NCBI RefSeq assembly: GCF_002024505.1
Contig: NZ_CP019402.1
Coordinates: 3,224,001 to 3,288,000 of the forward strand
Reading direction: 5' to 3'
DNA length: 64,000 nt
Source of the DNA: Plantibacter flavus
Lineage (GTDB): Bacteria; Actinomycetota; Actinomycetes; Actinomycetales; Microbacteriaceae
Shown here: positions 1 to 64,000 of the stretch, in pieces
Position numbering within the stretch: the first letter of the stretch is position 1
Layout of the letters: each line of letters opens with the position of its first letter
Translations under genes and position numbers: made by a program
Notes under the pieces: model-generated
Told to the model about the DNA's origin: nothing
The model's database searches: none
What the model saw: only the letters and a program-made list of their open reading frames with translations

Positions 1-27
1 CCGTGGATAGACCGGCACGACGGGATC

Positions 28-819
28 GTGCATCGTCTCGACGCGCTTGATGCCGGAGCGACCAGGCACGGCATCGAATGCGCGAAGCGATCAGGCTCGG
101 TCCGAGTCGTCAGACGCAACTGGCTGGTGACCGAAGCGTGTGATCCCCAACTGCTCTTCGCGGCGACGCGCGGAGGACGATTGACGTGTCTGACGATCGC
201 CGGTCGTCGCGGTTGGTGGAACCTCTCCGACGGACTCGTCCACCTCTCCGTCCCGTCGACGTCTGCCGCGACGATCGAATCAGGGCTACGGCTCCATTGG
301 AGCGCGACCCCGGCACCAGTGTCCGCCCGCACGCTGGTGCAGCCACCGGTCAATGCACTCTTCCACATCGCCGAGTGCCAACCGTTCGAACGCGGACTCG
401 TGGTCTTCGAGTCGGCTGTCCGCATCGGCGATGCCGACCTCGACCGGCTCAGACTCATGCCCACCCGTTCCCGCCGGTTCCGGAGGGTGATCGACCGCAC
501 CAGCCACCTCTCCGACTCCGGCATCGAGTCGATACCTCGCATCCGTCTCGCGCGGATCGGGATTCACATGCGTCAGCAGGTCGTGGTCGACGGTCACCGT
601 GTCGACGGTCTCGTCGGCGAGCGCCTTATCCTGCAATTCGATGGACACGCCCCGCACCAGGATGCATCACAGCGGAGCCGCGACCTCGCGCAGGATCGCC
701 GCCTCGCGCTGTCCGGTCACACCGTCCTGCGGTTCAGTTACCAGCAGGTCATGCATGATTGGACACTCGTCGAGCGCGAGGTCTCAGACGCGATCGCGCA
801 AGGCAGGCATCAGTGGTGA
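28..819 (+). CDS. DUF559/AbiEi-like endonuclease-fold protein (5' end uncertain)
   Basis: The protein has the two-part build of a common actinobacterial family. An N-terminal AbiEi-like winged-helix region (about residues 1-70) is followed, after a linker, by a C-terminal DUF559 domain related to Vsr/restriction endonuclease folds. In the C-terminal part I see FDGHAPHQ, then RSRD and DRRLALSGHTVLRFSY, which matches the usual EvDG..H / RD / D..L...G..VLR pattern, although the first acidic residue is Gln (LQFDG). The reading frame is open to the left edge of the window, so the GTG at 28 may not be the true start. The molecular role of this family is not settled, so nuclease activity is an inference from the fold. 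It converges on ridA, with a 63-bp palindrome between them. Confidence 0.6.
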   Translation: MHRLDALDAGATRHGIECAKRSGSVRVVRRNWLVTEACDPQLLFAATRGGRLTCLTIAGRRGWWNLSDGLVHLSVPSTSAATIESGLRLHWSATPAPVSARTLVQPPVNALFHIAECQPFERGLVVFESAVRIGDADLDRLRLMPTRSRRFRRVIDRTSHLSDSGIESIPRIRLARIGIHMRQQVVVDGHRVDGLVGERLILQFDGHAPHQDASQRSRDLAQDRRLALSGHTVLRFSYQQVMHDWTLVEREVSDAIAQGRHQW

Positions 820-823
820 ACGC

Positions 824-886
824 AGGAGATCCGCTCCGCAGCAGGAGGAACGTAGCTACGTTCTCCTGCTCCGGAGCGGATCTCCT
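824..886. repeat. 63-bp near-perfect palindrome, family member 1
   Basis: The two halves are complementary over about 31 bp with one mismatch and one bulge and essentially no loop. The outer ends are AGGAGATCCGCTCCG and its complement, and the centre is the perfect palindrome GAACGTAGCTACGTTC. It lies between two convergent genes and could terminate both, but it has no T tract. A second element of the same length and the same ends lies at 19028-19090, so I regard it as a mobile or structural repeat rather than a simple terminator. Confidence 0.7.
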
Positions 887-902
887 GTTGTGACGTCGCG
901 CG

Positions 903-1373
903 CTACGCGAACTCGACGATGAGCTCCACCTCGACGGGCGAGTCGAGCGGGAGCACGGCGACGCCGACGGCAGAGCGGGCGTGCACGCCGAGGTCGCCGA
1001 AGATGTCGCCGAGCACCTCTGACGCACCGTTGATGACGCCGGGCTGGCCGGTGAACGCCGGGTCGGAGGCGACGAAGCCGACGACCTTCACGATGCGGGT
1101 GACGCGGTCGAGCGAACCGATCTGGCTCTCCACCGCGGCGAGCGCGTTGAGGGCGCACGTCCGGGCATAGGACTTGGCGTCGGTGGGCGAGACGAGTCCG
1201 TCGCCCTCACCGACCTTGCCGGTGGCGGGGAGCTTGCCGTCGGTCATGGGCAGCTGGCCCGAGGTGAAGACGTGCTCACCGGAGACCACCGCGGGGATGT
1301 AGGCCGCGACGGGCGGGACGACGGTGGGCAGGGTGATACCGAGCTCGGCGAGTCGGTCGGCGATCTGGGACAT
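903..1373 (-). CDS. RidA family protein
   Basis: A 156-residue member of the RidA/YjgF family. RidA enzymes hydrolyse reactive enamine/imine intermediates formed by PLP enzymes, but this longer subgroup may have another role. The start at 1373 is chosen because GGAGG lies seven bases upstream and the protein then opens with the family-like MSQIADRLAELGI. Family features are the HVFTSGQLPM strand, the CALNALAAVESQIG helix, the RIVKVVGFVASDPAF strand and the C-terminal HARSAVGVAVLPLDSPVEVE segment, which carries the conserved Arg and the Glu of the active site. It follows the DUF4177 gene by about 23 bp on the same strand, so the two are probably co-transcribed. Confidence 0.88.
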   Translation of the reverse strand: MSQIADRLAELGITLPTVVPPVAAYIPAVVSGEHVFTSGQLPMTDGKLPATGKVGEGDGLVSPTDAKSYARTCALNALAAVESQIGSLDRVTRIVKVVGFVASDPAFTGQPGVINGASEVLGDIFGDLGVHARSAVGVAVLPLDSPVEVELIVEFA

Positions 1374-1396
1374 GGGGGTTCCTCCGGGGCGTCGGG

Positions 1397-1552
1397 TCAG
1401 TCGGCGATGGGGCGCTTGAGGTAGGCGACGAGCCCACCCTCCGGACCGGTGACGACCTGGACGAGCTCCCAACCCTCCCCGCCCCAGTTGTTCAGGATGG
1501 CTGCCGTGTTGTGGATCATCAGCGGCGTGGTGAGGTACTCCCAGCGGGTCAT
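1397..1552 (-). CDS. small DUF4177-like protein
   Basis: A 51-residue protein starting MTRWEYLT and containing LNNWGGEGWELVQV. That pattern is typical of the small DUF4177 family (W-E-Y near the start, then LN..G.EGWELV). The start at 1552 is chosen because GAGGAGA lies just upstream; an in-frame start nine codons further up has no such site. The function of the family is unknown. It is the first gene of a pair with ridA and is divergent from the penicillin-binding protein gene at 1661. Confidence 0.8.
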   Translation of the reverse strand: MTRWEYLTTPLMIHNTAAILNNWGGEGWELVQVVTGPEGGLVAYLKRPIAD

Positions 1553-1660
1553 GTCTCTCCTCGATCGGGCGCTCCGCACGGAGAGGCGGAGGCGCAGGGG
1601 ATGGTCATGGCGGGCCCCAAGTGAAGCTCGCTCACAGTTTCCCCGCTTACCTTCGATCCT

Positions 1661-4012
1661 ATGCCTGAACCACGTACCCCCGCGAAGACGGTCGCGCAGA
1701 GCGTCCTCGGCTTCGTCGGCTTGAGCGTCGCCGCCGGTGTGCTCGCCACCGCCGCGGTCACCCCTGCCATCGCGATGACCGGTCTCGCCACCTCCACGGG
1801 CATCTCCGTCTTCGACGGCCTCCCCGACTACCTCCAGCTCGACTCACTCGCCCAGAAGTCGAGCATCTACGCCAAGGACTCCGCCGGCAACCCGGTGCTC
1901 CTCGCCTCCTTCTACGACCAGAACCGGATCGAGGACAGCTGGGACCAGATCTCCCAGTTCGCGAAGGACGCCGCGGTCTCGGCCGAGGACCCCCGCTTCT
2001 TCGAGCACGGTGGCATCGACCTCGCGGGCACCGTCCGCGCGGTCGTCAACAACGCCGCCGGTGGATCGACGCAGGGTGGTTCGTCGATCACGCAGCAGTA
2101 CGTGAAGAACGTCCTGGTGCAGAAGGCCGAGGCGATCCCCGACAAGAAGGAGAGCGACGCGGCCTACGAGGAGGCGACCGCGACGACCCCGGAGCGCAAG
2201 CTCAAGGAGATGCGACTCGCGATCGGTCTCGAGAAGACGTACGGCAAGGAGGACATCCTCCGCGGGTACCTCAACATCTCCGGTTTCGGCGGACGCGTCT
2301 ACGGCATCGAGGCGGCGTCCAACTACTACTTCAACACCACGGCGGCGAACCTCACGCTGGAGCAGGCGGCGACCCTGCTCGCGATCGTCAACAACCCCGA
2401 GAACCTCAGGATCGACAAGCCCGACAGCGCCGACAACGGCGCGGCCAACGGCTACGCCCTGACGAAGACGCGACGGGACTACGTCCTCGACCAGATGCTC
2501 AAAGAGCAGAAGATCTCCAAGGAGCAGCACGACACCGCCGTGGCGATCCCGATCACCCCGACGATCGTGCCGCCCGTCACCGGCTGTTCCGCGGCCGGGT
2601 CGTCCGCCTACTTCTGTGATTACGTGACGAACGTGCTGCAGAACAACGAGATCTTCGGCGCCACACAGGACGAACGGTGGACGAACTTCAAGCGCGGCGG
2701 ATACAGCGTCTTCACGACCCTCGACCTCGACCTCCAGAGCGCCTCGCAGGCGGCGATCGACGAATACGTCCCGAAGACCACCACGGAACTCGACCTCGGT
2801 GCCGTCTCCGTGAGCGTGCAGCCCGGGAGCGGGCGGATCCTCGCCATGGCCCAGAACAAGGACTACTCGCAGGATCCCGATGTCCTCGCGACGGGCTCCA
2901 ACTACAGCGCCATCAACTACAACACCGACCAGGCCTACGGCGGCTCGGCCGGCTTCCAGCCCGGGTCGACGTACAAGATCTTCACCCTGACGGACTGGCT
3001 GAAGTCGGGCAAGGGCGTCAACGAGTCGATCAACGCGAACCGCAGATCCGACTGGGGGACCTTCACCAACAGTTGCGTCCCGGGTGGGACGGAGCAGGCG
3101 GAGGCCGGATGGAGTCCGCGGAACGACGAGGGCGAATCAGGGTCCTACACCGTGAGACGTGCCACGCAGCAGTCGATCAACACCGCGTTCATCGCGATGG
3201 CGCAGGAGCTCGACCTCTGCGACATCAGCAAGACCGCCGAGTCGATGGGCGTGCACCGTGCCGACGGCGCGCCACTTAACAACTCCCCCGCGACCGTGCT
3301 CGGCACGAATGAGGTCGCCCCGCTGAGCATGGCGACCGCGTTCGCGACGCTCGCGGCCGGCGGCAAGACCTGCGACCCGATCGCGATCGACTCGATCACG
3401 AAGCCCGACGGGTCGACTGCCGAGGTCCCCTCCGCGAACTGCCGCCAGTCGGTCGATGCGAAGGTGGCGGCCGCGGCCGACGACGTCCTCCAGGGCGTCG
3501 TGTCGAGCGGTACCGCGTCCGCCTCGGGCGCCCGCACCGACGGCGTCGGTGAGCTGATCGGCAAGACGGGGACCACGGACAACGCCGAGGCGACCTGGAT
3601 GAGTGGCGCGAGCACGACCGTCGCGACGGTCGTCGGCACCTTCAACGTCAGCGGACACGTCAACCTCCGCGACACCTACATCGACGGCACCCAGGTCGCG
3701 TCCATGCGGCACTACATCTGGCCGGAGGTCATGTCGGCCGCGCTCGCCAAGTACCCGGGCGGCGACTTCCCTGAGGCCGACCGAGCCACGCTGCAGGGCG
3801 ACGGTTCCGGCAGCAGCGGCGAGGACTCCACACCTGCTCCGACACCCACGACCGACCCGACGCAGGCACCGAGCGAGGCGCCGACACCGGCGCCTGGCGA
3901 CGGTGGGGACACCGACGGGACCGGCGAGAACGGTGGTCCGGCAGCCCCGGGGAACGGCAATGGGAACGGCGGCGGTGCCGGGAACGGAAACGGGAACGGC
4001 TCACCCGGATGA
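1661..4012 (+). CDS. class A penicillin-binding protein (transglycosylase/transpeptidase), tandem copy 1
   Basis: A bifunctional peptidoglycan synthase of 783 residues that polymerises glycan strands and cross-links them outside the membrane. An N-terminal membrane segment (about 12-40) is followed by a GT51 domain with the catalytic EDPRFFEHGG (Glu109) and QGGSSITQQYVKN. The transpeptidase domain has SxxK at Ser436 (GSTYK), SxN at Ser505 (SIN) and KTG at Lys635. The C-terminal tail is Pro/Thr-rich and then Gly/Asn-rich (from about 705) and has no PASTA domain, unlike the neighbour at 4135. TACCTT lies seven bases before the ATG and there is no Shine-Dalgarno site, so the mRNA is probably leaderless. 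A hairpin follows the stop. The tandem arrangement with a close paralogue points to an old duplication. Confidence 0.93.
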   Translation: MPEPRTPAKTVAQSVLGFVGLSVAAGVLATAAVTPAIAMTGLATSTGISVFDGLPDYLQLDSLAQKSSIYAKDSAGNPVLLASFYDQNRIEDSWDQISQFAKDAAVSAEDPRFFEHGGIDLAGTVRAVVNNAAGGSTQGGSSITQQYVKNVLVQKAEAIPDKKESDAAYEEATATTPERKLKEMRLAIGLEKTYGKEDILRGYLNISGFGGRVYGIEAASNYYFNTTAANLTLEQAATLLAIVNNPENLRIDKPDSADNGAANGYALTKTRRDYVLDQMLKEQKISKEQHDTAVAIPITPTIVPPVTGCSAAGSSAYFCDYVTNVLQNNEIFGATQDERWTNFKRGGYSVFTTLDLDLQSASQAAIDEYVPKTTTELDLGAVSVSVQPGSGRILAMAQNKDYSQDPDVLATGSNYSAINYNTDQAYGGSAGFQPGSTYKIFTLTDWLKSGKGVNESINANRRSDWGTFTNSCVPGGTEQAEAGWSPRNDEGESGSYTVRRATQQSINTAFIAMAQELDLCDISKTAESMGVHRADGAPLNNSPATVLGTNEVAPLSMATAFATLAAGGKTCDPIAIDSITKPDGSTAEVPSANCRQSVDAKVAAAADDVLQGVVSSGTASASGARTDGVGELIGKTGTTDNAEATWMSGASTTVATVVGTFNVSGHVNLRDTYIDGTQVASMRHYIWPEVMSAALAKYPGGDFPEADRATLQGDGSGSSGEDSTPAPTPTTDPTQAPSEAPTPAPGDGGDTDGTGENGGPAAPGNGNGNGGGAGNGNGNGSPG

Positions 4013-4020
4013 TCCGAGAC

Positions 4021-4049
4021 GGCTGCCGGGCGGACGCCGCCCGGCAGCC
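4021..4049 (+). terminator. hairpin after the first penicillin-binding protein gene
   Basis: A perfect 13-bp stem (GGCTGCCGGGCGG and its complement) with the loop ACG begins nine bases after the stop codon. No clear T run follows, so its strength as an intrinsic terminator is uncertain. It separates the two tandem paralogues, which each have their own promoter. Confidence 0.6.
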
Positions 4050-4134
4050 GCCCCGGGCCGCCCCGGCGGCAACGATCGGGTTTCAACGCGGCGCTGAGCG
4101 GGCCTTTTTCAGGATTGTCGCTTAGCATCGATCC

Positions 4135-6687
4135 ATGCCTCAACAACATCGCACGGCCACCGGTGTGCTCGGCGGCTTCCTCGGCTTTCTCGGCCTGAGC
4201 GTCGCAGCGGGTGTCCTCGTCACCGCCACGGTCACCCCGGCCCTCGCCGTCACGGGGATGGCGACCAACAGCACGATCAACGTGTTCGATGGTCTGCCCG
4301 ACTACCTGGCCCTCGACGAGCTGGCGCAGAAGTCCAACATCTACGCGACCGACAGCGCCGGTAACCCGCAGCTGCTCGCGTCCTTCTACCAGCAGAACCG
4401 CATCGAGGTCGGCTGGGACCAGATCAACCAGTTCGTCAAGGACGCGGCGGTCTCGGCCGAGGACCCGCGCTTCTACGAGCACGGCGGTGTCGACCTCACG
4501 GGTACGATCCGAGCCGTCGCGATCAGCGCGACCGGCCGCGACCTCCAGGGTGGTTCGTCGATCACGCAGCAGTACGTGAAGAACGTGCTCGTGCAGAAGG
4601 CCGAGGCCATCACCGACGAGGCCAAGATGAAAGCCGCGTACGAAGAGGCGACGAAGGCGACCCCGGAGCGCAAGCTCAAGGAGATGCGCATGGCCATCGG
4701 CCTCGAGAAGCGCTACGGCAAGCAGGACATCCTTCGTGGTTACCTCAACATCGCCGGCTTCGGTGGCCGCACCTACGGCATCGAAGCCGCAGCCAACTAC
4801 TACTTCGCGACCTCCGCGGCCAACCTCAATCTTGAGCAGGCGGCCGCGCTGATGGCGATCGTCAACAACCCGGAGACCCTGCGTCTCGACCGCCCGGACA
4901 GTGAGACCAACGGTGCGGCGAACGGATACGCGCTCACCCTCGAACGGCGGAACTACGTCCTCGATCAGATGATCAAGGAGGGCAAGATCACGCAGGAGCA
5001 GTACGACGTCGCGATCGCGACGGCCATCACGCCCACGATCAACCCGGCGAGCACGGGTTGCCAGACGGCCGTCAACGTCAGCCCCGGCGCAGGGTACTTC
5101 TGCGACTACGTGACGCGCGTGTTCCAGAACAACCCGATCTTCGGGGCCACCGAGGACGAGCGCTGGGCCGCGTTCAACCGCGGTGGGTACAGCGTGTTCA
5201 CGACGCTCGACCTCGACGTCCAGTACGCCGCCCAGACGGCGATCGACGAGCTCATCCCGCGGGTGAGCGACCAGCTCGACATCGGTGCCGTCTCCGTCAC
5301 GGTCCAGCCCGGGACGGGGCGCATCCTCGCGATGGCGCAGAACAAGGACTACTCGAACGACCCGGACGTCCTGGCCACCGGCGCCAACTACTCCGCGGTC
5401 AACTACAACACCGACGTCGATTACGGCGGGTCCACCGGCTTCCAGCCGGGATCGACGTACAAGACGTTCACGCTCGCCGAATGGCTCAAGGAGGGCCACG
5501 GTCTGAACGAGGGCGTCGACGGTCGCAAGCGCTCGCCCTGGGGCACCTTCAAGGACTCCTGCGCCGACGGCGGGACCGTGTACGCCGGTTCCGACTGGAA
5601 CCCCGGCAACGACGAGGGCGGCAACGGTGGCCAGTACACCGCGCTCCAGTCGACGAAGCAGTCCATCAACACCGGCTTCATCGCGATGGCGAAGCAGCTC
5701 GACCTCTGCGGCATCCGCAAGACGGCCGAGTCGATGGGCGTGCACCGCGCCGACGGCGGGCCGCTCCTGCAGTCCCCTGCCACCGTGCTCGGCACGAACG
5801 AGGTCGCCCCGCTCAGCATGGCGACGGCCTTCGCGACCTTCGCATCGGGCGGCATCACCTGCGACCCGATCGCAATCGACCGCGTGGTGAAGCCCGACGG
5901 CACCGAGGTCCCGGTTCCTCCGGCGAACTGTCGCCAGGGTCTCGAGGCGAACGTCGCCGCCACGGCGAACGTCGCCCTCCAGGCGACGTTCAACGGCGGT
6001 ACGACGAGTTCGTCCCGCATCGGTGACGGCGTGCCCCTCATCGGTAAGACGGGTACCACCGACAACAACGAGGCGACGTGGATGAGTGGCGCGAGCACGA
6101 AGGCGGCGACCGTCGTCGGCGTCTTCAACGCGACGGGCCACGTCAACCTCCGCCGTACCTACTTCGACGCCGGGCAGGCCGCGACGATCCGTCACAAGAT
6201 CTGGCCGCGGGTCATGGCGACCGCCAATGCGAAGTTCGGCGGCGACGCGTTCGGCGACCCCGATCCGTCGCTCATCAACGGTCAGTCGGTCATGGTGCCC
6301 GACGTCGCCGGGAAGACCATCGAGGAGGCCCAGAAGCTCCTCGAGGACGCCGGCTTCGGCTTCGCGAACGGCGGCGCCGGCGACTCTGCGCTGCCCGCGG
6401 GTCAGGCCGCCAGCACGAACCCCTCGGGTACGGTGCCGAAGGGCTCCATCGTGACCGTCTACACCAGCAACGGCCTCCTGGCGACCGTCCCCGACGTGAG
6501 CGGCGCGGCGAGCTACGACGAGGCGAAGGCGGCCCTGCAGGGTGCCGGGTTCGCGAACGTCGGCCAGAAGTGTGCGGTCGATCCCGCAGCGACGACACCG
6601 AAGGTGACCGGAGTCGATCCACCGGCCGGGACCGCGGCGCGCAAGGACGGCAAGGTGACGGTGACAATCTCGAAGACCAGCTGTTAG
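4135..6687 (+). CDS. class A penicillin-binding protein with two PASTA domains, tandem copy 2
   Basis: An 850-residue paralogue of the preceding gene, alike along the whole catalytic part. It has an N-terminal membrane segment (about 11-38), GT51 with EDPRFYEHGG (Glu109) and QGGSSITQQYVKN, and a transpeptidase with SxxK at Ser440, SxN at Ser510 and KTG at Lys638. It differs at the C-terminus, where two PASTA repeats (about 720-783 and 785-850, each opening with PDV) replace the low-complexity tail. PASTA modules bind or sense uncrosslinked peptidoglycan. TAGCAT stands six bases before the ATG with no ribosome-binding site, which suggests a leaderless transcript like that of copy 1. A strong hairpin follows the gene. 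It may correspond to the main housekeeping PonA-type enzyme, but that is an inference. Confidence 0.94.
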   Translation: MPQQHRTATGVLGGFLGFLGLSVAAGVLVTATVTPALAVTGMATNSTINVFDGLPDYLALDELAQKSNIYATDSAGNPQLLASFYQQNRIEVGWDQINQFVKDAAVSAEDPRFYEHGGVDLTGTIRAVAISATGRDLQGGSSITQQYVKNVLVQKAEAITDEAKMKAAYEEATKATPERKLKEMRMAIGLEKRYGKQDILRGYLNIAGFGGRTYGIEAAANYYFATSAANLNLEQAAALMAIVNNPETLRLDRPDSETNGAANGYALTLERRNYVLDQMIKEGKITQEQYDVAIATAITPTINPASTGCQTAVNVSPGAGYFCDYVTRVFQNNPIFGATEDERWAAFNRGGYSVFTTLDLDVQYAAQTAIDELIPRVSDQLDIGAVSVTVQPGTGRILAMAQNKDYSNDPDVLATGANYSAVNYNTDVDYGGSTGFQPGSTYKTFTLAEWLKEGHGLNEGVDGRKRSPWGTFKDSCADGGTVYAGSDWNPGNDEGGNGGQYTALQSTKQSINTGFIAMAKQLDLCGIRKTAESMGVHRADGGPLLQSPATVLGTNEVAPLSMATAFATFASGGITCDPIAIDRVVKPDGTEVPVPPANCRQGLEANVAATANVALQATFNGGTTSSSRIGDGVPLIGKTGTTDNNEATWMSGASTKAATVVGVFNATGHVNLRRTYFDAGQAATIRHKIWPRVMATANAKFGGDAFGDPDPSLINGQSVMVPDVAGKTIEEAQKLLEDAGFGFANGGAGDSALPAGQAASTNPSGTVPKGSIVTVYTSNGLLATVPDVSGAASYDEAKAALQGAGFANVGQKCAVDPAATTPKVTGVDPPAGTAARKDGKVTVTISKTSC

Positions 6688-6702
6688 CGTTCCGACGCCG
6701 GC

Positions 6703-6738
6703 ACGGAGGGCCCGATCGTTTTCGATCGGGCCCTCCGT
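6703..6738 (+). terminator. terminator hairpin after the PASTA penicillin-binding protein
   Basis: A perfect 16-bp stem starting ACGGAGGGCCCGATCG with a TTTT loop lies 16 bases after the stop codon. It is the strongest simple hairpin in the first 10 kb, although the trailing T tract is weak. Confidence 0.75.
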
Positions 6739-6835
6739 CGTCTTCACGGGGCCCGCTCCGGGCGTCTTCGGAGGGGCCAGCGGGTACGCTCGTGGGACGG
6801 TCGGCACCACTCGACGACCGAGGAGGAGACGATCG

Positions 6836-7810
6836 ATGGCGGCACCCATGAGCACCGGCGGCAGACTCGGAACGGCAGCGGCCGTCGTGGCAGGCCTCGG
6901 GGCCCTCACCTTCGGGTACGCGTCCGTGATCGAGCGCAACGCCTTCACGCTGCGCAGGGTGACCGCTCCGGTCCTCCCGCCCGACGCCGAGCCGATCACC
7001 GTGCTGCACCTCTCCGACCTCCACATGGCGCCCTGGCAGCGCCGGAAGCAGGCCTGGCTGCGGTCGCTGGCCGATCTCCGGCCGGACGTCGTGATCAACA
7101 CCGGAGACAACCTGGGGCATGAGCAGGGCATCGACGGGATCAGGGCTGCGCTGTCGGTGTTCGCGGGGGTTCCTGGGGCGTTCGTGCACGGCTCGAACGA
7201 CTACTACGGCCCGACCGCGAAGAACCCGTTCAAGTACTTCACGCAGACCTCGTCGAAGCACGTCTCACCGACCACCCTCGACACGGGCGCGCTCGAGCGG
7301 TTCTTCATGGACGAACTCGGCTGGATCGACCTCAACAACGCGGTCGGTGAGATCTCGGTCCGCGGGACCCGTCTCGACCTGTTCGGCGTCGACGACCCGC
7401 ACAAGCACTTCGACCGTCTGGACACGTTGACGGCCCTCATCGACGAGCGGCTGGATGCCGAGACGTTGGAGACCGATGACCCGTCCCTGGCGCACACCGT
7501 GACGGTGGGCGTGATGCACGCTCCGTATCGTCGGGTGCTCGACGCCTTCGTGACCCAGGGTGCGCAGTTCATCTTCGCGGGTCACACCCACGGTGGTCAG
7601 GTCTGTGTGCCGGGCTACGGGGCACTCGTGACGAACTGCGACATCCCTCGCAAGCAGGTGAAGGGGCTCAGCGTCTGGCGCCACGCCCTCCGCTCGGCGT
7701 ACCTGAACGTGTCCGCTGGCATCGGGACCTCCATCTACGCGCCCGTGCGGTTCGCCTGCCGGCCGGAAGCGTCGCTCGTGACGCTCCTTCCTCGTCGCAC
7801 GGTGGTCTGA
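6836..7810 (+). CDS. membrane-associated metallophosphoesterase
   Basis: A 324-residue calcineurin-like phosphoesterase with an N-terminal hydrophobic segment (about 12-30) that probably anchors it in the membrane. The metal-binding motifs appear in order: LHLSDLH, NTGDN, HGSND (in place of the usual GNHD), GVMHAP and FAGHTHGGQ. The substrate cannot be told from sequence; relatives of the YkuE/YaeI group act on membrane lipids or UDP-sugars. The start at 6836 follows GAGGAGGAG at a good distance. In Actinobacteria this type of gene is often found after a class A penicillin-binding protein gene, which fits a role in the envelope. Confidence 0.88.
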   Translation: MAAPMSTGGRLGTAAAVVAGLGALTFGYASVIERNAFTLRRVTAPVLPPDAEPITVLHLSDLHMAPWQRRKQAWLRSLADLRPDVVINTGDNLGHEQGIDGIRAALSVFAGVPGAFVHGSNDYYGPTAKNPFKYFTQTSSKHVSPTTLDTGALERFFMDELGWIDLNNAVGEISVRGTRLDLFGVDDPHKHFDRLDTLTALIDERLDAETLETDDPSLAHTVTVGVMHAPYRRVLDAFVTQGAQFIFAGHTHGGQVCVPGYGALVTNCDIPRKQVKGLSVWRHALRSAYLNVSAGIGTSIYAPVRFACRPEASLVTLLPRRTVV

Positions 7811-7823
7811 CCGGGCCGGACTG

Positions 7824-7846
7824 CCCTTCGACAGGCTCAGGGACCG
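7824..7846. repeat. dispersed short repeat, single copy
   Basis: A full copy of the repeat with core GACAGGCTCAGGGACCG, preceded by CCCTTC. It lies 13 bases after the metallophosphoesterase stop codon. The same unit occurs about ten more times in the window, between genes and inside genes, in both orientations. Confidence 0.85.
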
Positions 7847-7864
7847 AGACCTCCCGGGCTTGTA

Positions 7865-7891
7865 CTGTCGGGGTAGCGGGATGTGCAACCC
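7865..7891 (-). repeat. partial copy of the tRNA-Pro 3' end
   Basis: Seventeen bases (CTGTCGGGGTAGCGGGA) are identical to 7966-7982, the 3' end of tRNA-Pro with its flank, and the match continues imperfectly to about 7891 (TGTGCAACCC against TTTGAACCC). The two copies are 101 bp apart. This is what an attachment-site scar or a partial tRNA duplication looks like. Confidence 0.7.
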
Positions 7892-7927
7892 GCCAGCCCA
7901 GCGGACCGCCAGCCCACGAAAACAGAG

Positions 7928-7963
7928 AAGCCCGGCCAGACAATCTCTTGTCTGACCGGGCTT
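7928..7963 (-). terminator. intrinsic terminator of tRNA-Pro
   Basis: On the minus strand, AAGCCCGGTCAGACA and its near-complement (one G-T pair) form a 15-bp stem around AGAGAT, followed by CTCTGTTTT. It begins six bases past the tRNA 3' end, so it probably ends the tRNA transcript. Confidence 0.85.
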
Positions 7964-7968
7964 TGCTG

Positions 7969-8042
<74 letters not shown>

Positions 8043-8165
8043 ATGGCCCGAAGGCCTTGTCTAGGATAGCCGATTTTTCAGCGGCTGTTCGCCACTTCCT
8101 GGAATCGGTGGATCCCGGACCGGATCAGCCGAGCGCCGCCATCGCCGCCCGGCCGATCCGTGATC

Positions 8166-8705
8166 TCACGCCTGCTGGCGGCGACGCACGACCACGGTGC
8201 CGAGCGCGGCAGCACCGACGGCGAGGAGCCCACCGGCCACCCATGGGAGGGCGGTTCCGGCGAACCCGGTGTCGGCGAGGGCGTTGCCCCCGGCAGACGG
8301 GTCGGAGGCCGACGCGGCGGCAGCAGCGGCGTCCGCGGGGTCCAGCACGGTGAAGTCGGACGAATCAGTCACGGCGCCCTGGGTCGCGGTCAATGTGTAG
8401 GTGCCCGCGGGGTCCGCAGCCGTGTCGATGGAGACCTGGATGTCTCCGGCGGCGTCAGCGACGGTCGACAGCGTGCGAGCGGACACGCCGGCCACCGAGG
8501 AGTCGATGGTGATCGACACGGTCTGGTTCGCGGCCCAGAAGTCCGAGCACGAGTACGAGACCGCCGCGCCGCGCGCGACGCTCGCCGGCGTGATCGAGTT
8601 ACAGCTGCCTGGACCGTAGCTGTCGCCCTCGACCGCGTTGGCTGCGGTGGGCAGCGCGACGACGGCGAGGAGGACGAGTGCGGCGGCGGAGAGAGTTCGT
8701 TTCAT
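8166..8705 (-). CDS. small sortase-anchored surface protein (LADTG signal)
   Basis: A 179-residue secreted protein. Residues 1-24 form a signal peptide (MKRTLSAAALVLLAVV, cut after an ANA motif). One Ig-like domain with a probable disulphide (two Cys near 35-53) follows, then an Ala-rich linker. The C-terminus has the sorting layout LADTG, a hydrophobic segment and RRRQQA. LAxTG is the motif preferred by class E sortases of high-G+C Gram-positives. The function is unknown. It is a clear paralogue of the gene at 9014-9559 (same signal peptide start, same TATQGA strand, same TGF.G.ALPW anchor). CTAGCAT, a likely -10, lies upstream near 8815, and a conserved upstream element is described at 8865. 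Confidence 0.8.
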   Translation of the reverse strand: MKRTLSAAALVLLAVVALPTAANAVEGDSYGPGSCNSITPASVARGAAVSYSCSDFWAANQTVSITIDSSVAGVSARTLSTVADAAGDIQVSIDTAADPAGTYTLTATQGAVTDSSDFTVLDPADAAAAAASASDPSAGGNALADTGFAGTALPWVAGGLLAVGAAALGTVVVRRRQQA

Positions 8706-9013
8706 GTGCGGGCCCCTAGGTGTGCGGATGGCGCATGCGCTGCGTGATGCGACATGCGGACACGGCCTGGAGCCGAGCGCTGTTCACTCGTGGCCTCCAT
8801 GGCCGTCATCATGCTAGGGCAGCCGCTCGCTCGCCAGAGCTGGAAAACCGCGGAATTCCGCGGATGTGACCACCTTTGGGGGTACGCCCTGTCCGCCTGA
8901 CGCCAAGCCGGGTGAGGACCGTGCCAGGCCGAAGCCCAGGAGGGTGAGGTGCCCTCCCGTCAGGCCGTGGTCCGAGCGGACGACCGCCCGGACCACGCAT
9001 CCCGACCGACGGA
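8706..9013. other. intergenic region with palindrome and conserved promoter element
   Basis: No gene is visible here. The stretch contains the leader and promoter of the 8166-8705 gene, a perfect 16-bp palindrome CCGCGGAATTCCGCGG (8848-8863) and the 22-base element at 8865-8886 that recurs upstream of the paralogue. Confidence 0.6.
8865..8886 (-). promoter_or_regulatory. conserved upstream element, copy 1
   Basis: On the minus strand it reads CGTACCCCCAAAGG then TGGTCACA. It differs by two bases from 9740-9761, which sits at a similar distance (180-200 bases) upstream of the paralogous surface-protein gene. It resembles the site at 55303 before the SipW operon. An activator site is my inference. 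Confidence 0.45.
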
Positions 9014-9559
9014 TCAGGCCGTCTTGCGGCGACGGATCGCCATCGCGCCGACGACGCCGGCACCGACGACGAGGAGGCCTCCGCCGATCCACGGCAGTGC
9101 TCCACCGTCGAAGCCGGTCGAGGCGAACTCGCGCTCCGAGACCTGGAACGAGGCGCTCTCCGTGGTGGCACCCTGGGTCGCCGTGACCATGCAGGTGCCG
9201 GAGGCGGTCTTGCTGGTCTCGATCGTCACCGCGAACGCGCGGGCGGCGTCTGCGCTGAACGTGCCGGACGTGGGTACGGCGCTCTGCTCGGCGGCCTGCT
9301 CGGTCGCTCCGGCGGTGTTCGGCTTCGCAGCGGGAATGCTGCAGCCGGGCCCGGCGACGGTGACCGTCACCGGAGTGCCGGGGTCGAAGGTGCCGTCGCA
9401 GCGGAAGACGGTCGACTCCCCCTGGGTCACCGACACCGGTGTGAGGGTCGCACAGCCGGCAGGGCCGTAGGTGGACGAGTCGGTCGCTGCACTCGCGGCG
9501 GTCGGGGCCGCGAAGACTGCCAGGAGGCAGAGCGATGCTAGGGCAAGGGTGCGCTTCAT
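9014..9559 (-). CDS. small sortase-anchored surface protein (FASTG signal), paralogue
   Basis: A 181-residue secreted protein with a signal peptide (MKRTLALASLCLLAVFAAP, cut after ASA), an Ig-like domain with Cys residues, and a C-terminal sorting signal. The signal is FASTG followed by FDGGALPWIGGGLL, a hydrophobic stretch and RRRKTA. FASTG is an unusual form of the LPxTG/LAxTG motif; its place just before the membrane segment still supports sortase anchoring. It is a tandem paralogue of 8166-8705 with independent upstream regions, so the pair probably arose by duplication. The ATG follows a weak GGGGATATC leader. No enzymatic motif is visible. Confidence 0.78.
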   Translation of the reverse strand: MKRTLALASLCLLAVFAAPTAASAATDSSTYGPAGCATLTPVSVTQGESTVFRCDGTFDPGTPVTVTVAGPGCSIPAAKPNTAGATEQAAEQSAVPTSGTFSADAARAFAVTIETSKTASGTCMVTATQGATTESASFQVSEREFASTGFDGGALPWIGGGLLVVGAGVVGAMAIRRRKTA

Positions 9560-9682
9560 GTTGATATCCCCAAGGAACGTCGAGTACCCCCTGCGTCCGC
9601 CGATTTCGGGTGGGCGTCCGCGCGAGGTTCCCCAGGGTCACGAATTCGGGTGCGTGGCTTCCTGAGGTGTTGTCATGCTATG

Positions 9683-11482
9683 TCAGGAGCCGCACCGAGG
9701 GAAGGCTGAAATGGTCGTTTTGCCCGTGATTCCGGGGGTTGTGACCAGGTTTGGGGGTACGTCGGAGGCCTTCGGAGCGAGCACGGTGAAGACGAGTTCC
9801 GTTGTCGCCCCCGGAGTGAGGGTCACGTCGGTCTGGGCGTAGAGACGACCGTTCGGGTCGGTCACGGCCTTCACCGGCAGGTCCTCGCCGTCGCTCGCAC
9901 CGAGCAGGGTCGCGCCGAGCGGGCCGTGGATCACGACGCGCGTCGCGATGTCTCCCGCGGGGGTGCCGAAGCGCCCGCCGGCGGTCACGTAGTCCGGCAG
10001 GGAGGTTGCGGCGTCCGCCGGTGCGGTGGACGTCAGGGTGACGGCGACGACGTATTCGGCGCCCTGTTTCGTGCACCGGGCGTCGCGGATGTCGACCTTC
10101 GTCTCCAGGTAGTAGTCCATCTTCGCGCGGGTCAGGTCTTCGAGGTAGACCCCGGTGTACACGGCTGCGTCGTCGGTCGCCGGTGGGATCCCGGCGAGGC
10201 TCGTCTCGGCGATCAACGCCTGTTCGGTGGGGACCGCACTCCACACGTGGAGACGGTTCTCCGCACCGGACTCGGACAGGGCCTGGACGAGGGCGCCGGG
10301 GTCGGGCGAGCGGGAGATCATGCCCTCGAACACCGCACCCGAGACGGCGGCGAAGAACGCGTCCTGCACGAGCCGGTCCGGGAACCGCGCGTAGACGTCG
10401 CTCAGCAGCGTCTTCGCCGCGTTGTCGGCGGTGAGCTCGGTGCCGTCCGGGAGGGCGACGGGCCCGGTCGCCTCAAGCAGGTGTGCGAGGACGTAGGGGT
10501 CGACGGCGACCACGGTGTCGATCGGAACGCCGAACACCTGGGTCCCCATGGCTGCGGCGAGCTCGCCGGTGCGACTGAAGTCGACTGTGAGGTTGGTGTC
10601 CTGAATGTACCGGCCGAGGTTGTCGGTGTAGACGTTCTGCTCGAACGGGGTGAGCGGGAGTACCGGGGCGGGGAATCCGGAGAAGTCGTCGCTCCCCCGG
10701 GTGCCGACAAAGGAGATGACGCCGTTCTCCGCGTGGATGAGGGCCACCGCCCCGGCGATGCCGCCACTCGAGCGCAGCTCCGCGTTGTTCTGGATCATCA
10801 CCATGATGTTCCGAGGCCCGGCCCCTCCCGCCATGTCCGGCAGGAGCGCCGTGGCCCGCGCCGCGGTGTCGAGCATCGTGGATGCACCGGTGATCGTGCG
10901 GGTGAGCTTCTCGACGGCGTCCGCGACCACCGGCAGCGCACCGTCCGTGCCGATCGTGTCCACGCGCCCGGCGATGGCCTCAGCCGCTGCAGACGCCTCG
11001 GCCACGGTCGGCGCGACGGCGCGGAGCGGCTCCGTCGCGATCGACCCGTCCCCGGGGAGCAGGGACGACAGGTTCACCTGATCGGCGATCTCGACGACCT
11101 TCGGCACGACGTCGACCGCGACGTCGTCGGTCGCAGCGGCGGCCTGTCGCACCGCGGAGAAGTTCACGCCGAGGAACGGGACCGCCTCGGCCGCCCGCCA
11201 GATGGGATCACTCGTCAGCGACACCGCCTCGCCGGTGTGCTTGGTGAGGGCACGCTGCGTGACCTCGGTGCCGCTCGCGTCACCCTTGAGCACGGCCGAC
11301 TGGAGCGCCTTCGCCTCCGACTGGGCGGCTTCGAGCGCGTTCTTCGCCAAGGACGCCCGGACGCCGAGCCAGGCTCCGAGCGCGAGGACGATGAGGAGGA
11401 CGGCGAGTACGATCCACCACAGACGCGAACGCCGGCGGCCGGGCAGGCGGATGCCGGCCGTCGCCGGGCGTGGGTCAGCCAA
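9683..11482 (-). CDS. DUF4012 membrane-anchored extracellular protein
   Basis: A 599-residue protein of the DUF4012 family. A basic N-terminus and one membrane segment (about 21-45) precede a large extracellular part. Family features are the PRNIMVMIQNNAELRSSGG block and the later TGPVALPDGTELTADN region. The family is frequent in actinobacterial envelope and exopolysaccharide gene neighbourhoods but has no assigned biochemical activity. The start is TTG at 11482, because AAGGAG lies seven bases before it. Its 3' end overlaps the conserved element at 9740 used by the downstream gene. It is divergent from the vanZ-like gene. Confidence 0.82.
   Translation of the reverse strand: MADPRPATAGIRLPGRRRSRLWWIVLAVLLIVLALGAWLGVRASLAKNALEAAQSEAKALQSAVLKGDASGTEVTQRALTKHTGEAVSLTSDPIWRAAEAVPFLGVNFSAVRQAAAATDDVAVDVVPKVVEIADQVNLSSLLPGDGSIATEPLRAVAPTVAEASAAAEAIAGRVDTIGTDGALPVVADAVEKLTRTITGASTMLDTAARATALLPDMAGGAGPRNIMVMIQNNAELRSSGGIAGAVALIHAENGVISFVGTRGSDDFSGFPAPVLPLTPFEQNVYTDNLGRYIQDTNLTVDFSRTGELAAAMGTQVFGVPIDTVVAVDPYVLAHLLEATGPVALPDGTELTADNAAKTLLSDVYARFPDRLVQDAFFAAVSGAVFEGMISRSPDPGALVQALSESGAENRLHVWSAVPTEQALIAETSLAGIPPATDDAAVYTGVYLEDLTRAKMDYYLETKVDIRDARCTKQGAEYVVAVTLTSTAPADAATSLPDYVTAGGRFGTPAGDIATRVVIHGPLGATLLGASDGEDLPVKAVTDPNGRLYAQTDVTLTPGATTELVFTVLAPKASDVPPNLVTTPGITGKTTISAFPRCGS
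9740..9761 (-). promoter_or_regulatory. conserved upstream element, copy 2
   Basis: On the minus strand it reads CGTACCCCCAAACC then TGGTCACA, inside the last codons of the DUF4012 gene and about 200 bases before the 9559 start. It matches copy 1 at 20 of 22 bases. A probable -10 (TAGCAT in ACATAGCATGAC) lies between it and the gene. Confidence 0.45.
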
Positions 11483-11604
11483 GAGTGCTCCTTGTTCGGG
11501 TAGGCACAGCCTAACCGCCGGATGACGGCCTCCGAGGGTCGCTGCACGCCCCCTTTCAGGGGTGGACGACGCACGCCACAGCAGGGCTCACGGCCGCTCA
11601 TGGC

Positions 11605-11617
11605 CTACGATTGCGGG
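11605..11617 (+). promoter_or_regulatory. TACGAT -10 element placed for a leaderless start
   Basis: TACGAT is followed by six bases and then GTG at 11618. This is the same geometry seen before both penicillin-binding protein genes, tdk, mqo, dnaX and the GNAT gene. Confidence 0.5.
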
Positions 11618-11665
11618 GTGCCGTCAGCACGCCCGTCGACCGATCTGGAGCCGCACCGCAGATGA
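11618..11665 (+). CDS. possible 15-codon leaderless upstream ORF coupled to vanZ-like gene
   Basis: GTG at 11618 opens a 15-codon frame whose stop TGA overlaps the ATG of the VanZ-like gene as ATGA. The start sits six bases after a TACGAT -10, as expected for a leaderless mRNA. The encoded peptide (MPSARPSTDLEPHRR) has no obvious function. Translation of this frame would deliver ribosomes to the downstream start. It could also be chance, since it is very short. Confidence 0.35.
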   Translation: MPSARPSTDLEPHRR

Positions 11666-12099
11666 CCCGCACGCCGCGCATCGTGATCGGGATCCTGCTG
11701 CTGCTCTGCCTGTGCGTCATGCTCGGCATCGCGTTCTGGCCGACGCCCGTCGACGCCGACGGCCGGACGACGCTGCTGGCGATCCTCGATCGCTTGCAGG
11801 CCGCGGGCGCCCCGACCTGGTTCGACTACCGCTTCGTCGAATCGGCCGCGAACGTCGTGCTGTTCATCCCGCTCGGAGCACTGCTCGCCCTCGAGCTGCC
11901 GTTACGCCTCTGGTGGGTCGCACCACTGACGACGACCCTGTTCTCGGTCGCGATCGAACTCGGACAGACCCTGCTCCCCGAGCGGGTCGCGACGATCGCC
12001 GACGTCTACGCCAATGCGGCCGGAGGGCTGCTCGGCGCGACGATCGTGCTCGTCGTCCGGCTACTCGTCACCGGTCACGGACGACCGAGACCGACGTAA
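11662..12099 (+). CDS. VanZ family membrane protein
   Basis: A 145-residue protein with four predicted membrane helices and the VanZ pattern: a VESAANVVLFIPLG helix, then a VAIELGQTLLPER helix, then DVYANAAGGLLGA. VanZ-like proteins are found in glycopeptide-resistance loci and more widely; their biochemical role is unresolved. I chose the ATG at 11662, which overlaps a putative leader peptide stop and has GGAG about eleven bases upstream, over an in-frame TTG at 11611. The last 25 bases overlap the end of the convergent UDP-glucose dehydrogenase gene. Confidence 0.8.
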   Translation: MTRTPRIVIGILLLLCLCVMLGIAFWPTPVDADGRTTLLAILDRLQAAGAPTWFDYRFVESAANVVLFIPLGALLALELPLRLWWVAPLTTTLFSVAIELGQTLLPERVATIADVYANAAGGLLGATIVLVVRLLVTGHGRPRPT

Positions 12100-13385
12100 C
12101 GCCACCCGGCGCCCCGCCAGGCGTCCACGTCGAGGCAGTTGCGTCCGTCCACGATCGTCTTGCCCGCGGTCAGCTCGGCGACGGCCGAGGGGTCCAGGGC
12201 TCGGAACGCCTTCCACTCGGTCACGACCACGACGATGTCCGCGTCCGTCACGGCCTCTTCCGCCGAGTCAGCGAACGTCAGCTGCGGGTGGAGTCGCCGC
12301 GCGTTCGGGACCGCTTCCGGATCGAAGGCGAGCACCTTCGCACCCAGTCCGTTGAGGCCGACGGCGACATCGAGGGCCGGCGAGTCTCGGACGTCGTCGC
12401 TGTCGGGCTTGAACGCGAGCCCGAGCACCGCGACCCGCTTCTGGTAGGCGCTCCCGCCGAGCTCCTCGACGACGAGGTCGATGACGCGCTGACGACGACG
12501 CAGGTTGATCGCGTCGACCTCCTTGAGGAAGGCAACCGACTCCCCACGACCGAGCTCCTCGGCGCGAGCGGTGAAGGCGCGGATGTCCTTCGGCAGGCAG
12601 CCGCCGCCGAACCCGACACCGGCGTTGAGGAAGCGGCGACCGATCCGGGCGTCGTAACCGATCGCATCGGCGAGCTCCGTGACGTCGGCGTCGGTGACCT
12701 CGGCGATCTCCGCCATCGCGTTGATGAAGGAGATCTTCGTGGCGAGGAACGCGTTCGCGGCGACCTTCACGAGCTCCGCGGTCGAGTACCCGGTCGCGAC
12801 GAGCGGCGTGCCGGTGGAGAGTGCCTGCGCGTAGACCTCGTCGAAAGCGGCTCGAGCGACGGCGGCGTCCTCGGGAGCCGGCGGCAGCCCGTACACGAGT
12901 CGGTCGGGCGCGATCGTGTCCTGCACGGCGAAGCCCTCCCGCAGGAACTCGGGGTTCCAGGCGAGCACGGCGCCGGTCGGGGCGACGAGTTCGGCCAGGC
13001 GCGCAGCGGTGCCGACGGGGACGGTCGACTTGCCGACGACGACGTCTCCTGCCGACAAGTGCGGCAGGAGGGCGGTCACCGCGGCGTCCACGTACCGCAG
13101 GTCGGCCGCGTTGGAGCCGGCCTTCTGCGGTGTGCCGACCGCGACGAAGTGCATGGTGGCCCCGGCCGCGTCGGCCATGTCCGTACTGAACCGCAGGCGG
13201 CCCGACTCGACGCCGGCCAGCAGCAGCTCCGGAAGGCCGGGCTCGAAGATCGGCGAGCGTCCGGCGGCGAGCGCCTCGATCTTGGCCGGGTCCACGTCGA
13301 TGCCGACGACCTCGTGGCCGATCGATGCCATGGCGGCCGCGTGCACGGCCCCCAGGTAGCCGCAGCCGATGACGGAGAGCTTCAT
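12075..13385 (-). CDS. ugd: UDP-glucose 6-dehydrogenase
   Basis: Oxidises UDP-glucose to UDP-glucuronate with two NAD+, supplying acidic sugar for exopolysaccharide or cell-wall glycans. The 436 residues include an N-terminal Rossmann motif (IGCGYLG), VAVGTPQ, GKSTVPVG, NPEFLREG, the Lys of ATKISF and the catalytic Cys263 in GGGCLPKDI. The C-terminal NAD-domain has LGLAFKPDSDDVRDSPAL. The start overlaps the stop of tdk as ATGA, so the two form an operon. The 3' end overlaps the vanZ-like gene on the other strand by 25 bases. Confidence 0.95.
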   Translation of the reverse strand: MKLSVIGCGYLGAVHAAAMASIGHEVVGIDVDPAKIEALAAGRSPIFEPGLPELLLAGVESGRLRFSTDMADAAGATMHFVAVGTPQKAGSNAADLRYVDAAVTALLPHLSAGDVVVGKSTVPVGTAARLAELVAPTGAVLAWNPEFLREGFAVQDTIAPDRLVYGLPPAPEDAAVARAAFDEVYAQALSTGTPLVATGYSTAELVKVAANAFLATKISFINAMAEIAEVTDADVTELADAIGYDARIGRRFLNAGVGFGGGCLPKDIRAFTARAEELGRGESVAFLKEVDAINLRRRQRVIDLVVEELGGSAYQKRVAVLGLAFKPDSDDVRDSPALDVAVGLNGLGAKVLAFDPEAVPNARRLHPQLTFADSAEEAVTDADIVVVVTEWKAFRALDPSAVAELTAGKTIVDGRNCLDVDAWRGAGWRYVGLGRP

Positions 13386-14029
13386 GCGTGTGATCCTTCG
13401 CTGATGGGAGGTGCGGTGGGTGTGCTGGACAGGCGACCGCCGGACTCCTGCAGGTAGCAGACGCCGCAGAGCGATTCGTAGGTGACGGTGGTGCCGTCGA
13501 TGGCGACCTGGTCGCCGTCGAAGACGAACGTGTCGCCGAACCGGCGGCCGTTGAAGATCGCCTTTCGACCACAGCGGCAGATCGTCTTGAGCTCTTCGAG
13601 GCTGTGGGCCACCTCGAGGAGGCGGCGGCTCCCGGGGAACGCGACGGTCTGGAAGTCGGTCCGGATGCCGTAGGCGAGGACCGGGATGCCCTCGAGCAGC
13701 GCGATGCGCAGCAGGTCGTCGACCTGTTCCCCGTGGAGGAACTGGGCTTCGTCGACGAGCAGGCAGCTGACGTCCTCGCCGGTCTCCTGCACGACGCGGC
13801 GACGGTGCTCCGCGAACACCCAGACGGCGTCGTCGTCAGGACCGAGCAGGAAGTCGGCGTCGCGGGTCACGCCGAGGCGACTGACGATGGCGGCGTCGCC
13901 CTTCGTGTCGAGGGACGGCTTGGTGAGGAGGACGCGGTGGCCGCGCTCCTCGTAGTTGAACGCCGCCTGGAGCAAGGCGGTGCTCTTGCCGGAGTTCATC
14001 GCCCCGTATCGGAAATACAGTTTCGCCAC
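13382..14029 (-). CDS. tdk: thymidine kinase
   Basis: Phosphorylates thymidine with ATP in nucleotide salvage. The 215 residues show the P-loop GAMNSGKST, the VDEAQFL Walker B region, the CRCGRKA and CGVCYLQ pairs that bind structural zinc, and a lasso region around Thr/Tyr near 175-190. The GTG start at 14029 is six bases downstream of TAAGCT, with no Shine-Dalgarno site, which suggests a leaderless transcript. The stop overlaps the ugd start. Confidence 0.95.
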   Translation of the reverse strand: MAKLYFRYGAMNSGKSTALLQAAFNYEERGHRVLLTKPSLDTKGDAAIVSRLGVTRDADFLLGPDDDAVWVFAEHRRRVVQETGEDVSCLLVDEAQFLHGEQVDDLLRIALLEGIPVLAYGIRTDFQTVAFPGSRRLLEVAHSLEELKTICRCGRKAIFNGRRFGDTFVFDGDQVAIDGTTVTYESLCGVCYLQESGGRLSSTPTAPPISEGSHA

Positions 14030-14101
14030 CAGGCAAGCTTAGGGTTCCCAAGCTGCACCTGTCGCATCCGACGAGGGGCCGGGCGAGGACCCGTGTCGGG
14101 G

Positions 14102-15568
14102 CTACAGCGAGATGTCGAGGGCCTCGGCGGTGCTCTCGAGCACCTTCGCCGCCGTCTCGGGGACGTCGTTCAGCGTCGAGCCGTAGGTCGGGATCATCTC
14201 GCGGAGCCTCGGCTCCCACGCGGTCATCCTGTCGGGGAAGCACTTGCGCAGGACGTCGAGCATGATCGGCACGGCCGTCGATGCGCCGGGCGAAGCGCCC
14301 AGCAGTCCCGCGATCGTGCCGTCCGCACCCGTGATGACCTCGGTGCCGAACTGCAGGACGCCGCCCTTGGCCTTGTCCTTCTTCATGACCTGGGCTCGCT
14401 GCCCGGCCTCGATGAGGTACCAGTCCTCGTCCTTCGCCGTCGGCAGGAACTCGCGGAGGCTGTCCATCTTCTGCTTGCGGGACTGCAGGAGCTGCCCGAT
14501 GAGGTACGTGATGAGACTCGGGTTGTCCTTGGCGACCGCCAGCATCGGGAGGAGGTTGTGCGGGCGCACCTGGGTGACGAGGTCGAGCATCGATCCGCGC
14601 TTGAGGAACTTCGGGCTGAACGTCGCGTACGGGCCGAAGAGGAGGCTCGCCTGACCGTCGACGACGCGGGTGTCGAGGTGCGGGACCGACATCGGCGGGG
14701 CCCCCACCGAGGCCTGGCTGTAGACCTTGGCCTGGTGCTTCGAGACCACCGCGGGGTTGTCGGTGCGGAGGAACTGCCCACCGATGGGGAAGACGCCGTA
14801 GCCCTTGATCTCGGGGATCCCGGACTTCTGCAGCAGCTTGAGCGCCCATCCGCCGGCGCCGACGAAGACGAAGCGGGCGTTGATCTCCATCGGTGATCGT
14901 CCGAGCGTCTGACGGCCTCGGATGCGCCAGGTGCCGTCCTTCAACCGCTTGAGCGACCGGACCTCGTGGTTGGTGCGGACGTGGGCGTTCGGCGCCGCGC
15001 CGAAGAGCTTGTGCGTGAGCGAACCGAAGTCGACGTCGGTGCCCGCGGTGATCCGGGTGGCCGCGATGCGTTCGCCGACGGCACGCCGGTTGATGAGCAA
15101 TGGAGCCCACTCGGCGATGACGGCCGGGTCCTCCGAGAACTCGATGCCGGCGAAGAGCGGCTGATCCTTCAGCGCCTCGTAGCGTTTCCGCAGGTATTCG
15201 ACGTCCTTGTCGCCGCGCACGAACGTCATGTGCGGGGTCGGGTTGATGAAGGTGTCGGGTGCGCCGAGCAGGCCCTCCTCGACGAGGTGCGACCAGAACT
15301 GACGGCTGAGCTGGAACTGCTCGTTGATGCCGATGGCCTTCGCCGGGTCGACGTGGCCGTGGGCGTCCTGCGGCATGTAGTTGAGCTCGCACAGCGCGGC
15401 GTGGCCCGTCCCGGCGTTGTTCCAGGGGTTGGAGCTCTCGAGTGCGACGTCGCTCAGGCGCTCGTACACCTCGACCTTCCAGTCAGGCTGCACCTGGTGG
15501 ATGAGGGCGGCGAGCGTGGCGCTCATGATGCCACCACCAATGAGGGCTACGTCGATGGTTTCAGTCAC
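14102..15568 (-). CDS. mqo: malate:quinone oxidoreductase
   Basis: Peripheral membrane FAD enzyme of the TCA cycle that oxidises malate to oxaloacetate and passes electrons to menaquinone. At 488 residues it has the normal length. The FAD-binding GGGIMSATLA lies at the N-terminus, followed by the family block ESSNPWNNAGTGHAALCE and NPTPHMTFV. The C-terminal GASPGASTAVPIML is also typical of Mqo. The GTG start at 15568 lies six bases after TAGACT, the leaderless geometry seen for other genes here. It stands alone, with gaps on both sides. Confidence 0.96.
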   Translation of the reverse strand: MTETIDVALIGGGIMSATLAALIHQVQPDWKVEVYERLSDVALESSNPWNNAGTGHAALCELNYMPQDAHGHVDPAKAIGINEQFQLSRQFWSHLVEEGLLGAPDTFINPTPHMTFVRGDKDVEYLRKRYEALKDQPLFAGIEFSEDPAVIAEWAPLLINRRAVGERIAATRITAGTDVDFGSLTHKLFGAAPNAHVRTNHEVRSLKRLKDGTWRIRGRQTLGRSPMEINARFVFVGAGGWALKLLQKSGIPEIKGYGVFPIGGQFLRTDNPAVVSKHQAKVYSQASVGAPPMSVPHLDTRVVDGQASLLFGPYATFSPKFLKRGSMLDLVTQVRPHNLLPMLAVAKDNPSLITYLIGQLLQSRKQKMDSLREFLPTAKDEDWYLIEAGQRAQVMKKDKAKGGVLQFGTEVITGADGTIAGLLGASPGASTAVPIMLDVLRKCFPDRMTAWEPRLREMIPTYGSTLNDVPETAAKVLESTAEALDISL

Positions 15569-15683
15569 CAGAGCAGTCTAGTCGCGGCGAGGCCCGAGCT
15601 CTCCACCCGCGTGCTGTCGCTGATCGCATGCTGTGAGATCGCTCGATGTCGAGACACTTCGGCCCGACTGCACGACCGCCGGG

Positions 15684-16415
15684 TCAGCGTCCGGGGAGCG
15701 CGGGGGTGAGGGCGTCGAGCTCCTCGAGCATGCGCTGCGCGAGGTGCGCGTACCCGGCGTCGCTCGGGTGGAGGCCGTCGGCGGAGATCCACGTCGCCGG
15801 GTCCTCGTCCAGCCAGTGCGACGCCCCGGGGATGTAGTCGGCCCCGATGGTGTCGGCGGCGTCGTGCACCCATCCGATGATCTGTTCGACGGAGGCCGGT
15901 CGCTCAGCGGTGTACCACCAGGGCTCCACCACGATGATGCGGGTGCCGGGCAGCCCGTCGCGCAGCCGCTGGAACTCCGGCAGGATCGCCTCCCGGATCG
16001 CCTGCTCGTTGCCGGTCCACTCGAAGTTGTCGTTGATGCCGAGCGCGACGATGAGGACCTCGGGGTGCTGCGCGATGACGTCGGCCGTGACATCGCCGAC
16101 CTTGTCGCGCTTTCGGACGAACCCGAGACCCGGGTAGCCGGCGTTGTACTCCGTCCAGCCCTCGGCCTTCGCGACGAGCGAGGACCAACGGGCGGCCGGC
16201 GACGACGCTGCCGACCCCTTCGTGTACGAGTCGCCGTAGAACGCGACGAGCGGTCCGACGGCGACCTCGGACCCGGAGGTGTCGGCGCGGGCGACCGTCG
16301 TCTGCTGGACATCGGCACGCAGGCCACTCACGGTGATCACCGCGGTGACGGCGATGGCGGCCGCGATGAACGCGGCCAACCACCGTCGGCGCAGGCGTGG
16401 TCGCTGGCGGGCCAT
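15684..16415 (-). CDS. SGNH/GDSL-family hydrolase, membrane-anchored or secreted
   Basis: A 243-residue protein with a basic N-terminus and one hydrophobic segment (about 11-32), then an SGNH hydrolase domain. Block I is AFYGDSYTKG, block III is ALGINDNF and block V is DGLHPSDAG, which gives the Ser, Asn and Asp/His catalytic residues. The enzymes are esterases or deacetylases acting on lipids or acylated carbohydrates; the substrate is unknown here. The start at 16415 has GAGGA upstream. It lies downstream of asd on the same strand, with a 34-bp gap, and may be co-transcribed. Confidence 0.85.
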   Translation of the reverse strand: MARQRPRLRRRWLAAFIAAAIAVTAVITVSGLRADVQQTTVARADTSGSEVAVGPLVAFYGDSYTKGSAASSPAARWSSLVAKAEGWTEYNAGYPGLGFVRKRDKVGDVTADVIAQHPEVLIVALGINDNFEWTGNEQAIREAILPEFQRLRDGLPGTRIIVVEPWWYTAERPASVEQIIGWVHDAADTIGADYIPGASHWLDEDPATWISADGLHPSDAGYAHLAQRMLEELDALTPALPGR

Positions 16416-16449
16416 GTCGTCGTCCTCGATCGGGTGGAGGGAGGGCCGG

Positions 16450-18916
<2,467 letters not shown>

Positions 18917-19027
18917 CGGATCTCCTGGGGAAGTCGGTGCGGGCACGAGCGGCCCAGCGATCATCCTACCCATCCGGGCATTCCGCGCCGTTCATGTGAC
19001 GAAGGGCACCCTCACCCGCTCCGGGGA

Positions 19028-19090
19028 AGGAGATCCGCCCCGCGACAGGACGCTTCGGCCCGTTCGGTCCTGCTGTCGCGCCGATCTCCT
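19028..19090. repeat. 63-bp palindrome, family member 2
   Basis: An imperfect inverted repeat of exactly 63 bases with ends AGGAGATCCGCC and GATCTCCT, containing CGCGACAG on both arms. It has the same length and the same outer 8-11 bases as 824-886, but the inner sequence differs. It lies between the divergent lysC and GNAT genes, so it is not a terminator of either. Confidence 0.65.
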
Positions 19091-19128
19091 ACGGTGGGGA
19101 GGCGGGTGTGCCTCGGTAGGGTTGGCCT

Positions 19129-19881
19129 ATGCAGCAGGAAGACGCGCGGGTGCTCGCGACGGTGCGACGCCTCTGGCAGGGGCTCGCCTCGCCGACCGCG
19201 CGGTTCTCCGCCGGCCGCGTCGCCGTCGTCGTGAACGCCGGCTCGATGGCGTGCCCGCCCGGATGGATCGGCGTCGTCGAGATCGACGGAAGCGCCCTCG
19301 CGATCGTGCCCGACGAGGACACCGCCAGGCGACTCGCCATCGAGGACGAATCACCGAGGAGCGTCGGGACGGTCGAGTTCCTCCGCTCGCGCGTGCAGGT
19401 CGCCGAGGTCCTCGGGCCGGCGACGCTCGACTACCTGCTGCCCGGGCGGTTCCGACCGGCCGAGGAGATCGACGTGGTGGCGAGCAAGGCGAGCGACCCG
19501 GCCATCGAGTCGCTGCTGTCGAAGGTGGGCGATGACGAGGCCTCGGAGAGCGGGATCTTCGGCATCACCTCGCCGCTGTTCTCGGTGCGCGAGCACGGTC
19601 GGGTCCTTGCCGTCGCCGGCTACCGGTCATGGCCGTTGGGTGTCGCGCACGTGACGGCGTTGACCGCCCCGGAGGCTCGCGGGACCGGTCTCGCGACCAG
19701 GCTGGCCTCGACCGCGGTCGAGCATGCCCTCGCGGCCGGGCTCCTCCCCCAGTGGCGCGCCGCCGACACGAACCCCGGCTCACGCGCCGTCGCCCGCAAG
19801 CTCGGCTTCTCCGCGATCGGCCGGCAGCTGTCGGCCCGTCCGGTGGTCGCCGAGTGGCCGGCGCCCTCCGCCGACGCCTGA
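19129..19881 (+). CDS. GNAT family N-acetyltransferase
   Basis: A 250-residue protein with a C-terminal GNAT domain. The acetyl-CoA-binding stretch is EARGTGLATRLAS, and the last motif is NPGSRAVARKLGFSAIG, typical of the family. The N-terminal 140 residues resemble the extra domain of actinobacterial GNAT proteins and have no clear motif. The substrate is unknown. TAGGGT lies six bases before the ATG with no ribosome-binding site, so a leaderless mRNA is likely. Confidence 0.82.
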   Translation: MQQEDARVLATVRRLWQGLASPTARFSAGRVAVVVNAGSMACPPGWIGVVEIDGSALAIVPDEDTARRLAIEDESPRSVGTVEFLRSRVQVAEVLGPATLDYLLPGRFRPAEEIDVVASKASDPAIESLLSKVGDDEASESGIFGITSPLFSVREHGRVLAVAGYRSWPLGVAHVTALTAPEARGTGLATRLASTAVEHALAAGLLPQWRAADTNPGSRAVARKLGFSAIGRQLSARPVVAEWPAPSADA

Positions 19882-20015
19882 GGCGCGCCCAGCTGCCCTG
19901 ACTCAGGAGTCCCTCGGCACGGCGCAACCCACCAGCCCCGACACACCGGACGACTCCTGAGAAAGGGCCGATGGCAAGAGGGAGGGGTGGAGGGGCGGGC
20001 GAGGAGGCGGGGTGG

Positions 20016-20615
20016 TCAGCCGCTGACGACGGTGCGACCCTCGAAGGCACGACCGAGGGTGACCTCGTCGGCGTACTCGAGGTCGCCGCCGACGGGGAGG
20101 CCGGAAGCGAGGCGCGTGATGCGGATGCCCATCGGGAGGAGCAGTCGGCTGAGGTAGGTGGCGGTCGCCTCCCCCTCGAGGTTCGGGTCGGTCGCGATGA
20201 TGACCTCGGTGACGGTGCCGTCTGCGAGGCGCTGCATGAGGCGCCGGATGTTCAGGTCGTCGGGTCCGACGCCGTCGATCGGGCTGATGGCGCCGCCGAG
20301 CACGTGGTAGAAGCCGCGGAACTCACGCGTGCGCTCGATGGCGACGACGTCCTTCGGTTCTTCGACGACGCAGATCAGGGCCGGGTTGCGACGCGGGTCG
20401 CGGCACACGCTGCAGAGGTTCTGCTCGGAGATGTTGCCGCAGATCTCGCAGAACTTGACCTTCTCGCGGACGACGGTGAGCAGCTCGGCGAGCTTCGACA
20501 CGTCGAACGACTCCGTCTGGAGGATGTGGAACGCGATGCGCTGCGCCGACTTCGGACCGATGCCGGGCAGCCGCCCGAACTCGTCGATCAGATCTTGGAC
20601 GATTCCCTCGTACAT
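20016..20615 (-). CDS. recR: recombination protein RecR
   Basis: Works with RecF and RecO to load RecA at gapped DNA. The protein has the usual 199 residues. An N-terminal helix-hairpin-helix ([18 protein letters not shown]) is followed by a four-Cys zinc finger ([16 protein letters not shown]), then a Toprim domain with CVVEEPKDV and [15 protein letters not shown]. It follows dnaX by four bases on the same strand, the conserved dnaX-recR arrangement of bacteria. Confidence 0.97.
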
Positions 20616-20618
20616 GGC

Positions 20619-23208
20619 CTACCGCCCTCCGGAGCGCGGCTCGTGCGGCTGCTCCTCGATGAATGTCGCGCCGAGGAGCTCGCGGACGACGCTCTCGCCG
20701 TACCGGTTGTCACCCGCGGGGTGGGACGTCGGCACCGGGGGCGCCTGGCGCATCCGGACCGGGGGCTGCGGACGCTGCTCGGCGACCGGCGCCGCATGCG
20801 GTGCGGCCTGCGGGGAGCCGGCGGGCGCTGCGGACGGCGCGCCGGAAGCAGAGGACGGAGCAGGAGCCGACGACTCGAACGGGTCGGGGTAGGGCGGCTC
20901 GTCGTCCGGCGGCGGTGCGTCGTCGTCGGACGGGATCGAGACGACGTCCCAGGTGACGGTGCGCGAGCCGAGCGCGTCGCCGTTGGACGGGCCTCGGGCG
21001 GGTGCCTGCTGGCGCGGCGGGGCCGTCGGCTGCCGCTGCGCGGGTGAGCCGGCCGGCGTCCCGGGGGCTCCGGATCCGGCGGGTCGCCCGGGCTGCCCTT
21101 CGACAGGCTCAGGGACCGGAGACGGCTGCGTCGACGAGGCGGGCGCGGGCCCTTCGACAGGCTCAGGGGCCGGGGGGTGCCCGTCGACAGGCTCTGGGAC
21201 CGAGGACGGCTCGGGCTCGTCGGCCGGCGGCGGCGCGACCGTCGCCCACGAGGAGGCGGAGACGGAGGTCTGCTCCTCGGCCGGCGCGGCGACCGACGAG
21301 GCGGGTGCCGATGGCGCAACAGCTGACGGCTCGGCGTCGACCGGCGCAGCGGAAGCGGGTTCGCCGCCGGCTGGTGCGACGGTGGGCCACGACGAGCGGG
21401 CTCCCGACCCGCCGCTGCCGTCGGACGACGACGGGGCAGCGGGGCGGGGACGGTCTGCGGCAGGCTCGGGGTCGACCAGGCGGACGACTCCGACGACGGA
21501 GCGCCGACGGCGGGCGCAGTGGCCCGCGGTGCCGGCGGCTCGTCGGCACCGGCGACCTTGGCGAGGTACTTCACCCGCACGCCGAGGACGTCGAGGACCG
21601 CTGTGCGCAGGACCTCCGCGACACCGGTGCCGGGCGCATGACGTGCCTTGAAGTCGTTGAGGTCGCCGTTGTTCGCGAACACGAGCGTGAGGACGTCGTC
21701 GTCCGAGTACCCGCCGACCTGGGTGTTGACGACGATCATCCACGCCTTGCGGTCGGCCTTCTCGACCTGCGCCACGATCTCGGGCCAGGCGTCGCGGATG
21801 TGCTGCAGGGTGACCGGGCCGACGCGAGGGGCTGCGGGGGTCGGTGCGGCGGTCTGCGCGTGGTCGGACTCCTGCGCCGGTCGACGGTCGGGTGCCACAG
21901 ATGCTGTCGAGGCGGCGGCCGGGGCGGGAGCCGGGGCGGAGCTCGCCGCCGTGCTCGCGGGGCCGCGCCGGCAGGGGCCGGAGCGCGGTCGGCGACCACG
22001 GGCTGCGCCGAGACCGCGGCCTGACCGCCCTCGGCGGCAGCACCGTCGACACCGATGCGACGCTCGAGCCGCTCCACTCGGGCCAATGCACCGCGAGCGG
22101 AGTCGTCGGCTGCGGGCACGAGGATGCGCGCCATCATGAGCTCGAGGTGAAGCCTGGGCGACGTTGCACCCGTCATCTGGGTGAGCGCCTCGTTCACGAC
22201 GTCGGCCGTGCGGGACAGCTCGGCGATGCCGAACGCCCGCGCCTGGGCGAGCATCTTGTCGAGTTCGTCCTGCGGGAGCCCGCGGAGGACCGCCGCCGCG
22301 TTCTCGCCCGTGGCGGCCACGACGATGAGGTCTCGGAGTCGCTCGAGCAGGTCGTCGACGAAGCGGCGTGGGTCTTGGCCGGTCTGGATGACGCGGTCGA
22401 CGGTGCTGAAGGCGGCACCGGAGTCGCGGGCGGCCAGGGCGTCGACCACTTCGTCGAGCAGGGCCGTGTGGGTGTAGCCGAGCAGGGCGACCGCGCGCTC
22501 GTAGTCGACGGAGTCACCCTCGGAGCCGGCCATGAGCTGGTCGAGCAAGGACAGCGTGTCGCGGGCGGAACCGCCACCGGCCCGGACGACGAGCGGCAGT
22601 ACACCGGCCTCGACACCCACGTGCTCGCTCTCGCACAGCTGCTGGACGTAGTCGAGCATCTGCGCCGGCGGGATGAGCCGGAACGGGTAGTGGTGGGTGC
22701 GGGAGCGGATCGTGCCGATCACCTTGTCGGGCTCGGTCGTCGCGAAGATGAACTTCACGTGCTCCGGCGGCTCCTCGACGATCTTCAGCAGGGCGTTGAA
22801 CCCCTGCGGGGTGACCATGTGCGCCTCGTCGAGGATGAAGATCTTGTAGCGGTCGCGCGCGGGCGCGAAGATGGCGCGCTCGCGGAGGTCGCGGGCGTCG
22901 TCGACACCGTTGTGGCTGGCCGCATCGATCTCGACGACGTCGAGCGAGCCGGAGCCGTCGCGGGAGAGGTCGACGCAGCTCGCGCAGACGCCGCACGGGG
23001 TGTCGGTGGGGCCCTCGGCGCAGTTGAGGCAGCGGGCGAGGATGCGCGCGGACGTCGTCTTGCCGCAGCCGCGAGGACCACTGAACAGATACGCGTGGTT
23101 GACGCGGTTGGTGCGCAGGGCCGTCATGAGGGGATCGGTCACCTGCGCCTGACCGATCAAGTCGGCGAACGTCTCGGGCCGATACCGGCGATACAGAGCT
23201 GTGACCAC
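20619..23208 (-). CDS. dnaX: DNA polymerase III subunit gamma/tau, two apparent frameshifts in the tail
   Basis: Clamp-loader ATPase. The GTG start at 23208 opens VTALYRRYRPETF and stands six bases after TACCAT. The first part is intact: Walker A GPRGCGKTT, zinc Cys (CLNCAEG, CGVCASC), LDEAHM and the sensor arginine region. The frame then breaks near 21960-21985, inside a C4 run. The conserved tau domain (GPVTLQHIRDAWPEIVAQVE to VRVKYLAKV) reads in the next frame from about 21960 to 21440. A second break at C4 runs near 21425-21455 moves the Pro/Ala-rich tail to the third frame, ending with GESVVRELLGATFIEEQ at 20619. Each break needs one extra base. The tail also contains three dispersed repeats read as PEPVEG peptides. 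An essential gene with a conserved tau region in pieces suggests sequencing errors, but I cannot exclude real frameshifting. Confidence 0.85.
21096..21202. repeat. three dispersed repeats inside the dnaX tail
   Basis: Copies at 21096-21119, 21150-21173 and 21180-21202, all in the same orientation, lie within the coding sequence and are translated on the minus strand as PVPEPVEG-type peptides (PVPEPVEGQ, PEPVEGPAP, SVPEPVDGH). The inserts keep the reading frame and fall in the unstructured linker. Confidence 0.85.
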
Positions 23209-23314
23209 CCACCAATGGTAGCCGTCGCCCCCGACATCGGAGTCGGGGATCGGACTCCTCGATCGGGACCAGGGTTCGAGCCTGGCGCGACGCGGGGAAC
23301 GGGCCATCCTGGTG

Positions 23315-23415
23315 CCCTTCGACAAGCTCAGGGACCGGGGTTGGAGTCAGGGACCGGGGTTCAGCTCAGGGACCGAGGTCGGGATCAGGGACCGGGACAG
23401 GGGTCAGGGACCGGG
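23315..23415. repeat. dispersed repeat with a decayed tandem array
   Basis: A complete copy (23315-23338) is followed by four partial copies of the TCAGGGACCGGG half, spaced 18-25 bases. It lies between dnaX and the GH35 gene. No gene is visible from 23209 to 23468. Confidence 0.75.
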
Positions 23416-23468
23416 TGGTGCGGTCGGCGCCGCGTCTGTGCGGGCGACGCCGACCGGATCGTGGGCGG

Positions 23469-25226
23469 CTAGAACTCGGTCGGGCCGAGCGAGGGGCGGG
23501 CGAGGAATGAGAGCGTCGGCGTCGTGAGCGCATGGAACTCGAACACCGTGAAGCGGTTCTCCCCGGCACGGAGCTGGCCGCCGGGGACGTAGAGCGTGTG
23601 CTGCGGCCCCCGCGACCAGTAGCGGCCGAGCAGGAAGCCGTTCACCCAGACGAGTCCCTTGCCCCAGGCCGCGGTGTCGAGGAACAGGTCGGTGGGCGCG
23701 TCGAGCGTGACGGTGGCGGTGAGCAGGACCGGCCCGGCACCGCTGATCGTGTCGTCGGACGTCCGCGTGGCTGCGGCGTCCACGACGGCGTCGAGTCGGT
23801 CGAGGGCCACGGGGGCGATGCCCCACGACGTGAGTTCCACGCCGTCGAGCGACACGGGCCCGATGATCCCCTTCGGCTCCCCCAGGCGCTTGCCGTAGTT
23901 CACGCGGCCCTGGTTCTCGAGGAGGAGTTCGAGCGTCTCACCCGCCGGGATCACGATCGACCGCTCCTTGAACTCGCGGGTGAGCGCGCCGACCGGCACG
24001 CCGTCGACGGAGACGACCACGCGGTCGCGCACCTCGGCGAACCGGAGCACCCCGCCGCGTCCACCGAGCGACGCCCGGTATCGCGCCAGACCGCTGAACG
24101 CTCCGAGTTCGTCCATCGTGGGGATCCGGTCGAACACTTGGAGCGGTGCGATCTCGTCGGCCACGTCCGCGAACGGGACCTCCTGCTCGAAGGACGCGGT
24201 GAACGCCGGGGCATCCGTCGCAGCCGGCGGGATCTCCGTCGGCACCTCGGCGTACTTCGCGATCACGTCGCGGAAGGCGAAGAACTTCTCCGTCGGGTGG
24301 CCCGCCTCGTCGAGGGGCGCGTCGTAGTCGTAGGAGGTGACGTGCGAGCGGTACTGCCCCTTGTCGTTCGCGCCGCCGGTGAACCCGAAATTCGTGCCGC
24401 CGTGGAACATGTAGATGTTCACGGACGCGCCGGCCGCGAGGAGCGCGTCGAGGTCCGCTGCCGTCTCCGCGACGGGCGTCGTGTGGTGGTGCTCGCCCCA
24501 GTGGTCGAACCAGCCGTCCCAGAACTCCGAGCACATGAGCGGCCCGGTCGGTTGGTGCTCGCGCAGGGTCGCGAGGCGTTCGAGCGAGCGGCTGCCGAAG
24601 GAGGCGGTCTTGTGGAGTTCGGGGATACTCCCGTCTTCGAGCATCTCGGGTGTGGGCTGGTCGACGGTCGTCAGCGGCACCGAGATGCCGAGCTCGCGGG
24701 TCCACGCGGTCAGCGTCCGGAGGTAGTCGTGGTCGTCGCCGTAGGCGCCGTACTCGTTCTCGACCTGCACGAGGATGACGGGACCGCCGCGGTCGATCTG
24801 CAGCGGCGCGATGATCGGCAGCAGCGCCTCGAAGTACTCGCGGACGGCGGCCAGGTAGCGGGGCTCGCTGCGACGGAGGCCGAGCTCGGGGTCGTGCAGC
24901 AGCCAGCCGGGGAGGCCGCCGTTGTCCCACTCGGCGCAGATGTAGGGGCCGGGACGCACGATCGCGTACAGACCGGCGTCGGCGACGAGGCCGAGGAAAC
25001 GTTCGAGGTCGTTCACGCCCGTGGTGTCGAACACGCCGCGCTCGGGGCTGTGCTGGTTCCACGCGACGTAGGTCTCGATGGTGTTGAGGCCCATGAGCTT
25101 CGCCTTCGCGATGCGGTCCGCCCACTGCTCGGGGTGCACCCGGAAGTAGTGGAGGGCTCCGGAGAGGATCCGGAACGGCTGACCGTCGAGCAGGAAGTCG
25201 TCGTCGCCGATGGAGAAGGTGGGCAT
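23469..25226 (-). CDS. GH35 beta-galactosidase
   Basis: A 585-residue cytoplasmic glycosidase (no signal peptide) of family GH35, releasing galactose from the non-reducing end of beta-galactosides. In the TIM barrel, HYFRVHPEQW and RPGPYICAEWDNGGLPGWL are family signatures. The acid/base is Glu158 in ENEYG and the nucleophile is Glu234 in SEFWDGW. C-terminal beta-sandwich domains follow, including a GKRLGEPKGIIGPV segment. It is the last gene of a permease-permease-binding protein-glycosidase operon and probably splits the imported galacto-oligosaccharides. Confidence 0.95.
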   Translation of the reverse strand: MPTFSIGDDDFLLDGQPFRILSGALHYFRVHPEQWADRIAKAKLMGLNTIETYVAWNQHSPERGVFDTTGVNDLERFLGLVADAGLYAIVRPGPYICAEWDNGGLPGWLLHDPELGLRRSEPRYLAAVREYFEALLPIIAPLQIDRGGPVILVQVENEYGAYGDDHDYLRTLTAWTRELGISVPLTTVDQPTPEMLEDGSIPELHKTASFGSRSLERLATLREHQPTGPLMCSEFWDGWFDHWGEHHHTTPVAETAADLDALLAAGASVNIYMFHGGTNFGFTGGANDKGQYRSHVTSYDYDAPLDEAGHPTEKFFAFRDVIAKYAEVPTEIPPAATDAPAFTASFEQEVPFADVADEIAPLQVFDRIPTMDELGAFSGLARYRASLGGRGGVLRFAEVRDRVVVSVDGVPVGALTREFKERSIVIPAGETLELLLENQGRVNYGKRLGEPKGIIGPVSLDGVELTSWGIAPVALDRLDAVVDAAATRTSDDTISGAGPVLLTATVTLDAPTDLFLDTAAWGKGLVWVNGFLLGRYWSRGPQHTLYVPGGQLRAGENRFTVFEFHALTTPTLSFLARPSLGPTEF

Positions 25227-25343
25227 GCTGGGGCTCCGTGATGAAGGGGTGCGGATGGAGCGACCACGGCCGGCCGGAGCGGATCCCGGAGGACCCTCCG
25301 ACCGGCCGCGGTCGATGGTGCTGGTGCGACAGGTGCCGGTCGG

Positions 25344-26696
25344 CTACTTCTCGGTGACCGTGAAGCCCTGCGTGTTGCCGTACTCGACGAGCTGCTTCTG
25401 CCAGTCGGCGAGACCGTCGTTCAGGTCGGCCTTGTTCGCGTAGGACTGCCCGACGGTGTCGGCGAAGATGCTGTTCGCGTAGACCTGGTACGGCAGGTAC
25501 TGCCAACCCGTCGACACGTCCTTCGCGCCCTGCACGAGGACCTCGTTGATCTTCTGGCCGCCGAAGTACTCGGGAGCCGCGGAGAGGAACGCGTCGGAGT
25601 TCAGGTCGGCGGTCGTCGCCGGGAAGCCACCGTTGTCGAGGAACACCTTGACGCTGTCCTCGTCGTTGTTCAGCCACTTGAGGAAGCCCGCGGCGAGCGC
25701 CGGGTTCTTGCTCTGCTTCAGCACGACCTGGCCACCGCCACCGTTCTCGGCGTTGGCGGGCTTGCCGTCGTAGGTCGGGATCGGGGCGACGCGCCACTGG
25801 CCGGAGGCCTCGGCGACGGACGACTCGAGCACACCGGGCATCCAGGCGCCCGTGATGAGCGTCGCGATGCTGCCGTTGCCGAGCGACTTGTACCAGTCGT
25901 CGCTCCACCCGGGCACGTCGGAGAGCAGGTCGCCCTCGACGAGCTGGTTCCAGGTGTCGGCCCACTTCTTGGAGCCCTCGTCGGCGAGGTTGACGCTCAC
26001 CTTGGTGCCGTCGGCGGTGAACGGACGTCCACCGGCCTGCCAGATCATGCTGGTCGCGAAGCCGGAGTCACCGGAGTCGTTGGTGATGTACTTCGACGGG
26101 TCGGCCGCGTGCAGCTGTGCGGCTGCGGCGATGTACTCGTCCCAGGTGGTCGGCACGGCGATGCCGTACTGGTCGAACACCGTCTTGTTGTAGAACATGG
26201 CCATGGGGCCGGAGTCCTGCGGGAGGGCGTAGAGGCCGTCGCCGATGTTGACGGAGCTCCACGGGCCGGGGCTGTAGTCGTCCTTCAGGTCGCCGAAGCC
26301 GTAGGCGTTGAGGTCGACGAGGGAGTCGCTGAGCGCGAACTGCGGGATGGCGTAGTACTCGACCTGCGCGACGTCGGGGGCACCCTTACCGGCCTTGATC
26401 GCGTTCTGCAGCTTCGTGTACTCGGTGGTGTTGGTGCCGGCGTTGACGAGGTTGACCTTGACCTTGGGGTAGGCCTTCTCGAACGCGGCGACCTGCGCCT
26501 CGGCGGAGGGCGTCCAGGACCAGTAGGTGATCTCGCCACCGGCTTCGAGGGCGGACTCGATGTCCTTGGCGTCGCCCGAGGCGGTGCTGCCGCCGCCGGA
26601 CGAGCAGGCGACGAGCGAGGCTCCGATCATCGCGGACGCGACGGCCGCCGTGGCCGCGCGGCGCAGAACCGTGCGAGACGGTGAGATGCGCTTCAT
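25344..26696 (-). CDS. sugar ABC transporter substrate-binding lipoprotein (galactan locus)
   Basis: A 450-residue extracellular solute-binding protein of family 1 (MalE/UgpB type). The lipobox is SLVAC with Cys31, after a basic signal peptide, so it sits on the outer face of the membrane. EITYWSWTPS at the start of the mature part and AEAQVAAFEKAYPKVKVNLV are typical. It lies downstream of the two permeases, separated by an inverted pair of dispersed repeats, and upstream of the GH35 enzyme. The likely ligand is a galacto-oligosaccharide, inferred from the neighbouring enzymes and shared operators. Confidence 0.9.
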   Translation of the reverse strand: MKRISPSRTVLRRAATAAVASAMIGASLVACSSGGGSTASGDAKDIESALEAGGEITYWSWTPSAEAQVAAFEKAYPKVKVNLVNAGTNTTEYTKLQNAIKAGKGAPDVAQVEYYAIPQFALSDSLVDLNAYGFGDLKDDYSPGPWSSVNIGDGLYALPQDSGPMAMFYNKTVFDQYGIAVPTTWDEYIAAAAQLHAADPSKYITNDSGDSGFATSMIWQAGGRPFTADGTKVSVNLADEGSKKWADTWNQLVEGDLLSDVPGWSDDWYKSLGNGSIATLITGAWMPGVLESSVAEASGQWRVAPIPTYDGKPANAENGGGGQVVLKQSKNPALAAGFLKWLNNDEDSVKVFLDNGGFPATTADLNSDAFLSAAPEYFGGQKINEVLVQGAKDVSTGWQYLPYQVYANSIFADTVGQSYANKADLNDGLADWQKQLVEYGNTQGFTVTEK

Positions 26697-26737
26697 GGGT
26701 GTTTCCTTTCACTGCGTTGGGAGGAGGAGGTGATGCC

Positions 26738-26796
26738 CCGGTCCCTGAGCCTGTCGAAGGGCGGAGGTGGTGCCCTTCGACAGGCTCAGGGACCGG
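26738..26796. repeat. inverted pair of dispersed repeats between permease and binding protein genes
   Basis: Copies at 26738-26761 and 26773-26796 face each other around about 11 bases, so the transcript can fold into a roughly 24-bp stem. The pair lies in the operon between the second permease (stop at 26834) and the binding protein (start at 26696). Such hairpins can protect upstream mRNA or reduce readthrough. Confidence 0.85.
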
Positions 26797-26833
26797 TTGG
26801 TGATGCGGTGGTGCGGGTTGGGAACGGCGGGGA

Positions 26834-27784
26834 TCAGCCCTTGACGCTGCCGGCGCTCAGGCCGGACTGCCAGAAGCGCTGCAGGAAGAGGAACGCGATG
26901 ACGATCGGGACGATGGTCAGGAGCGATCCGGTGATCACGAGGTTGAAGATCGGTTGCGCGGCGACACCGGTGGCCTGGGCGCTCCACTGGCTGAGGCCGA
27001 CGGTGAGCGGATACCAGGTGGGCTCCGACAGCATGATGAGCGGCAGGAAGTAGTTGTTCCAGGTCGCGACGATCGCGAAGAGGAGCACCGTGACGATGCC
27101 GGGGCCGAGGAGTCGCAGGGAGATCGTGAAGAAGGTGCGGAACTCCCCCGCGCCGTCCATGCGGGCGGCCTCGAGCAGTTCGGTCGGGACCGCGTCGACC
27201 GCGTACGTCCAGATGAGGTACAGGCCGAACGGGCTGACGAGCGAGGGCAGGATGACCGCCCACGGCGTGTTCGTGAGGCCGAGCTGGCTGAACATCAGGA
27301 AGGTCGGGACGGCGAGCGCCGTGCCCGGCACCGCGATGGAGCCGAGGATGATCGCGAAGACGGCGCGCTTGCCGGGGAATCGGAACTTGGCGAGGCCGTA
27401 GCCGCCGATCGTGGCGAGCAGCGTCGCTCCACCGGCACCGACCACCACGTAGAGCAGTGTGTTGCCGAACCAGCCGACGAACTGCCCGTCGCGGTAGGTG
27501 AGGGTGTCGACGATGTTCTGCCAGAGGTTGAACCCGCCGTCGCCGAACCAGAGGCCGAAGGAGGTGAAGAGGTCGGGCTGGGACTTCGTCGCGTTGATGA
27601 CGAGCCACAGGATCGGGACGACCGAGTAGATGAGGAAGACGGCCATGACGATCGTGAGGACGATCGAGCGCTTGCGGCGCGGGTCGTGGCGCTTCCGGGT
27701 GGGCCGGTCGAAGGCACGCGGGTTGCGGGCGGTCCTGGTCGACACGGTCTGCGGACGGACGGTCGGGTTCGAGACGGTGGCCAT
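26834..27784 (-). CDS. sugar ABC transporter permease, MalG type
   Basis: A 316-residue inner-membrane protein with six predicted membrane helices and the permease EAA motif (ELLEAARMDGAGEFRTFFTI) about two-thirds through. It starts with a basic cytoplasmic N-terminus of about 40 residues. Its ATG overlaps the stop of the upstream permease as TGATG, so the two are translationally coupled. It forms the channel of a CUT1 sugar importer together with the gene at 27784. Confidence 0.93.
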   Translation of the reverse strand: MATVSNPTVRPQTVSTRTARNPRAFDRPTRKRHDPRRKRSIVLTIVMAVFLIYSVVPILWLVINATKSQPDLFTSFGLWFGDGGFNLWQNIVDTLTYRDGQFVGWFGNTLLYVVVGAGGATLLATIGGYGLAKFRFPGKRAVFAIILGSIAVPGTALAVPTFLMFSQLGLTNTPWAVILPSLVSPFGLYLIWTYAVDAVPTELLEAARMDGAGEFRTFFTISLRLLGPGIVTVLLFAIVATWNNYFLPLIMLSEPTWYPLTVGLSQWSAQATGVAAQPIFNLVITGSLLTIVPIVIAFLFLQRFWQSGLSAGSVKG

Positions 27785-28707
27785 CAGCTGTTCTCCTGTC
27801 GGGAGCCGCGCACCTGCACGACGTAGGCGATGACGGCGGTGATGACGCCCATGATGATCGCGACCGTCGCCGCGAGGTTGAACTGCTGGCCGGCGAAGGA
27901 CAGGTTGTAGGCGTACATGTTCGGGGTGAAGTTGCTCGTGATCACGTTGGGCGCGAGGTTCTTCAGCAGGTTCGGCTCGTTGAAGAGCTGGAACGAGCCG
28001 ATGACGGAGAAGATCGTCGCGATGACGAGGGCTCCGCGGAGGGCGGGGATCTTGATGCTGAAGACGGTGCGGAACTGTCCGGCCCCGTCGATCTCGGCCG
28101 CCTCGTAGATCTCACCGGGCACGACGCGGAGGGCGGCGTAGAAGATGAGCATGTTGTAGCCCATGAACTCCCACGTCACGATGTTGCCGATGGAGGCGAG
28201 GACGGCCTGGGAGCTGAACGGCTCGAGGATCTGGGCGCCGACGAGGTCGTTGAAGCTGCCGGCGAGACCGAACTGGTCGCCGTAGATGAAGCCCCAGATG
28301 AGCGCCGCGACGACGCCCGGGACGGCGTACGGCAGGAAGAGCGCGATGCGGAAGAAGGCGGCGCCGTGGAGCCTGGCGCTGTCGAGCGCGAGCGCGGCGG
28401 TGAGCGACAGGGCGAGCATGATCGGCACCTGCACGACGAAGAACAGTGCGACGCGACCGAACGGCTCCCAGAACTTCGGGTCCTGGAGGACCTGGGCGTA
28501 GTTCTCGAAACCGACGAAAGCGTTGCCGCCGATGAGCTTCTCCTGGAAGAAGCTGAGGTAGAGCGCGTAGACGAGCGGGGCGATGATCATCAGCGCGAAG
28601 ACGATCATGAAGGGGGCGATGAACGCCCAGCCCTTCCAATCCCGGCGGTCGCGTCGGTGGACACGGACCGCTGGTGGCCGGCCGGTGCGAGCGGTCGTGG
28701 TGGTCAT
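27784..28707 (-). CDS. sugar ABC transporter permease, MalF type
   Basis: A 307-residue permease with six predicted helices and the EAA motif EIYEAAEIDGAGQFRTVFSI. It is the first gene of the operon. The two LacI operators at 28780 and 28813 lie 70-120 bases upstream of its ATG. No ATP-binding gene accompanies the operon; Actinobacteria often share one MsiK-type ATPase among such systems, which I infer here. Confidence 0.93.
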   Translation of the reverse strand: MTTTTARTGRPPAVRVHRRDRRDWKGWAFIAPFMIVFALMIIAPLVYALYLSFFQEKLIGGNAFVGFENYAQVLQDPKFWEPFGRVALFFVVQVPIMLALSLTAALALDSARLHGAAFFRIALFLPYAVPGVVAALIWGFIYGDQFGLAGSFNDLVGAQILEPFSSQAVLASIGNIVTWEFMGYNMLIFYAALRVVPGEIYEAAEIDGAGQFRTVFSIKIPALRGALVIATIFSVIGSFQLFNEPNLLKNLAPNVITSNFTPNMYAYNLSFAGQQFNLAATVAIIMGVITAVIAYVVQVRGSRQENS

Positions 28708-28779
28708 GGGCAGCTTCCTTGCTGGGATTCGGGCGGAACCGTCGTGCGGTGGAGCCGTGCGGGGAGGGATCGCGATGGA

Positions 28780-28793
28780 TGTTTACGTCAACA
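28780..28793. promoter_or_regulatory. LacI operator, site 1
   Basis: TGTTTACGTCAACA, a near-palindrome matching the TGTTSACGTSAACA pattern of the other three sites. It lies between the divergent permease operon and the LacI regulator. Confidence 0.8.
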
Positions 28794-28812
28794 TCTGATC
28801 GGTACCATAGCA

Positions 28813-28826
28813 TGTTCACGTCAACA
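28813..28826. promoter_or_regulatory. LacI operator, site 2
   Basis: TGTTCACGTCAACA, flanked by CA and TG. Its centre is 33 bases from site 1, about three helical turns, and 31 bases before the regulator ATG, so the regulator probably also controls itself. Confidence 0.82.
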
Positions 28827-28856
28827 TGCAAGGATGGATGCGACGATAGGGAGACC

Positions 28857-29897
28857 ATGACGGACACCACCCGGAGAGCGCCTGGCCGCGCCAGGCGAGC
28901 ACCGTCGATGGCGGACGTCGCGGCGCACGCCGGCGTCTCCTCGCAGACCGTCTCCCGCGTCGCGAACGGCCTGACCAACGTCGACGACGGCACCCGCGAC
29001 CGCGTGCTCGAGGCGATGACCGAGCTCGGCTACCGCCCGAACAAGGCCGCGCGAGCGTTGCGATCGGGGCGCACCCGCAGCATCGGGATCACGATGTTCA
29101 CGCTCTCCTCCTACGGCAACATGCGCACGCTCGACGCGATCACGGTCCAGGCCGCACGGGCCGGCTACTCGGTCACGGTCGTCCCCGTCGAGTACCCCAC
29201 GCAACGCGACGTCGCGGTCGCACTCGACAGCCTCCGCGAGCAGGACGTCGACGGACTCATCATCGTCATCGAGTCGCACATCGTCGACGGCGCCGACGTC
29301 GAACTCCCCTCCGGCCTGCCGGTCGTCGTGATCGACTCCGCGGCACGCACCGACTACCCGGTCGTCGACAACGACCAGGCGCAGGGCGCGGCGCTCGCCA
29401 CCCAGCATCTGCTCGACCTCGGACACCAGGGCGTGTGGCACATCGCCGGCCCCCGCACCTCGTACTCGGCGGCTCGTCGCGAGCAGAGCTGGGCCGACAC
29501 GCTGCGCGAGGCCGGCATCACGCCGCCGCCCGCGTTCCGTGGCGACTGGTCGACGACCTCGGGGTACGAGATCGGCCTCGAGATCGCCGAGCGCCCGGAG
29601 ATCGCGGCCGTGTTCGCGTCGAACGACCAGATGGCGCTCGGACTCCTGCGCGCCCTGCACGAGCGCGGGCGTGCGGTCCCGGAGTCGATCAGCGTCGTCG
29701 GCTTCGACGACACCCCGGAGTCGGACTCGTTCTGGCCTCCGCTCACGACGGTGCATCAGGACTTCGACGAGATCGGACGCCGGGCGATCACCACCCTCCT
29801 CCGCGAGATCGAGGAGGGCCCGCAGCTCTCCACCGAGCCCCTCACGCCGACGTCCCTCGTCGTCCGCGCGAGCACGGCTCCCCCGCCCGCGCACTGA
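28857..29897 (+). CDS. LacI family transcriptional regulator of the galactan locus
   Basis: A 346-residue repressor. The HTH lies at about residues 18-40 (SMADVAAHAGVSSQTVSRVANG) with the hinge GYRPNKAARAL, followed by a periplasmic-binding-like ligand domain (SIGITMF, VVVIDSAA, VFASNDQMALG, VVGFDDTPES). I chose the ATG at 28857, which gives the normal distance to the HTH. Four matching operators lie beside it: two in front of the permease operon and two in front of the GH30 gene. This supports control of transporter, GH35 and GH30 as one regulon, probably released by a galactan-derived sugar. Confidence 0.93.
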   Translation: MTDTTRRAPGRARRAPSMADVAAHAGVSSQTVSRVANGLTNVDDGTRDRVLEAMTELGYRPNKAARALRSGRTRSIGITMFTLSSYGNMRTLDAITVQAARAGYSVTVVPVEYPTQRDVAVALDSLREQDVDGLIIVIESHIVDGADVELPSGLPVVVIDSAARTDYPVVDNDQAQGAALATQHLLDLGHQGVWHIAGPRTSYSAARREQSWADTLREAGITPPPAFRGDWSTTSGYEIGLEIAERPEIAAVFASNDQMALGLLRALHERGRAVPESISVVGFDDTPESDSFWPPLTTVHQDFDEIGRRAITTLLREIEEGPQLSTEPLTPTSLVVRASTAPPPAH

Positions 29898-30014
29898 GGC
29901 GAGGCAGTTCGTCGTCCGCGCCACCGAGGAACGACGATGTGCCGCACTTCGACGGGTTGAGCGACCGGCCATCGCTTGACACCCGAGCGAGGGGTCGCCC
30001 ATACTCGTCGGAAA

Positions 30015-30028
30015 TGTTGACGTGAACA
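30015..30028. promoter_or_regulatory. LacI operator, site 3
   Basis: TGTTGACGTGAACA, the reverse complement of site 2. It lies upstream of the GH30 gene. Confidence 0.82.
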
Positions 30029-30049
30029 CGGTGGTTCGACGCCGCCGAA

Positions 30050-30063
30050 TGTTCACGTGAACA
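30050..30063. promoter_or_regulatory. LacI operator, site 4
   Basis: TGTTCACGTGAACA, a perfect 14-bp palindrome and the best match to the consensus. Its centre is 35 bases from site 3, and it ends 36 bases before the GH30 start codon. Confidence 0.85.
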
Positions 30064-30099
30064 TCCCCTGCACCACGGCCTCCAACGAAGGAACCACCG

Positions 30100-33000
30100 A
30101 TGACACTGCCGTCACCAGTCCGCCGACGAACGATCGGAGCGACCGTCGCCGTCGCCCTCGGCATCGCCGCGATCGCACCAGCACTCGCCACCGTGGAGGC
30201 CGCACCCGCGGCCGCCGCGGAGAGCACTCCCCTCACCATCACCCCCAACCCGGCCTACCAGAACGAGGCGTTCGAAGGCTGGGGAACGAGCCTCGTCTGG
30301 TTCGCCAACGCCACGGGCGACTACCCTGCGGACGTCCGCCAGGACCTCTTCGACAAGGTGTTCGGCGAGGACGGCCTCAACCTCAACATCGCGCGCTACA
30401 ACATCGGTGGCGGCAACGCGAGCGACGTCCCGCCCTACCTGCGGGCCGGCGGCGCGGTCGACGGCTGGTGGAACCCGGACCTCGCAGCAAGCGACGCCGA
30501 CGGCCCCATCACCTCCGACTACGCCGACCGCGACCGCTACGCCGCCGCCTGGGACGCCGACGACCCGGCCTCCTACGACTTCGACGCCGACGAGACCCAG
30601 CGCTGGTGGCTCACGGCACTCAAGGACAAGATCACCAAGTGGGAGGCGTTCAGCAACTCCCCGCCGTACTTCATGACCGAGAGCGGCTACGCGTCGGGCA
30701 ACTTCAACGCCGCCGACGAGCAGCTGAAGCCGGAGAGCGTCGACGACTTCGTCGCCTACCTCACCACCGTCGTCGACCACCTCGAGGCCGACACCGGTGT
30801 CGACTTCGACACCATCGACCCCTTCAACGAGCCGAACACGAACTACTGGGGCACCCAGATCGACGAGGCCACCGGTTGGCCGAAGGGCGGACGCCAGGAG
30901 GGTGCACACATCGGCCCGGCCATGCAGGACACCGTCATCAAGGCCCTCGCCGAGCGCCTCGCGGCCGAGGGCACCTCGACCGAGGCCGTCATCGCGGCCA
31001 TGGACGAGACGAACCCGGGCATCTTCGCGACGAACTGGAACGGCTGGTCGCAGACCGCCAAGGACCTCGTCACGCAGCTCAACGTCCACAGCTACGGCCA
31101 GGGCGGCAGCGTCGTCGCACGAGACATCGCGAAGACCGCCGGCAAGCCGCTGTGGATGAGCGAGGTCGAGGGCAACTGGGACTCCAGCGGCAAGCACAAC
31201 CTCACGAACATCGACAACGGCATCGGTATGGCCACGCACCTCATCGACGACCTCCGCAACCTGGAGCCGACCGCGTGGGTGCTCTGGCAGCCCGTCGAGG
31301 ACCTCTACAACATGGAGAAGGTCGAGAAGCTCAACTGGGGCAGCGTCCTCATCGACTTCGACTGCAACGCCGAGGGCGACTCCGAGCGACGTATCGCCGA
31401 CGGCGACGCCGACCCGAGCTGCTCCGTGAAGACGAACGCGAAGTACAACACGCTCCGCAACTTCACCCACTACGTGCAGCCCGGTGACCACCTCATCCCC
31501 TCCACCGACGCGCAGACCACCACAGCGCTCCGTGCCGACGGCACCGGTGCGACCCTCGTGCACGCCAACCCGTCGACCTCGGCTCGGACGATCACGATCG
31601 ACCTGTCGAAGTTCGCGGACATCGCTCCCGGCGCGACGGTCACGCCGATCGTGACGACGGAGTCCCCCGCGGACGACGTCACCGCCAACGCACTCGTGCA
31701 GGGCGACGCCGTGTCGATCGACCCGGTGACCAAGCAGGCGACACTCACCGTCCCGGCGAAGTCGGTCACCACCTTCCTCGTCGACGGTGCGACCGGTGTC
31801 GCAGCCGATGCGGCACCGTTCCAGGACGGGCACGCCTACCAGCTCGTCGGCAAGCAGAGCGCCAAGGCGTTCACCGCCGCAACCACGACCGGGACCGTCC
31901 CGGCCGGCACGATCACCCCGCGTGCCTCCGACGCCACGACCGGTGCGGCGCAGGTGTGGACCGCCGAGCGACTCTCGGGTGGCGGCACGAACACCGACCG
32001 CTACGCCGTCCGCAGCTCGTCCGGTGCACTCCTCTCCGCGAACTCCGCCGGCACCTCGCTCGTCGCTGCGACGCGGGAACAGGCTGCGGCCGACCCCTCG
32101 CTGCAGTGGATCCCGACGACGACCGACGGCTCCGCCTGGAGCCTCGTGAACGTCGGCACCAGCCAGGCCCTCGAGGTCGGCGGGCAGTCCACCACCACGG
32201 GCGCCGCCGTGGGCGTCTACCAGTCGAACAACGGCGCGAACCAGACCTGGAACTTCGTCGACACCGCCCTCACGGGTGTGCAGCCGGTCACCGTGCAGAC
32301 CGTCGCCGGTGTTCCGGCGGCGCTGCCCACGACCGTGGTGCCGCTGTACGGCGCGGTCCAAGGCGCTCCGGTGCCCGTCACCTGGGACACCGCGGCCGTG
32401 GACTGGAACACGCCGGGCACGGTCGTCGTGAACGGTTCCGGCACCGACGGGTGGGGTGCGGCGTTCGCCGCGCTGGCCACCGTCGACATCGGCGGCTTCA
32501 CCACCACCGAGCCGGTCTCCCTGACGGTCGCGGCAGGGTCTCCGGCGAGCGCCGTCGTCGCTGCGGCACCGACGACGGTCCCGGCACAGATCGGCGCGAG
32601 CAGCAACCGCTTCGACACGGCCGTCACGTGGGACTTCAGCACCCTCGACGACGCCGACCTCGCCGACACCGGTGTGGTGCAGGTGCGCGGCGCGGCTGCC
32701 TCGAACGACCCGGCCGCGGCACCGATCGATGCACTCCTGTCGATCATCGTCACGGCGCCCGGCGAGCGGAACATCGCGCCGGACGCCACGACCGTCGCGA
32801 GTGCGACGTCCACCGAGTCCGGCTACCCCGCGAGCAACACGAAGAACGGTGTGCGGAACGACAAGGGCTGGTCGAACTGGCGCTCGTCGAACAAGCCGGC
32901 GAGCGACACCCTGAGCTACGAGCTCGGCGGTGAGCACACGATCGAGCACGTCACCTTCTACGCCTACAAGGACGGGAGCACCAACAGCTGGCCGAGTGCG

Positions 33001-34008
33001 TTGACCGTGCAGGTCCGCGACGCCGACGGCGCGTGGGTCGACGCTCCGGGCGGTGCGGTCGCTGTGCCGGTCCCGACCGATGGGACGGCTCCGATCGTCG
33101 ACGTCGACCTCGGTGGCGTCACGACGAGTGCCGTCCGTGTCGTGATGACGGCGTACGCGAACACCCACCTGGTCGTCTCGGAGGTCGAGATCTACGCGCT
33201 CGCACCGTCGGTAGCGACCGAGGCGAGCCTCGCCGCGCTGCGGGTGAACGGCACGCCGGTCGAGGGCTTCGATGCCGGCGTCCTCGAGTACGAGGTGCCG
33301 CTGGCAGGGTCCGCCGACCCGGTGGTCGACGCCATCCCGGCCGACCGCGACGCGACGGTCACGATCGAGGCACTCGAAGCGGCACCGGCGGCTGCTGCTC
33401 GCGCTGCGGCTGACGCGACCGACGGGGTCGTCATCACGGTGACGGCGGCTGACGGGGCGACCACGCAGTCGACGACCATCACCTTCGCCCGGACGGCGGT
33501 CGCGACCGCGACGCTGTCGAGCACGGCCCGCGAGGGCGTGCCGACGACCGCGGCAGTCGTCGTGGACCCGGAGGACGCGGCCGTCGTCTACGCGTGGCTG
33601 CTCGACGACGAGGTCGTGGACGGGGCCGACACGGCGACGTTCACGCCGCCCACCGGCAGCGCTGGTGCGGCACTCGCAGTGCGGGTCACGGTCGCGGCCG
33701 ATGGCTTCGCGCCGGTCGAGACGACGTCCACGCCGGTGACGGTGCTCGCCGCCGCGGTGGACCCGGGGACCGATCCCGGAACCGACCCGGGGACGAACCC
33801 CGGGACCGGTCCTGGCACCGGCTCCGGTGGTGGCACGGCCGGTGGCGGTGACGGCACGAGCTCCCCCTCGGGTGGTTCGGCCGCCGGCGCCGACTCGCTG
33901 TCGCGCACGGGCGTGGACGTATCGGGCGTCGGGCTCGTCGCGCTGCTCCTCGGCCTCGTCGGCTTCGCCTCGGTGCTGCTCGCGCGTCGCCGTCGCACAG
34001 CCAGCTAG
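30100..34008 (+). CDS. multidomain surface GH30 glycosidase (probable endo-beta-1,6-galactanase)
   Basis: A 1,302-residue secreted enzyme. Signal peptide: residues 1-40. The GH30 catalytic barrel spans about 45-550, with EGWGTSLVWFAN, the acid/base Glu244 (FNEPNTNYWG) and the nucleophile Glu355 (WMSEVEGNW). Then come a ricin-type beta-trefoil (about 565-720, NNGANQTWNF), Ig-like Big_4 modules, an F5/8 type C carbohydrate-binding domain (about 885-1030), a cadherin-like and an Ig-like domain, and a DPGTDPGT linker. The C-terminus has LSRTG, a hydrophobic segment and RRRRTAS, a noncanonical sortase signal. AAGGA precedes the ATG. The GWGTSL.WFA start is typical of endo-beta-1,6-galactanases, but other GH30 activities are possible. 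It shares operators with the transporter and GH35 genes, so it probably trims galactan outside the cell. Confidence 0.88.
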   Translation: MTLPSPVRRRTIGATVAVALGIAAIAPALATVEAAPAAAAESTPLTITPNPAYQNEAFEGWGTSLVWFANATGDYPADVRQDLFDKVFGEDGLNLNIARYNIGGGNASDVPPYLRAGGAVDGWWNPDLAASDADGPITSDYADRDRYAAAWDADDPASYDFDADETQRWWLTALKDKITKWEAFSNSPPYFMTESGYASGNFNAADEQLKPESVDDFVAYLTTVVDHLEADTGVDFDTIDPFNEPNTNYWGTQIDEATGWPKGGRQEGAHIGPAMQDTVIKALAERLAAEGTSTEAVIAAMDETNPGIFATNWNGWSQTAKDLVTQLNVHSYGQGGSVVARDIAKTAGKPLWMSEVEGNWDSSGKHNLTNIDNGIGMATHLIDDLRNLEPTAWVLWQPVEDLYNMEKVEKLNWGSVLIDFDCNAEGDSERRIADGDADPSCSVKTNAKYNTLRNFTHYVQPGDHLIPSTDAQTTTALRADGTGATLVHANPSTSARTITIDLSKFADIAPGATVTPIVTTESPADDVTANALVQGDAVSIDPVTKQATLTVPAKSVTTFLVDGATGVAADAAPFQDGHAYQLVGKQSAKAFTAATTTGTVPAGTITPRASDATTGAAQVWTAERLSGGGTNTDRYAVRSSSGALLSANSAGTSLVAATREQAAADPSLQWIPTTTDGSAWSLVNVGTSQALEVGGQSTTTGAAVGVYQSNNGANQTWNFVDTALTGVQPVTVQTVAGVPAALPTTVVPLYGAVQGAPVPVTWDTAAVDWNTPGTVVVNGSGTDGWGAAFAALATVDIGGFTTTEPVSLTVAAGSPASAVVAAAPTTVPAQIGASSNRFDTAVTWDFSTLDDADLADTGVVQVRGAAASNDPAAAPIDALLSIIVTAPGERNIAPDATTVASATSTESGYPASNTKNGVRNDKGWSNWRSSNKPASDTLSYELGGEHTIEHVTFYAYKDGSTNSWPSALTVQVRDADGAWVDAPGGAVAVPVPTDGTAPIVDVDLGGVTTSAVRVVMTAYANTHLVVSEVEIYALAPSVATEASLAALRVNGTPVEGFDAGVLEYEVPLAGSADPVVDAIPADRDATVTIEALEAAPAAAARAAADATDGVVITVTAADGATTQSTTITFARTAVATATLSSTAREGVPTTAAVVVDPEDAAVVYAWLLDDEVVDGADTATFTPPTGSAGAALAVRVTVAADGFAPVETTSTPVTVLAAAVDPGTDPGTDPGTNPGTGPGTGSGGGTAGGGDGTSSPSGGSAAGADSLSRTGVDVSGVGLVALLLGLVGFASVLLARRRRTAS

Positions 34009-34013
34009 CCCTC

Positions 34014-34068
34014 CATTCGCCCATCTTCGGGCGACGCAACGCCCGTTCGCCCAAACGTGGGCGAACGG
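34014..34068. repeat. 55-bp twin-hairpin repeat, copy 1
   Basis: Two consecutive hairpins, TTCGCCCATCTTCGGGCGA and CCCGTTCGCCCAAACGTGGG with its closing CGAACGG, lie right after the GH30 stop. The whole 55 bp aligns without gaps to 41148-41202. It may end the GH30 transcript. Confidence 0.8.
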
Positions 34069-34094
34069 GCGTTCGCGTTCCGGTGAGCCGACCG

Positions 34095-34661
34095 TCAGCT
34101 CGCCGCGTCCTCCGCCAGGACCGCAGCGCCCGCCGCCGCACAACCCTCGTCGACCATGCCGTCCGGGGCCCCACCGACGCCGATACCCGCGATCGTCGCC
34201 GTACCGACCTTGATCGGCACCCCGCCTGCCAGGAACAGCGTCCCCTCGAGGTCGCGAAGCGTCGCCCCGCCGCCCTCCGGCAGGCGCTCCGTCAGCTCGG
34301 AGGTGTTGGCTCCGAACGCCGCCGCCGTGTATCCCTTCTCGGCCGACGCCGAGAGGGTGTGCTCCGCAGCGCCGTCACCGCGGACCACGGCCTGCACTTG
34401 ACCGAAGCGGTCGACGACGGAGACGGTGACGAACCCGACCCCGCTCGCTCGACACGAGTCCAGCGCGGCGGTCGCAGCTTCCAATGCTGCGTCGGCGGAC
34501 AGCCGCGGAAGCTCGACGGTCCGGGATTCCGCGGCCTCGGCCACCGGCGACGCCGAGGTCGCGGTCGTCGGCGAGGCGGGGCCGGTGCAGGCGGTCAAGG
34601 TTCCAAGGACGGCTAGTCCGGCGACGATGGTGCCGAGGCGTGCGGTGCGTGACGATTTCAT
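34095..34661 (-). CDS. HbpS/GlcG-like heme-binding lipoprotein
   Basis: A 188-residue lipoprotein: signal peptide with lipobox TLTAC (Cys25), a Ser/Thr/Ala spacer, then a GlcG/HbpS domain (about 50-185). The domain shows GFVTVSVVDRFGQVQAVVRGD, SASAEKGYTAAAF and GTLFLAGGVPIK with a GIGVGGAPDG end, all typical. In Streptomyces, secreted HbpS binds heme and acts with the SenS/SenR two-component system. Here it is divergent from, and adjacent to, a NarL-type sensor kinase and regulator, which suggests the same kind of three-part sensor. Heme binding itself is inferred. Confidence 0.82.
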   Translation of the reverse strand: MKSSRTARLGTIVAGLAVLGTLTACTGPASPTTATSASPVAEAAESRTVELPRLSADAALEAATAALDSCRASGVGFVTVSVVDRFGQVQAVVRGDGAAEHTLSASAEKGYTAAAFGANTSELTERLPEGGGATLRDLEGTLFLAGGVPIKVGTATIAGIGVGGAPDGMVDEGCAAAGAAVLAEDAAS

Positions 34662-34854
34662 GGTGTTCCTCTGGGTTGTTCGTGCTTCGGCATCGGATGA
34701 TGCGCTCCGACAACTCTCGTCCGGGCGGTGCTGCCTCCACCTCGTCCGCGCCGCCCGGATCCGGTCGGGCCGACGGCGGACCGGCCCTCATCCCTTCGGA
34801 TGAGGCAGGCCCTCGAAGGCTCGCCTAGCATGGAGGGATCGCCGGAAAGGTCCC

Positions 34855-36051
34855 ATGTCAGACGCTCGAACATCAGTCCAACCGACCCCGGACTCCCGCC
34901 CGTACCGCCGAGCCGCAGCCCTCGGCGCGACGCCCCTCGACGTCGTGCTCAACCTCACCTTCTTCGCGCTGCTCGTGACCTCGGCCGTGCGATACGTCAT
35001 GAGTCACGGGGTCGAGGCGGTGAACTGGACCGTCGCTGCGCTGACCGTCGCGACCGCGGCCGCCTACCTCCTCGCCACGCGGAAGACGGGCGTCCGACAC
35101 CGGATCCTCGTCGTGATCCTGCTCGCACTGTGGACGCTGCTGGTGCTCATCGCCCCGAGCTTCTGGTGGACGGCGTTCTCGGTCTACTTCCTCGCACGCC
35201 GCGCCTTCCCGACCGCGTGGATCGCCGTCGGTCTCGCCGCGGTCTGCGCGCGCTCGCTCCTCGTCCTCACCGGCGGCTTCGACTGGACGATCGTGGTGGG
35301 GACAGCGGTGGTGGCTGCGCTCGTGAGCGTCGTCACCTCACGGATCGAGTCGGACAACCGGACACAGGCGGCGCTCATCCGTCGACTGACGGAAGCCCAG
35401 GAGCGACTCGCCGCGACCGAGCGACAAGCCGGGATCGCTCAGGAGCGAGCACGGGTGTCGAGCGAACTCCACGACTCCGTGACCCAGGGACTCGCGAGTT
35501 CGCTCCTCATCATGGAGGCCACCGCGCAGACGATCGACACGTCTCCGGCCACCAGCCGCGCCCGTCTGCGCGAGGCGGTCGAGCTGATCCGCTCGACGCT
35601 CGGCGAGGCGCGGAACCTGGTCCACGACCTCGGTTCACCCCGGCTCGACGGCATCAGTCTCGCATCCGCGCTCGGACATCTGGTCGCGGAGACCCCCGCC
35701 GCCCAGCTGCGCATAGACGGCGAGCCGAGGCCCTACCCGCCTGAGATCGCCCATGCGATCCTGCGCGTCTGTCAGAGTGCCGTGCAGAACGCCGATCACC
35801 ATGCCGGCGCATCGGCGATCCACGTCACCCTCAGCTGTCTGGCCGACCAGGTCGTCGTCGACATCGCCGACGACGGGGTCGGATTCGATGCGTCGGCGGT
35901 CCCCGAACCGTCGAGCACCGGCGGCTACGGGCTGCGGGCGATGCGGCAGCGGATCGAGCAACTCGGCGGTCGGTTCACGGTGGAGAGTGCCCCCGGTGAC
36001 GGCACCGTGATCGTCGCCCAGCTCCCGACCGATGCGGGGTCGACGTGCTGA
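34855..36051 (+). CDS. two-component sensor histidine kinase, NarL/HisKA_3 type
   Basis: A 398-residue membrane kinase. Several membrane helices (about residues 28-165) are followed by a coiled region, then a HisKA_3 dimerisation domain with the phospho-acceptor His206 in SSELHDSVTQGL, and an HATPase domain with ADDGVGFD and GGYGLRAMRQRIEQLGG. There is no large extracellular domain, so the membrane part or a partner protein must sense the signal. The HbpS-like lipoprotein next door is a candidate partner. AAAGG precedes the ATG. Its stop overlaps the regulator start by seven bases. Confidence 0.93.
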   Translation: MSDARTSVQPTPDSRPYRRAAALGATPLDVVLNLTFFALLVTSAVRYVMSHGVEAVNWTVAALTVATAAAYLLATRKTGVRHRILVVILLALWTLLVLIAPSFWWTAFSVYFLARRAFPTAWIAVGLAAVCARSLLVLTGGFDWTIVVGTAVVAALVSVVTSRIESDNRTQAALIRRLTEAQERLAATERQAGIAQERARVSSELHDSVTQGLASSLLIMEATAQTIDTSPATSRARLREAVELIRSTLGEARNLVHDLGSPRLDGISLASALGHLVAETPAAQLRIDGEPRPYPPEIAHAILRVCQSAVQNADHHAGASAIHVTLSCLADQVVVDIADDGVGFDASAVPEPSSTGGYGLRAMRQRIEQLGGRFTVESAPGDGTVIVAQLPTDAGSTC

Positions 36052-36680
36052 GGCTCGTCCTGGTCGACGATCATGCCGTGGTGCGAGCGGGTCTGCGCCT
36101 GATCCTGCAGACCCAACCCGACCTCGAGATCGTGGGTGAGGCGTCGTCCGGCGAGAACGCGGTTCCACTGGTCGCCGAGGTGCAGCCGGACCTCGTGGTC
36201 GTCGATCTCGCGATGGGCGACGGGATCGGCGGGATCGAGACGACCAGGCGTCTCCGCGCGCTCAGCCCGGCACCGCAGGTACTGATCTTCACCACGTACG
36301 ACACGGATGCCGACATCGTCCGGGCCGTCGACGCAGGAGCCGTCGGGTATGTGCTCAAGACGTCGTCGCCCGAGGAGATCTTCCGCGCGGTGCGAACGGC
36401 AGCGATGGGACAGAGCGCGCTGAGCACACCGGTGGCATCACGGCTCATGCATCACCTGCAACATCGCCAGGAAGCTCTGACTCCGCGCGAGGCCGAGATC
36501 CTGGAGTTGCTCACGGACGGTCTCGGCAACCGCGAACTGGCGCGTCGGCTGTTCATCAGCGAGACGACCGTCAAGACCCACCTCGCGCACATCTACACGA
36601 AACTCGGGGTGGACGGTCGCGGCGCCGCTATCGCCGCGGCTCGACAGCGCGGCATCGTCCGCCCGCCCGAGCACCGCTGA
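36045..36680 (+). CDS. response regulator, NarL/LuxR type
   Basis: A 211-residue regulator with a receiver domain (DDH at 8-10, phospho-acceptor Asp54, Lys near 105) and a C-terminal LuxR HTH (LTPREAEILELL to TTVKTHLAHIYTKLGV). The GTG start overlaps the kinase stop by seven bases, so the pair is translationally coupled. Probable targets include the adjacent HbpS-like gene, by analogy with SenR. Confidence 0.94.
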   Translation: MLRLVLVDDHAVVRAGLRLILQTQPDLEIVGEASSGENAVPLVAEVQPDLVVVDLAMGDGIGGIETTRRLRALSPAPQVLIFTTYDTDADIVRAVDAGAVGYVLKTSSPEEIFRAVRTAAMGQSALSTPVASRLMHHLQHRQEALTPREAEILELLTDGLGNRELARRLFISETTVKTHLAHIYTKLGVDGRGAAIAAARQRGIVRPPEHR

Positions 36681-36695
36681 ACCCGCGAAAGCCCG

Positions 36696-36716
36696 CTCCC
36701 TGAGCCTGTCGACGGG
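36696..36716. repeat. dispersed short repeat after the response regulator
   Basis: A slightly diverged copy (CTCCCTGAGCCTGTCGACGG) lies between the regulator stop and the terminator hairpin. Confidence 0.7.
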
Positions 36717-36728
36717 CCCACGAGGAAA

Positions 36729-36760
36729 CCCCGCCGTCCGAGATGACTCGGGCGGCGGGG
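36729..36760. terminator. bidirectional terminator hairpin
   Basis: CCCCGCCGTCCGAG and its near-complement form a 14-bp stem (one wobble pair) around ATGA, between the convergent response regulator and HPr genes. Confidence 0.75.
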
Positions 36761-36778
36761 CTTCGTGGTGCGGGGTGA

Positions 36779-37048
36779 CTACTCGGCGTCGAGGTCCGTC
36801 TCGAGGAGACCGGCGAGCTCGGCGAGCGCCTCGTCGGCACCCTCGCCCTCAGCGCGGAGGGTGACGACGTCGCCGTTGGTGGCGCCGAGGCTCATGATCG
36901 TGAGGATGCTCGAAGCGTCGAGCGGGCCAGAGTCGCCCAGCTCGATCGTGACGGGCACCGGCTGGCGCTTGACCGTCTCGATGAAGAGCTTGGCGGGGCG
37001 GGCGTGCAGCCCGACGCGGCTGGCGATGGTGGCTTGGCGTTCGGCCAT
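36779..37048 (-). CDS. ptsH: HPr phosphocarrier protein
   Basis: An 89-residue PTS phosphocarrier that passes phosphate from enzyme I to the sugar-specific IIA. The active His15 is in GLHARPAK and a Ser46-equivalent lies in DASSILTIMSLGA. AAGGAG lies upstream of the ATG at 37048. It is the last gene of the fruR-fruK-fruA-ptsH cluster, so fructose uptake and its phosphate supply are co-regulated. No enzyme I gene is in the window. Confidence 0.95.
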   Translation of the reverse strand: MAERQATIASRVGLHARPAKLFIETVKRQPVPVTIELGDSGPLDASSILTIMSLGATNGDVVTLRAEGEGADEALAELAGLLETDLDAE

Positions 37049-37127
37049 GATGATGCTCCTTCTGCGGTTCGGTTGGTGCCGGCCGGACCAGTGGATCAGG
37101 TCAGGCTGTGGATCGGACGGGTACGGA

Positions 37128-39170
37128 TCAGACGGTCGCGGGCTCGGTGGCGACCGCGGGGGCTGCCGTGTCGGCACCCTCCACCGGACGACGACGGGCG
37201 AACCGCTTGAGCAGGATGACGGCGACGGCGGTGATGACCGTGCCGACGGCGACCGACAGGATGAACATCCCGATGTTGCCGATGGCGAAGAACACGAAGA
37301 TGCCACCGTGCGGTGCCTGCGAGGTGACGCCGGTCGCCATGATGAGCGCACCGGTGGCGGCACCACCGAGGATCGACGCCGGGATGACGCGGAACAGGTC
37401 GGCCGCGGCGAACGGGATCGCACCCTCGCTGATGAACGCGGCGCCGAGCAGCCAGGCTGCCTTACCGTTCTCCCGCTCGACCGCGGTGAACGAACGACGG
37501 CTGAGGACGGTCGAGGCGAGCGCCATCGCGAGCGGCGGCACCATGCCGGCGGCCATGACAGCGGCCATGATCTGCCACGGTGCCTGGTTGGCGAGCGTTC
37601 CCGCACCGAGACCGGCGACGGCGAACGAGTACGCGACCTTGTTGACGGGGCCGCCGAGGTCGAAGGCCATCATCGTGCCGAGGATCACGCCCAGCAGGAT
37701 CGCCGAGACGCCGGTGAGGCCGGAGAGCCAGCCGTTGAGGCCGTTCATGAGCGCGGCGATCGGGCCGCCGAGGACGAGGATCATGAGACCGGACGCGACG
37801 ATCGAACCGACCAGCGGGATGATCACGACGGGCATCAGCCCCCGCAACCACCGCGGCACGTTCAGGCGACCGAGGCCGTAGGCGACACCACCGGCGAGCA
37901 GACCACCGACGAGCCCGCCGAGGAAGCCGGCGCTCATGAGCAGCGCGACGGCACCGGCGACGAACCCGGGTGCGATGCCTGGTCGGTCGGCGATGGCGAA
38001 GGCGATGAAGCCCGCGAGGGCGGGGACGAGGAAGCCCATCGAGGCGGCGCCGATGGAGAACGCGACCGCGCCGAGGTAGGCGCCGAGGCCGCCGGCCGGC
38101 AGGTTCGCGAGGCTGTTCTCGACGATGATCTTGCCGGCGTTCTCGGTGATGTCGTAGCCCCCGAGGAGGAAGCCGAGGGCGATGAGCAGACCGCCACCGG
38201 CGACGAACGGGATCATGTAGCTGACACCGGTGAGCAGCCAGCGCTTGATCGACTGACCGACGTTGGCGTCCTTCTTGTCCGACGTCGACGCGGAGGCGTC
38301 ACCGGCGGCGGCGGCGACCCGCGGGGCGTTCGGGTTCGAGATCGCGGCGACCGCGTCGTTGATGAGCTGTTCCGGGGCGTCGATGCCGCGCTTCACGGGA
38401 GCCTTGATGACGGGCTTGCCGGCGAAGCGGGTGACGTCGCGGACGTCCACGTCGACGGCGAAGATGACCGCCTGCGCCTTCGCGACGACGTCGGCGGGCA
38501 GCGGGGTCGCACCGGAGGCGCCCTGCGTCTCGACGTGCAGCTCGACACCGAGGCGCTTCGCGGTGGCGGCGAGCGAGTCGGCCGCCATGTAGGTGTGGGC
38601 GATACCCGTCGCGCACGAGGTGACCGCGATGAGCACGGGTCGTGCGGCCTGGTCGCCTGCCTCGACGGGAGCCGTCGCGGCGCGCTCGGCGGCAGGAGCC
38701 GCTGCCGGCTTGGGTGCGTCGCTGAGGGCACCATCGACGAGGGCGACCACCGCGGCGGCGTCGGGCGCCTCACGCAGCGAGGTCACGAACTCGGGCTTGA
38801 TGAGCGAGCGCGCGAGCTTCGACAGCAGGGCGAGGTGCGCCTGGTCGGCGCCGTCCGGGGCTGCGATGAAGAAGAGGAGGTCGGCCGGGCCGTCGTCGGA
38901 ACCGAAGTCGACGAGCGGCGAGACGCGGGCCATCGCGAGCGTCGGCTCGGTGACGGCGGCCGAGCGGCAGTGCGGGATCGCGATGCCGCCGGGGATGCCG
39001 GTGTCGGTCTTGCTCTCCCGCGCCCAGGCGTCGGCGAAGAGCGCCTCGGTGTCGGTGGCACGGCCGGCGCGGACGACGAGCTCGGCGAGCGCGCGGATGA
39101 CACCCGCGCGGTCGGTGCCGAGGTCGGCGTCGAGGGCGACGAGCCCTGGGGTGATGAGTGGGGTGGACAT
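37128..39170 (-). CDS. fruA: fructose-specific PTS EIIABC
   Basis: A 680-residue fusion of all sugar-specific domains. IIA is at the N-terminus with His67 in IAIPHCRS. After an Ala/Pro-rich linker comes IIB with Cys186 in VTSCATGIAHTYMAADSLA, then a multi-helix IIC domain (about 300-655). It takes up fructose as fructose 1-phosphate, which the neighbouring kinase then phosphorylates. The start at 39170 (MSTPLITPG) follows AAGGAG in the leader; a longer in-frame start would run into the dispersed repeat. Confidence 0.96.
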   Translation of the reverse strand: MSTPLITPGLVALDADLGTDRAGVIRALAELVVRAGRATDTEALFADAWARESKTDTGIPGGIAIPHCRSAAVTEPTLAMARVSPLVDFGSDDGPADLLFFIAAPDGADQAHLALLSKLARSLIKPEFVTSLREAPDAAAVVALVDGALSDAPKPAAAPAAERAATAPVEAGDQAARPVLIAVTSCATGIAHTYMAADSLAATAKRLGVELHVETQGASGATPLPADVVAKAQAVIFAVDVDVRDVTRFAGKPVIKAPVKRGIDAPEQLINDAVAAISNPNAPRVAAAAGDASASTSDKKDANVGQSIKRWLLTGVSYMIPFVAGGGLLIALGFLLGGYDITENAGKIIVENSLANLPAGGLGAYLGAVAFSIGAASMGFLVPALAGFIAFAIADRPGIAPGFVAGAVALLMSAGFLGGLVGGLLAGGVAYGLGRLNVPRWLRGLMPVVIIPLVGSIVASGLMILVLGGPIAALMNGLNGWLSGLTGVSAILLGVILGTMMAFDLGGPVNKVAYSFAVAGLGAGTLANQAPWQIMAAVMAAGMVPPLAMALASTVLSRRSFTAVERENGKAAWLLGAAFISEGAIPFAAADLFRVIPASILGGAATGALIMATGVTSQAPHGGIFVFFAIGNIGMFILSVAVGTVITAVAVILLKRFARRRPVEGADTAAPAVATEPATV

Positions 39171-39219
39171 CTGGATTCTCCTTCGAAACGGATGCTGGTG
39201 CTTCGGGTGGTCGGGGTGG

Positions 39220-39243
39220 CCCTTCGACAAGCTCAGGGACCGG
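39220..39243. repeat. dispersed short repeat between fruK and fruA
   Basis: A full copy (core GACAAGCTCAGGGACCGG) followed by two partial GGTCAGGG units up to about 39272, filling the gap within the operon and touching the end of fruK. Confidence 0.8.
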
Positions 39244-39268
39244 GGTGGGCGGTCAGGGACCGGGGTGG

Positions 39269-40270
39269 TCAGGGGGCGGAAGGGATCCGCTGCGGGAGCT
39301 GGACGACGTCGATGGCGGCGGCGTCCGTCCCGCTGAGCGCCGGTACGTCGCTGCCGGGGAGGGCCGCGGCAGCGGCTCCGTGGGCGACGGCCTGCGCGAG
39401 GCGTGCTGCAGGGGCGAGACCTGCGGTTCGGGCGATCAGGTAGCCGGCGAGGGAGGAGTCCCCCGCGCCGACGGTGCTGCGCGCGACGATCTTCGGGGCC
39501 CGGGCCGACCAGGCGGTGTCACCCTCCACGAGGACGGCTCCTCGGGAGCCGAGCGTGACGAGGACGGCGGCGACCGGACCGGGTCGGTCCGCGGTGCCGA
39601 TGAGCGTGGCGGCGACGGACGCAGCGAGCGCCGGGTCCGACTCGATCTCGTCGCCGGACGCGGTGCCGGTGAGTTCGGCGAGTTCGGCGCCGTTCGGCTT
39701 GATGAGGTCGACACGTTCCCCGGTGGCGGCGAAGGCGGCGAGGAGCGCGGCGAGCGGCTCACCCGAGCTGTCGACGGCGACGAGCGGGCGGGTGCCGTCG
39801 GTGAGGGCGCGAGCGGCCCGGACGATCCGTGCGTAGAAGTCGGCGGGGAGGCCGGGCGGTAGCGAACCGGCGATGACGAGCCACTCGGCACTCGCGGCGG
39901 CACGGGCGGTCGCGTCGACGAGACGTGCAGCGTCGTCCTCGGTGAGGGTCGGGCCCGGCTCGTTGATCTTGGTGGTGGTGCCGTCGGGCTCGGTGAGCGT
40001 GATGTTGCGGCGCACGGGCTGCCCGGTCGGGACGGCGAGGACGTCGATCCCCTGCGCGCGCAGCGACTCGATCATGGGGTCGGTCGATTCACCGGGCAGG
40101 ACGGCGATGGTCGCCAGCTCGGCGGCGGCGATGGCCCGCGAGACGTTGACGCCCTTGCCGCCCGGCTGCTCCCGGCTGGCGAGGGCGCGGAGGACCTCAC
40201 CGCGCTCGACGACACCGGGGAGCTCCACCGTGTGGTCGAGCGAGGGGTTGGCGGTCAGGGTGATGATCAT
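39269..40270 (-). CDS. fruK: 1-phosphofructokinase
   Basis: A 333-residue PfkB-family kinase that converts fructose 1-phosphate to fructose 1,6-bisphosphate. It opens with ITLTANPSLDHTVELPG and has GGKGVNVSRAIA, the substrate loop IAGSLPPGLP, and the catalytic GAGDSSLAGYL near the C-terminus. Its ATG overlaps the fruR stop as ATGA. Confidence 0.95.
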   Translation of the reverse strand: MIITLTANPSLDHTVELPGVVERGEVLRALASREQPGGKGVNVSRAIAAAELATIAVLPGESTDPMIESLRAQGIDVLAVPTGQPVRRNITLTEPDGTTTKINEPGPTLTEDDAARLVDATARAAASAEWLVIAGSLPPGLPADFYARIVRAARALTDGTRPLVAVDSSGEPLAALLAAFAATGERVDLIKPNGAELAELTGTASGDEIESDPALAASVAATLIGTADRPGPVAAVLVTLGSRGAVLVEGDTAWSARAPKIVARSTVGAGDSSLAGYLIARTAGLAPAARLAQAVAHGAAAAALPGSDVPALSGTDAAAIDVVQLPQRIPSAP

Positions 40271-41055
40271 GCGACGACCACCTCGACACCCGCAGCCTCG
40301 AGGGCGTCCCCGAGGGTCGTCGGAACGACCTCGTCGGTGATGACGGTGTCGATCTCGTCGAGGGCGGCGAAGCGGATGAGTGCTTCCTCACCGAGCTTGG
40401 CGGCGTCGGCGAGGACGACGGCCCGGCGCGAACCGCGGACGATGGCCGACTTCACGGCACCCTCGAGTTCATCGGGCGTGCTGAGGCCGAAGTCGGCGCT
40501 GACCCCGTTGGCGCCGACGAAGGCGATGTCGGGGCGGAACCGGCTGAGCTCGTCGACGGTCGTGCTGCCGACCGCCGCGCTCGTGATGCCGCGGACGCGG
40601 CCACCGAGCAGGTGGAGTTCGACGTGGTCGCAGTGGTGGAGCGTCGCGGCGATCGGGACGGAGTTGGTGATGACCGTGAGCGTCTGGCCGGCGGTGGCCG
40701 GGCGCCAGGTGACGAGGAGGTCGGCGAGGTGGGCCGTGGTCGTCCCGGCGTCGATGACGATCGAGCCGCTGAACGTGGCCGGGATGAGCCGGAGGGCCGC
40801 ACGGGCGATCGTCGCCTTCGCGTCGCTCCGCTGGCCCTGGCGATCGGCGAGGCTGGCCTCGGCGACGGAGGCATGCGCTGCGGAGACGGCGCCGCCGTGG
40901 ACGCGGCGCAGGACGCCGGAGGTTTCGAGCTGGTCGAGGTCGCGGCGGATCGTCTCGGCGGTGACGCCCAGCTCACGGGAGACGTCGGCGACGGAGACCC
41001 GTCCGCTCGTCTTCACCCGGCTGGTGATGTGCTCGTGCCGCTCCGTCGCGTACAT
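40267..41055 (-). CDS. fruR: DeoR family regulator of the fructose operon
   Basis: A 262-residue DeoR-type repressor. The N-terminal HTH is VSVADVSRELGVTAETIRRDL, and the C-terminal sugar-phosphate domain has IVIDAGTTTAHLA, TNSVPIA and a VVLADAAKLGEEAL end. The start at 41055 (MYATERHEHI) is the family-like one and has AAGGA upstream. First gene of the operon, so it regulates its own transcription. The effector is probably fructose 1-phosphate or fructose 1,6-bisphosphate. Confidence 0.93.
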   Translation of the reverse strand: MYATERHEHITSRVKTSGRVSVADVSRELGVTAETIRRDLDQLETSGVLRRVHGGAVSAAHASVAEASLADRQGQRSDAKATIARAALRLIPATFSGSIVIDAGTTTAHLADLLVTWRPATAGQTLTVITNSVPIAATLHHCDHVELHLLGGRVRGITSAAVGSTTVDELSRFRPDIAFVGANGVSADFGLSTPDELEGAVKSAIVRGSRRAVVLADAAKLGEEALIRFAALDEIDTVITDEVVPTTLGDALEAAGVEVVVA

Positions 41056-41111
41056 GCGTCGTCCTTGACCTTCGTTTCCGGTGTTGCAGGCTTGCAGTGC
41101 GAAGAAAGTAT

Positions 41112-41134
41112 CACACAAACACAGAGAAACACAG
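41112..41134 (-). promoter_or_regulatory. candidate FruR operator
   Basis: On the minus strand a run of TGTGTTT units (TGTGTTTCTCTGTGTTTGTG) lies 57-80 bases before the fruR start. It is an A/T-rich direct repeat in otherwise G+C-rich DNA, as seen for DeoR family sites. Confidence 0.5.
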
Positions 41135-41147
41135 ATCCAGTCGCGTT

Positions 41148-41202
41148 CATTCGCCCATTTTTGGGCGAGGGAGCGTTCGTTCGCCCAAAGATGGGCGAAC
41201 GG
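41148..41202. repeat. 55-bp twin-hairpin repeat, copy 2
   Basis: Gap-free relative of 34014-34068: TTCGCCCATTTTTGGGCGA followed by TTCGCCCAAAGATGGGCGAA. It lies between the fruR promoter and the end of the HTTM gene, a different context from copy 1. Confidence 0.8.
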
Positions 41203-41312
41203 AAGGGGACCTCAGGGCGCGAGGGACGGGACCGCGAGGGAGGTGGCGGTCGGCGCAACCGTGGCGCCGACCGCCGGTTCGTCTCGCACCCGAACGCGCG
41301 AGACGGCTGGTG

Positions 41313-42338
41313 TCACGACGGCGAACCGGCCGACGTCGTGAGAGGTCTCTCGTCCGGCTGGCGCTCCGGCAGCAGCTGGCGCAGCACTCCCCCGGCGTGC
41401 GCAGCCCACCGGCCGACGGCGACCCAACTGCGGTCGCGGACGAACAGCAGGTCGAGTGCGATCATCGCGAGCGAGAACGGCCACAGTCCGAGGAAGAGGC
41501 CGATGCCGAGGTGCATGAGGATCGTGAAGCCGAGCGCGAGGATCCGCGTCGGCCGCCACAGGATGAGCACCGGGAACAACAGCTGGACCCAGACGGACAG
41601 GAACGTGGCCACCCAGACGAACGGTCCGAGCTGCCAGGCGAGGTCGCTCAGCACCGGGAACGGGCGGAACACGTCGAGGACGAGCGAGTAGTAGAACGCC
41701 GTGCCCTCACGCCACTCGGGACCCATGAGCTTGTAGATGCCGGAGTTCACGTAGACGAGCATGATCTGGTACGCGCAGAGCAGGACCGCCGTGTTGTTGG
41801 CGGCGTTCGCGAGCCACGACGGGATCGCGAACCGACCGCGCAGGATCGGCCGCGGCGCTCGACCCCGCCGCTTGGCGAGCCAGGCGTCGACCGACCAGTG
41901 ACGCGACAGGTCCGCGAACACCAGGAACAGCAGCGTGATGCGGATGATCGTGTCGCCGCCGTTGGTCAGCACCGTGCTGTTGGTCGCGAGCCCCACCCAG
42001 AACACGAGGAGGACGGGCGTGACGAACCGGGTCTGCCAGCCGATGAGGAACAGCAGCCCGAGCACGATGAGCACCCCGTAAGCGAGGTCGAAGACGAAGG
42101 CGCTGTCCTTCGTGAAGACGAGCTCGAACAGCGGGAACCAGGCGCGACGGTTCGCCTCCGGGTCGACCCACTTCGACGCGACGCCCCAGAGGTAGTGGCG
42201 GTCGGCGAGGCTCGTGAAGAGGAAGCTGAAGATCGCGACACCGTAGAGGATCCGCAGGGCGGAGAGGCTGTAGCCGGCGTGCTTGGCGCCCGTGACCCAG
42301 CCGGCGAACCGGTCGAATGTTGTGCGGACGGCGTTCAT
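41313..42338 (-). CDS. HTTM-domain membrane protein
   Basis: A 341-residue integral membrane protein with about eight helices and the HTTM fold, related to vitamin K-dependent carboxylase-type membrane domains. Recognisable parts are SLSALRILYGVAIFSFL, LIGWQTRFVTPVLLVFW and YVNSGIYKLMGPEWREGTAFYYSL. No activity is established for bacterial family members. Its ATG overlaps the stop of the DUF5819 gene as ATGA. The two families recur as neighbours in Actinobacteria, which suggests one membrane complex. Confidence 0.83.
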   Translation of the reverse strand: MNAVRTTFDRFAGWVTGAKHAGYSLSALRILYGVAIFSFLFTSLADRHYLWGVASKWVDPEANRRAWFPLFELVFTKDSAFVFDLAYGVLIVLGLLFLIGWQTRFVTPVLLVFWVGLATNSTVLTNGGDTIIRITLLFLVFADLSRHWSVDAWLAKRRGRAPRPILRGRFAIPSWLANAANNTAVLLCAYQIMLVYVNSGIYKLMGPEWREGTAFYYSLVLDVFRPFPVLSDLAWQLGPFVWVATFLSVWVQLLFPVLILWRPTRILALGFTILMHLGIGLFLGLWPFSLAMIALDLLFVRDRSWVAVGRWAAHAGGVLRQLLPERQPDERPLTTSAGSPS

Positions 42339-43393
42339 CGTGCACCTCCGTAGCGGGTGATGACGTCCCGGTAGACGGCGAGGGTCTCCGGGTCGATGAC
42401 GTCGTCGACGTGCCGCCAGCCGAAGGTGACGGCGGTGTCGTCGAACTGCTGCTCCTCGGAGAAGCGGTTCTCGAAGTCGTTCGGGCGGGAGCGGTCGATC
42501 CGCCACCGGACGCGCTCGACGTCCTGGTCGAAGTACGCCGTCGAAAACGCGGTCGCGTACTCCTTGAGCATGTAGTCGTAGCGGAGGAACCGGACGATGT
42601 CGCCCTGCCCCGAGCCCGGAGTCTTGCTGACGGCGTCGAGGTCGGCGATGAGCGATTCGGCCGACTGGGCGCGATACCCGCCACCGTCGGCCCGCTGGAT
42701 GAAGGTGTCGCGGACGATCTCCCGCTGTTGGGCGTCGAGCGCGAGGTACCGGGTGTTGTAGGCGAGCATCGCGTTCCACGAGGACTTCTGGATCCGCGAC
42801 GGCTCGGCGTGGCCGGGGACCGCCTGCTGCTCGAGCTTCGTGACGTTGACCCAGTCGGACTTCACGAGCGTGCCGTCGGCGTCGCGCCACTGGGCCTGCA
42901 CGGAGAAGGTGATGTTCGTCTTCATGATGCTCGGGGCGAAGACGTTCCACTTCTGCGTGAAGTACGGGCCGGCCGCGGCGACGACGGCTCCGCGGACGGG
43001 CGTGGTCGGCGAGACGATGACGAGTGTGCCGGCGACGTAGACGCCGACGAGGGCGATCGAGACCGCGGCGGCGATGCGCGCGGCCCGCTTCGGTGGGACC
43101 ACCGGCGCCGGTCCCTGAGTGCCCCTTGATCCCTGAGCGCCCGTCGGTCCCTGAGCGCCCTTCGGTCCCTGAGCTTGTCGAAGGGCCCCCGCAGTAGCCT
43201 GCCCTTCGACAGGCCCAGGGACCGGTTGCCCGGCCTCGAGCTCCTCGGCGCCGTCCGGTCCTTCGGCTCTGTCCGGTCCCTGAGCCCTTCCCGGTCCCTG
43301 AGCTCCTCCCGGTCCCTGAGCTCCTCCCGGTCCCTGAGCTTGTCGAAGGGCGTCAGAACGCTCCCCCACGGATGTGCGTGTGATCGGAGTCAC
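42335..43393 (-). CDS. DUF5819 family protein with repeat-derived N-terminal extension
   Basis: A 352-residue protein: a disordered N-terminus (about residues 1-105), one membrane helix (about 106-130), then an extracellular DUF5819 domain with YFTQKWNVFAPSIMKTNI and RFLRYDYMLKEYATAFS. The GTG start at 43393 is preceded by AAGGAGG. The N-terminal 80 residues are translated dispersed repeats (ALRQAQGP, GGAQGP, GRAQGP), which give a Gly/Pro/Gln-rich collagen-like low-complexity tail. Function unknown; coupled to the HTTM gene by an ATGA overlap. Confidence 0.8.
   Translation of the reverse strand: MTPITRTSVGERSDALRQAQGPGGAQGPGGAQGPGRAQGPDRAEGPDGAEELEAGQPVPGPVEGQATAGALRQAQGPKGAQGPTGAQGSRGTQGPAPVVPPKRAARIAAAVSIALVGVYVAGTLVIVSPTTPVRGAVVAAAGPYFTQKWNVFAPSIMKTNITFSVQAQWRDADGTLVKSDWVNVTKLEQQAVPGHAEPSRIQKSSWNAMLAYNTRYLALDAQQREIVRDTFIQRADGGGYRAQSAESLIADLDAVSKTPGSGQGDIVRFLRYDYMLKEYATAFSTAYFDQDVERVRWRIDRSRPNDFENRFSEEQQFDDTAVTFGWRHVDDVIDPETLAVYRDVITRYGGAR
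43108..43350. repeat. cluster of dispersed repeats inside the DUF5819 gene
   Basis: About nine full or partial copies of the GGTCCCTGAGC unit, two in the long form with TTGTCGAAGGG and one inverted (43202-43224), lie entirely within the coding sequence and are translated as AQGP and PVEGQ peptides. Confidence 0.85.
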
Positions 43394-43510
43394 GGTTCCT
43401 CCTTGGTGCTGGGTGGTGATGAACCGCGGGGGCACCCGTTCGGTGGTGCCGTCCGCGGGGGAAGGAGTGGGCCGCGCCGACCCGAATGCGGCGCGGCCCA
43501 CTCGGCGGGG

Positions 43511-46500
43511 TCACTCCAGACGCGCCCGTCGCGTAGCCACGAAGGCACCTCCGAGGAGGAGCATCGTGGCGCCGAGTCCCCCGAGCCACAGGCCGTCGAA
43601 ACCGGTGCTCGGGAGACCGGGGCGTGACCCCGGTGCTGCGGCGGCCACCGCGGTGACCGTGAAGGCGGTCGCCTCGCGGTCAAGCGGCAGGTCGCCGGTC
43701 ACGGATCCGGAGAGCTCCACCCGGTGGGCACCCAGCTCGATCGACGAGTCGACCGGGAAGGTGAGGGTGGCGTTGCCGGAGGCGTCTGCGACAACGGGCG
43801 TCAGGGCGAACGGCGTCGAGAAGACGGTGGCCGAGACGGTCTCGCCGGGCTCGAAGCCGGTGGCGTAGACCTCCTGGATCACGCCCGTGTCGCGGACGAT
43901 CGTCGAGTACTTGACGGTCGCCTGACGCTCGTCGCCGGCGTCGGTGTCACCATCGGCGTCAGCTGCGGTGTCGGCGTCGGTCGCCGTGTCCGCGTCGGTC
44001 GCCGTGTCCGCGTCTGCCGCAGTGTCGGTGTCGACATCCGCGTTCAGGTCGACATCCACTCCGTCGGACGCTGCATCGGTGTCCGCCGCGGTGTCGGTGT
44101 CGGCGGCAGTGTCCGCGTCAGTGTCGGCAGCAGCATCCACGTCGGCTGCAGCATCAGTGTCCGCAGCAGCGTCGACATCAGCAGCAGCGTCGACATCAGC
44201 TGCGGCATCGGTGTCAGCAGCAGCATCAGTGTCAGCCGCAGCGTCCGTGTCGGCAGCAGCGTCCACGTCCGCAGCGGCATCCACATCCGCAGCAGCATCC
44301 GTGTCAGCAGCGGCATCCGTGTCGGCAGCAACGTCAGTGTCCGCATCAGCGTCCACATCGGCTGCGGCATCAGCGTCAGCAGCAGCATCCACGTCCGCAG
44401 CAGCATCCACGTCGGCAGCAGCATCCGTGTCCGCAGCAGCATCCACGTCGGCAGCAGCATCCGTGTCCGCAGCAGCATCCACGTCGGCAGCAGCATCCGT
44501 GTCCGCAGCAGCATCCACGTCGGCAGCAGCATCCGTGTCCGCAGCAGCATCCACGTCGGCCGCAGCATCCGTGTCCGCAGCAGCATCCGTGTCCGCAGCA
44601 GCATCCACGTCGGCAGCAGCATCCGTGTCCGCAGCAGCATCCACGTCGGCCGCAGCATCCGTGTCCGCAGCAGCATCCACGTCGGCCGCAGCATCCGTGT
44701 CCGCAGCAGCATCCACGTCGGCAGCAGCATCCGTGTCGGCAGCAGCATCCACGTCGGCGGCGGCATCAGTGTCAGCCGCGGCATCCGTGTCGGCCGCGGC
44801 ATCCACATCAGCAGCAGCGTCCACGTCCGCAGCAGCGTCCACGTCCGCAGCAGCGTCGATGTCGGCAGCAGCATCCGCGTCAGCAGCAGCATCCGTTGCA
44901 GCATCGGTGTCGGCAGCAGCGTCAGTGTCGGCAGCAGCGTCCACGTCCACGTCCACGTCGGCCGCGGCGTCGACGTCAGCAGCGGCGTCCACGTCCACCG
45001 CAGCGGCGTCGGTGTCCACGTCGACCGCTCCGTCCTCGATGGTGACCTCGGACTCGGCCGGCGTCTCGGAGACGTCGCCCTCGGCCGTGACGGTCACCGG
45101 GCCAGGCGTGTAGTCGTCCGGGATCGGCAGGTCCACGGTGAAGGAACCGTCGGGGTTCGTCACCACGGTGACGGACGGTGCGCCCGGGATGGACACCGTG
45201 ACGGTCTCCCCACCGGCGAAGCCCGTCCCGTCGACCGTGACCGACTCACCCAGCAGGACCGACGACGGATCGACCGTGATCGCCGTGTCGTACGCGAGGA
45301 TCTCGATGATCGTCGTCGCCGGCTCGTCCGATGCAGCACCGAGTGCCGTGACCGTGACGTCGCCGAGCGCGTAGCCGTCGGGGACCGGCAGGGTCACCGT
45401 GAAGCCGCCGCCGGCGTTCGTCACCTGCGTGACGGCCGGAGCGCCCGGGATGGACACCGTCACCGTCTCGTTGGCCGCGAAACCCGATCCGGTGATGACC
45501 GTCGTGTCGCCGGCGATCAGCGCGTCCGGGGATGCGGTGATGACGGGCGAGAACACGATGGCGGTGACCGTGACGGTCGCGGTGGCCGGAGCCTGCGACA
45601 CCGCTCCCTCCGCCGTGACGACCAGCGGACCGACCGGCGCATTCGCCGGAACGGTGATCCCGACCGAGAACTCACCGGCGCCGTTCGTCGTCGCCGGGAC
45701 AGCAGTGCCGCCCGGGACCGAGACCGTGACGGACTCGTTCGCGGCGAAGCCGGCACCTGTGACGAGCGTCGCTCCGCCCGCCGTGACCGTGCTCGGGTCG
45801 GCGGTGATCGCCGTCTCGTAGGCCTCGACCGTGAGCTCCGCGTCGGCGGGCGTCGCGGAGGTCTCTCCGACCGCGGTCACCGTGACCGGCCCGGCGGGCG
45901 TTCCGGCCGGCACCGGCAGGGTCGCGGTGAAGCCGCCGTCGCCGTCGGCCGTGACCACGACGGGGTCGCCGCCGGGGATCGAGACGCTGATCGATTCGTT
46001 CGGCTGGAAGCCGGTACCCGTGACCGTGGTGGTCTGGCCCGGGTTCACCGTGTCCGGTGTGAGGGTGATCGCCGTGTCGTAGACCGTTGCCTCGACCGTG
46101 ACGGTGGTGGTCGCCTCGGTCGCCGAGACGACGCCGAGTGCGGTGACCGTGACCGGGCCGGTCGCGAAGCCCTGCGGGACGGCGAACGTCGTGGTGATCT
46201 CACCGTCGGCGTTCGAAGTGACCGTCACCGGCGCGAGGCCGGGGAAGGTGACCGTGACGCTCTCGGTCGGAGCGAAGCCGCTCCCCGAGATCTCCGTCGA
46301 GGTCCCGCCGGGGACCGTCGCCGGGTCGGCGGTGATCGTCGGCGCGTAGACCACGTCGACCGTGAGGTTCGTCGTCGCAGGCGTGTCGGACGTCGCCCCG
46401 AGCGCGGTCACGACGACCACGCCCTCGGCGTAGTCGGCCGGCACGGGCAGCGACACCGAGATGGTGCCGGTCGCCGTCGCCGTGGTGGTCACCGGGTCGG

Positions 46501-49500
46501 CACCGGGGATCGAGACCGTGACGTTCTCGTTCGGTGCGAAACCGGTGCCGGTGACGAGGGTGCTGGCACCCGCGACGACGGTGGTCGGGTCGGCCGTGAT
46601 GGCCGTGACGTAGGTCGTGGCCTCGACGGTGAGCGTCGCCGTGGCGGGGGTCGCCGAGACTGCACCGGTGGCGGTGACGGTCACGGGTCCGAGCGGGAAG
46701 TCCGCCGGGAGGTCGACGCTCACGGAGATCTCACCGTTGCCGTCGGCCGTGGTGGGAATCGGCGTCGCGATGCCCGGGACGGTGACGCTCACGGCCTCGT
46801 TCGACGCGAAGCCGTCGCCGGTGACCGTGGTGCTGCCGCCAGGGGCGACCGTCGTCGGGTCGAGGGTGATCGCAGTCTCGTAGGCCTCGACGGTGACCGT
46901 CGCGGTCGCATCCGTCGCGGAGACGGCGCCGGTCGCGGTCACGACGAGCGGTCCGGCTTCCGTGCCCGACGGGATCGGCAGGGCGGCGGTGAAGCCGCCG
47001 TCGCCGTTCGCCGTCACGACGACCGGCGTGCCACCGGGGATGGAGACCGAGACGGACTCGTTCGGTGCGAACCCGGTACCGGTGATCGTCGTCGACGTGC
47101 CGGGGAGCAGCGCGTCCGGGTCGGCGGTGATCGCGGTCTCGTACGGCACCACGGTCACGTCGGCGTCGGCGGGCGTGTTCGACGTGTCACCGGTTGCGGT
47201 GATCGTCAGCGGACCCGCAGGCGTTCCGGCCGGGATCGTCACGGCCTGCGTGAAGTCGCCGTCGCCGTTCGTCGTCACGGTGACGGGGTCGCCGCCCGGG
47301 ATCGTGATGGTGACGGTCTCGTTCGGTGCGAAGCCGGTGCCCGTGACGGTGGTGGTTCCGCCCGGGTTGACCGTCGTCGGATCCACCGTGATCGCCGTGT
47401 CGTACACGACCGCTTCGACGAAGACCGAGGTCTGCGCCGGCGTGAGCGACAGGGCGCCCGTGGCCGTGAACGTCACGGTCGTGGGGACGAAGTCCGCCGG
47501 GAAGGCGACCACCTGGCTGATCTCACCGAGCCCGTTCGCCGTGGTCACGACGTCGTCGAAGCCGGGCGTCGAGATGGTCACCGACTCGTTCGCGACGTAG
47601 CCGGTGCCGGACAGGATCGTCGAGTCACCGGGGTTCAGCGTGGACGGCGTCGCGGTGAGCGTCGTGTCGAACGCCTCGACGGTGATCGTCGCAGTGGCGG
47701 GGGTGTTCGACACGGCTCCGACGGCCGTCACGACGACGGGGCCGGCGGGGGTGCCGGGCAGGATCGGCAGGATGGCGGTGATGTCGCCGTCCGGGCCGGC
47801 CTCCACCACGACGGGTGTGCCGCCGGGGATGGAGACGGAGACGGACTCGCCGGGCAGGAAGCCCGTTCCGGTCACGGTGGTGCTGCCGCCGGGGAGGAGC
47901 GTGTCGGGGTCGGCGGTGATCGCCGTGTCGTAGACCGTGGCCTCGACCGTGACCGTGGTGGTCGCCTCGGTTGCGGAGACGACGCCGAGGGCGGTGACCG
48001 TGACCGGACCGACCACGAAGTTCTGCGGGACGTCGACGGTGGTCGTGATCTCACCGGCTGCGTTCGACGTGACGGTGATCGGGTCGAGGCCCGGGAAGGT
48101 GACCGTGACGCTCTCGCTCGGCGCGAAACCGGTGCCCGAGATCTCGGTGCTGGTGCCGCCGGGGACCGTGGCCGGGTCGGCGGTGATCGTCGGGGTGTAA
48201 ACGACGTCGACCGCGAGGTTCGTGGTGGCCGGCGTCTCGGAGACCTCGCCGAGGGCGGTCACGACGACCGTGCCCTCCGCGTAGTCCGCCGGGACCGGCA
48301 GCGAGACGGAGATGGTGCCGGTCGCCGACGCCTGCGTGGTGACCGCGGGCGCACCGGGGATGGAGACCGTGACGGTCTCGTCGGGCTCGAAGCCGGTACC
48401 GGTGACGAGCGTGCTCTCCCCCGCGACGACGGTCGTCGGGTCGACCGTGATGGCCGTGACGTAGGTGGTCGCCTCGACGGTGAGCGTCGCCGTGGCCGGG
48501 GTGGCCGAGACGGCACCGGTGGCGGTGACCGTGACGTCGCCGAGCGGGAAGTCCGCCGGCAGGGTGACACTGACCGTGATCTCGCCGTCGCCGTTCGCCG
48601 TGGTCGTCACGGGCGTCGCGAGGCCGGGGATGGTGATCTCGACGGACTCGAGCGGGACGAAACCGGAACCGGTGACGACCGTGCTGCCACCGGGGGCGAT
48701 GGTCGCCGGGTCGAGCGCGATGTCGGTGTCGTAGGCCTCGACGGTGATGTCCGTCTCGGCCGGCGTCGCGGAGACCGCGCCGGTGGCGGTGACCGTGAGC
48801 TGGCCGGCGGCCGTACCCGACGGGATCGGCAGGACGGCCGTGAAGCCGCCGTCGCCGTCAGCCGTCACGACGACGGGCGTGCCGCCAGTGAAGGAGACGG
48901 AGACCGACTCGTTCGCGGCGAAGCCCGTGCCCGTGATGGTGGTCGAGTTGCCGGGGAGGAGCGAGGCCGGGTCGGCCGTGATGGCCGTGCCGTACGGCAG
49001 CACCTCGAGGTCGGCGGTCGCCGGGGTTGCGGAGGTCTCGCCGGTCGCGGTGACGACGAGCGTGCCGGCTGGCGTGCCGTCGGGGACGGGCAGGTCGACG
49101 GTGAAGCCGCCGTCGCCGTCCGCATCGACGGTCACCGGGGTGCCGCCCGGGTAGCCGACGGTGACCGTCTCACCGGGCAGGAAGCCGGTGCCGGTCACCG
49201 TCGTGGTGTTCCCAGGGATGAGTGACGTCGGGTCGAGCGTGATGGCGGTGTCGTAGACCGTCGCAGTGACGGTGACGACGGTGGTCGCTTCGGTGGCGGA
49301 CACGGCGCCGAGGGCGGTGACCGTGACGTCGCCGACCGCGAAGTCCTGCGGCACGGCGATGGGGGTGCCGATGGCGCCGAGTGCGGTGGCGGTGACGGTG
49401 ATCGGCTCGAGTCCGGGGAACGTCACGACGACGTCCTCGCCGGGCGCGAAGCCTGCACCGTTGATGATCGTGGTCGTGCCGCCGGCGACCGTGGCCGGGA

Positions 49501-51841
49501 CGGCGACGATCGACGTCTCGTAGACCACGTCGAGGTTGGTGGTGGCCGGGGTGTCGGACGTCTCGCCGAGCGCGGTCACGACGACCTGGCCTGCGGCGTA
49601 GTCGGCGGGGACGTCGAGCTCGACCGAGATCGTGCCGGTTCCGGTGGCCGTGGTGGTGACCGGGTCGACGCCGGGGATCGAGACGGAGACGGTCTCGCCC
49701 GAGGCGAAGCCGGTCCCGGTGATCGTCGTGGTCCCACCGGCGACGACACTGGCCGGGTCGGCGGTGATCGCGGTGACGTACTGGGTCGCCTCGACGGTGA
49801 CCGTCGTGGTCGCCGGGCTGGCCGACGAGGCGCCGGTCGCCGTGACCGTCACGGGGCCGAGCGGGAAGTCCGCCGGGAGCGTGAGACTGGCGGAGATGGT
49901 GCCGGTGCCCGTCGCGGTGGTGACGACCGGGTCGGTGAGGCCGGGGACGGTGATCGACACCGACTCGCCGGGCAGGAACCCCGTGCCGGTGATCGTGGTG
50001 CTGCCCCCGGGGGCGATCGTCGCCGGGTCGGCGGTGATCGCCGTCACGAAGGGGGCGACAACCAGGTCGGTGGTCGCGGGGGTGTCGGAGGTCGCACCGG
50101 TGGCGGTGAACGTCAGGGTCGCCGGGGTGAAGCCGGCGGGGATCGCGACGCTCTGGCTGATCACACCGGCGGCGTCCGACGTCGTGACGACCGGGTCGAG
50201 GCCGGGCGCGGTGATCGTGACCTGCTCGTTCGCCGCGAAGCCGGTGCCGTCGATCACGGTGGACTGGCCGGGATTGACGGTCGCCGGTGTGGCGGTGATC
50301 GCCGTGTCGTACACGACGAGCGTCCCGCGCACGGAGGACGACGCGAGGTTGACCGTCGCGAGCGAGATCGCCGGGACGAGGGAGATCTGCACGGCTCGAA
50401 CGGTCGCCGACCCCGCCCCGAGGTCGCCGGTCGCCGGCTGCACGTTCGCGGTGACGTCGGCGACGAGCCGCACGATGTTCAGGATGGGGCCGACGACGTT
50501 CGCGGCGAGACCGCCGGTGATGCCGTTCAGGGCGGTGTTGAGCGTTCCGACACCGGTGTAGGCCGTGGCGACCGTGTTCTTCACGAGGTTGAGGACGAGG
50601 TTGACCACACCGTCGAGGGTGAGTCCGAGGGTCGCGAGGATCGGGTTCAGCACGTTCGGGAGGAGCCCCGCCGAGGTGAAGGCGGCGGTGCCGTTCTGGA
50701 CGGCGCCGAGGGTCGAGTCGAGCGACAGGGAGATGACCGGGACCTGCGTGACGACGACGTTCGTCGTGACGTTGCCGGTGACCTGGATGCGTGTGCCGTC
50801 GACGGCTGCCTGGACGCCGGCGGACACGGCCGTGACCTGCGCGGTGACGGCGGACGTGATCGCGGCGGCGATCGCGGCGCCGATCGGGCCGGACAGCAGT
50901 GAGGTGTTCGGCGGCAGGTCGTTGAGGTCCGGCAGGTTCGGGTCGTTCGCGAGGAGGGTCGCGAGGTCGACGGTCACCGCACCGGTGAGCAGGTTGACGG
51001 AGACACCGGTCGCCGCGGACTGCGACGCCTGGGTGGTGAGGATGCCGTTGACGACGGTCGCGAGGTTCGGCGGCGTGACCGTGGCCGTCGCAGCAACACG
51101 GAGGACGCCGATGAGGTTCGCGTTCAGCGCCGTGTTGAGCGCCGAGGTGAGCCCGTTGAGCGTGGTCTGTAGCGGCGGGAGGAGGCCCGTCACCTGCGTG
51201 CCGACGTTCTGCACGAGGGGGCTCTGGAAGGTGAGCGTCGCACCGGCGATCTGGTAGTCGGGAACGGCCGTGGTGCCGCCCGTCTGCGAGATCGTGGAGG
51301 CGAGGGCGCCGAGGCTGAGGGAGAGGTCGCTGAGGACACCGCCGGTCGGTGTCCCGACCCGGCCCAGCAGACCGGTCAGGTCGAGTTCGGCGTCCGCCGG
51401 CGGAGCATCGGGTCCACCGATCGAGACGCCACCCTGGTCGGTGACCGCGCCTGAGCCGGCGATCGCGTCGCCGTTGTCGGCGGCGGACCCGTACTGAGCG
51501 ACGGCACCGAGCTCGATGACGCCATTGGCACCGAACAGTTGGAGAGAGCTGCCGAGGTCGACGCCGAGGGTGTTGAGCACCTCGGCCGACAGCGGGTTCG
51601 CGGCGACCGGGTGCACCCCGCTCGGGTTCTCGGCACGGGCGCCGCCGACTGCGGCGAGGGCGTCGAGGTTGATCCCGGCCGCCTGTCCACCGAGGAAGCG
51701 GCCGAAGCCGTCGGAGACATCGGTCGGGGCCGCTGTGGCCGCCGTCGTCGATCCCATGGCGATGACCGTGCCGACCACGGCCATGGCCGCGACCTTCCAC
51801 GCACGGCCTCGGCCGAGGATGCTTCGCTGCTGTTCCCCCAC
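43511..51841 (-). CDS. giant sortase-anchored adhesin (choice-of-anchor G type, 20 Ig-like repeats, Asp/Ala stalk)
   Basis: A 2,776-residue surface protein. The GTG at 51841 has AAAGGG upstream and opens a signal peptide (about 1-45, cut near TAAATAAP). Residues about 46-510 form an N-terminal domain like choice-of-anchor G proteins (DGFGRFLGGQAAGINLDAL). Then 20 tandem Ig-like repeats of about 88 residues follow (about 510-2270), each opening like VYDTAITADPATV and containing TGTGFAPNESV. Next comes a stalk of about 360 residues of DAAADV/DAAADT hexapeptides, one last Ig-like domain, and LPSTG at 2743 with a membrane segment and a basic tail. The order ligand domain, spacer, acidic stalk, anchor matches Gram-positive adhesins such as the Sdr family, though the sequence is unrelated. 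Ligand unknown. Divergent from the LuxR regulator. Confidence 0.88.
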   Translation of the reverse strand: MGEQQRSILGRGRAWKVAAMAVVGTVIAMGSTTAATAAPTDVSDGFGRFLGGQAAGINLDALAAVGGARAENPSGVHPVAANPLSAEVLNTLGVDLGSSLQLFGANGVIELGAVAQYGSAADNGDAIAGSGAVTDQGGVSIGGPDAPPADAELDLTGLLGRVGTPTGGVLSDLSLSLGALASTISQTGGTTAVPDYQIAGATLTFQSPLVQNVGTQVTGLLPPLQTTLNGLTSALNTALNANLIGVLRVAATATVTPPNLATVVNGILTTQASQSAATGVSVNLLTGAVTVDLATLLANDPNLPDLNDLPPNTSLLSGPIGAAIAAAITSAVTAQVTAVSAGVQAAVDGTRIQVTGNVTTNVVVTQVPVISLSLDSTLGAVQNGTAAFTSAGLLPNVLNPILATLGLTLDGVVNLVLNLVKNTVATAYTGVGTLNTALNGITGGLAANVVGPILNIVRLVADVTANVQPATGDLGAGSATVRAVQISLVPAISLATVNLASSSVRGTLVVYDTAITATPATVNPGQSTVIDGTGFAANEQVTITAPGLDPVVTTSDAAGVISQSVAIPAGFTPATLTFTATGATSDTPATTDLVVAPFVTAITADPATIAPGGSTTITGTGFLPGESVSITVPGLTDPVVTTATGTGTISASLTLPADFPLGPVTVTATGASSASPATTTVTVEATQYVTAITADPASVVAGGTTTITGTGFASGETVSVSIPGVDPVTTTATGTGTISVELDVPADYAAGQVVVTALGETSDTPATTNLDVVYETSIVAVPATVAGGTTTIINGAGFAPGEDVVVTFPGLEPITVTATALGAIGTPIAVPQDFAVGDVTVTALGAVSATEATTVVTVTATVYDTAITLDPTSLIPGNTTTVTGTGFLPGETVTVGYPGGTPVTVDADGDGGFTVDLPVPDGTPAGTLVVTATGETSATPATADLEVLPYGTAITADPASLLPGNSTTITGTGFAANESVSVSFTGGTPVVVTADGDGGFTAVLPIPSGTAAGQLTVTATGAVSATPAETDITVEAYDTDIALDPATIAPGGSTVVTGSGFVPLESVEITIPGLATPVTTTANGDGEITVSVTLPADFPLGDVTVTATGAVSATPATATLTVEATTYVTAITVDPTTVVAGESTLVTGTGFEPDETVTVSIPGAPAVTTQASATGTISVSLPVPADYAEGTVVVTALGEVSETPATTNLAVDVVYTPTITADPATVPGGTSTEISGTGFAPSESVTVTFPGLDPITVTSNAAGEITTTVDVPQNFVVGPVTVTALGVVSATEATTTVTVEATVYDTAITADPDTLLPGGSTTVTGTGFLPGESVSVSIPGGTPVVVEAGPDGDITAILPILPGTPAGPVVVTAVGAVSNTPATATITVEAFDTTLTATPSTLNPGDSTILSGTGYVANESVTISTPGFDDVVTTANGLGEISQVVAFPADFVPTTVTFTATGALSLTPAQTSVFVEAVVYDTAITVDPTTVNPGGTTTVTGTGFAPNETVTITIPGGDPVTVTTNGDGDFTQAVTIPAGTPAGPLTITATGDTSNTPADADVTVVPYETAITADPDALLPGTSTTITGTGFAPNESVSVSIPGGTPVVVTANGDGGFTAALPIPSGTEAGPLVVTATGAVSATDATATVTVEAYETAITLDPTTVAPGGSTTVTGDGFASNEAVSVTVPGIATPIPTTADGNGEISVSVDLPADFPLGPVTVTATGAVSATPATATLTVEATTYVTAITADPTTVVAGASTLVTGTGFAPNENVTVSIPGADPVTTTATATGTISVSLPVPADYAEGVVVVTALGATSDTPATTNLTVDVVYAPTITADPATVPGGTSTEISGSGFAPTESVTVTFPGLAPVTVTSNADGEITTTFAVPQGFATGPVTVTALGVVSATEATTTVTVEATVYDTAITLTPDTVNPGQTTTVTGTGFQPNESISVSIPGGDPVVVTADGDGGFTATLPVPAGTPAGPVTVTAVGETSATPADAELTVEAYETAITADPSTVTAGGATLVTGAGFAANESVTVSVPGGTAVPATTNGAGEFSVGITVPANAPVGPLVVTAEGAVSQAPATATVTVTAIVFSPVITASPDALIAGDTTVITGSGFAANETVTVSIPGAPAVTQVTNAGGGFTVTLPVPDGYALGDVTVTALGAASDEPATTIIEILAYDTAITVDPSSVLLGESVTVDGTGFAGGETVTVSIPGAPSVTVVTNPDGSFTVDLPIPDDYTPGPVTVTAEGDVSETPAESEVTIEDGAVDVDTDAAAVDVDAAADVDAAADVDVDVDAAADTDAAADTDAATDAAADADAAADIDAAADVDAAADVDAAADVDAAADTDAAADTDAAADVDAAADTDAAADVDAAADTDAAADVDAAADTDAAADVDAAADTDAAADVDAAADTDAAADTDAAADVDAAADTDAAADVDAAADTDAAADVDAAADTDAAADVDAAADTDAAADVDAAADVDAAADADAAADVDADADTDVAADTDAAADTDAAADVDAAADVDAAADTDAAADTDAAADTDAAADVDAAADVDAAADTDAAADVDAAADTDADTAADTDTAADTDAASDGVDVDLNADVDTDTAADADTATDADTATDADTAADADGDTDAGDERQATVKYSTIVRDTGVIQEVYATGFEPGETVSATVFSTPFALTPVVADASGNATLTFPVDSSIELGAHRVELSGSVTGDLPLDREATAFTVTAVAAAAPGSRPGLPSTGFDGLWLGGLGATMLLLGGAFVATRRARLE
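43935..45030 (-). repeat. Asp/Ala-coding minisatellite (18-bp period)
   Basis: The DNA repeats with an 18-bp period coding DAAADV or DAAADT. From 44401 to 44760 it is almost perfect with a 36-bp double unit (about ten units), on the plus strand GCAGCATCCACGTCGGCA followed by GCAGCATCCGTGTCC. The number of units probably varies by slippage, always keeping frame. Confidence 0.92.
45040..50320 (-). repeat. 20 tandem Ig-like domain coding repeats
   Basis: Twenty repeats of about 264 bp. Some groups recur in the same order (for example the VYAPTITADPATVPGG type after the TYVTAIT type, twice), so the array probably grew by duplication of multi-domain blocks. Confidence 0.85.
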
Positions 51842-52355
51842 GGTGGAACCCTTTCTTCGGTGCACGGGCGAACCCGCGACTGGCGTCGATCCCGGCCAAT
51901 CTATGGGCGGGCTTCCCTGTCCCCCAGAGGAGGGACCCCAACCTCCGTAGTGCCGGATGGAAAACCGGTACTGGCCTCCGCAGTGCGAGGCGGCGCCGCG
52001 GGACGCCGGGTTTCGATCGGTCCCGGGGGGCCTCCGACGCGTCATCAGTGGCGGGGCTCCAGTGCAGTCGGTTCCATCCGTGTCATGTCATCGATGACGG
52101 TTGAGAGATAACCCGCACTGGCCGCAGGTTTACCCCCGACTGGGGTGCGTAGTTTCTACTGAGAACGCTCTCTTAGGGCTGCGGGAGCACTCAGGGATTA
52201 CGGATAATGGGGCATCCGACGGAGTATTCGCAGCGTCCCTAGTGATGCGGATCCCGTCGTCCTGACGGAGCTTGAGGGGGCTGCGATATGGAAGAACCGG
52301 TTGCGACGGTAGTGGAGCGAAAGCCACATCCGAGGTCGGCCGAGCAGGTCATCCC
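51842..52355. other. 514-bp divergent regulatory region between adhesin and LuxR regulator
   Basis: No gene is visible. The region holds an inverted repeat AGTGCCGG/CCGGTACT (about 51950-51971) and three ACTGG-type motifs: AAACCGGTACTGG near 51959, TAACCCGCACTGG near 52109 and TTACCCCCGACTGGGG near 52129. It is less G+C-rich than the flanking genes near 52140-52210, where promoters of one or both genes probably lie. Confidence 0.5.
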
Positions 52356-55244
52356 ATGAACCCGGGTGCGCATCGGTTCAGTGGCGGCGCGCGGTCCGCC
52401 GCATCGCCCACCCGTCGCTCCGGCGAGTTCCGCCAATCCGCCACCCGCGCTCCCGCCCAACCGAGCGGTCGAGCGGCCGCGATCGCCCGGATGACGGCGC
52501 TCATCGCGAACCGGACCAGCACGCTCCTCGTCGGACCACACGGCTACGGCAAGACCTTCACCGCGGACGCGATCGGACGTCGGATGCACGAGGAAGGACG
52601 CCCGGTCATCCACGTGTCGGGTGCGTCACGGGACGCCTCGCACACGCTGAGCGACTGGCGCACGGTACCGAGCGGTGCCGTCTTCATCGTCGACGACGGG
52701 GCGAACCTCCACCCGGCGAGCCTCGCCGACATCATCGAACTCTCGCGGTCGCGTGAGCAGGTCGCCCTGGTGACGCTGGAGCAGGAGCTCGCCGGACTGC
52801 AGGGGCGCGGCGACGAGTCCGCTGATCGGCTCCTCGCCGTCTGGCGGACCGGGTCGCTCACACGGATCGACCTCCCGGCGCTCGACGGGTTCGAAGCCTC
52901 GGCGATGGTGGACGAAGCCGCCGACGACGCGGTCCTCGACGACATGGCCAAGGCCGTCATCGTGCGATTGAGCAACGGCTCTCCGCGACTCGTGCATGAG
53001 CTCACCAAGGACGCGCTCGAGACGGGTGGGGAGTTCTACCTGCCGCGCAGCATCCTCTCGCTCGGGGTCGCGGGGGTCTCACGGCGAGTGCACGACCTCA
53101 CGGAACCTCAGCTCTCCCGGCTCGAGGACGAGGGTCGCTACGCGCTGGTCATGCTGGCGAAGCTCGGCCCGGTCCCCTACTCGCGCGCGATCCGCCTACT
53201 CGGCGAGCACCAGTTGCACGCGCTCCTCCGGCTCGGACTCGCGCGGCACGACGGCTCAGGCCAGGACCGCATCGTCGCCGACGAACTGCACGCGTGGTCG
53301 GCACTCGCGGAGTGGCGCCACAGCGGACGACTGCACCGCCACGACCGCGTCCAGCGGACGCTCATCTCGGACCTGCGTGGCGGTGCCCGTCTCACGCCGA
53401 ACGAGTCCTTCATCCTCGGCCGGTACTGGCTGACGGCCCCGCACACCGAGCTGGACGAGGGGTTCGAGTCCCTCACGATGGCCCGCACCTTCCTCGAGGC
53501 GGCGCACGTCGCGAACGTCTCCGGCCTCGCCGAGGACGGTCGTCTGCTCGCCGAACGCGCGTACACCTGGCGCCCGTCCGTGGCAGCGGCGCTCCAGTGG
53601 TCACGGTCGCTCGCCATGCTGGGCGACGGTGACGGGGCTCAGCGGGTCCTCGAGGTCGATCCCGCGGCCGATTCCGACGAGGACATGCAGGCGGAGGTCA
53701 TGAGTTGGCGGGCGACCCTCGATCGCTGGTCCGAACGCACCTGCGCGCAGGAGCTGACGGAGCAGGAGGAGCACAGCCGCCTGCTGTCCCAGCGCATCCT
53801 GATGGTCGAGACCTGGCGCGACCAGGATCGGCAGGAGCCGACCGAAGGCGATGCCGTCTTCTGGAAGGTCCTGCGCGACACCGACGCCGCGCAGTCCTCG
53901 CGACTCTATGCCGCCGCTGCGCTCGTGACCAGGCTCGGCCTCAGGCTGCCACCGTCCGAGCTGCGGGAGCTGCTCCAGCTGGGTGACGCCGTCTACCGGT
54001 CGGTGCCCTACAGCGCAGCGCGGCCGTTGTCGCACGCCCTGCGCGACGCGAGCGCCATGTACGTCCTGTCGGCCGGCACCATCCGCCTGCTCACCGGACT
54101 CTCCTGGGCCGGCTTCGCGCGCTACATCGACGAGTTCGTCGCTCGTGCCGAGCGCGGGACCGGGCGCCTGGCGACGACGGACCAGTGCATCGTCGGGATC
54201 CTCGGAGCCCAGTTGGCGTTCTTCGACGGCCGCCCGGACCGAACCGTGGCCGACCTCCGGGTCGTCGAACGGCTCCTCGACTCGACCGTTCCGCCCGAGG
54301 TGCACACGCAGACCGCGCTCCTCCTCGTCGGTGCTCTCGCTCAGACCGGCGAGCTCGAGGAGGCGACGGAACGGCGAGCTGCCGAAGACGAACGCCTCAT
54401 CGCCGCCTCCACGGTCCTCTCCTATCTGGCCGACATCGCCGACTTCGGTCTGCTGATGGCAGGCGGTCGCGTCATGGACGCCCGGGATCACCTGCGTCGG
54501 CTCGCGCAGGACATCCGGAAGCCGCTGACCCAGCGGATCTACTCCGCGAGCCTGGCCGCCGCGGCCGGCGCCGACCTGTCCGAGACCCTGTCCTGGGTCG
54601 TGGACGCTCGATCGCAGGAGCTCACGCCCCTGCAGGCGTCGCTCATGCTGCTCCTCGAGGCCGGCGCCGCCGGCGACGCGAGCCGCGCCGAGGAGGCCGC
54701 CTGTTCGCTCGAGGAGGTCGGAGCGCGGCATCGGGCGATCGGGGCCCATCTGCTCGCAGAACGGCTCCACGAGGCCAAGGGGCGACTGCAGCACGCCCGC
54801 CGTTGCGCGGAGCGGGCCGCCGAACTCGTGGGTCCCACGCCAGGCGCCGCTGCGGATGCGGAGGCCCGACGGACCCCGCTCGCGCATCCGTCACCGGTGT
54901 TCTCCACCTACCGGGCGGAGAACACCGAGGAGACGGTGCCGATGGAGCGCACCGTCCCGGTCGAGCCGCACTCGACGCACGCACCCCTGGCCTACCTCTC
55001 CCGCGGACAGACGGACACCGGCCAGGAGGCCGCCGCAGCCGACCTGAGCGCGCTCACCCGGCGGGAGCTGGAGGTCGCCCTGCTCATCGCGCAAGGACTG
55101 AGCAATCAGGAGATCGCGACGCGGCTCTTCCTCAGCGTCCGCACCGTCGAGTCGCACGTGCTCCAAGCACGGACGAAGCTGGGCGCGGGGAGACGGCGCG
55201 ACCTCGGCCGCCTGGTCGCGCAGTCCTCGCAGCGTCAGGCCTGA
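52356..55244 (+). CDS. LuxR-type ATP-dependent transcriptional regulator
   Basis: A 962-residue regulator. The N-terminal ATPase has Walker A at 60-68 (GPHGYGKTF) and Walker B near 110-114 (VFIVDD). A long helical middle part, probably TPR-like, follows, and a C-terminal LuxR HTH lies near 895-945 (LTRRELEVALLIAQGLSNQEIA, TVESHV). This is the large LAL/STAND layout, which usually acts as a signal-gated activator. It sits between the adhesin and the SipW operon, which it may control. The ATG at 52356 is chosen over an upstream in-frame GTG that would lengthen an atypical N-terminus. The inducing signal is unknown. Confidence 0.85.
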   Translation: MNPGAHRFSGGARSAASPTRRSGEFRQSATRAPAQPSGRAAAIARMTALIANRTSTLLVGPHGYGKTFTADAIGRRMHEEGRPVIHVSGASRDASHTLSDWRTVPSGAVFIVDDGANLHPASLADIIELSRSREQVALVTLEQELAGLQGRGDESADRLLAVWRTGSLTRIDLPALDGFEASAMVDEAADDAVLDDMAKAVIVRLSNGSPRLVHELTKDALETGGEFYLPRSILSLGVAGVSRRVHDLTEPQLSRLEDEGRYALVMLAKLGPVPYSRAIRLLGEHQLHALLRLGLARHDGSGQDRIVADELHAWSALAEWRHSGRLHRHDRVQRTLISDLRGGARLTPNESFILGRYWLTAPHTELDEGFESLTMARTFLEAAHVANVSGLAEDGRLLAERAYTWRPSVAAALQWSRSLAMLGDGDGAQRVLEVDPAADSDEDMQAEVMSWRATLDRWSERTCAQELTEQEEHSRLLSQRILMVETWRDQDRQEPTEGDAVFWKVLRDTDAAQSSRLYAAAALVTRLGLRLPPSELRELLQLGDAVYRSVPYSAARPLSHALRDASAMYVLSAGTIRLLTGLSWAGFARYIDEFVARAERGTGRLATTDQCIVGILGAQLAFFDGRPDRTVADLRVVERLLDSTVPPEVHTQTALLLVGALAQTGELEEATERRAAEDERLIAASTVLSYLADIADFGLLMAGGRVMDARDHLRRLAQDIRKPLTQRIYSASLAAAAGADLSETLSWVVDARSQELTPLQASLMLLLEAGAAGDASRAEEAACSLEEVGARHRAIGAHLLAERLHEAKGRLQHARRCAERAAELVGPTPGAAADAEARRTPLAHPSPVFSTYRAENTEETVPMERTVPVEPHSTHAPLAYLSRGQTDTGQEAAAADLSALTRRELEVALLIAQGLSNQEIATRLFLSVRTVESHVLQARTKLGAGRRRDLGRLVAQSSQRQA

Positions 55245-55302
55245 CCCCCTGAGCGGGCGACGCAGCGCGGTTCAGCAGTTTTCTCGGTAGCGTCCGGCGA
55301 TC

Positions 55303-55320
55303 CCAGTACCCCACTACTGG
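55303..55320. promoter_or_regulatory. dyad element before the SipW operon
   Basis: CCAGTACCCCACTACTGG is an inverted repeat CCAGTA-N6-TACTGG, followed by TTACAAC. TATCGT, a possible -10, lies about 22 bases further on. The GTACCCC..CTGGTTACA part matches the minus-strand elements at 8865 and 9740. Confidence 0.5.
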
Positions 55321-55441
55321 TTACAACAGACACCCGGCTGCCTATCGTCCTGAGAGTGTCGCGAGACGCGTGGAGACCGTCTCCGCACGCCCGACACCTG
55401 TGGTGACGTCAGCCGTCACCGACGGACTTCAGGGGGCTTCC

Positions 55442-56086
55442 ATGACCATCGACACCAGCACCGAGGCCCCAGCGGCCACCGGCACCGACGCACCCGTGCG
55501 CGGCCTGCGCAGCAAGCGGGCGAAGGCGATCCTGGCCGGCGGGCTGGTGCTCGGCGTCGGTGCGGCGATCACGCTCGCGGCCTGGAACGATTCCGAGTTC
55601 GCGACCGGGATCTTCGCCGGTGGTGGGTTCGGCATCGAGGGCAGCACGGACGGCACCGCCTTCACCGAACACCCGACCGAGGCGGCGGCCGCCCCGCTCA
55701 CCTTCGCGGTGGAGGCCGACAACCTGGCACCCGAAGAGCCCGTCTACGCCGGGTTCGCCGTCCAGCTGACCGCCGCGTCGACGTACGCCGGCACGGTGGA
55801 CATCACGGCCACGAGCGGAGCCGCGATCGCCTCCTCGCTCAGCTACTCCGTCGTGGAGACCACCACGTTCGGCTGCGACGCCACGAGCTTCGCCGCCGGT
55901 GACCCGCTCGTGACGGACGCCGCGACCACGTCGAGCACAGCCGCGGACATCTTCACGCTCGGTGCCGTCACCACGCCGGTGTTCCTCTGCTTCGAGGTCA
56001 CCCCGGCGGCGAGCCTCCCGCAGTCGTCGCCGAGCGGCACCGTCGTCTGGGAGTTCGCGGCCGAGTCCACCACCCCGCTGCCGTGA
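55442..56086 (+). CDS. SipW-type signal peptide surface protein 1
   Basis: A 214-residue exported protein with the SipW-dependent signal layout: basic RSKRAKAI, a hydrophobic stretch (LAGGLVLGVGAAITLAAW), then NDSEFATGIF. In Bacillus the signal peptidase SipW cuts this type in TasA/TapA, fibre proteins of the biofilm matrix. The mature part is a beta-rich domain with Cys residues near 145 and 180. An AGGGGG stretch lies upstream of the ATG. First gene of a four-gene operon; its stop overlaps the next start as GTGA. Fibre formation is inferred, not shown. Confidence 0.82.
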   Translation: MTIDTSTEAPAATGTDAPVRGLRSKRAKAILAGGLVLGVGAAITLAAWNDSEFATGIFAGGGFGIEGSTDGTAFTEHPTEAAAAPLTFAVEADNLAPEEPVYAGFAVQLTAASTYAGTVDITATSGAAIASSLSYSVVETTTFGCDATSFAAGDPLVTDAATTSSTAADIFTLGAVTTPVFLCFEVTPAASLPQSSPSGTVVWEFAAESTTPLP

Positions 56087-56754
56087 CCCGCGGCGGGACG
56101 GCGATCATGGGACGGCACACCCCGGCGGCAGGCAGACACCACCGCACCGACGAACGACGGAGCACATCGCGTTACACGAAGGCCAGGGCGGCCCTCGCGG
56201 CAGCGCTCGTGCTGGGCGTCGGGACCTCGCTCACCCTCGCGGCCTGGAGCGACGACGAGTTCGGGACGGCGACCTTCGCGGCCAGCACCTTCGCCGTGGA
56301 GTCGCAGACCTCGTCGTCGACCTGGGCGGCTCACGAGGCGGCGAACCCCGCCACGCTGGTCTTCAACGCGACCGCCATGTCGCCGGGGTTGTCGCAGTTC
56401 GCCTTCATCGACATCCGCACGACCGCCGCGACGAACATCGGTGGGACGGCGGCGCTGTCCGCGGTCTCGGCGGCGACGGGCACCCTCCTGCCGCAGCTCG
56501 AGTACCGCGTGGTCACGACGGCGGCGGGCACGGCCTGCAACGCCGCCGCGTTCACCTCGGCGACCGTCCCCGCCTACACCGCGTCGTTGTCGACGGGCAC
56601 GACGCCGCCGACGGCGACCGGAGCACTCACGGCGGCCGGCGGTTCGACGGTGCGCTTCTGCTTCGACGTGCGGGTGAAGGCGGGCACGGCCTCCAGCTTC
56701 CAGGGTGGAACGGCGTCGGCGACGTGGCAGTTCACCAGTACCTCCAGTTCCTGA
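56083..56754 (+). CDS. SipW-type signal peptide surface protein 2
   Basis: A 223-residue paralogue in layout: SRYTKARAALAAALVLGVG, a hydrophobic segment and LAAWSDDEFGTATF, then a beta-rich mature domain with LEYRVVTTAAGTACNAA and FCFDVRVKAG. The GTG start overlaps the preceding stop (GTGA), which supports coupling; an ATG at 56107 is the alternative. The mature region shares the two-Cys pattern of the first protein, so the two could be a major and a minor fibre subunit, an inference. Confidence 0.8.
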   Translation: MTRGGTAIMGRHTPAAGRHHRTDERRSTSRYTKARAALAAALVLGVGTSLTLAAWSDDEFGTATFAASTFAVESQTSSSTWAAHEAANPATLVFNATAMSPGLSQFAFIDIRTTAATNIGGTAALSAVSAATGTLLPQLEYRVVTTAAGTACNAAAFTSATVPAYTASLSTGTTPPTATGALTAAGGSTVRFCFDVRVKAGTASSFQGGTASATWQFTSTSSS

Positions 56755-56764
56755 TCGGAGCACC

Positions 56765-58117
56765 GTGACCCGTCCCTCCACGGAAGCGATCGACGCCACC
56801 GAGCGGCAGCAGCCCCGCCGCTCGGTGGCGTCGATCGTCGGAGACACCCTGCTCAACCTCGCCGCCGTCGGCGGGGTGGTCTGCATCGTGCTCGTCATCC
56901 TCGCGACCTGCTTCAACGTGACCCTCATCATGTTCAAAACCGGTTCCATGAGCCCGACGATCCCCACCGGCTCACTCGCGCTCGTCCGCGAGATCCCGGC
57001 ATCCGACATCGCGGTCGGCGACGTCGTGACAGTCGACCGCGCCGGCCAGCTGCCCGTCACCCACCGCGTCACCTCGGTGAGCGGCGGCGTCGACACCGCA
57101 GGACCACAACGCACGATCACCATGCAGGGCGATGCGAACCGGTCGGAGGACCCCGAGCCGTACACGGTCTCGACGGTCCGCCTCGTGCTCGCCTCGGTGC
57201 CCGGGCTCGCGTACCTCGTCGTGTGGTTGTCCAACCCGTGGGTCCTCGGCGGACTGACGCTCAGCTGTTCGGCCCTCGTCATGTGGGCGTTCTGGCCACG
57301 ATCGGATCGCAAGCGCCCGCCGGGTGGTGACGGAGGAGTGGGCGGCGGCGGTCGTCCTGCTCCGCGGCGCCGCTCGGCCGCTGCCGGTGCCGTCGCCGAC
57401 GGAGCCGGACCACGACCGGCTCGCCACGCCGCGCTCCGCTGCTCACCGGTCGCCCTGCTCCTCGGAGCCGGCCTCGCGATCGGCGGCGCCGCTCCTGCCC
57501 ACGCCGAGCCGACGGTGGACGTCATCGCCGGCGAGGCGGTCGTGCTCACCTCGATCGGCGACCCGTCGGCCATGCGGTCCCTCACCCCGGGTCGGTCGAC
57601 GCCCTGGGAGGTGGGCATCACGACCAAGCCGGAGGCGACACCGGGCTCCATCGACGTGACCATGGTCGGCTCGGGCTCGACCGAGCTCGGGCTCGTCATG
57701 GCGGTCGACGCCTGTTCCGTCCGCTGGACCGCAGCCGGCTGCGTCGGCACCGTCACCCACCTGTTCGACGAGATGGCGGTGCCCGTCGACGGTGTCGAGC
57801 GCGCGGTCCTGTCGATGAGGAGCACCGAGGCGTGGTGGCTGAAGTTCGACGTCCGGATGCCGTCCGGTGCAGCGGTGGCGAACGCCTCGGTCGCCCTCAC
57901 GGTCACGGCCGAGGGCATCGGTGACGACGTCTCGGTCTCGCCCGGCCCGATCACCACGCTCCCCCGCACCGGCGCGAGCATCGAGTTCGCGGTCTGGGCG
58001 GCTGCGGGAGCGATCCTGATCGGTCTCGTCGGCGCGTGGTTCGGCGCGCTGCGACAGCATTCGCGTTCGGCGAAGCGTACGACGATCCTGCGGGCCGATG
58101 ATGCGACGGCGGGGTGA
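56765..58117 (+). CDS. SipW-like signal peptidase I fused to an LPxTG-anchored extracellular domain
   Basis: A 450-residue protein in two parts. Residues 1-195 are a signal peptidase of the SipW/ER type: membrane helix about 28-50, catalytic Ser61 in GSMSPT, His100-Arg101 (VTHRV) in place of the usual Lys, GDANRSEDP, and a second membrane helix about 155-180. After a Gly/Pro/Arg linker (about 188-225) comes a signal-peptide-like segment ending AAPAHA, a domain of about 150 residues with two Cys, and LPRTG near 399 with a hydrophobic segment. Such proteins are normally separate genes, so this is an unusual fusion in one open frame. GGAG precedes the GTG at 56765. It probably processes the neighbouring SipW-type proteins. 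Confidence 0.85.
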   Translation: MTRPSTEAIDATERQQPRRSVASIVGDTLLNLAAVGGVVCIVLVILATCFNVTLIMFKTGSMSPTIPTGSLALVREIPASDIAVGDVVTVDRAGQLPVTHRVTSVSGGVDTAGPQRTITMQGDANRSEDPEPYTVSTVRLVLASVPGLAYLVVWLSNPWVLGGLTLSCSALVMWAFWPRSDRKRPPGGDGGVGGGGRPAPRRRSAAAGAVADGAGPRPARHAALRCSPVALLLGAGLAIGGAAPAHAEPTVDVIAGEAVVLTSIGDPSAMRSLTPGRSTPWEVGITTKPEATPGSIDVTMVGSGSTELGLVMAVDACSVRWTAAGCVGTVTHLFDEMAVPVDGVERAVLSMRSTEAWWLKFDVRMPSGAAVANASVALTVTAEGIGDDVSVSPGPITTLPRTGASIEFAVWAAAGAILIGLVGAWFGALRQHSRSAKRTTILRADDATAG

Positions 58118-58619
58118 TGGTGGCAGCGGTGTCCTCGGATGGCACCGCCGGATCGCCGCGGCGACCATCGCCGTCGCGATGACGGTGCTGCTCACGCATC
58201 CTGCCCCAGCGCCGGTCGATGCGGCCTGGGCAGATCCCGAGTTCGGGACGGGTAGTTTCACCGCGGCCACCGTGCCGTCTCCGACGTTCTCCAGCTGCAC
58301 CTTCAATCCGAACGCCGTCGGACTCCTCTCCTCGTACACCATCGTGTACACGATCCCAGCCGGTTACACGATCAACTACGCCTATTCAGCGAACGCCTCG
58401 TTCACTCCCAACACGGTCATCTCCCCGACGTCCACGAGCGGCACGACGACCGTGACCTCGACGTTCAGCCTGGGGCTCCTCGGGGGTCTCCTCGGCTCGA
58501 ACGTCTACATCGGCGCGCGGCTCACCCTGCCGTCGACGACCTGGTCTTCGCCCTACCGGGTTGTGAGCGGCACATCGAACGCTCTCGGAACGAACGGCGC
58601 CTGCGCGGTCATCCCGTAG
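58098..58619 (+). CDS. SipW-type signal peptide surface protein 3
   Basis: A 173-residue protein with a basic start, a hydrophobic segment (about 18-40) and the cleavage region AAWADPEFGTGSFTA, close to those of the other two substrates. The mature part is Ser/Thr-rich with two Cys (near 65 and 168) that could form a disulphide. Its first 20 bases overlap the signal peptidase gene, so it is the last gene of the operon. ATG at 58098 or 58101. No known domain is recognised in the mature part. Confidence 0.75.
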   Translation: MMRRRGDGGSGVLGWHRRIAAATIAVAMTVLLTHPAPAPVDAAWADPEFGTGSFTAATVPSPTFSSCTFNPNAVGLLSSYTIVYTIPAGYTINYAYSANASFTPNTVISPTSTSGTTTVTSTFSLGLLGGLLGSNVYIGARLTLPSTTWSSPYRVVSGTSNALGTNGACAVIP

Positions 58620-58632
58620 CGAGTGCACCGTG

Positions 58633-59631
58633 TCACCCGGCCGAGGACTCCCGCACGACGAGCTCGAAGCCGGCGAGCACCCGCCGCCCAGGCCCGACGT
58701 GCCCGGCCACGCGTTCGACCAGCATGGCGACGGCCTCGCGGGCGATGGCCTCCTTGTCGGGCGCGACCGTCGTCAGTGACCGCATCGCATACCGGCCGTC
58801 CTCGATGTCGTCGAAGCCGACCACCGCCAGGTCGCGCGGGATGTCGACGCCGCGATCCCACGCCGCACGCATCGCGCCCAGCGCCATGAGGTCGTTGAAA
58901 CAGAACACGCCGTCGGGCGGATCGCCGGCGTCGAGCATGCGCCCCATGACGGTCTCACCGCTCGCGCGATCGTATTCCCCTTCGGCCATATAGCGGTTCG
59001 GGTCGAGTCCGGCCTCCTGCATGGCCCTCGTGAATCCGTCCACGCGCTGCTTCGCGGTGCCCGTGGAATGGGCCTGCCGACCGATGGCTCCGATGCGGGT
59101 GCATCCACGTTCGATCAGGTGTCGGGTCGCCACGTAGGCAGCCTCGGTGCCGTCGATGGCGACATGGTCCGCGCTCGCGCCATAGTCGCGCTCGCCGAGC
59201 AGGACGATCGGCTGCGTCGCGGCGGCGGCTTCGACGTCGGCGGCTGTGAGGTTGAGGGCGTTGAGCAGCACGCCGTCGAACGTCGAGGACACCGCTCCCC
59301 CGGTGAGCACCGCGCGCTCCCGTTCCGGATCGCCGTTCGTCTGGTCGACGACGAGGGTGAGCGAGCGTTTCGTGAGTTCAGGGATGAGGCAGCGGGCGAG
59401 GTCGGAGAAGTACGGCACATCGAGCTCGGGGACGACGAGCGCGATGAGTCCACTGCGGTTGTTGCGGAGCCCCCTCGCGTGCGGATTGGGCCGATAGCCG
59501 AGCTCGTCGATGACCGCCTGCACGCGCTTGCGGGTCTCGGCACCGACCCGCCCCGGCAGGTTCACGACGTCCGAAACCGTCCGCTGGGAGACACCGGCCG
59601 CCTGCGCGACATCCCGTGCGGTCACTGCCAT
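58633..59631 (-). CDS. LacI family transcriptional regulator
   Basis: A 332-residue repressor with the HTH TARDVAQAAGVSQRTVSDVVN at residues 4-24 and a GYRPNPHARGL hinge, followed by the ligand domain (GLIALVVPELD, DGVLLNALN, GVFCFNDLMALGAM, VVGFDDIEDG). GGGAGG lies upstream. It is divergent from a sugar ABC operon, whose promoter contains a perfect 20-bp palindrome at 59739. It probably represses this operon and is released by a sugar. Confidence 0.92.
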   Translation of the reverse strand: MAVTARDVAQAAGVSQRTVSDVVNLPGRVGAETRKRVQAVIDELGYRPNPHARGLRNNRSGLIALVVPELDVPYFSDLARCLIPELTKRSLTLVVDQTNGDPERERAVLTGGAVSSTFDGVLLNALNLTAADVEAAAATQPIVLLGERDYGASADHVAIDGTEAAYVATRHLIERGCTRIGAIGRQAHSTGTAKQRVDGFTRAMQEAGLDPNRYMAEGEYDRASGETVMGRMLDAGDPPDGVFCFNDLMALGAMRAAWDRGVDIPRDLAVVGFDDIEDGRYAMRSLTTVAPDKEAIAREAVAMLVERVAGHVGPGRRVLAGFELVVRESSAG

Positions 59632-59738
59632 CCGTGCCTCCCCGTCGGTCGCGCACGCTCCACCGCGCGTCCGTCCTGACGCAAGCGTAGCGACTCCACG
59701 ACGTCCGGATCACCGCGGCAAGCCTTTTCCAACTGCGT

Positions 59739-59758
59739 CTTGTGCTACGTAGCACAAG
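59739..59758. promoter_or_regulatory. operator of the second LacI regulator
   Basis: CTTGTGCTACGTAGCACAAG, a perfect 20-bp palindrome, ends four bases before the -10 element TAGCGT (59763-59768). Bound repressor would cover the promoter of the permease operon. Confidence 0.82.
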
Positions 59759-59852
59759 CCGTTAGCGTGTCTCCCTGTCAGCACGGTCGCAGCGAGTCGA
59801 AGGAGATGCGCAGCATGTTCGAGAGCCCACCACCCACCACCCGAGCCGCCAC

Positions 59853-60794
59853 ATGAGCGCGCTCAACGAGCTGCGCGCGCTGCGGACGCCGAAGGGGGCG
59901 ATCAAGCACCGCGACGCCTCCGAGTTCCGGGACAACCGTGCGGCGCTCCTGTTCCTCGGGCCCTGGATCATCGGTTTCCTCGTCATCACGCTCGGGCCGG
60001 TCCTCGTCTCGCTCTACCTGTCGTTCACCGACTACAACCTCCTCCAGAACCCGAACTTCACCGGGCTGGAGAACGCGCAGCGGATGGTCGAAGACCCCCG
60101 CCTGCACCAGTCCCTCGGGGTGACCATCACCTACGTCGTGGTCTCGGTCCCGTTGCAGCTCATCGTCGCCCTGGCGATCGCGGTCCTCCTGGATCGCGGC
60201 ATGCGCGGGCTCTCGTTCTACCGGTCGGTGCTGTACCTGCCGTCACTCCTCGGCGGCAGCGTCGCGATCGCGGTCCTCTGGCGGCTCGTCTTCGGCTCGA
60301 GCGGACTCGTCAACGCGCTGCTCGCCGTCTTCGGCATCCAGGGCCCCGGGTGGATCTCCGAACCCGACACCGCGCTGTCGACGCTGATCATCCTGCACGT
60401 GTGGACGTTCGGCGCCCCGATGGTGATCTTCCTCGCCGGCCTCCGGCAGATCCCGCGACAGTACTACGAGGCGGCGTCGACGGACGGTGCCGGCCGGTGG
60501 ACACAGTTCCGGTCGATCACCCTGCCATTGCTCAGCCCGATCATCTTCTTCAACCTCGTGCTCGGGATCATCGGCGCGTTCCAGTCGTTCACGCAGGCCT
60601 ACGTGGTGTCGAACGGATCGGGCGGGCCGTCCGACTCGACGCTGTTCATCACGCTCTACCTGTACCAGAAGGGCTTCGGCAGCTTCCAGATGGGGTACGC
60701 GTCGGCGATCGCGTGGCTCCTGCTCATCATCATCGCCGCCGCCACGGCCATCAACTTCTGGGCCTCGAAGTATTGGGTGTTCTACGATGACTGA
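59853..60794 (+). CDS. sugar ABC transporter permease, MalF type
   Basis: A 313-residue inner-membrane permease with six predicted helices and the EAA motif YYEAASTDGAGRWTQFRSI. It heads a permease-permease-binding protein-glycosidase operon, with its promoter and operator at 59739-59768. It overlaps the next gene by eight bases. Confidence 0.94.
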   Translation: MSALNELRALRTPKGAIKHRDASEFRDNRAALLFLGPWIIGFLVITLGPVLVSLYLSFTDYNLLQNPNFTGLENAQRMVEDPRLHQSLGVTITYVVVSVPLQLIVALAIAVLLDRGMRGLSFYRSVLYLPSLLGGSVAIAVLWRLVFGSSGLVNALLAVFGIQGPGWISEPDTALSTLIILHVWTFGAPMVIFLAGLRQIPRQYYEAASTDGAGRWTQFRSITLPLLSPIIFFNLVLGIIGAFQSFTQAYVVSNGSGGPSDSTLFITLYLYQKGFGSFQMGYASAIAWLLLIIIAAATAINFWASKYWVFYDD

Positions 60795-61716
60795 CCTCAA
60801 GACCCGCCCCTCCTCCGAGGACGGCCTCTCACCCGATGCGGCCGCCCGTCGCGAGCGGGGCGACGCTCAGCGCGCCAAGCTCCTGCGCCGACAGCGGATC
60901 TCGAGCATCGGCAAGCACGCGCTGCTGATCCTGCTCGGGCTGCTGATGCTCTACCCCGTGCTGTGGATGGTGGCGTCCTCCCTCCGCCCGAACGGGTACA
61001 TCTTCGACAACCCGGGTCTCGTGCTCGACACCTTCGAGGCGTCCAACTACACGAACGGCTGGAACGCGCTCGCGCAGCCGTTCGGGAGCTACCTGGCGAA
61101 CTCGGCGATCGTGGTCGTCGGGTCGATCATCGGCAACCTGCTCACCTGCTCGCTCGCCGCGTACGGCTTCGCCCGGCTGCGGTTCCGGTTCAAGCGCCTC
61201 GCCTTCGCGGCGATGCTGCTCACCATGATGCTGCCGATCCACGTGCTGATCATCCCGCAGTACGTCATCTTCGCCCAGCTCGACTGGATCAACACCTACC
61301 TGCCGCTCATCGTGCCGAAGTTCCTCGCGACGGACGCGTTCTTCATCTTCCTCATGGTGCAGTTCATCCGCGGCATCCCGCGCGAGCTCGACGAGGCGGC
61401 GCGGATCGACGGAGCCGGTCACCTGCGGATCTTCGTGCAGATCATGCTCCCGCTCATGACCCCGGCACTCGCGACGACGGCGATCTTCACCTTCATCTGG
61501 ACGTGGAACGACTTCTTCGGACAGCTGATCTTCGTGACCGACCCCGACAAGTACACCGCGTCGGTCGCCCTCCGCTCGTTCGTCGACACCCAGTCGCAGT
61601 CGGACTACGGGGCGCTCTTCGCCATGAGCGTCGTCACCCTGTTGCCGGTCTTCCTCGCCTTCCTGTTCGGTCAGCGGTTCCTCCTCCGAGGCATCGCGAC
61701 CACCGGAGGCAAGTAG
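60787..61716 (+). CDS. sugar ABC transporter permease, MalG type
   Basis: A 309-residue permease with a basic cytoplasmic N-terminus, six predicted helices and the EAA motif ELDEAARIDGAGHLRIFVQI. The ATG at 60787 lies inside the end of the preceding gene. No ATPase gene follows, so the system must use one encoded elsewhere. Confidence 0.94.
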   Translation: MTDLKTRPSSEDGLSPDAAARRERGDAQRAKLLRRQRISSIGKHALLILLGLLMLYPVLWMVASSLRPNGYIFDNPGLVLDTFEASNYTNGWNALAQPFGSYLANSAIVVVGSIIGNLLTCSLAAYGFARLRFRFKRLAFAAMLLTMMLPIHVLIIPQYVIFAQLDWINTYLPLIVPKFLATDAFFIFLMVQFIRGIPRELDEAARIDGAGHLRIFVQIMLPLMTPALATTAIFTFIWTWNDFFGQLIFVTDPDKYTASVALRSFVDTQSQSDYGALFAMSVVTLLPVFLAFLFGQRFLLRGIATTGGK

Positions 61717-61747
61717 CCCCGGTCCCGACCCGTCCCCGATCCACAAC

Positions 61748-61771
61748 CCGGTCCCTGAGCCTGTCGAAGGG
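61748..61771. repeat. dispersed short repeat between permease and binding protein genes
   Basis: One full copy lies between the second permease and the binding protein gene, the same position as the inverted pair in the other sugar operon (26738-26796). Confidence 0.82.
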
Positions 61772-61801
61772 CCGACCGACCCACCCATGCAAAGGAGCAT
61801 C

Positions 61802-63130
61802 ATGCAACGCCAACCACGATCCCGGTCCCGTCTCCTCGGCTTCGCCGCCGCAACCGCCGTCTCGGCGCTCGCCCTCACCGGCTGCGCCGTCGGGGGCGGC
61901 AACGGCGACGCGTCCCTCAGCGACGAGGACGTCACCATCACCTTCAACTGGTGGGGTGCCACGGCCCGCGACGAGCGGACCCGCGCCGCCATCGACCTCT
62001 TCCAGAAGAAGTATCCGAACATCACCGTCAAGGGCCAGTCCACCGAGTGGGGTGGCTACTGGGACAAACTCGCCACCACGGTCGCCGGCGGAGACGCCCC
62101 CGACGTCATGCAGTTCGACCAGCTCTACCTCGCCTCCTACGCCCAGCGCGGCGCCCTTGCCGACCTCGGCGAACTCGACGAGTTCCTCGACACCTCCGAC
62201 CTCAGCGCCGAGGTGCTCGACCAGGGCAAGGTCAAGGACGAGCTGTACGGCGTGCCGATCGGCGTGGGCACCGTCGGCCTCATGGTCAACCGGTCCATCT
62301 TCGAGCAGTACGGGATCCAGCTGCCCGACGCGACGACGTGGACCTGGGATGAGCTCAACGACGTCGCCCTGCAGGTGACCGAGGCCTCGGGCGGTGCGGT
62401 CCATGGCATGTCCCCGTTCGGCGGCGACATGCCGACCCTCACGCTCTGGGCGCGTCAGCACGGCAACGACATCTACGACAAAGACGGCAAGGTCATCCTG
62501 AAACCCGAGGTCGTGGAGAGCTATTGGCAGTACGCACTCGACCAGATCGAGAGCGGCGCGGCCCCGAGCGCTTCGCAGCTGGCCGAGGGCAACGGTGTGG
62601 CGATCGACCTCATGGACATGAGCACGGGCAAGGTCGCGATGACCTTCCAGCCGTCGTCGGTGCTCACCGCGTTCCAGGCTGCCGCACCCGACCACCAGCT
62701 CGACATGCTCCCGTTCCCCGCGGCGAAGGACGCCTCCGAGGGATACCAGTACCTCAAGCCGTCGATGTACTGGTCGGTCTCGTCGAAGTCCGAGCACCCC
62801 GCCGAGGCGGCACTGCTGGTGGACTTCCTCACGACCGACACCGAGGTCGCGAAGCTCTTCAGCACCGAACGCGGCATGCCCGCGAACCCGGACTTCCAGA
62901 AGGCCATCGAACCCGACCTGACACCGACGGACCAGATCGTGGCGGGCGTCGTCGACGCCGCGCGCGAGGAGTCCGGCACCCCGCCGGCGATCACCCCCGT
63001 CGGCGGTGGTGACAGCGAGAAGATCCTCGGCCGCTACAACCAGGACGTCCAGTTCGGCAAGACCACCCCCAAGGAGGCCGCTGAAGCGTTCGTCGCCGAG
63101 CTGACGAAGGCCGTCGACGACGCCCGGTAG
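61802..63130 (+). CDS. sugar ABC transporter substrate-binding lipoprotein
   Basis: A 442-residue family 1 solute-binding protein with lipobox LALTGC (Cys28). VTITFNWWGATARDERTRAA opens the mature domain. The start at 61802 is chosen because AAAGGAG lies seven bases before it; an ATG at 61787 lies before that site. The ligand is unknown but is probably a glycoside cleaved by the GH2 enzyme encoded next. Confidence 0.92.
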   Translation: MQRQPRSRSRLLGFAAATAVSALALTGCAVGGGNGDASLSDEDVTITFNWWGATARDERTRAAIDLFQKKYPNITVKGQSTEWGGYWDKLATTVAGGDAPDVMQFDQLYLASYAQRGALADLGELDEFLDTSDLSAEVLDQGKVKDELYGVPIGVGTVGLMVNRSIFEQYGIQLPDATTWTWDELNDVALQVTEASGGAVHGMSPFGGDMPTLTLWARQHGNDIYDKDGKVILKPEVVESYWQYALDQIESGAAPSASQLAEGNGVAIDLMDMSTGKVAMTFQPSSVLTAFQAAAPDHQLDMLPFPAAKDASEGYQYLKPSMYWSVSSKSEHPAEAALLVDFLTTDTEVAKLFSTERGMPANPDFQKAIEPDLTPTDQIVAGVVDAAREESGTPPAITPVGGGDSEKILGRYNQDVQFGKTTPKEAAEAFVAELTKAVDDAR

Positions 63131-63140
63131 CGACTCCCCG

Positions 63141-63343
63141 CCCTTCGACAGGCTCAGCCCGTTCGGTCCCTGAGCCGAACTCCCGGTCCCTGAGCCGAAC
63201 TCCCGGTCCCTGAGCCGAACTCCCGGTCCCTGAGCCTGTCGAAGGGCCACCCCGGTCCCTGAGCAACCTCCCCGGTCCCTGAGCTTGTCGAAGGGCCACC
63301 CCGGTCCCTAAGCAACCTCCCCGGTTCCTGAGCCTGTCGAAGG
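63141..63343. repeat. tandem array of dispersed repeats before the GH2 gene
   Basis: About eight full or half units, with three consecutive CCGGTCCCTGAGCCGAACTC units and four full copies, fill most of the gap between the binding protein and GH2 genes. No gene is visible in this gap. Confidence 0.85.
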
Positions 63344-63387
63344 GCCGACGACACCTCCACCCACCACCACGCATCGGAACGACATCC

Positions 63388-64000
63388 ATGACGCACCCTC
63401 TCCGCTTCCCCGCCCCGCTGCCGACCGGCCGCGCCGACACCGCGCCGCAGCCGCGCCCGGAGTACCCCCGGCCGCAGCTCGTCCGTGACGGCTGGATCAA
63501 TCTCAACGGCCTGTGGGAGTTCGAGATCGACGCCGGCGACAGCGGGCTCGAGCGCGGGCTCCTCGGCCGCGAACTGACCGACCGCATCCTCGTCCCGTTC
63601 GCGCCGGAGTCGGCCGCATCGGGCGTCGAGCACACGGACTTCATGGAGGCCGTCTGGTACCGCACGCGGTTCACGGTGCCATCGACGTGGCAGGGGAAGC
63701 ACGGTGTGCTGCACTTCGGTGCCGTCGACCACGATACGACCGTGTGGGTGGACGGGGTCGAGGCGATGCGGCATCGGGGTGGCTTCACGCCGATCCGGGT
63801 GCCGCTCGGTGCGGTCGAGCCGGGGCAGGAACTCGAGATCGTGGTGCGCGCCCGCGACACCCGTCACGAGCCGAAGGCCGGTGGGAAGCAGGCGACCTGG
63901 TACGGCAACACCGACTGCTACTACACCCGAACGACCGGGATCTGGCAGACGGTCTGGGTGGAGGCCGTCGACGAGCTGCACCTGCGTCGGTTCACCGTGG
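63388..64000 (+). CDS. GH2 family glycosidase (3' truncated by window end)
   Basis: The first 204 residues of a GH2 beta-galactosidase/beta-glucuronidase-type enzyme; the gene continues past the window. PRPQLVRDGWINLNGLWEF, VPFAPESAAS, VWYRTRF and the jelly-roll VWVDGVEAMRHRGGFTP are typical of the N-terminal sugar-binding domain. The catalytic domain lies beyond the edge. There is no signal peptide, so it acts in the cytoplasm on the sugar imported by the operon. The start at 63388 gives the normal N-terminus. Confidence 0.88.
   Translation, partial: MTHPLRFPAPLPTGRADTAPQPRPEYPRPQLVRDGWINLNGLWEFEIDAGDSGLERGLLGRELTDRILVPFAPESAASGVEHTDFMEAVWYRTRFTVPSTWQGKHGVLHFGAVDHDTTVWVDGVEAMRHRGGFTPIRVPLGAVEPGQELEIVVRARDTRHEPKAGGKQATWYGNTDCYYTRTTGIWQTVWVEAVDELHLRRFTV

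What the first reader, a model, noticed from the sequence alone, without database searches (positions are those of the whole stretch)
56765..58117. SipW-like signal peptidase fused in frame to an LPxTG-anchored domain
The Ser61/His100 signal peptidase and a second secreted module with its own signal-like segment (ending AAPAHA) and LPRTG anchor are in one uninterrupted frame. These are normally separate genes. A fusion would hold the peptidase close to an exported, wall-anchored domain, possibly as a tether or a nucleator for the fibre proteins it processes. Alternatively a small deletion joined two genes, or the linker hides an internal start.
Basis: partly seen in the sequence, partly recalled or inferred. 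Interest (0 to 1): 0.7.

Follow-up and report, generated by a model that had tools for sequence, protein, structure and literature searches.

The report
Signal peptidase fused to surface protein
In this plant-associated bacterium and many of its relatives, an enzyme that trims exported fibre-like proteins is made in one piece with a protein predicted to be fixed to the cell wall; other relatives make the same two as separate neighbouring genes, so the joint form is most likely one precursor that is cut in two after it crosses the membrane.

Summary
GTG56765..TGA58117 is one open frame of 450 aa: an ER/SipW-type signal peptidase (Ser61, His100), a basic linker, a signal-peptide-like segment ending AHA|EP, a beta-sandwich domain, LPRTG, a membrane segment and a basic tail. 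It is not a sequencing error or private deletion: all 7 Plantibacter genomes searched have it, as do 29 of 299 sampled Microbacteriaceae genomes, while 25 others carry the two parts as separate neighbouring genes. The linker evolves as coding DNA, and 39 of 60 fused relatives have no ATG/GTG/TTG in it, so a hidden internal start is unlikely. The locus is a conserved export module: two proteins with SipW-type signals, the peptidase, the C domain (fused, separate or absent), and a third such protein. The first exported protein's model matches the TasA fibre best. Best reading: a TasA-like fibre operon whose peptidase and wall-anchored partner are made as one precursor, probably separated at the internal signal peptide. 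That signal lacks the aromatic P2' residue of the cargo sites, so housekeeping signal peptidase is a likelier cutter than self-cleavage. Cleavage, anchoring and fibres are inferred, not shown.

The parts
56765..57304 (+). SipW/ER-type signal peptidase part (residues 1-180); Ser61 at 56945-56947, His100 at 57062-57064
   Evidence: TIGR02228 54.3 bits, cut-off 51.85; catalytic columns invariant in 43 aligned fused proteins; codons checked
57305..57442 (+). Linker, 46 aa, 10 K/R against 3 D/E, ending PRPARHAALRC; predicted cytoplasmic
   Evidence: third-position excess and no frame-breaking indel in 7 Plantibacter sequences
57443..57505 (+). Internal signal-peptide-like segment SPVALLLGAGLAIGGAAPAHA; predicted cut after AHA
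   Evidence: 58 of 60 fused proteins have AxA after this segment against 42.9 expected on shuffling, maximum 52 in 300 shuffles; hydrophobicity near that of separate-gene signals
57506..57958 (+). Exported beta-sandwich domain; W281, C317 and C326 invariant, W321 nearly so, in the fused alignment
   Evidence: AlphaFold2 pLDDT 86.2, pTM 0.79; no convincing Pfam or NCBIfam domain match
57959..57973 (+). LPRTG sorting motif
   Evidence: L[PA]xTG in 47 of 60 fused proteins
57974..58117 (+). Membrane segment, basic tail and stop codon of the sorting signal
55370..56086 (+). Cargo A: exported protein with SipW-dependent signal, TasA-like fold predicted (start codon uncertain)
   Evidence: TIGR04088 25 bits, cut-off 19; Foldseek best hit TasA fibre 8aur, E 5.1e-4
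56083..56754 (+). Cargo B: exported protein with SipW-dependent signal; its GTG start overlaps cargo A's stop by 4 bases
   Evidence: TIGR04088 19.5 bits, cut-off 19; overlap from the ORF list
58098..58619 (+). Cargo C: small protein with VDA|AW signal; its start overlaps the fusion's stop by 20 bases
   Evidence: own cargo profile finds a gene at the matching place in most relatives; no NCBIfam hit

Best explanation
The locus is a TasA-like fibre-export operon of Micrococcales-type actinobacteria. The SipW-type peptidase trims the exported subunits, whose signals end in xxA|AW. Its gene is joined in frame to the gene of a wall-anchored beta-sandwich partner that in many relatives is the next gene. 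The product is one membrane precursor: N-terminus in, catalytic domain out, basic linker in, internal signal peptide leading the C domain out, LPRTG membrane tail. The internal signal peptide is most likely cut after AHA, probably by the housekeeping signal peptidase I, which frees the C domain for sortase; wall-fixed, it would root or start the fibre as TapA is thought to do in Bacillus. Shown by sequence: one frame, no conserved internal start, the conserved module, signal-peptide and LPxTG anatomy, repeated fused/separate changes. Inferred: topology, cleavage, who cleaves, anchoring, fibre formation and the anchoring role.
For: One open frame in 7 of 7 Plantibacter genomes. Linker constrained as coding DNA. 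No ATG/GTG/TTG in 39 of 60 and no ATG in 56 of 60 fused linkers. In 299 Microbacteriaceae genomes, 104 SipW-like matches: 31 fused, 25 with a separate C gene just downstream, 48 without; 56 of 62 C-domain matches (E below 1e-8) lie next to a SipW match. Order sample of 297 genomes: 48 matches, 22 fused, 11 separate, 7 with the C gene upstream, 8 none. Cargo A, cargo B and cargo C all found around the peptidase in 75 of 89 loci (counted). AxA 58 of 60 against 42.9 expected. Internal segment hydrophobicity median 1.85, near separate-gene signals (1.99), below SipW TM1 (2.76). Holding all fused rows in one clade rejected, p 2.75e-8, as expected if the forms are exchangeable. Three sortase matches and one strong signal peptidase I match in the genome. 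Cargo A model: TasA fibre is the only PDB match at E <= 0.001. TapA as proposed TasA nucleator/anchor: PMC9674648, passages.
Against: No experiment shows cleavage, anchoring or fibres. AxA is frequent by chance in alanine-rich sequence (43 of 60 expected). The peptidase's own second span is as weakly hydrophobic (median 1.76) as the internal segment, so low hydrophobicity does not exclude a lasting span. 15 of 60 fused linkers have net negative charge and 2 none. 13 of 60 lack a strict L[PA]xTG in the region searched. No relation of C to TapA was tested; the C model matches many beta-sandwich proteins about equally well, toxin domains among them. The peptidase falls far below the Bacillus SipW model's cut-off (33.3 against 190 bits).
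Confidence: 0.52

Rival explanations
1. Permanent tether: the internal segment is not cut but stays as a membrane span, so the peptidase remains joined to a wall-anchored domain and is held where fibres are made.
For: The joint frame is common over the family and order samples; the C domain's pN/pS in the genus (0.26) is like the peptidase's (0.25); the internal segment is as hydrophobic as the peptidase's second span (1.85 against 1.76).
Against: AxA after the segment beyond shuffled expectation; relatives do without the join and the forms interchange.
Confidence: 0.27
2. Self-cleaving precursor: the peptidase part itself cuts the internal signal peptide, in cis or between copies.
For: Geometry (inferred): Ser61 and the AHA site would both lie at the outer face. 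In one record ([Zimmermannella] faecalis, L016; L109 appears to be the same record) the third SipW-type cargo is in the same frame too.
Against: 190 of 235 distinct cargo signals have xxA|[AG][WFY], against 4 of 73 fused C halves with any such pattern; the genome has a separate strong signal peptidase I match.
Confidence: 0.15
3. Two products from one stretch: the C half is also started inside the linker or in the last peptidase codons.
For: GTG57338 in the window; an ATG in the linker of 4 of 60 fused proteins (L017, L024, L042, L112); an ATG in the last membrane segment in 5 of 7 distinct Plantibacter sequences.
Against: No start codon in the linker of 39 of 60 fused proteins; GTG57338 abuts GGAGGA without a spacer and is absent in the other Plantibacter sequences.
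Confidence: 0.05
4. Artefact: sequencing error or a private deletion joined two genes in this strain.
For: Relatives with separate genes exist; in Arthrobacter one extra base just before the ATGA separates a fused from separate forms, besides triplet changes.
Against: 7 of 7 Plantibacter genomes fused; 22 of 48 SipW matches fused in the order sample.
Confidence: 0.01

Closest known systems
Bacillus subtilis tapA-sipW-tasA operon
   Same: An ER-type signal peptidase beside exported proteins with SipW-dependent signals; the cargo A model matches the TasA fibre best; C could act like TapA, thought to anchor and nucleate TasA (PMC9674648, passages).
   Different: The partner is LPxTG-type and fused to the peptidase; order differs; no sequence match of the cargo A profile in the PDB; TapA not compared.
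TIGR02228 signal peptidase I (ER/archaeal type)
   Same: Score above cut-off, Ser/His pair, GDAN stretch.
   Different: Carries a C-terminal internal signal peptide, beta-sandwich and sorting signal; the model (158 positions) matches only residues 38-155.
LPxTG adhesins and basal pilins (FnBPA, SdrG, EbpB)
   Different: Identity 8-12%; Z in or just above the range of a common arrangement, and unrelated beta-sandwiches such as toxin domains score 7.7-8.2 in the same list; one small domain, made with a peptidase.
Precursors cut at an internal signal peptide (cytochrome b/c1 FbcH of Bradyrhizobium, viral envelope polyproteins; FbcH is recalled, the search found no paper)
   Same: Two membrane or exported proteins in one chain with an internal signal peptide between them.
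   Different: Here one of the two is itself a signal peptidase and the other a predicted sortase substrate.

Membership tests
ER/archaeal-type signal peptidase I (TIGR02228) | Model score above curated cut-off | tested here: met
   54.3 against 51.85 bits
ER/archaeal-type signal peptidase I (TIGR02228) | Ser/His catalytic pair (role recalled) | tested here: met
   S61 and H100 invariant in 43 aligned fused proteins; activity not tested
Bacillus SipW equivalog (NF046067) | Score above curated cut-off | tested here: not met
   33.3 against 190 bits
SipW-dependent export module | Neighbours with SipW-dependent signal (TIGR04088) | tested here: met
   Cargo A and B above cut-off; 24 of 24 cargo A proteins given match at E <= 0.01 (the window's and 23 of the 30 listed). 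Cargo C has no match
TasA-type fibre operon | Exported subunit with TasA fold | tested here: met
TasA-type fibre operon | Sequence homology of the subunit to TasA | tested here: inconclusive
   Profile A3 finds no PDB sequence at E <= 1; TasA not compared directly
TasA-type fibre operon | Forms fibres | not testable with these tools
   Needs microscopy
LPxTG wall-anchored protein | LPxTG, membrane segment, basic tail | tested here: met
   LPRTG and following segment
LPxTG wall-anchored protein | Curated anchor model (TIGR01167, PF00746) | tested here: inconclusive
   No match of the window's full protein; 4 of 66 and 1 of 66 aligned C regions match weakly, and those regions were cut short of the tail's end
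LPxTG wall-anchored protein | Sortase in the genome | tested here: met
   3 matches above the PF04203 cut-off
TapA | Sequence or structure relation | not tested
   TapA was not compared; likeness is of proposed role only

The most novel reading that the evidence does not exclude
A bacterial 'protease plus anchor' precursor: a signal peptidase made in one chain with the wall anchor of the fibre it processes, released from it by its own active site, so that each fibre base comes with one peptidase at the same membrane spot; in one species the third exported subunit has joined the same chain.
Probability: 0.15. Interest if true: 0.75.

Novelty: new variant of a known kind. Interest (0 to 1): 0.5.

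Why it matters
It points to a TasA-like fibre system with a sortase-type anchor as a conserved module in a large group of soil and plant actinobacteria, and gives a natural series (C domain absent, separate with ATGA overlap, fused, fused with a further cargo) in which to test whether a signal peptidase precursor is cut in cis. The listings (titles and starts of abstracts) showed no paper on this fusion, and 'SipW' with 'Microbacteriaceae' gave 0 papers; most subscription papers are not in that library.

Tried and rejected
Sequencing error or private deletion: rejected for the genus. Internal start: not conserved. My label 'split' was wrong for several loci because profile hits overlapped; corrected. 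Known domain for the C half: no convincing Pfam or NCBIfam match, only weak sorting-tail and chance matches; in the PDB by sequence one nanobody at E 0.49. The LuxR-type gene upstream (52272-55244) was tested as part of the module: homologues beside 7 of 71 loci with 4 kb upstream, 4 Plantibacter on the same strand and 3 Agreia on the opposite strand, so it is not part of the conserved module. Origin of the fusion: on the peptidase tree (82 rows) the fused label needs 10 changes, or 6 when loci without C are not counted, and 4 on the joined-domain tree (65 rows); direction cannot be read from these counts. C domain beyond the order: in the 396-genome phylum sample the 4 hits are all in the window's family, while a separate C gene was found in one Nakamurella (L062). 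Passages of PMC10924467 gave nothing of use. Fold lists show middling scores; absence of a family from them is no evidence.

Full report
What is there. The stretch 56765-58117 is a single open frame of 450 aa. Residues 1-180 are an ER/archaeal-type signal peptidase (TIGR02228, 54.3 bits, cut-off 51.85; the Bacillus SipW equivalog is not reached, 33.3 against 190 bits). S61 and H100 are invariant in 43 aligned fused proteins. A 46-residue linker with 10 K/R and 3 D/E follows, then SPVALLLGAGLAIGGAAPAHA, a domain of about 150 residues, LPRTG, a membrane segment and a basic tail. The window lies in a Plantibacter-like genome: the nearest named relatives are Plantibacter strains, and all 7 genomes of the genus searched, the window's own included, carry the fusion.

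It is translated through. Across seven distinct Plantibacter sequences, summed over pairs, the linker has pN/pS 0.45 (peptidase 0.25, C domain 0.26) and differences at codon positions 1/2/3 of 160/133/369. Linker lengths take four values (33, 40, 42 and 44 residues between fixed flanks), so its indels have all kept the frame, and the stretch RPARHAALR before the hydrophobic segment does not vary. Only the window has an in-frame GTG in the linker (57338); the other six have no ATG, GTG or TTG there. Of 60 distinct fused proteins, 39 have no such codon in the linker and 56 have no ATG (one further row was dropped because the end motif was not found).

How common it is. Among 89 loci gathered with this protein as query (84 after removing 5 duplicates), 45 are fused, 22 have a separate C gene and 17 none, two of the 17 being weak paralogues from the genus search; that set is biased by the query. 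In 16 of the 22 separate pairs an ATG overlaps the peptidase's stop as ATGA, and in one more a GTG does. In 299 Microbacteriaceae genomes drawn by the tool there are 104 SipW-like matches at E <= 1e-15 in 81 genomes: 31 fused (29 genomes; two of the 31 are equal copies on two contigs of one assembly), 25 with a separate C gene within 1.5 kb downstream (25 genomes), 48 without. Of 62 C-domain matches with E below 1e-8, 56 lie next to a SipW match. I fetched the six others: two have a weaker SipW-like hit before the C gene in another frame (L098, L099), one a partial SipW hit in the C gene's own frame near a contig end (L096), one a weak SipW-like hit directly after the C gene (L100), and two none (L095, L097). 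In 297 genomes of the order there are 48 matches at E <= 1e-30: 22 fused, 11 separate, 7 with the C gene upstream, 8 without. In three fetched loci of the upstream type the order is cargo, C, cargo, sipW, with one more cargo at the front in one of them (L141-L143). In 396 genomes of the phylum the C domain appears in 4, all of the window's family.

Fused and separate forms have changed into each other. On a peptidase tree of 82 rows the fused label needs 10 changes (2 forced by starred branches), 6 if loci without C are not counted. On a joined tree of 65 rows it needs 4 (3 forced), and one clade of all fused rows is rejected, p 2.75e-8. Both are quick trees with long branches. In Arthrobacter the fused L042 differs from the separate L038 and L049 by one extra base just before the ATGA, besides triplet changes; a sequencing error in that one record is not excluded. 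In [Zimmermannella] faecalis (L016; L109 appears to be the same record) peptidase, C domain and the third cargo are in one frame of 596 codons. A second, weak case of a SipW-like and a cargo-like hit in one frame is L027:2013-3254 (cargo E 0.0025).

The neighbourhood. A profile built from the window's two upstream cargo signals finds, at nearly fixed distances, two cargo genes before the peptidase and one after it in 46 of 50 fused, 18 of 22 separate and 11 of 17 C-less loci (counted; some misses are ends of the DNA held). All 50, all 22 and 16 of 17 have at least one such gene within 3 kb on the same strand. Where C is absent the third cargo lies 497-665 bases after the start of the peptidase match in 14 of 17 loci, against 1133-1378 in fused ones that have it, so C is an optional module set between them. 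All 24 cargo A proteins given match TIGR04088. 190 of 235 distinct cargo signals have xxA|[AG][WFY], 178 of them AW. This agrees with the TasA signal, which has Phe at P2' and is poorly cut by LepB but served by SipW (PMC10269814, outline and abstract).

The internal signal. 58 of 60 fused proteins have AxA after the hydrophobic segment; shuffling gives 42.9 on average and at most 52 of 60 in 300 shuffles. The segment's hydrophobicity (median 1.85, n 73) is close to that of the signals of separate C genes (1.99, n 48) and below the peptidase's first span (2.76) and the C-terminal sorting span (2.11); but the peptidase's second-span region is as low (1.76), so this measure alone does not tell a cut signal from a lasting span. 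Only 4 of 73 fused C halves show any [AVSTGI]xA followed by x[WFY], against 9 of 48 separate ones. So the segment looks like an ordinary signal peptide. Its most likely cutter is the one strong signal peptidase I match in the genome (its active site was not examined), with the SipW-like part itself second. The genome has three sortase matches.

Reading. The module works like the Bacillus tapA-sipW-tasA operon: a dedicated peptidase, TasA-like exported subunits and a surface partner. TapA is described as thought to anchor and nucleate TasA (PMC9674648, passages). Whether the C domain is TapA's counterpart is a guess from position, LPxTG and fold. The fusion is best seen as a precursor that yields the same two proteins as the ATGA-coupled pair, in a fixed ratio. 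A permanent tether and self-cleavage remain open. No step after translation has been shown.

Literature. Searches listed no paper on this fusion by title or start of abstract; 'SipW' with 'Microbacteriaceae' gave 0 papers. The comparison with the cytochrome b/c1 precursor FbcH is recalled; one search found no paper.

Noticed in passing
43511-52045, - strand: 2844-aa predicted surface protein with repeated Ig-like PGS domains (NF058592), a long Asp-Ala-rich repeat region and an LPSTG tail, next to the fibre module.
   Followed up: no
52272-55244, + strand: 990-aa LuxR-type regulator with an N-terminal ATPase-like region directly upstream of cargo A; homologues on the same strand in 4 Plantibacter loci and on the opposite strand in 3 Agreia loci, of 71 loci with enough upstream DNA.
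   Followed up: partly
L002 (own genome, C1:3167697-3168254): A second SipW-like peptidase about 56 kb before the window, 39% identical, without a C domain or a SipW-type cargo within the 3.6 kb held.
   Followed up: partly
L016:4897-6684 (L109): Peptidase, C domain and third cargo in one open frame in [Zimmermannella] faecalis; the only clear case, with one weak further case at L027:2013-3254.
   Followed up: partly
L129, L130, L135, L136, L138: A more distant set with a separate C-like gene followed by a long open frame carrying a SipW-type signal; C-like proteins of L129, L135, L136 and L138 show SipW-type aromatic sites themselves.
   Followed up: no
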